DNA from: Acrasis kona
Lineage: Eukaryota; Heterolobosea; Eutetramitea; Acrasida; Acrasidae
Direction of reading: 5' to 3'
Assembly: GCA_026419775.2 (NCBI GenBank)
Contig: JAOPGA020000587.1
Location: forward strand, 1-21,992
Length of the DNA: 21,992 bases
The notes below the pieces were generated by a model. It saw only the letters and a program-made list of their open reading frames with translations, was not told the origin of the DNA and made no database searches. The stretch's first letter is position 1, and the number at the start of each line of letters is the position of its first letter. Position numbers and translations under genes: made by a program. Positions 1 to 21,992 of this stretch are shown here, piece after piece.

Positions 1-231
1 ATATGTAGTTGCGTTTGAGTGACGGAGAGTGGTTTCTTGCTTGGCTTTTATTTCGCTCTTAAGTAGGGTCTTTGATTGTTTTTTGTGTTGTCGGATATGA
101 GACCCACTTCCTCCCGCGTTCAATTGTGTCCACTTCATATTGCACTCTACAAATTCTGCGTCCAGATCATCCACTTGTATAATGAAGGAACTGTCTTCAT
201 CAATATCATCTTCGTCTGTTTGTGAGTTCAT
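1..231 (-). CDS. Unknown acidic protein, 5' part only
   Basis: An uninterrupted reading frame of 77 codons starts with ATG at 231 and runs off the left window edge without a stop, so it is a partial gene. The N-terminus is very acidic (MNSQTDEDDIDEDSSF), followed by a Gly/Ser patch and then a basic Lys/Arg/Gln-rich stretch, which looks like a disordered N-terminal tail. No domain is recognisable. Its ATG lies 17 nt from the ATG of the divergent UBX-like gene, so the two share a very short upstream region. The frame being fully open, and the compositional order of acidic then basic tracts, support coding; the function is unknown. Confidence 0.55.
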   Translation of the reverse strand, partial: MNSQTDEDDIDEDSSFIIQVDDLDAEFVECNMKWTQLNAGGSGSHIRQHKKQSKTLLKSEIKAKQETTLRHSNATTY

Positions 232-248
232 TACAAAACAAGCAGTAG

Positions 249-1034
249 ATGCAAAAAAAACCTTTAAAGTACAAGTTCGAAGTCGTATTAAGCGATGACA
301 ATACGATAGTAATGAATTTTTCTTCAGAGACTTACTTTAGCCAAGTATGCGATCGGATAATAAAGCACGTTAAGCAAGAAATGGATCCAAGTAGTTTGAA
401 TAATTGTGTAGAAAAACTTCCATCAGGAATGATACTAATATTGATGCCAATCAAGCTTCTTCTTTATAAAGATGATATTCGCCGATTCACTATTGGAAGA
501 TTATTGAGGTACAACCACATCACAAAAATCTATGTTGAGCATGATGATAAAAGAGGATACATTGTTCCTTCGCTACCTTCGACATTTACACCTTCTTATG
601 GACTCAAGATGACAAATGATCCTTATTTACCGAGAGCACCGAAAGATAGAATTAGATCAGCACAAAGTTTGAAAAACAGCAAGACATCTTTAAGGGTTAC
701 ATTGTTGGACGGAAAAGTTTCTTATTTACAGATTTCAGATAGCGCAACTTTAAAAGATTTACACGACCTTCTTATTGAAACAGAGCAGATCCAAAAAGAT
801 GACAGTTTAGAAGTTGTAGTCAGCACCACTCCACGAGCTATTTTCAGCTTCAATCGCTCTGCTTCTAGAAAACTGACTGATCTTGGTGTATTTATAACTA
901 AAAATTTAACGATACGGAGGTCGACAAGAGGGGTAAACTCTAGATTGAATGTTGAGGCGAACAAAACAAATGTTGTAAAGAGAGCAGAAGACCCCTCCTC
1001 TAAGATCAAAGCAGTCGTGTCAAGTAGAAAATAA
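249..1034 (+). CDS. UBX-like (ubiquitin-fold) protein
   Basis: A 261-residue intronless frame; an in-frame TAG lies directly upstream (246-248), so the ATG at 249 is the first possible start. Residues about 146-226 follow the order of a UBX domain: a strand beginning SLRVTLLDGKVSYLQI, helix LKDLHDLLIE, strand SLEVVVSTTPRAIF with the TPR corresponding to the FPR loop of UBX proteins, and a closing LTDLGVFITKNLTIRR. Residues about 8-98 show a similar but weaker pattern (FEVVLSDDNTIVMNF ... GMILILMPIKLLLY ... TIGRLLRYNHITKIYVE), so a tandem beta-grasp arrangement is possible. UBX domains bind the Cdc48/p97 AAA ATPase; a role as p97 cofactor is inferred. The C-terminus is basic and probably disordered. 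The Phe of FPR is Thr here, which weakens the call. Confidence 0.6.
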   Translation: MQKKPLKYKFEVVLSDDNTIVMNFSSETYFSQVCDRIIKHVKQEMDPSSLNNCVEKLPSGMILILMPIKLLLYKDDIRRFTIGRLLRYNHITKIYVEHDDKRGYIVPSLPSTFTPSYGLKMTNDPYLPRAPKDRIRSAQSLKNSKTSLRVTLLDGKVSYLQISDSATLKDLHDLLIETEQIQKDDSLEVVVSTTPRAIFSFNRSASRKLTDLGVFITKNLTIRRSTRGVNSRLNVEANKTNVVKRAEDPSSKIKAVVSSRK

Positions 1035-1103
1035 ACTGTAGATCTTTAGTACAACTAGAAAATCGTTTGTCACCATTACAGAAGTAGTACAATCAGTGTT
1101 TAT

Positions 1104-1562
1104 TTACATTAACTTTGTTTCTATTAGGTCTTTTATCGCTACAATCAGTTGGCTCTTCTTCATACCCTTTCTCGCAACCAACTCGCCTATTTTCTCCATG
1201 ATATCAATATTTCCTTCAGAGCTCCTCTTCATCCTAGCCAATCTCTCTTGCTTTCTTATATTAATAAGATCCTCAATCTCGTCCTCCTTTGGTTTTGTTT
1301 TCATTGGAGAACTCGCTCTAGATCGAACTTCGAAACCAGAACGCTTACCAGCTTTCGAAGGACTCACTGGAGTCACTGGCCTCAACGTTTTTGGATTATC
1401 TCTTGGTTGTAGGGTAACTGATTTGCAGTTGAATTGATCCTCTTGTTCTATCGTTATGGGAGAGCATATCGAGGCTCTTCTAGATGGAGCCATTTGCAGC
1501 TTGACTGATAACGATGGTAGCCGGTAAGGATGTGGTTGGTCCATACATGCTACGTTCAACAT
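1104..1562 (-). CDS. Small SP/TP-rich basic protein, unknown function
   Basis: A 152-residue frame, convergent with the UBX-like gene (69 nt between stops). Residues 1-90 are low in hydrophobics and rich in Ser, Pro, Arg and Lys, with proline-directed phosphorylation-like sites (TPVSPSK, ASSPMK). The last 55 residues are charged and predicted helical (EIEDLINIRKQERLARMKR, then MEKIGELVARKGMKKSQLI), resembling a short helical bundle or coiled coil. The start at 1562 is the first ATG; Met7 (1544) could also serve. I do not recognise the family. A nuclear or cytoskeletal regulatory protein phosphorylated by CDK-type kinases is one possibility, from composition only. Confidence 0.5.
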   Translation of the reverse strand: MLNVACMDQPHPYRLPSLSVKLQMAPSRRASICSPITIEQEDQFNCKSVTLQPRDNPKTLRPVTPVSPSKAGKRSGFEVRSRASSPMKTKPKEDEIEDLINIRKQERLARMKRSSEGNIDIMEKIGELVARKGMKKSQLIVAIKDLIETKLM

Positions 1563-1835
1563 TTATTTTGTTTATACGGTATAGTATTGTATTTTCCAAG
1601 AATTGTTTCTGGCATTCTTGTGGCTTATTTTGGACATCTTCGATATATTAATGAACAAAAGATTTTTGTAAATAAATCGAAACAGTAGTTCTGACAAATT
1701 TGGTCGTAGTGCTTCGCTTAAAATTAACAACGGCTATACTAAATGATTTATTTGTAAAAAGCGTCCATACTAGTCGCGCTGAAACATATTAACAGAATTG
1801 TTCCAGAAATGTAAACATATTATTTCATTTTGCTG
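1563..1835. other. Intergenic, no gene seen
   Basis: AT-rich sequence upstream of the gene read from 1562. Every frame on both strands is interrupted by stops, and I see no RNA gene or repeat. Confidence 0.5.
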
Positions 1836-2003
1836 ATGTGCGCAAAGACTATTATAGAATCGCGACCAAGTCAATGTGCAGGATTTCATATATGTGAAAC
1901 TACCAAATCAATAGAAGACGCCAAATCTTTTCTGTCAACAAGAGAAGAAATAATACATCATTCCTCTCCAATTACTCTTTGCATATTATGTTGTATTTTT
2001 TGA
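1836..2003 (+). CDS. Short ORF of 55 residues, possible gene remnant
   Basis: ATG at 1836 to TGA at 2001-2003. The composition is protein-like, beginning MCAKTIIESRPSQCAGFHIC and continuing through an acidic/Ser region to a hydrophobic Cys-rich C-terminus (LCILCCIF). It lies in a region with other broken frames, so it may be an exon or a relic rather than a working gene. No family is recognised. The last Leu/Cys/Ile residues are not long enough for a membrane span. Confidence 0.25.
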   Translation: MCAKTIIESRPSQCAGFHICETTKSIEDAKSFLSTREEIIHHSSPITLCILCCIF

Positions 2004-2024
2004 GAAGCTCATCTTTAGATGAAT

Positions 2025-2117
2025 TTTAATGTTTTCTTGCCTCTCTGGATCCCACATGTCAATAAGACCGATCAGATTGTGAGTGAGTAATCTTCCGTCA
2101 GGCAAAACGGTTATTGA
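2025..2117 (-). pseudogene. Inverted 93-bp copy of part of the WD40 gene
   Basis: Read on the minus strand, this segment matches positions 3691-3783 of the downstream RING/TRAF/WD40 gene with 88 of 93 bases identical by hand alignment. It encodes the same piece of propeller (VLPDGRLLTHN-IGLIDMWD). Three of the four affected codons change the amino acid, and the frame ends in TAA 36 nt after the block (1987-1989). Similarity is lost abruptly on the 3' side and is only patchy on the 5' side (to about 2150). This is therefore a fragment, either the relic of a duplicated family member or a segment moved by recombination. It is not expected to be functional. Confidence 0.75.
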
Positions 2118-2648
2118 AGAGCTATCCTTCAAAAGACACTGAACTAGATTGTTGACAATTTTTCTTATATTGGACCATAGATTTTTTGTGAGGATCCATG
2201 TATCTCGATATTAAAGCTGTTCTCAAAAAATATTTCTACATTGCTGATTCATCTAAATTCTTTCGTCAAGTCTTTTCTCTGTTCCAGAGCTTTTGTATCT
2301 AAATGGCAGTCAGCGGAGTCAACAACTTTAGTCACGTGTGAAGAGATCCGGTGACAGCATAATCCCACGAGGAATAACATTTATAACTTTTTTGTCTTCT
2401 TAGCCGGTGGGAGTGTAACTATTATGAGAAACTACCCGTGTGACAACATTTAGTACTTAATGTATTTTGTTTTCAGACTGGGAACGCTTATCGCAAATCA
2501 GTCTATACAATATTAATAATTTTGGGCTATCCTTTAAACGTAATAGGTTGATCAATTAGATCATTTTGCGTCTCCTAAGTGAGTAGTGGATGCTCTCTTA
2601 TAATTTCACTCTTCCGTTAACAAGCTCTTTTATAAGCTCTGATTCGTT
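2118..2648. other. Degenerate intergenic sequence
   Basis: No open frame of useful length. Minus-strand scraps resemble pieces of the neighbouring RING/TRAF/WD40 gene (for example THLGDA-like near 2570 and a charged coiled-coil-like stretch near 2270-2320), but the matches are too weak to claim. The stretch is best read as decayed sequence around the inverted WD40 fragment. Confidence 0.3.
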
Positions 2649-2880
2649 CTAAGTATGTACCCCACAACTTTCAAATTTAACTCCATAGGCATTTGCTATG
2701 GTTGCGATGGTTTGAAAAGATTTGATGATGTACCCTCTTGCACCCAACAAAATTCGCAATCCAAATCTAACGGTGGTCAGGCAATTTGAGATTTTGTTTG
2801 AAAATACTAGGGATAGATGATGTCATCCACACTAAATCTCCGCAAGGTTCTTGAATTCCAAGTTGATTTGAATTGGTTAA
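2649..2880 (-). pseudogene. Frameshifted remnant of an unrecognised protein
   Basis: Two minus-strand frames join by a one-base shift near 2770-2785. The first (2880 to 2770) reads GIQEPCGDLVWMTSSIPSIF then KQNLKLPDHR before a TAG. The second (about 2785 to 2652) continues FGLRILLGARGYIIKSFQTI then ATIANAYGVKFESCG to a TAG at 2649-2651. Both look like real protein, and their order suggests one gene with a frameshift. There is no start codon, and the piece abuts the start of the WD40 gene on the other strand. A weak resemblance to the DNRxAxxLxxxGY segment of glycosyltransferase-like proteins is possible; I would not assign it. Confidence 0.35.
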
Positions 2881-2886
2881 TTAATC

Positions 2887-4401
2887 ATGAATAATTTCAC
2901 GCAATCCTCACTAGTTGATTGTGAATATGATGGTGTTGTAGAAAAGCAGCTTATCTGCTCCATTTGTAGTCATCCTCTCATTAATCCCAAATCAGATTCA
3001 CAAGGTCACATTTTTTGTGAGCACTGTATATCAAAGTGGCTTAAGGACAATAACACCTGTCCCGTAGGAAAAGAAACATTGAGTGCACATCAACTTGGTG
3101 ACGCTCCAAACAAAATCGTGTACGCGCTGGAAAATCTGAGAGTAAAATGTGCATCTTGTGGGGGTGTAGTGCCGAGAGGAACTTGGGAAGAGCATCACTC
3201 AAATCTTTGTCCAAATAGGACTATCGCTTGTCCTAGCAAAGATGTAGGTTGCAAAGCCATACTTCGTCCCGAGGACATTGACCAACATCTTTCAAACTGC
3301 AAGTTTCACCAGATGAGGGAGGTACTGGTCGTGTTGTTTGACAAAATCACAGACCAGAGTAAGTCAATCAATGAGCTGAAAGAACGTTTGGAGAAGCAGG
3401 AACTCAGGAATAGTGAGAACGATAAATTAATAGAAAAGTTAAAATCCAACCCAAGCAGTGCTAGTAGCCCCAACATTGCGTCTCCCGTAGCACAACCAGA
3501 AAGGAAGCAAACGCCACCAAAAAAAAATCCCTTCCAAACATTAATCCTAACTGGGCATAAGAAGGGAGTCGAGGTAGTTGTCAGGTTGGACGATGGTAGA
3601 TTAGTAAGCTGTGATGGTGATGAAATCCGCGCATGGAACCTAAAAACCGGTCAGTGCGTGAAAATCATTTCCGGTACCTATGGTGTAAAATCAATGGCCG
3701 TTTTGCCTGACGGAAGATTACTCACTCACAATCAGATCGGTCTTATTGACATGTGGGATCTAGAGAGACAAGAAAACATTAAATCAATAAGCAGCAAAGG
3801 AGTTGTTTATAGTATAACAACGCTAAAGAATGGTCAATTTGCAACCGGAGGTAATTTCGCAGGTGCTATTGGTTTCCAAGACAAAGTGTGCATATGGAAT
3901 GCAGAGGAGGGCGAAGTAATCAATGCATACCCTGGACATGGAGGACCTATATTAGCATTAAGCGCTTTGCAAGACAACCGGTTAGCCAGCGCCAGTGCCG
4001 ATAAGACTGTACGGATTTGGAATTTAGAGAAGAAACATTGCGACAAAGTTCTCAACGGACACACTGGTAGCGTCAACTTACTTACCACATTACCAAACGG
4101 TTTGTTGGCAAGCGGTAGTGAAGACAAGACTGTACGCATTTGGAATGTTGATAATGGAGTCAGCATTAGAGTTCTTACTTTTAAACTTTCGGTGTGGGGA
4201 GTCAGCTCGCTGGTTGATGGAAGGTTAATTACTGGTAGTGGACGTAACACAGTACATGCATGGGATATAGAGAGCAGAACAGCAATAAAAATCAATTCAG
4301 GTCATGAGGCCGAAGTTCGTACTTTGACTACAACACTAGATGGACGACTAGTGAGTGGTGGAAAGGATACTACCATTAGAGTTGCTGGTGTAACCGAGTA
4401 A
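2887..4401 (+). CDS. RING-like / TRAF zinc finger / WD40 protein
   Basis: A 504-residue intronless protein. Residues 24-65 form a RING-like finger (C24-x2-C27, H41, C44-x2-C47, C58) in which the third and eighth zinc ligands are replaced (Gln39 and Gly61). Residues 88-138 are TRAF-type zinc fingers (C88, C91, H103 or H104, C108; then C115, C122, H134, C138). Residues about 143-187 are a coiled coil, 188-213 a Ser/Pro linker, and 217-500 seven WD40 repeats, the clearest being HTGSVNLL...DKTVRIWN. The architecture resembles TRAF7-like E3 ubiquitin ligases. Ligase activity and substrate recruitment by the propeller are inferred, and the loss of one zinc site in the RING casts some doubt on activity. 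The last blade lacks the usual Trp (TIRVAG). Confidence 0.85.
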   Translation: MNNFTQSSLVDCEYDGVVEKQLICSICSHPLINPKSDSQGHIFCEHCISKWLKDNNTCPVGKETLSAHQLGDAPNKIVYALENLRVKCASCGGVVPRGTWEEHHSNLCPNRTIACPSKDVGCKAILRPEDIDQHLSNCKFHQMREVLVVLFDKITDQSKSINELKERLEKQELRNSENDKLIEKLKSNPSSASSPNIASPVAQPERKQTPPKKNPFQTLILTGHKKGVEVVVRLDDGRLVSCDGDEIRAWNLKTGQCVKIISGTYGVKSMAVLPDGRLLTHNQIGLIDMWDLERQENIKSISSKGVVYSITTLKNGQFATGGNFAGAIGFQDKVCIWNAEEGEVINAYPGHGGPILALSALQDNRLASASADKTVRIWNLEKKHCDKVLNGHTGSVNLLTTLPNGLLASGSEDKTVRIWNVDNGVSIRVLTFKLSVWGVSSLVDGRLITGSGRNTVHAWDIESRTAIKINSGHEAEVRTLTTTLDGRLVSGGKDTTIRVAGVTE

Positions 4402-4417
4402 AGATTGTTTTTGTTGA

Positions 4418-4624
4418 ATACAACAGACTTATCATATATCATACCTTGTTCCACTGGATAACGGCGGACCTGTGAAAAAACTAGTAACATATACATTTAA
4501 ACCTATGGTGATGGAGGGAGATAAAGATGTTGTTGTTTTGTTTTTAATACCAAACTCTGTTGATTGTGATGCATTTGAACCTGTTTACAATAGACTAGCA
4601 GAGAGTAAAACTTGTTTATTATAA
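4418..4624 (+). pseudogene. Orphan 68-codon frame after the WD40 gene
   Basis: An open frame bounded by TGA (4415-4417) and TAA (4622-4624). It has strongly protein-like content: YHISYLVPLDNGGPVKKLV, then TYTFKPM, then DKDVVVLFLIPNSVDCDAFE. The only Met codons are in the middle (from 4505), so it is either a 3' fragment of a lost gene or an exon; an AG at 4425-4426 could serve as splice acceptor. It is too far out of frame and unlike WD40 to belong to the gene before it. Family not recognised. Confidence 0.3.
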
Positions 4625-4907
4625 ACAACTATATATCGTTCTAGAGTCACTTCGTTTCATATTTAATATTTGCTGAATCTTCCATGCTTAGCAAAGAAGT
4701 TGGTTTTGTAGTGGGATGTCGATCGTGATTGTGCATTTGTATATAGTAAGTTGAAGTACGAAAAAATATAATGATTTTCTGCTCTTCAGTTTGGCTATTT
4801 GTATTGTAACATAATGTAAGTAGCTAGGGGAATTTCCTTTAACAAAACATTTAGAACCTTCAGCCATATTTCCCTTAAACAGTCTACGTCGCGATGTAAC
4901 TGTAAGT
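4625..4907. other. Intergenic, no gene seen
   Basis: AT-rich sequence between the orphan frame and the 3' end of the tRNA-Gly gene. Stops occur in all frames; no repeat or RNA is evident. Confidence 0.5.
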
Positions 4908-4913
4908 AAAAAA
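4908..4913 (-). terminator. Pol III terminator of tRNA-Gly
   Basis: Six A on the plus strand give a TTTTTT run on the transcript strand, 3 nt after the discriminator base of the tRNA. This is the standard RNA polymerase III stop signal. Confidence 0.8.
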
Positions 4914-4916
4914 CTG

Positions 4917-4999
4917 TGCGTTAAACGGGAATCGAACCCGTGTCGCGAGCTTGGAAGGCTAGCATTCTGTAGTGAAAAATACCACTATACCATTAACGC
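4917..4999 (-). tRNA. tRNA-Gly(TCC) with 11-nt D-loop insertion
   Basis: 83 nt. The acceptor stem pairs GCGTTAA with TTAACGC and the discriminator is A. The T arm is ACGGG-TTCGATT-CCCGT with a good B box. The anticodon loop CTTCCAA gives anticodon TCC, reading GGA. The anticodon stem CTAGC/GCTCG has one T-C mismatch. The A box (TGGTATAGTGG) is intact. The D arm is 11 nt too long: after GTATAGTGGTA comes TTTTTCACTAC, then AGAAT. Without these 11 nt the molecule is a normal 72-nt tRNA-Gly. The same insertion occurs in the tRNA-Asp of this window. Confidence 0.9.
4969..4979 (-). other. D-loop insertion, candidate non-canonical intron
   Basis: TTTTTCACTAC on the tRNA strand, between tRNA positions 20a and 21; the exact ends are ambiguous by one or two bases. 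CACTACA here can pair with TATAGTG at the start of the D arm (six of seven pairs, one A-C mismatch), giving a long hairpin in the precursor. It is almost identical to the insertion at 18505-18515. Confidence 0.75.
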
Positions 5000-5102
5000 A
5001 TACAAAAAAGTATGTTAAGAATGGTTTGTGTACAGATATAAAGCATTCAATCATTTCAACAAAAATGATGCTTTAATTGGATTCTATTTCTAAAAAAAGG
5101 AT

Positions 5103-5255
5103 ATGAATTTGTGTCTAATCCTTTCAATTGCATTGTTTTATACATGCTATCCGATCACCAACAGAACTTTGGTGACCATGCAGGTAATTTTTCCTCAAGA
5201 AGTACCTCAATGGCCTAGAAGTAGAAGAGCGAACCAATTTCCTCGCAATCGGTAG
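5103..5255 (+). CDS. Possible small secreted peptide, 50 residues
   Basis: ATG at 5103 to TAG at 5253-5255. The N-terminus is a plausible signal peptide (MNLCLILSIALFYTCYPITN: short n-region, hydrophobic core, polar end). The rest is basic and Pro/Arg-rich (PQWPRSRRANQFPRNR) with an RR pair. The stop overlaps GTAGGT, a possible splice donor at 5252; splicing to the AG at 5285-5286 (35 nt, the size of other introns here) would add about 11 residues. The frame is too short to be certain, and no homologue is recognised. Confidence 0.3.
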   Translation: MNLCLILSIALFYTCYPITNRTLVTMQVIFPQEVPQWPRSRRANQFPRNR

Positions 5256-5274
5256 GTTTTTATTTTAATCTGTC

Positions 5275-5586
5275 TTATGCTCCAAGTGAAGGATCTGTAC
5301 AGAAACTACAAAAATTGTGATCAGAAGACGCACACTGCGTTGTTGTAACTTTTGGAACATTTGAATTTTGCATTGTGTGCATGTCGTTTATCGCACAAAG
5401 CCCGGCTCTATTGCTCAATTTAATATTTGACGCCGTGGAACTTGTGGGTGGCGGAATTGGGTTTTGGGGTTGCATGTGATTCGCCATTGGTTCTAATGTT
5501 GGGGTGGCATCATCTTCAATCACAATTGGTATAATTTCAATCGTCGGTAATGCATAAGCCTGGTGCTGAGTTGCAAAATGGTGCAT
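5275..5586 (-). CDS. Doubtful ORF, 103 residues, perhaps part of a broken gene
   Basis: Opens with MHHFATQHQAYALPTIEIIP and is rich in Pro, Thr, Asn and Met, ending in a short Cys-containing tail (CASSDHNFCSFC). No domain is recognised. It lies downstream, on the same strand, of the signal-peptide frame at 5799-6092. It could be its last exon, a remnant, or chance; composition alone does not decide. Confidence 0.25.
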   Translation of the reverse strand: MHHFATQHQAYALPTIEIIPIVIEDDATPTLEPMANHMQPQNPIPPPTSSTASNIKLSNRAGLCAINDMHTMQNSNVPKVTTTQCASSDHNFCSFCTDPSLGA

Positions 5587-5637
5587 AAATCAGCGGGTGA
5601 ATTTGATCTAACACGATTGTAGATGATAATAATCAAA

Positions 5638-6092
5638 TCGGAGCTCAGTATGATGTAAAATCGTATGAACGTTGAACAAACTCTGGGGTCTTTCCATTCT
5701 TTACGTTGCGTTCATTTATAAAGTCGACAAATTCTACCCTTGCTTGATACGAGGTTTTAACTATTGGTATCCGTTGGTAGAGGTCACTCGTGGGGTTGTT
5801 ATTGGCGAGGATAAATTGTTGCATTAGTAGATTTCAGGCTCGAACAAGTATGGTTTGTAGTATGGACTTCGATAGAGATGTTTTGCCAAATGTTGTCGTA
5901 ACTCGCTTGTGACCATAAGCTTAGTCCAAGTTTTTTGCGGATTGATTGACGATATTTAATTTGTTGAACACCTGTGAAAAGAAGATTTGTCTTGTATATT
6001 AATTCATCTGTGAGCGTCCGAACGTTTATGAATTGTCCACTGATCAATGGAATTGTAATAACAAATATACCGGTTAGTAGCCGGGTCATCAA
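5638..6092 (-). pseudogene. Secreted-protein frame broken by frame changes
   Basis: A frame starting at 6092 (Met-Met) encodes a clear signal peptide (MMTRLLTGIFVITIPLISGQ) and runs to a stop at 5799. Overlapping frames on the same strand look like its continuation: one reads RSPYYKPYLFEPEIY before a stop near 5823. Another starts LLMQQFILANNNPTSDLYQR and continues VEFVDFINERNVKNGKTPEF to a TGA near 5650. Short introns or frameshifts would be needed to join them; I found no convincing GT-AG pair, so a decaying secreted-protein gene is the preferred reading. It diverges from OGG1, with 84 nt between the starts. Confidence 0.35.
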
Positions 6093-6176
6093 TTGCTGTT
6101 GCTTGTAGACCTGACGTTGTTTGTTGATCTTTTGTGTATAATATTTTGTAATAAAATCTATTAATGGAATTCATTC

Positions 6177-7487
6177 ATGAAAAGCATAGTAAGACATGCG
6201 TGGAACTCGCTCAGGATACCTTCGTGTGAGTTACGGCTAGACATGACATTGCTTTGCGGGCAAGTGTTTACCTGGCAGAAGAGGACTTTAAATGATAACA
6301 CATCAGCATACTTTGGGGTCATCGACGGCTCTGTTGTCGAAATGAGGGAAGAGGAGGACGATGTTTTGTACAGACAGCTACAATTTGATCCTACGGAGAA
6401 GGTTGACGACAAACTCACAGACAAGATAAGATCATTCTTTAATTATAGCGACGACGGTGTCAAACTAAAGACCCTATTTAAAGAGTACGCAGAAATAGAC
6501 CCACATATATTTGCCAGGATATACAAATATTACCCGGGCGTGCGTGTCATTACCCAAGATCCGTTCGAGTGTCTTATATGCTTCATTTGTTCAGCAAACA
6601 ACAATGTGTCCAGAATAACCCTCATGATTACTAGAATGTGCCAAAAATATGGATCATTGATAGGCGAATTAAATGACTCTGACTTTGCTCCGATTAGTTT
6701 CTTTCGGTTTCCAAATCTTCAACAATTGTCCACTGCCACGGAACAAGAGCTTAGAGACCTAGGTTTCGGATATCGTGCCAAATATATTGTAAAAACTGTC
6801 CGAATGTTAATAGAACAACAAGAAAAGATTGGTAGTGACTTCCTCATGGCAATGAGAAATGAACCCGATCGTAATATTGTAATTGATGCACTTTGTAAAT
6901 TTCAAGGTGTAGGTTGTAAAGTAGCGTCTTGTATTGCTTTGTATAGTCTTGAAAAATTTGATTGTGTTCCGCTTGATGTTCATGTTCTTCGTCTTGCCAG
7001 AATCCACTACACAAGTCTTATGAATGAAGATGATATGGTGTTGCTGGATGTGAAGGGATCTGTAAATGCACAAAAGCAAAAAAAGATCATGGACCTGTTT
7101 GTGAGTGTTTTCGGAAAGAATGCTGGGTGGGCTCAAATGGTTTTGTACGGATGTCAATTAGCTGCCTTCAAGACCAGAATGCCTGAGGAATTGAGAAAGG
7201 ACATCTTTGCTGAGGATCAGGCAAAAGCGAAAGAACTTGCAAAGAAAAAGAAAAAGATAAAGAAGGAAAAGGTAAAAGAGGAGATTGAGGAGGATGAAGA
7301 TGAGGAAGATGAAGAGATTGAAGAACAGAGTATTGAGAATTTGGATGTGAAAAGAGAGATTGTCAAGAAAGAGTTGAGCGAGTACGATGAAACATTTAGC
7401 TCTACAAGAGTGACCAGATCAAGATCTAGAGCGTTAAAAGAAATTTATTGCTTAGAGGAGTCACCTCAAAAAAAGATCAAAAAATAA
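6177..7487 (+). CDS. OGG1: 8-oxoguanine DNA glycosylase/AP lyase (OGG1)
   Basis: A 436-residue intronless protein of the HhH-GPD superfamily. Residues 1-120 are the OGG1 N-terminal domain (LLCGQVFTWQK near 25-35). The NNN at 141-143 matches the conserved NNN of eukaryotic OGG1. The helix-hairpin-helix and GPD loop are at 239-268: GVGCKVASC carries the catalytic Lys248, and PLDVH carries the catalytic Asp267, one residue off human numbering. The enzyme removes 8-oxoguanine paired with C and nicks the abasic site in base excision repair. A long charged tail (345-436), with KKKKKIKKEK, an acidic Glu/Asp run and a final KKIKK, is absent from the minimal enzyme and probably provides nuclear localisation. 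The first in-frame ATG is at 6177. Confidence 0.95.
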   Translation: MKSIVRHAWNSLRIPSCELRLDMTLLCGQVFTWQKRTLNDNTSAYFGVIDGSVVEMREEEDDVLYRQLQFDPTEKVDDKLTDKIRSFFNYSDDGVKLKTLFKEYAEIDPHIFARIYKYYPGVRVITQDPFECLICFICSANNNVSRITLMITRMCQKYGSLIGELNDSDFAPISFFRFPNLQQLSTATEQELRDLGFGYRAKYIVKTVRMLIEQQEKIGSDFLMAMRNEPDRNIVIDALCKFQGVGCKVASCIALYSLEKFDCVPLDVHVLRLARIHYTSLMNEDDMVLLDVKGSVNAQKQKKIMDLFVSVFGKNAGWAQMVLYGCQLAAFKTRMPEELRKDIFAEDQAKAKELAKKKKKIKKEKVKEEIEEDEDEEDEEIEEQSIENLDVKREIVKKELSEYDETFSSTRVTRSRSRALKEIYCLEESPQKKIKK

Positions 7488-7587
7488 ATATTTTTGGATC
7501 TGTCACTTCTTTTTTGTGTGATATTGACGTCAAGTTTGGTTGGCGTTGTCAATTGTAAAGTACAGTCAGTGGAGGTTCCTAAGAAAT

Positions 7588-9310
7588 ATGGACGACGATG
7601 TTTATCTGGCGAGAAGCAACACATTTTTTGACGAGACATTTGCCTCTAACGATTTGTTTGCCTCTGCGACGTTCGATGATGGGATGAACATTACACCGAG
7701 CACCACAGGCTCGACACCTGACACATCAATTATGAATCTATTTGGACATGTAGAAGACACAAGTCCAGATGTACCTTCAAAGCAAATTCATAGTAAACTT
7801 TGTCAGGAGACGTCCGAGAAAATGCTAAAAACATCATCACCGCGTGTGAAAAAGATAATTAAGCAAGTGAGTATTAATACTACAAATGATTATTAACTTT
7901 GAAAGAATAAGAATGTAAAAAAGAAGGTCACCAAGTTCAAGCCAACTAATCTGGTGCTTGCATCAGAGGCTGACCCTATAGATACAGCTCAAAATAAGAA
8001 GTTGGACTTATATAACTGTGATGATGCGAATGGAGACGATCAGAGAGATGCGTTTTCGCAACAAAATTACATGATATCTACACACGGCTCCTTTGTAACG
8101 GACGACCTTCGAATTTCTTCCTCAGGAATTTCTGAACTAATAGCATCCCAAACCCAATCACAGCCCTCGTTGAATTCACCACCACGTGTGTCTTATACTA
8201 CCTTAGACTCTCCAGTAAAGAGAAATTCACCAAGGGCACCAAAAGTTTTTGATCACAGAAGAAAGAGCAAGGAGATTAGGTACGAAAACTTGAAGGAGAT
8301 TTCAGTATTGGGTCAAGGTGCTAGTGGGAGCGTAATGCTGGTTAAGGACGTCAATGGACAGCAATATGCAAAAAAGTCAATAACCATCGGGTACAACGTT
8401 CAAACCAAGCTTATATCAACAGAAGTGAAAGCACTGTAAGTAACAACGTTGTTTCAATTATTCACTACTTTAAAGTCACAAGTGTAGAGATTGTCAATAT
8501 GTTATAAAGTTCTATGATGCCTTTTACAGGGATGATAAAATACATTTAATTTTAGAGTTCATGAATGGAAACTCTCTCGAAAGTTTATTAAAGGAAAAGA
8601 AACAAATTCCAGAGAATGTTCTCAGGTTCATGACTATTCAAATACTTAAGGGACTCCATGTAAGTTATCACTCCAACTCACTCTAACAATCACAGTATCT
8701 TCACAATAAAAGGATAGTACATCGTGATTTTAAACCAGCAAACGTCCTTGTCAACAAGCAGGGTGATGTAAAAATTTCTGATTTTGGACTTACTGGCATC
8801 TTCTCCAGAAAAGCCACAAGCAAACAAATTCAGGACCAACAGATCGCAAGCGCTCCTCACTACGGAACAAGGAATCCCATGGTTTGGAATACTTGTCAAG
8901 GTACAATTCTTTACATGAGTGTACGTTGAACTTTTATTTATTTTACTAACATGTGACAGCCTGAGCGGATCAGAGAACAACCACATTCATTTAATAGTGA
9001 CGTCTGGTCGTTGGGTATTACTTTAGCAGAATTAAGGATGGGAACATATCCGTTCTTTCATCATTCATCTTACTTTGACATTATAGAGGAAATTAAAAAA
9101 TTAGAAAAAGCGCCGATTGTTCTACCAGAAAACACATTCTCCCCAGCATTTGACAGCTTCATTAAAAGCTGCATTGTTGTGGACCCTTCGAAGAGGCCGT
9201 CCTCATCGCAGTTGCTGGCCCATCACTGGATATGTGACGCTGAGGACGAATTTGATGAAAAAGAACAGAAGCAAATCATCGAACAATGGATGAACACTGT
9301 GCAAATGTAA
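7588..9310 (+). CDS. MAP kinase kinase-like (STE7/MAP2K) protein kinase, five exons
   Basis: Exons: 7588-7866, 7906-8435, 8488-8659, 8696-8920, 8960-9310. Introns are 39 (or 45), 52, 36 and 39 nt, all GT-AG, and the frame is kept throughout, giving 518 residues. Residues 1-220 are a Ser/Thr/Asp-rich tail with SP sites. The kinase domain follows: Gly loop GQGASGSV (229-236), ATP-binding Lys250 in YAKKSI, helix C Glu266, HRDFKPAN (336-343), DFG (356-358), a long activation segment, then [19 protein letters not shown] is typical of MAP2Ks. The final lobe ends about residue 500 ([17 protein letters not shown]). It is expected to phosphorylate a MAP kinase. Other STE-group kinases cannot be excluded, and the activation loop does not show a tidy SxxxS/T. 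The first ATG in the frame is 7588; the intron 1 acceptor may be 7905 or 7911. Confidence 0.85.
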
Positions 9311-9540
9311 AATAAATTCCTACAAAGACATTATCTTTTTTGTGAATTGTTCAAGTTGTCCTGCTGTCTGTGTAGGTAACGTTTTTATGGTTGCAGTGAT
9401 GTTTAGAGACCAAAATAATCAAAAATGAGTTTATTAACAAAGATCTATTTTTATGCCTTCCTATCATGAACTGACTCTGAGTGATGGTAACACAAGGTAA
9501 CAAGTTAAATTTGTTTTGAAATTCTAACAAGATTCTGCCT
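9311..9540. other. Convergent intergenic region
   Basis: 230 nt between the kinase stop and the sirtuin stop on the opposite strand. It contains AATAAA (9312-9317) just after the kinase stop, a likely polyadenylation signal. No gene is seen. Confidence 0.5.
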
Positions 9541-10651
9541 CTAGTCGACGTAGGGTTCAACTTTATCCATGTATTCCATTTGAACATCCATGCATTCGTC
9601 TGAAGTAGGATGGTAGTACATCCTTGGTCTGTTGTTATTGTTGACGAGCTTCTTATCTAACATTGGTATCATCACATCTGCTTTGCCTATAATGTGGTAC
9701 ATGTCCTTCAATTCACTGACTTCATCTTCCACTCTCACATTGAAATTATACATGTCCTTCCCTTGTGCAGCCTATCACTTTTAATGGAAATGGTTAAAAA
9801 TACAAACTTACACAAACAAGAACAGCTTCTTGAGTGACACCTACAGAGAATGATGTTCCTATAAACACAACTGCAGCAGATCTAACCGGTTGGAAACTAA
9901 AGCTAATCAACTAACATCATACCTTTGAATCCAATTAAGGACTCTATGCCACTGATAGAAATCATGTGATGTATATTTTTCATCAAAAAGAAGAGCTTGT
10001 GGAAGTGCAGGATCGTTACACCCAGGACATCTTGGAACTTCTTGAATCTCCAATGACCCATCTTCAAAGTTGGTCCCTTGTTTTGCTGAAATGTTTATTA
10101 ACAAACAGTATGACAATATACTTACGTTCATACTTTGTAATATCTATTGTACAAATGTTTTTGTCAATTGCATACGGACACACTGTATTTATTGGATTCT
10201 TCTTTTTTCTACCCTTTTTATGTAAATCTCCAGTATTAACACACTTGTATAGACCAAGTCGTCCATGAACTTCAACCAAGTTCGACTCTAGTAGAGATGT
10301 CTTGACGTGTAGGCGGTCAATGTTTTGTGTAACAACTTTAATCTTGCATCTATGTGATAATCTTGCAATTGCGTGATGACCTTCATTTGGTTTTGCTTGA
10401 AAGTACTCAATCTTTTCATGTGTTCGCAGCCAAAATTTATTATACCATACAAGCGGATCTTCATAAAATTTTTTTCGTGTACCCCATTCATAGATAAAAT
10501 TACTCCAAATCGATGTAGTTTCACTTCTGTACGTTGAAATTCCAGATGCGACTGATAATCCTGCCCCTGTTATAAACAAGACCATGTGTCCACTTTTCAA
10601 CGTGTTTGCTAATCTATCAAGTGATCGCTCATTATTGTGATCTATATCCAT
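9541..10651 (-). CDS. Sirtuin (SIR2 family NAD-dependent deacylase), four exons
   Basis: Exons on the minus strand: 10651-10126, 10085-9923, 9896-9812, 9771-9541. Introns are 40, 26 and 40 nt, and the frame is continuous to 334 residues. NAD-binding GAGLSVASGISTYR (29-42), TQNID (108-112), and catalytic His129 in EVHGR are present. Zinc ligands are Cys137, Cys158 and CPGC (195-198). The first pair is normally close (C-x-N-x-x-CPYA in this subfamily) but is separated here by 20 residues, including a Lys-rich GRKKKNP. FIGTSFSVG matches the conserved GTSxxV of sirtuins. The C-terminal 77 residues are a poorly conserved extension. Removal of acyl groups from lysines using NAD is expected. The zinc region resembles bacterial-type sirtuins. 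The open frame extends upstream to 10678 but lacks an earlier ATG. Confidence 0.88.
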
Positions 10652-11116
10652 GACGGAAAGGGTGCTTATGTAAGCCACGTAGTCGTAACGTGATGGTTCA
10701 CACTTCTTTTTTTGTAAGCTGTCAAAATGAGTTGGGTGAAATAATCACAAACAAAATTCAGTCGGAAGTGTTAGAAGGTCACAAAACAACAAACACTCAT
10801 ACATATGTTACCTTTATAGTATATTCAGAAAAACAATTACATTGTTAATACAAAATTATTAGGAATTTGATGAAAAATACAGGCTTGGGATATTTTAACA
10901 CCGATCAAGAATTATTCTAATTCGTTAGAGTACAAAATTGAGTTCTTTTGACGTTTCCGTATCTGAGTACAGATTTTTAATGTATTGTTGACGATGAGAT
11001 CGGTAACATTGGTTAGCGTCATATGAATTCGTGTTGCTGCTTTCGATTATAACGAACAGATGTTGTGTTTATATAAGATATTTACAAACTGATGGTCAAA
11101 ATTGTGGTGTCTGGCG
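10652..11116. other. Intergenic, no gene seen
   Basis: 465 nt upstream of the sirtuin and downstream of the small gene at 11117-11410. AT-rich, with stops in all frames; I see no RNA gene, repeat or conserved motif. Confidence 0.5.
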
Positions 11117-11410
11117 TTACTTGTGGCATAAATTATATTCTCTGTAATGCTCAATTGAATCAATTTCAAGATTATTAGGATTTCTTCCGTCTCTTCTTAT
11201 GTCTTCCTCCATTTTAAGCAAGAACTGTCTTGCCTTCTCTTGTTTATGGACTTGCAGTTGATACTCACGATTTCTCTCCAATGTTCCGTCCAGAGCCGAG
11301 CTTTGATAGATCTCAGGGTGAAGACTGCTCCTTTCATAAGGCCACTCATTGTGAAACCTTAGAGTCCTTGCAGAAGATGCTTTTATGATGTTCCTAATCA
11401 TTGGGTTCAT
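11117..11410 (-). CDS. Small, probably mitochondrial protein of 97 residues
   Basis: The ATG at 11408-11410 opens a frame whose first 20 residues (MNPMIRNIIKASSARTLRFH) contain Arg, Lys, Ser and hydrophobics but no acidic residue, as in a mitochondrial presequence. The rest is hydrophilic and helical (RNREYQLQVHKQEKARQFLL then KMEEDIRRDGRN), with Tyr and Trp residues of the kind found in small accessory subunits of respiratory complexes. No membrane span is visible. A respiratory-chain or ATP-synthase accessory subunit is a guess from size and composition; I do not recognise the family. Confidence 0.5.
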   Translation of the reverse strand: MNPMIRNIIKASSARTLRFHNEWPYERSSLHPEIYQSSALDGTLERNREYQLQVHKQEKARQFLLKMEEDIRRDGRNPNNLEIDSIEHYREYNLCHK

Positions 11411-11903
11411 GTTGTGTTTGTTTCTCCTTTAAAAAATATCAGACCTCATTGGGGCATATGAATATAATTGTTATAAAAGCATCTATGTTTGGGAGAAAAT
11501 CAAAAGCGATTCATGTAGTTTGCCCTATCATAGGCTCATTACTAGTTTGTCGATTCAGTATAGATCAATTCAAAAATACACTCATTATATTGAAAGTGAT
11601 TGAGGTTATACCTCCTTCATGTCCATCAACGTTGACAAAGGAGATCTCGTCCTGAAGACTTTTTTGAACAAGGTTGTAGGTTAATCTCAAATGTTCGAAT
11701 GAAACGTTTATATACATGATATTAATAATTCCTTGTTTTGAGAAGTGATACAACTTTGTATTTGGCTTTGATAAACAATAAGATCCAGGATATTCGCTCG
11801 GTGAAATGTTCTAATAATGAGATTATCGTTTTGTAAAACGCTCACAAAGTCAACCAAATACTTTCTACCCGATAGATTGGAGGGTGGTATAACGTCGAAA
11901 AGT
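11411..11903. other. Intergenic with two minus-strand open stretches
   Basis: Upstream of the receptor gene. Minus-strand frames at 11565-11753 (including LVQKSLQDEISFVNVDGHEG) and about 11708-11900 (including LFDVIPPSNLSGRKYLVDFV and LQNDNLIIRTFHRAN) read like protein. They lie in different frames with no good start, so they may be a decayed gene or chance. The rest shows nothing. Confidence 0.3.
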
Positions 11904-14900
11904 ATGCTAAGACTTTTCGTTCTGCTTGTTGGTATAGTAGGCGTCACACTGGCCGCTACCTGTAATGGTAAGTACAAATGAACAGTCGTTATTCTAATTT
12001 TTGCAGGGGTATCCGATTCAAATTCTACTGTATGCTCCGGAAAAGGCTCGTGCATAGGCACAGATGTTTGCTCGTGCGATACGAATTATTTCGGATTTAA
12101 TTGCCAAACAACTTCATGTTTCAATATAAGCAGTGCAAGCTCTAGCGTCTGTTCGGGTAATGGAACGTGTACAGCATACAACACATGTACTTGTAACATT
12201 GGAGCGGTCGGAGCAGACTGCAGCATTCCCGCTTGTGGCGGTATTGCTTTTAACGATTCAAGAGTCTGTTCAGGACATGGTTACTGCCAAGCAGGCACTG
12301 TTATAAAAAAAGTAGGACCAGGCGGAAGTCCCCGTACAGTCGTTACAAATTACAACACACAAAATACTTTTTTTAATTCATCCATCAGTTCAATAAATGG
12401 AGTCAACGGTATCAATTTGAATGGATTTTGGATAACCAATCGATATGGACTTTCATCTCCAACTACTGGATTAACTCCAACAACATATACCATTGCACCT
12501 GGAGAATACCTCACTCAAGTAATTATTTACTATTATACGGGCTATGACATTATCACTGGCATGGCTTTCACCACTAGCACTGGAGGAAGTGGTATATTCG
12601 GCAACAACAGAGGATCTAATCAGTTTGTATATAACTTTGGACTTTTTGAGTACATTGTCGGATTTTTTGGACAGTATGGATATGCCACGGGTGGTGCCTA
12701 TGATACTCCGGGTATGACATTGATTGGATTTTATACACAGACACCAGGCACTGGATGCGTTTGTAGGGATGGATATGTTGGTATTAACTGTGATGTTGTG
12801 AGCTGTTATGATAAGTACAATTATGATCCTAGTGTTTGTAGTGGAGTCGGTAAATGTATCTTTAATAACAATTGCTCATGTCCAGTTGGGTATTATGGAG
12901 AGCAATGTCAAGATTGGACGTGTGATGGAATTCATCGCAGTCATGCAAACGTTTGTAACAGCAAAGGTACGTGTGTGTCCCCGAACAATTGCGTATATTG
13001 GACGTGTAATGGGATTGATGCGAGAAATGAAAGTGTTTGTTCAGGTTTTGGTTACTGCACATCTACAGGACAATGCTCCTGTTTTGATGGTTACTCTGAC
13101 AATAACTGTTCAACTTTTTATTGTTCAAAAGTAATTAACACCAGTCCATTGGTTTGTAGTGGCACTGGTGATTGTATCTCTTCAAATAATTGTAAATGTA
13201 AAAATGGATATAGTGGTGTTGTTTGTGCAGATTACTCCTGTGGGAACATATCACGTTATAATGTTAGCGTTTGTTCGTCAGTTGGACAATGTATAGCGCC
13301 TAACAACTGCTCTTGTGACAGTTTTGCTACAGGAATGAATTGTGAGATTTATAATTGTCAAGGACTACTTTATAGTCATCCAAACGTATGTAATAGACAA
13401 GGTTCTTGTGTGATTACAAAAAGTATTATCAAACGTCCTGCCTTTGGGGCTAATCGAACTGATGTGCTTGTATTTGACGACTATCAACCAGATAGTGTTG
13501 TGAGCGCATTTGGATTTTATGGTAATTCAATAATTAACGCTGTTCAATTCAATAGAGGCTTAACTAATTATCAGAGTCCTGTTTATTTTTATCCGGGGGA
13601 AGAAGCTACTCAAAGATTCAAACAATTGCTTCCCAGAGAAATATGGACTATTTTAATTATTTGGAGCGATCTTGTAAACAACATAGCGGCAGTGGGTGTT
13701 TCTACTTCGCTGAATAATGGTTATTTGATTGGTACTCCTGCTGCCACCGCTTTAACCTATCCAATACCTCAAAACCAAAGGTTGTTAGGATTTTATGGTC
13801 AGTGGGCGTCGACTGCACCAATTGGTATTTCTAAACTTGGCTTCTATATTGCCAGTTACTCACCTCCGACTTGTATTTGTAGAAATAATTATTATGGAGA
13901 TAATTGTACTTTTGTAGATTGCAATGGTTTACAAAATACTAATCCTAATGTTTGTTCCAGAAATGGAATTTGTTCTGCTTATAACAATTGTACATGTAAT
14001 TATGGAAGTTATGGAAACAATTGTCAGTTTACTACTTGTTATGGCATCAGTAATTTTAATTCATCTGTTTGTAGTGGTAATGGAAGTTGTACTTCTTACA
14101 ACACTTGTGTTTGTAGCTACGGTTTTTCTGGGCCTGATTGCTCCAAATTCTATTGTTCTGGCGTAGAAGCGAGAAACGCATCCGTTTGTAATTCTCATGG
14201 GACGTGTGTCAGTCCTAATGTTTGTAATTGCTACAATAGCTCTTATGGAGGTGTAGATTGTGGTGTTTTTTCTTGTTATGGTGTCATGAACAATGCATCA
14301 ACCGCATGTGGCGGTACTACTGTAGGAAAGTGTATAGATTTTAATACTTGTCTATGTAGCAGTGGATACAGTGGCGATGCTTGTAATATCATTTCATCGA
14401 AAGCTGTCATTTCTCTAATATCGTCTGCATATAACAGTGCCAATATTACATCAAGTCAACTATATAATATGACATTGTTGTTAAAGAATGTAACAAATAG
14501 TTTTACTGATGATTTAAGTACCAAAATACAGGTACTGAACATAATCTCAAACATTACCGCAACTAACCAGTTGTTTGATTATGGTGTTGCTAGCAATTTA
14601 TGTGCCTCTGTGTCCAACATTATATCTACAACTACAGCAACGCCAAATACCACTCTATCTAGCGTTGATGTACAGCTTGCTGCATACTCGACTATCAACA
14701 GCATTGTTAAATACATTGCTGATACGTCGAACCAAAATACTGTTACAATAATAACTCCAGAATTAAAAATAGTTGTGAGTCAAAGCTCTCCTGCAAGCAT
14801 GATTGGCGGTACCAATAGCCAACGGCGATACATCGATCGTGCTCCCATCTACCTTCATGAGTTCTTCTACTAACAGATCTGTATTTGATTTGAATTCAAA

Positions 14901-16854
14901 TATCACAACGATATCCTATTCTACATCCATCAATCCTTTTATCAGCATAAGGAACTCATCTAGCTGGTTGTTTTCTTTACAATTTGTTGACTCGAATACC
15001 AAATTAGGTATGTCTGTCAGTAACTTGAAAGATCCTATTACATTTGGTTTAATATCAATGTATAACTCAAGCAACATACAGATTGAGACCAATTCTAGCA
15101 AGATTGGATTGAGACCAGTATGCTATTATTGGAACACGACTACTTTGAGTTGGCAAACCAATGGGTGCAAACTAAATAGCTCAACAACAAAATACTTTTA
15201 TTGCTCGTGTGACCACACCACAGAGTTCTCTGTGTTCATCGAAAACTCTTTGCCCAATATTAACTTGTTGAGTCTAGAGGATTTGTCATTGATAACAACT
15301 TTAAATAAAGACAATTATACTACTGTTGTAGTTTTAGCGGTCATAAGTGGCTGTTATATATTGGCAGTATTCATCTCGTTTATAATCTACTTGTGTAGAT
15401 TTAAAGTTAAATATGAGTTTAGTATGAAGCAGGGTATATTCCGTAATACCTTATATAAATACATTATTGACTGTAGATATCTTAATTATATACCAAATGT
15501 AACCGTAGGATCTTTTGGTAGAAGTGAAAAAATTTTGATGATTTATTTATACATTCTTGGTACACTTTTAAGTAATGCATTGAGCTTTAATCAGAACAAT
15601 AGTGCAAACATTATCCAATCATTTGCGGCAGGATTCATTTGTAGTCTAGTTGTTGTTCCTTTTATGTTTGTATTTATTTTACTATTTACAAAGACAAAAA
15701 AATTTCAAAAGAAGCAAGAGGAAAAAATTCATCCAACAACAATTGTTGTCTTTGAGCAAGTCACTCCTGTTTTTGAGGATAAAGTTATAATGACTGACAG
15801 TCGTGTACTCCAATTTATTGACAATGAGAGTGCAACCTGTGATAAACATTTACCTACAGTAAAACAGGTAGAGGTTTCTAAAAAATCAAACTGCTTGGGC
15901 GCTGCTATATCAAAAATATTAGATTTTCTTGATAAAGCTACAAACAAAATTGTTGATTTTGTGGTTGATAAGGTTAGAAGACTCACATGGCAAGGTGTAT
16001 TGATGTTTATTGCTTTCTCAATTATTTATTTCTGCTTTGTGACCTTGTTTGTGGCGGCAGCCCCTGTATGTCTTAAATCTCTAACAGATGTTTGGCTATC
16101 CATTATTACTGGTGCATTGATTTGTGGATATGTTTATTCTATTTTCTTTGCGTTTGCATATCTTCGAATTAAGAGATACAAAAACGGAAAGTTAAAGCAA
16201 TGGCATTCGTCGAAAGTTGTAACAGTATTGATAATAACTTTGATTGTCTCCACAATAATATTAAATGCAGCTTTAGCAGCTATTACAGCAACTTTGATTC
16301 CAACTGATTCAATTTGGTTTGCAAGAACAATTGTTATTAATGTATATTTGTTTGCATTGGTTGTGCTACAAGTAATGTGGTTAGTATTCATGAGCATCAA
16401 AAGAAAACCAAAAGTGGATGATAAAACATTGATAGAGGAGAAGACAAATCAATCTCCTTTAATGAAGAGATTATCAATCATCAACCAATCATTGATATGG
16501 ATTGTTCAAAAGGTAAAGAATGATTTGTGGTTTCCTTGGTGGTTTATCTTCTTTATTTACATATTATGTATGGCTTATTGTGCAATATCAATGTTCTTTA
16601 TAATCATTTATGGCATCAAGTTCCAAAATCAAGCAAATCACTGGCTAGGAGCATTCTTTATCTCGGTGTCTCAAGATATGTTCATTAATAGCCCCATCAA
16701 GTATGCAATTACAACATATGTCATATTCCTTGTACTAGAATTTTTTGAATCTCTCTTCTTTGGACTCAAAAAGAACAAAGTTGTATTAGAATTTAATAAA
16801 ACGGAAATAGAAACAGAAAAAGTTGAAGATCTAGAGCTGGTCGATAATCAGTAG
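11904..16854 (+). CDS. EGF/jacalin-lectin/GPS polycystin-1-like membrane receptor
   Basis: Exon 1 (11904-11967) encodes the signal peptide (MLRLFVLLVGIVGVTLAATC). A 39-nt intron follows, then exon 2 from 12007. The ectodomain holds about a dozen EGF-like modules of the form C...VCSGxGxCxxxxxCxCxxGYxGxxC. Two jacalin-like lectin domains are interposed (12305-12755 and 13413-13869), each between the third and fourth Cys of an EGF module. A Ser/Thr/Asn-rich stalk leads to a GPS motif at 15121-15237 (CYYW...W...GC...CSCDHTTEFSV). About nine membrane spans follow. The segments around FGRSEKILMIY...SNALSF and WFPWWFIFFIYI...YGIKF...SPIKYA match the order of conserved blocks in polycystin-1 proteins, but there is no PLAT domain between spans 1 and 2. 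The frame changes at 14803-14820 (see separate entry); joined, the protein would be about 1,635 residues. A role in sugar-dependent adhesion or sensing at the cell surface is inferred. Confidence 0.8.
12305..12755 (+). other. Jacalin-like lectin domain 1 inside an EGF module
   Basis: About 150 residues. Beta-prism-type features: GEYLTQVIIYYYTGYDIITG, a Gly-rich turn, FGLFEYIVGFFGQYG, and a closing strand TLIGFYT. The order (strand with aromatic pair, GxxF, EYI-GxxGxYG, L-FYT) fits jacalin-related lectins. The half-module before it ends VCSGHGYC and the half after it begins CVCRDGYVGINC, so the lectin sits within one EGF module. Confidence 0.65.
13413..13869 (+). other. Jacalin-like lectin domain 2 inside an EGF module
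   Basis: About 150 residues, distantly repeating domain 1: VVSAFGFYGNSIINAVQF, REIWTILIIWSDLVNNIAAV, QNQRLLGFYGQWA and KLGFYI. It follows the half-module VCNRQGSC and is followed by the half CICRNNYYGDNC, the same insertion point as domain 1. Confidence 0.55.
14803..14820 (+). other. Frame change in the receptor gene
   Basis: Upstream the receptor is read in the frame ending ...SPASMIGG, which stops at 14871-14873. From 14803 the continuation (ANGDTSIVLPSTF...) lies one base further on. A single extra base near 14817 would explain the shift. So would removal of GTACCAATAG (14809-14818), which begins GT and ends AG but is only 10 nt. Frames either side are long and conserved in character, so the protein itself is not in doubt. 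Confidence 0.7.
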
Positions 16855-17258
16855 ATTTAATTAAATGTACTTGATGTAATTAATGTTGATTTTAATTTAT
16901 GGCATGTTCTTCATGTTGTCGGGTAAACTTTGCAAAATTACTGCTTGCGTTTTTTAGGATATTTACAGAGGGTATTCTTGTAGTAGACAAACATTCAGCC
17001 TATTCGATAAAAAGAAATAGTAGAAAATTTTGTCGATTTAGTTTCGATTTTGTGAATGGACATCTCGGATGCAAACTCGTTATTATAATGTCACACAAAT
17101 CCAGGAATAAGCACCTGATATAGAAACATAGCTTGTTGACATCAGAGAACTCAGGTGGAGGAGATTGAAGATTTAAGTTGGAGTGATGTCAGGAGCGACA
17201 AACATGATTGAACATAACTAATTTATCAATAAAGATTTTATTATTAATTATTAATCTT
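16855..17258. other. Intergenic, no gene supported
   Basis: 404 nt between the receptor stop and the stop of the minus-strand pseudogene. It contains AATAAA (17228-17233) and a plus-strand frame at 16899-17123 that has no protein-like character. Nothing else is seen. Confidence 0.45.
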
Positions 17259-18271
17259 TTACAACATAGCAGCAGCTACAGCAGCGGCAACACCACCTAC
17301 AGCAATTTTCATTGCACTGTTGGACTCTCTTGCATTGTTATCTCCTGATTCATTTTGAGTTGGGGATTTTGTTGGTTGAGAGGTTGGTTGGGCAGTGGAT
17401 GATGAAGTAGTTTGTTTGCGGTGCTTTAGAAGTTGATGAACTGGTTGAGGTTTGTGGAGCACTAGTTGTGGTTAAAAGAGATGAACTACTAGGTGCTTGA
17501 GGTGCACTAGTTGTGATTTCACATCTGTTTGAAACAGCAGTCGAAGATTGAGAGAATTTCTGACCGCCCTTTACAACTGTTTCAATTGTTTGACATTCAG
17601 TGTTAGAAGCGCTGAGACAAGTGTAGATGACATTGTTCACGATGTTGACTATTTGAACGAGTTCTCCAGTGTTGATATCGAGTGCTCTCAACTCTTGGCT
17701 TGTGTATGAACCATCATACTTTACAATTCTGCCTTGTGGGAAGGCAATTTGATAACTAGAAGATATGTAGTTGCGTTGATCACTGTAGCTATTGAAAGTG
17801 GCAGGGTTGATAGTTACGAAATATCTGTAAATGTTGTAGTCCAAAATGATAAGATCGCTGGCTTTTGAGTAGTAAACACTTCATCCGAAACGGTTTGTCG
17901 GTATCTGCAAAGTCTTTTCAGAATTATCCTCGATTCCTATTCTTGTGAGGTACCATAGACTGCCATCGGTGTGAATGTAGTAAAAGAAACTTTCGTCAAT
18001 AGCTGCAGATGAATCGCGTGGCGTTACTGCAATTTCATCTGATCCTTCCTTTACCAGAGTGTTGACTCCGGTAGCGAGGTTGACCTTATTGATTCTCTTT
18101 TGTGTTCTAGTGAAGATGTACATGCCTAGAGGATCTATGGTGCGTAGTGAAGTGGTGTTGAGAGCGGGAGTTATGGGTAAACTGCAGAGTGGAGTTTAAT
18201 CGGTTGAATTTGTTAAGCGATGCACCAGATCCTGGGATGTAGTACATAATGTTGCCATCAATTGATAATGA
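17259..18271 (-). pseudogene. Broken GPI-anchored surface protein gene
   Basis: On the minus strand a coherent protein runs through three disabling changes. Frame 1 (from 18271) reads IDGNIMYYIPGSGASLNKFN. Near 18170-18195 it shifts to a frame reading RTIDPLGMYIFTRTQKRINK. That frame meets an in-frame TGA at 17881-17883 (TNRFG-stop-SVYYSKASDL) and continues. Near 17420-17430 it shifts again to QTTSSSTAQPTSQPTKSPTQ. The repeated style (DGNIMYY, LATGVNTLVKEG, DGSLWYL) suggests a beta-propeller-like domain. This is followed by a Ser/Thr/Pro mucin-like stalk and a C-terminal GPI signal (SNSAMKIAVGGVAAAVAAAML, preceded by an Asn/Ser site). No start codon or signal peptide precedes frame 1, so the 5' end is also missing. 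Assembly errors could explain one change but hardly all. Confidence 0.6.
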
Positions 18272-18484
18272 TTACAATGTTGATGATGATTGTTGGTGAA
18301 ATGTCTCAACGGTAGAAGTATAAATATTTATTGGACTAATATTCTAAAACTTGTATGGTCCACGTTAGAAGACGTACTGATAATCGTGACTGTTAGTCTA
18401 TCCAACTGATAATAACACACACGACGTAACAGTTGGATGAAGTACATAATAGTTCTTAAAATGCGCAATGATCAGAAATTACAA

Positions 18485-18567
18485 TCAGCACTAGTATAGT
18501 GGTCGTTTTCACTACAGAATACAAGACTGTCACTCTTGTGACCGGGGTTCGATTCCCCGGTGCTGAG
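18485..18567 (+). tRNA. tRNA-Asp(GTC) with 11-nt D-loop insertion
   Basis: 83 nt. The acceptor TCAGCAC pairs fully with GTGCTGA and the discriminator is G. The anticodon arm is CAAGA-CTGTCAC-TCTTG with anticodon GTC (reads GAC/GAT). The T arm is CGGGG-TTCGATT-CCCCG with a perfect B box. The A box TAGTATAGTGG is intact. After GTATAGTGGTC come 11 extra nucleotides (GTTTTCACTAC) before AGAAT. Removing them leaves a 72-nt tRNA with a GGTCAGAAT D loop, as in yeast tRNA-Asp. The insertion matches that of the tRNA-Gly here. Confidence 0.92.
18505..18515 (+). other. D-loop insertion, candidate non-canonical intron
   Basis: GTTTTCACTAC, same length and position as the tRNA-Gly insertion and identical in 10 of 11 bases. 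CACTACA can pair with TATAGTG of the D arm (six of seven pairs), which would hide the G18-G19 pair needed for contact with the T loop. Confidence 0.75.
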
Positions 18568-18569
18568 TA

Positions 18570-18574
18570 TTTTT
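18570..18574 (+). terminator. Pol III terminator of tRNA-Asp
   Basis: TTTTT run 3 nt after the discriminator base. Confidence 0.75.
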
Positions 18575-18805
18575 CACTTCCTGACCTGCATTGATACAGA
18601 ACTATTTGACAAGGACTGACCGAAAGTAGCACGAGATAATGTTATTAAATTCCCAAATTTTCATTGAGAGCATCAAATTTGAAGTTGTAGATTCATTTGT
18701 TCATGGTGTTTCCTTCGATCCTATTTTGTTAAATTGAGTTGGCCAACATGAGTTCTTTCCTTTGAATTTGTCAAAGCAAGGCCAAGCTCAAGTTAAAAAA
18801 CAAAG

Positions 18806-20890
18806 ATGGCAGACGCTATGGCATACGCAATCGCATCAGCGATTTATGACAAGATAAATGTTGACCTATCGATGGTTGGTGCAGTGCGTTCCACAGATGG
18901 TAACAAACTCTCATCCTTTGGGGGAGGAAAGAAGTTTCTTGGTTCTAGAAATGAGTTTCAATTAACACCCTCTGGTTCAGGTATGGTAATCAATCTCACA
19001 GACATTGGAAAGAAGTTTGTTAAGAGTTACAACACAAAAAAAACACAGACACAACCAACAAAGCAGACAAATGGAACGAAAGCCAAAGAAAAGAAATATC
19101 GCAGCGACGAATCGTTTGATCAGATCAAAAACGTACTATCATCACACGACAACAAAGTTCGATTGCAGGAACTATTATCTTTACTTGAAGTACACAACAA
19201 CAGAACGTTCAAAGATGAACCTAGTCTGAAGAGTTTTGTACTGAACAAAGGCACCAACAAAGGTCTATTGAGCATCAGCAGGGTCGGTGGTGTGGATTAT
19301 GTCATTTTATCAGGTCCACTCACAACAAGTCAAGCACCAAAGATTTCAGTTCAACCTCCTCCCCAACTAGATCAAAAGATCACAAGAAGAGGCAGAAGAA
19401 ATCAAACGGAGGTCCAAACATCACAAGACAATACTTCTTTGGTAGAGCCCATTCTAGCCAACCACACACCACAGAATGATGTTTTTGAGAGCATGATCTA
19501 TCTATCTACACCTAATGGAACCATACATCACGAATACCTACAAACATTAGATCAAGTGTTCACATCAAGCGTTGGATTAGAAAAAGAGGAGAGATTAGAC
19601 AGCGTACTTTTAGGAGATGAAGAAGTGAAAAATGCACCTCAGCATGGTGTATTGGGCACAATCGTTAGGGACGGTCATCACATTGACGACACCGACAGCG
19701 ACGTCAGCGAAGAACAATACAATTCCGACCATCAACAACAATTAATACATTTAAACACGCATCATCCGTTCTGCATGGTCGCACTGGGCGTTCAAGGATC
19801 TGGCAAATCACACAGCATGGCGACGGTCATTGAATCGTGCATGCTACATGCTCCCCCATACATTCAAGCCAAACCAAGCGTCACCACCATGGTGTTCCAT
19901 TACGATCAAGATCCAGTCAATTACTGCGAAGCATTAACGCTCACCACCCGTAGAAAAGGCATCACTCAATCAGCACCCGTCGTAGAGGACATGATCGTGT
20001 TGGTATCTCCTTCCTTTTATCTTCAAAGAAAAATGTACTATGCCAACGCTCCCAATTGTAGAGTATTGCCTCTGTTGTTCAAGTGGAGCGATTTGAATGC
20101 CGCTCAAATCAAAAACCTAATGAGAGTGAGCGCCGATGACGACATGCCATTGTACATGAATGTGATTTTGGATTTGTTAAGGAGAGCTCAAAAGAGCGGA
20201 GAGAAACCAAGCTTTGATAAATTCAAACAAGACATTAACGACCTCATGTTCAGCACTCAACAAAATTCGGCTCTCACTCAAAGATTGCAATTGATCGAAT
20301 CGTTATTGGACGACAGTCCACAGAATAAAGCATTGAGCTACGAAAACGTGACCAATCTGATCGGTAGCGATGGTAGATTGATCATTGTTGATCTGACCGA
20401 TCTAATGATGTCTGGACCAGAAGCCAATGGTATTTTCCAAGTGGTCTTGTCCAAATTCTTGTCCACTCCCACGAGAGCCAGTAAATTAGCCCTGTTCGAC
20501 GAAGCTCATAAATATCTTCAACCATCTGGTAAGGATGGACTGAGCGCTGCATTGGTCTCTGCGGTGCGTCAAATGCGTCATCATGGCATTCGCATTGCTG
20601 TTTCTACTCAATCTCCAAAAGTACTTCCTCCAGAGTTGTTGGAGCTGTTGACCGTTGCGTTGATCCATAGGTTCCACTCGAGGGATTGGTTTACTTATTT
20701 ACAACAAAAGTTGAGCATATCGGATCAGTGCTTTAGAGAGATTATGGAGTTGAGGACTGGTCAGGCATTGGCATTTACGCCAAAGTGGGGACGTTCTGTG
20801 GAGGGAGATGGGTTTGTTAGAAAAATTCAAATTAGATCTAGATTGACTGCTGATGGAGGAGTGTCCAGAGTGACTGTTTCTGATGGTTGA
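18806..20890 (+). CDS. HerA/FtsK-superfamily P-loop ATPase
   Basis: A 694-residue intronless protein starting AAAG-ATG-GC at 18806. The C-terminal half is an ATPase: Walker A GVQGSGKS (328-335), Walker B LALFDEAH (561-568), then VRQMRHHGIRIAVSTQSPKV (587-606), the arrangement seen in HerA/FtsK proteins, where the STQ strand and an Arg complete the site. The N-terminal half has two regions (about 18-72 and 104-168) shaped like winged-helix domains; the second reads VRLQELLSLLEVHNNRTF then VGGVDYVILSG and could be a LOTUS-like fold. They are separated by a Lys/Thr/Gln linker and followed by an acidic linker. HerA proteins pump or process DNA; a DNA- or RNA-linked ATPase role is inferred, substrate unknown. 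From about 19,660 to 20,600 the GC content is visibly higher than in the N-terminal half. Confidence 0.75.
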   Translation: MADAMAYAIASAIYDKINVDLSMVGAVRSTDGNKLSSFGGGKKFLGSRNEFQLTPSGSGMVINLTDIGKKFVKSYNTKKTQTQPTKQTNGTKAKEKKYRSDESFDQIKNVLSSHDNKVRLQELLSLLEVHNNRTFKDEPSLKSFVLNKGTNKGLLSISRVGGVDYVILSGPLTTSQAPKISVQPPPQLDQKITRRGRRNQTEVQTSQDNTSLVEPILANHTPQNDVFESMIYLSTPNGTIHHEYLQTLDQVFTSSVGLEKEERLDSVLLGDEEVKNAPQHGVLGTIVRDGHHIDDTDSDVSEEQYNSDHQQQLIHLNTHHPFCMVALGVQGSGKSHSMATVIESCMLHAPPYIQAKPSVTTMVFHYDQDPVNYCEALTLTTRRKGITQSAPVVEDMIVLVSPSFYLQRKMYYANAPNCRVLPLLFKWSDLNAAQIKNLMRVSADDDMPLYMNVILDLLRRAQKSGEKPSFDKFKQDINDLMFSTQQNSALTQRLQLIESLLDDSPQNKALSYENVTNLIGSDGRLIIVDLTDLMMSGPEANGIFQVVLSKFLSTPTRASKLALFDEAHKYLQPSGKDGLSAALVSAVRQMRHHGIRIAVSTQSPKVLPPELLELLTVALIHRFHSRDWFTYLQQKLSISDQCFREIMELRTGQALAFTPKWGRSVEGDGFVRKIQIRSRLTADGGVSRVTVSDG

Positions 20891-20967
20891 TTGTTTTTGT
20901 AAATCAATAAATATTGAATGCATAAAATGTTGTTGATCCTTGAAATATTCTGAAGAGAAGTTTTACA

Positions 20968-21992
20968 ATGAACAAGGTGGAAGTTTTAGATTACATACGC
21001 AAGATTTCCCGTGAGTTTGATTTCGTGCAAGGTGCTCTTGGAAATGATCCTGAACAGTTTTATGTCGAAGATGAACTGAGTGGTGGAAATATTAACTTTA
21101 TTTATTTGATTAGATCTCACGGTGTTGAAGGCGCTTTGATAGCTAAATGTGCCCCGCCGTATATCAAAATAGCCAAACACTGGAGTTGTAATACTATACG
21201 TATGGATTTTGAGTGGTCTCATCTTACCTTTGCATCCAGAGTTGTACCGGAGTGCACACCAAAATTATATCACTACTCCCACAATGAACACATCTTGTTG
21301 ATGGAATACCTAGATAACCACCAAACAATGAGAAACATGCTTATTCAAGGACATCAATGCAGCGGCCTCGACATTAAAATGTCCAATTATTTGGTACAAA
21401 CCCTACACCAAAGCTCACCACATCATCTACCTTCAAACGATGTTGATGAATTAATTAAACACTACACAAACAACAGTGAACTATGCTCCGTGACAGAAAC
21501 TGTGATATTCAAAGAACCATACCAAAGCGAATGCCCCAGTAACTATTGGACGAAAAACTCCAAAGAGCTGGATGATTTAATCCATCAAATCCAATCCAAC
21601 ACTTTGATACGCTCCACCGTCTCAAGTTTGTTAAATCAATTCAGAACACAAAAACAGTCGGTTGTTCATGGAGACCTTCATACAGGTTCCATTATGGTCA
21701 GATCAGACACTGGTAGTGTCGTGGTGATTGACCCTGAATTTGCATTTTATGGACCAAGTTCATTTGATATAGGTTTATTGCTGGCCAACCTATTTATCGC
21801 ATTCATTGCACAAAGAGCCTATCCAGGAGATAGACGCTCTTATGCAAAATGGATTGGAGCGTTGGTTGTTGGCATATGGAACCAGTTCAAAATTCAATTC
21901 AAAAATCTACAATATAGCGATCAGTACTTGGACGATTTGTTTGTGAGCAGTTTGAAGTTTGCGTCGCTGGAAGTCATCAGGAGGGTGATTGG
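20968..21992 (+). CDS. mtnK: 5-methylthioribose kinase, 3' end cut off
   Basis: ATG at 20968 opens a stop-free frame of 341 codons that continues past the window. The protein kinase-like fold typical of MTR kinases is visible: a glycine-containing loop in LSGGNINFIYLI (37-48), Lys60 in ALIAKCAPPYIK, the hinge LLMEYLDNH (110-118), catalytic loop HGDLHTGSIM (234-243), and metal-binding DPEFAFYGPSSFDIG (255-269). HGDLHTGS and DPEFAFYGP are hallmarks of MtnK. The enzyme phosphorylates 5-methylthioribose in methionine salvage. The family is common in bacteria and plants and patchy in protists. The gene is 77 nt downstream of the ATPase on the same strand, but the two have no evident functional link. 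Confidence 0.92.
   Translation, partial: MNKVEVLDYIRKISREFDFVQGALGNDPEQFYVEDELSGGNINFIYLIRSHGVEGALIAKCAPPYIKIAKHWSCNTIRMDFEWSHLTFASRVVPECTPKLYHYSHNEHILLMEYLDNHQTMRNMLIQGHQCSGLDIKMSNYLVQTLHQSSPHHLPSNDVDELIKHYTNNSELCSVTETVIFKEPYQSECPSNYWTKNSKELDDLIHQIQSNTLIRSTVSSLLNQFRTQKQSVVHGDLHTGSIMVRSDTGSVVVIDPEFAFYGPSSFDIGLLLANLFIAFIAQRAYPGDRRSYAKWIGALVVGIWNQFKIQFKNLQYSDQYLDDLFVSSLKFASLEVIRRVI

Follow-up and report, generated by a model that had tools for sequence, protein, structure and literature searches.

Two tRNA genes of different identity, on opposite strands of a stretch of 21,992 nucleotides from the social amoeba Acrasis kona (here referred to as the window, meaning the whole stretch that was analyzed), share a segment in their D-arms, which raises the question of whether this segment is a removable intron of working genes, a mark of decay, or a piece of DNA passed from one tRNA gene to another. 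The segment, GTATAGTGGTNNTTTTCACTACAGAAT, had two matches in the window with up to three mismatches allowed, at 18494 to 18520 on the plus strand and 4964 to 4990 on the minus strand, against a chance expectation averaging 0.00 (100 shuffles). It matched exactly in both tRNA-Asp(GTC) (18485 to 18567, plus strand) and tRNA-Gly(TCC) (4917 to 4999, minus strand); the earlier note was right that two opposite-strand genes share it and that both genes span 83 nt. ARAGORN, in its bacterial-code mode, named the Asp gene Cys(aca) and the Gly gene Ser(act); a poor fit caused by the insertion is apparently the reason. Rfam, for which tRNA was the only family in the window, aligned the whole Gly gene (47.4 bits) and the Asp gene over 18509 to 18567 only (29.1 bits). 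We identify the genes from their sequences as Asp(GTC) and Gly(TCC) because 71-nt intron-free copies of both have the same remaining letters. The same insertion had been proposed to lie at the same site in both. The site is indeed shared, between positions 20 and 21, but the 12-nt insertion itself differs between the two genes, and the GTATAGTGGT and AGAAT that flank it are ordinary exon common to tRNA-Asp and tRNA-Gly. The other arms of both genes are intact. The features of the two genes are as follows.

18485 to 18503, plus strand: 5' exon of tRNA-Asp(GTC), TCAGCACTAGTATAGTGGT (positions 1 to 20), an exact match to the 5' portion of the 71-nt Asp genes that lack an intron
18504 to 18515, plus strand: predicted Asp D-loop intron, CGTTTTCACTAC, 12 nt, site 20/21; only one placement fits, and taking it out leaves the 5' region of intron-free Asp genes (0 mismatches)
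18498 to 18501, plus strand: exon half of the Asp central helix, AGTG, with 2 nt between it and the 5' junction (pairing tests; helix in the MFE fold)
18510 to 18513, plus strand: intron half of the Asp central helix, CACT, with 2 nt between it and the 3' junction (pairing tests; helix in the MFE fold)
18516 to 18567, plus strand: 3' exon of tRNA-Asp(GTC), with the anticodon GTC at 18529 to 18531 (sequence comparison with intron-free Asp genes)
18570 to 18574, plus strand: run of five T's, a likely Pol III terminator (read in the sequence)
4981 to 4999, minus strand: 5' exon of tRNA-Gly(TCC) (sequence comparison with intron-free Gly genes)
4969 to 4980, minus strand: predicted Gly D-loop intron, ATTTTTCACTAC, 12 nt, site 20/21; taking it out leaves the 5' region of intron-free Gly genes (0 mismatches)
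4917 to 4968, minus strand: 3' exon of tRNA-Gly(TCC) (sequence comparison with intron-free Gly genes)
4908 to 4913, minus strand: run of six T's downstream of tRNA-Gly, a likely Pol III terminator (read in the sequence)

Placement of the Gly intron is ambiguous by 1 nt in this gene and is settled by a further copy with one exon difference (L003), which fits site 20/21 only. Elsewhere in the window are an OGG1-like protein (6177 to 7487), two overlapping long ORFs in different frames (12417 to 16854, plus strand), and a 694-amino-acid ORF (18806 to 20890, plus strand) with P-loop ATPase-like motifs by eye and no Pfam match. The first of the overlapping ORFs corresponds to a Jacalin-like/EGF-repeat protein (Pfam) and the second is membrane-protein-like; they are perhaps one intron-containing gene.

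Both window genes could be tRNA pseudogenes whose related insertions descend from a single decayed copy. The earlier note had accepted this explanation in the event that normal Asp and Gly copies existed and no other tRNA carried the segment. Normal copies do exist. In the genome searched (37.35 Mb in 1,021 contigs; the published A. kona assembly is given as 44.02 Mbp in a section of PMC11589745), the pattern GTATAGTGGTN{0,30}AGAAT had 48 matches: 25 insertion-free tRNA genes, 17 with an insertion, and 6 others (two truncated Asp copies and four non-tRNA sequences). The insertion-free genes comprise about 16 Asp and 9 Gly, a split made by Rfam score class and by reading 9 of the 25. The second half of the expectation did not hold: the exact pattern first described had 5 matches genome-wide, 3 besides the window's two, and the 17 insertion-bearing matches have inserts of 11 to 14 nt (one, on contig C880, is a truncated Asp copy). 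The pseudogene explanation fails because the segment occurs in additional tRNA genes and analogous segments in another 20 anticodon families. It can still draw on the intron-free Asp and Gly copies, on truncated Asp copies in the genome, one of them (L257) with a D-loop intron, and on a passage of a review that supposes short eukaryotic D- and T-arm insertions to be pseudogenes (PMC4090602). Three Asp copies (L231, L232, and L257) have truncated or decayed 3' ends.

The window (contig C277) also has a homologous copy on G000:C862, in which stretches are 94 to 99% identical and the Gly and Asp tRNAs lie in the same arrangement; the pair could be either alleles or a recent segmental duplication. 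Between the two, the Gly genes show 2 differences among the 12 intron bases, both outside the paired tetramer, and none among the 71 exon bases, while several indels mark the diverged flank beside them; the Asp introns are identical. Identical exons beside a differing Gly intron and differing flanks, together with the intact arms, are not what decay predicts, and neither the arm loss nor the relaxed exon selection of a tRNA pseudogene was found. The insertion is moreover present in all near-full-length Tyr, Val(AAC), and Glu(CTC) genes of our census (the first 100 of 199 B-box matches), and its pairing is matched to isotype. We consider pseudogenes highly improbable. With intron-free copies in the genome, the spliced Asp and Gly products may not themselves be needed.

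D-arm insertions were found in at least 115 distinct sequences, representing at least 127 gene copies and at least 22 anticodon families, which supports the earlier suggestion of an intron family in D-loops. The families are Asp, Gly(TCC, GCC), Glu(TTC, CTC), Asn, Thr(AGT, TGT), Arg(TCG, TCT, ACG), Ser(TGA, GCT), Gln, Pro(TGG, AGG), Lys(TTT, CTT), Ile(AAT), Tyr, Ala(TGC), and Val(AAC). Gene copies were told apart by sequence plus 12 nt of flank, and their number is not a haploid count because copies on homologous contigs (C277 and C862, for example) could be allelic. The catalogue was built from long-gap pattern searches and small fetched stretches parsed into tRNAs, because the Rfam tRNA search of the genome scored 63 of 2,352 candidates, the window's own genes not among these. 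In the search with gaps of 50 to 61, 100 of 127 matches were listed, and a narrower search, with all of its 83 matches, supplied part of the remainder. An AGTTC B-box pattern gave mostly noise, with 448 matches (100 of them listed) compared to 363 in a reversed control. Long-gap searches favor long genes, so the proportion of genes with an intron cannot be read from them. Excluded from the totals were a Pro and a Val gene with an unparsed acceptor stem (L164 and L080, both with a D intron by reading), four insertions with borders that could not be set (Cys(GCA) L211 and L217; Arg(CCT) L083 and L091), and the truncated copies (Val L085, L118, L183, and L244; Gln L133; and the three Asp copies above). 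The truncated Val and Gln copies are tRNA 3' parts joined to unrelated upstream sequence, some with an anticodon intron.

The insertions are 10 to 28 nt long, most of them 10 to 14 nt, with an A+T content of 76% (115 sequences). They lie at 20/21, at 15/16 (Pro, most Lys, and one Asn), or, in one Arg(TCT), at 16/17 or 17/18; Lys(TTT) and Asn use both main sites, in different copies. The 37/38 location of the canonical eukaryotic tRNA intron is thus not the one used. Removal leaves a standard tRNA, as in the class of bulge-helix-bulge or bulge-helix-loop introns: intron-free sister genes are known in 11 families, and taking out the insertion restores the sister exactly in 58 of 61 cases, while the other three (two Gly and one Ser(TGA)) differ by 1 or 2 exon bases. 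Two or three equivalent placements exist for 43 of these 61 introns. For the other 54 of the 115, the mature form was deduced for the family, no intron-free copy having been read. By reading, a second intron lies at the anticodon in Tyr, Gly(GCC), and 15 of 18 Val copies. Copies of Gln(TTG) (L077, L182, and L202; L107, L111, and L200) have a 19-nt D-loop intron, a 14-nt anticodon-loop intron, or none.

Retention of the segment would disturb the contact of G18 and G19 with the T-loop. This consideration bears on another possibility, that the segment is never removed and the tRNA keeps an enlarged D-loop with an extra hairpin, as the stable D hairpin in the MFE folds of the window's Asp and Gly precursors, where the exon-intron helix forms, might suggest. 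Copies without the segment nevertheless give otherwise identical tRNAs, the length varies from 10 to 28 nt, and copies of one isotype can differ in site. At site 15/16 (Pro, most Lys, and one Asn), the exon tetramer that pairs with the intron is the 5' strand of the D-stem itself, positions 10 to 13, and the D-stem could therefore hardly form before intron removal. Taken together, these observations make a retained loop very unlikely.

The insertion looks like a removable intron because, with few exceptions, its base pairing matches the host tRNA. The pairing joins positions -6 to -3 of the exon, counted from the 5' junction, to positions -6 to -3 of the intron, counted from the 3' junction; each of these 4-base strands ends 2 nt before its own junction. 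An archaeal bulge-helix-bulge is cut 2 nt into the bulge. In a scan of offsets 0 to 5 by 0 to 5, pairing peaked at 2/2 for both the leftmost and the rightmost placement (means of 3.34 and 3.08 of 4 pairs), with 2.5 to 3.0 in the neighboring cells on the helix diagonal and at most 2.25 in off-diagonal cells. With one site per group, ambiguous groups being placed by analogy with Asp, Lys, and Pro, 75 of the 115 introns paired at 4/4 bases, 27 at 3/4, and 13, all Val(AAC), at 1 or 2. Shuffled introns gave 1.89 (SD, 0.09) compared to an observed 3.44. Because group members are related, permutation at the group level is the fairer test: swapping exons between the 24 groups gave 2.28 (SD, 0.16) compared to an observed 3.60, which was reached in 0 of 20,000 permutations, and with ambiguous 20/21-type sites placed rightmost the values were 2.07 (SD, 0.15) and 3.22, again with 0 of 20,000.

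Nine different exon tetramers each have a matching intron tetramer, and in the 11 sister-bearing families alone, 38 introns pair at 4/4 and 23 at 3/4. Asn introns at 20/21 reach 3/4 pairs only, in 9 of 9. The fit of Val(AAC), whose mature form was deduced, depends on a D-loop one base longer than first assumed, a post hoc change that brings the totals to 86 at 4/4 and 29 at 3/4. A 4-bp exon-intron helix at a fixed short distance from the junctions, as in the bulge-helix-bulge and bulge-helix-loop class, was found with 4 pairs in 75 of the 115 introns and with 3 in 27, the 13 Val(AAC) introns being included only post hoc and the four excluded Cys and Arg(CCT) insertions misfitting as placed; the latter possibly use other sites or belong to decayed copies. 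Single-sequence MFE folds contained at least 3 of the 4 helix pairs in only 73 of 115 precursors. The strict hBHBh' form has a 3-nt bulge on each strand and flanking helices; introns of 10 to 12 nt have only a loop beyond the helix (the relaxed form), and their outer helix would be the weak D-stem or absent.

We favor an intron because this pairing geometry is that of the bulge-helix-bulge motif. With a probability of roughly nine in ten, the segment is a 12-nt D-loop intron of a working tRNA gene and belongs to a genome-wide A. kona family of D-loop introns (10 to 28 nt) that, on the evidence of sequence comparison, are best read as substrates of the ordinary splicing endonuclease and not as pseudogenes. 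The pairing rule also agrees with the earlier note's proposal of a shared processing signal, as opposed to random decay.

That note had offered, as another route, the spread of a D-arm cassette between tRNA genes by gene conversion, without the cassette being an intron. Asp and Gly do have a common flanking exon and similar inserts. Their inserts look alike largely because both exons offer AGTG, and by reading, inserts from different isotypes have little in common except the stretch that complements their own exon, differing as the pairing with each exon demands. Such isotype-specific complementarity is unexpected from a copied cassette, and the exon swap lowered pairing in 20,000 of 20,000 permutations. 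A cassette of this kind is extremely unlikely, although introns may still have passed between Asp and Gly by conversion. Ultra-short spliceosomal introns are a further candidate, given that a section of the genome paper reports introns down to 9 bp in A. kona protein genes (PMC11589745). As placed, however, 0 of 115 insertions start with GT and end with AG, and the genes look like Pol III genes; we regard this origin as almost certainly wrong. Group I or II self-splicing introns have a catalytic core of hundreds of nucleotides, in contrast to the 10 to 28 nt here. A viral origin was also considered and rejected: one pattern scan of viral contigs gave 2 matches, neither of them in a tRNA (ARAGORN, by eye).

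Removal as an intron would proceed as follows. The precursor would fold into a bulge-helix-bulge or bulge-helix-loop, a Sen2/Sen34 tRNA-splicing endonuclease would cut both junctions by way of the local helix and not by measuring from the tRNA body, and RtcB would join the halves, after which the normal D-arm could form. The dedicated endonuclease first envisaged is not needed. An exon-by-exon search, which may miss diverged subunits, found two PF01974 matches in the genome, one Sen2-like (best PDB match Sen2, chain 7zrz_BP4, 8.1e-33) and one Sen34-like (best PDB match Sen34, 8iss_C, 1.4e-13), and both proteins match the tRNA-intron lyase family TIGR00324 above the cutoff. RtcB has a full-length match on contig C620 (4.7e-119) and a second, partial match with stops on C179. 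A review passage argues that, in C. merolae, introns outside 37/38 may be handled by the two catalytic subunits alone, the reason given being that yeast Sen54 probably touches the D-arm (PMC3978253).

The share of genes with a D intron was estimated in a census of the first 100 of 199 matches of the B-box GGTTCGANTCC, on contigs C1 to C511. These comprised 53 genes from the long-gap lists (including one truncated Val and three Gln with an anticodon intron only), 13 intron-free Asp or Gly genes, and 34 others read individually: 9 intron-free tRNAs (5 Glu(TTC), 2 Pro(CGG), 1 Pro(TGG), and 1 Gln), 1 truncated Val, and 24 non-tRNA sequences. Among the 74 near-full-length tRNA genes in this sample, 49 have a D intron (2 of them, L080 and L164, with imperfect acceptor stems), 3 have an anticodon intron only, and 22 have none. 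Near-full-length copies carry the D intron in 8/8 Tyr, 12/12 Val(AAC), 3/3 Glu(CTC), and 11/12 Pro(TGG) genes. A repeated non-tRNA sequence with the B-box GGTTCGATTCC occurs nearly identically in four places (L062, L240, L247, and L249). Somewhat less firmly than for the introns themselves, we think it probable that D-loop tRNA introns are the normal state in this heterolobosean nucleus: most tRNA genes would have one, Tyr, Val(AAC), and Glu(CTC) codons could not be decoded without their removal, and the conserved Sen2/Sen34 enzyme would act in the archaeal manner, recognizing the 4-bp exon-intron helix at any location and not by distance from the tRNA body.

Among the listed matches of open-access PubMed Central titles and abstracts (closed-access papers and nearly all preprints lie outside), we found no report of D-loop-type tRNA introns in Heterolobosea. 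In word searches of their texts, the A. kona genome paper (PMC11589745) mentions tRNA solely as part of tRNA synthetases, PMC11702301 lacks the word "intron," and PMC12482156 names only mitochondrial and bacterial tRNAs. Eukaryotic tRNA genes have been described, in a part of PMC8450103, as limited to one intron; passages of PMC4090602 assume that, among eukaryotes, noncanonical introns are uncommon except in red algae and nucleomorphs, and treat most short D- or T-arm insertions as pseudogenes. If the A. kona introns are spliced, this free-living amoeba breaks these expectations on a large scale, and the choice of sites by a eukaryotic splicing endonuclease becomes testable. If they are the normal state, recent intron gain and loss would be visible between copies of one gene. 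The misnaming of Asp as Cys and Gly as Ser by ARAGORN is also a warning that tRNA finders can misname genes with D introns.

In canonical 37/38 introns, bases of the exon loop pair with the intron's 3' part, beside the 3' junction. The A. kona introns resemble these in that exon bases pair near the intron's 3' junction, comparable to the anticodon-intron (A-I) pair named in a passage of PMC4090602, but they lie in a different arm, where the same measured distance from the tRNA body cannot apply. Thermoproteales and other archaea have noncanonical bulge-helix-bulge introns with a 4-bp helix between two 3-nt bulges, and relaxed forms lack some bulges or helices (both from sections of PMC3978253); the most intron-rich archaeon cited in part of PMC8450103 has 71 introns in 46 tRNA genes. 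In contrast, A. kona is a eukaryote with a Sen2/Sen34-type enzyme. The nucleomorphs of cryptophytes and chlorarachniophytes also have short D- and T-arm introns, of 3 to 24 nt in Guillardia theta, but a passage of the same review counts 9 such genes there, one a pseudogene (PMC4090602), whereas A. kona has at least 127 gene copies and no reduced endosymbiont genome. Also among the closest systems are the red algae, whose nuclear tRNA genes, as excerpts of PMC9602550 and PMC3978253 describe, contain D-arm introns in bulge-helix-bulge motifs, with several introns in some genes. A. kona differs in belonging to an unrelated lineage (Heterolobosea), in having more than 100 distinct introns in multicopy families, and in their location mainly at 20/21 and 15/16 and their length, mostly only 10 to 14 nt. 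If D-loop introns are its normal state, they would be an independent and far larger counterpart of the red-algal case.
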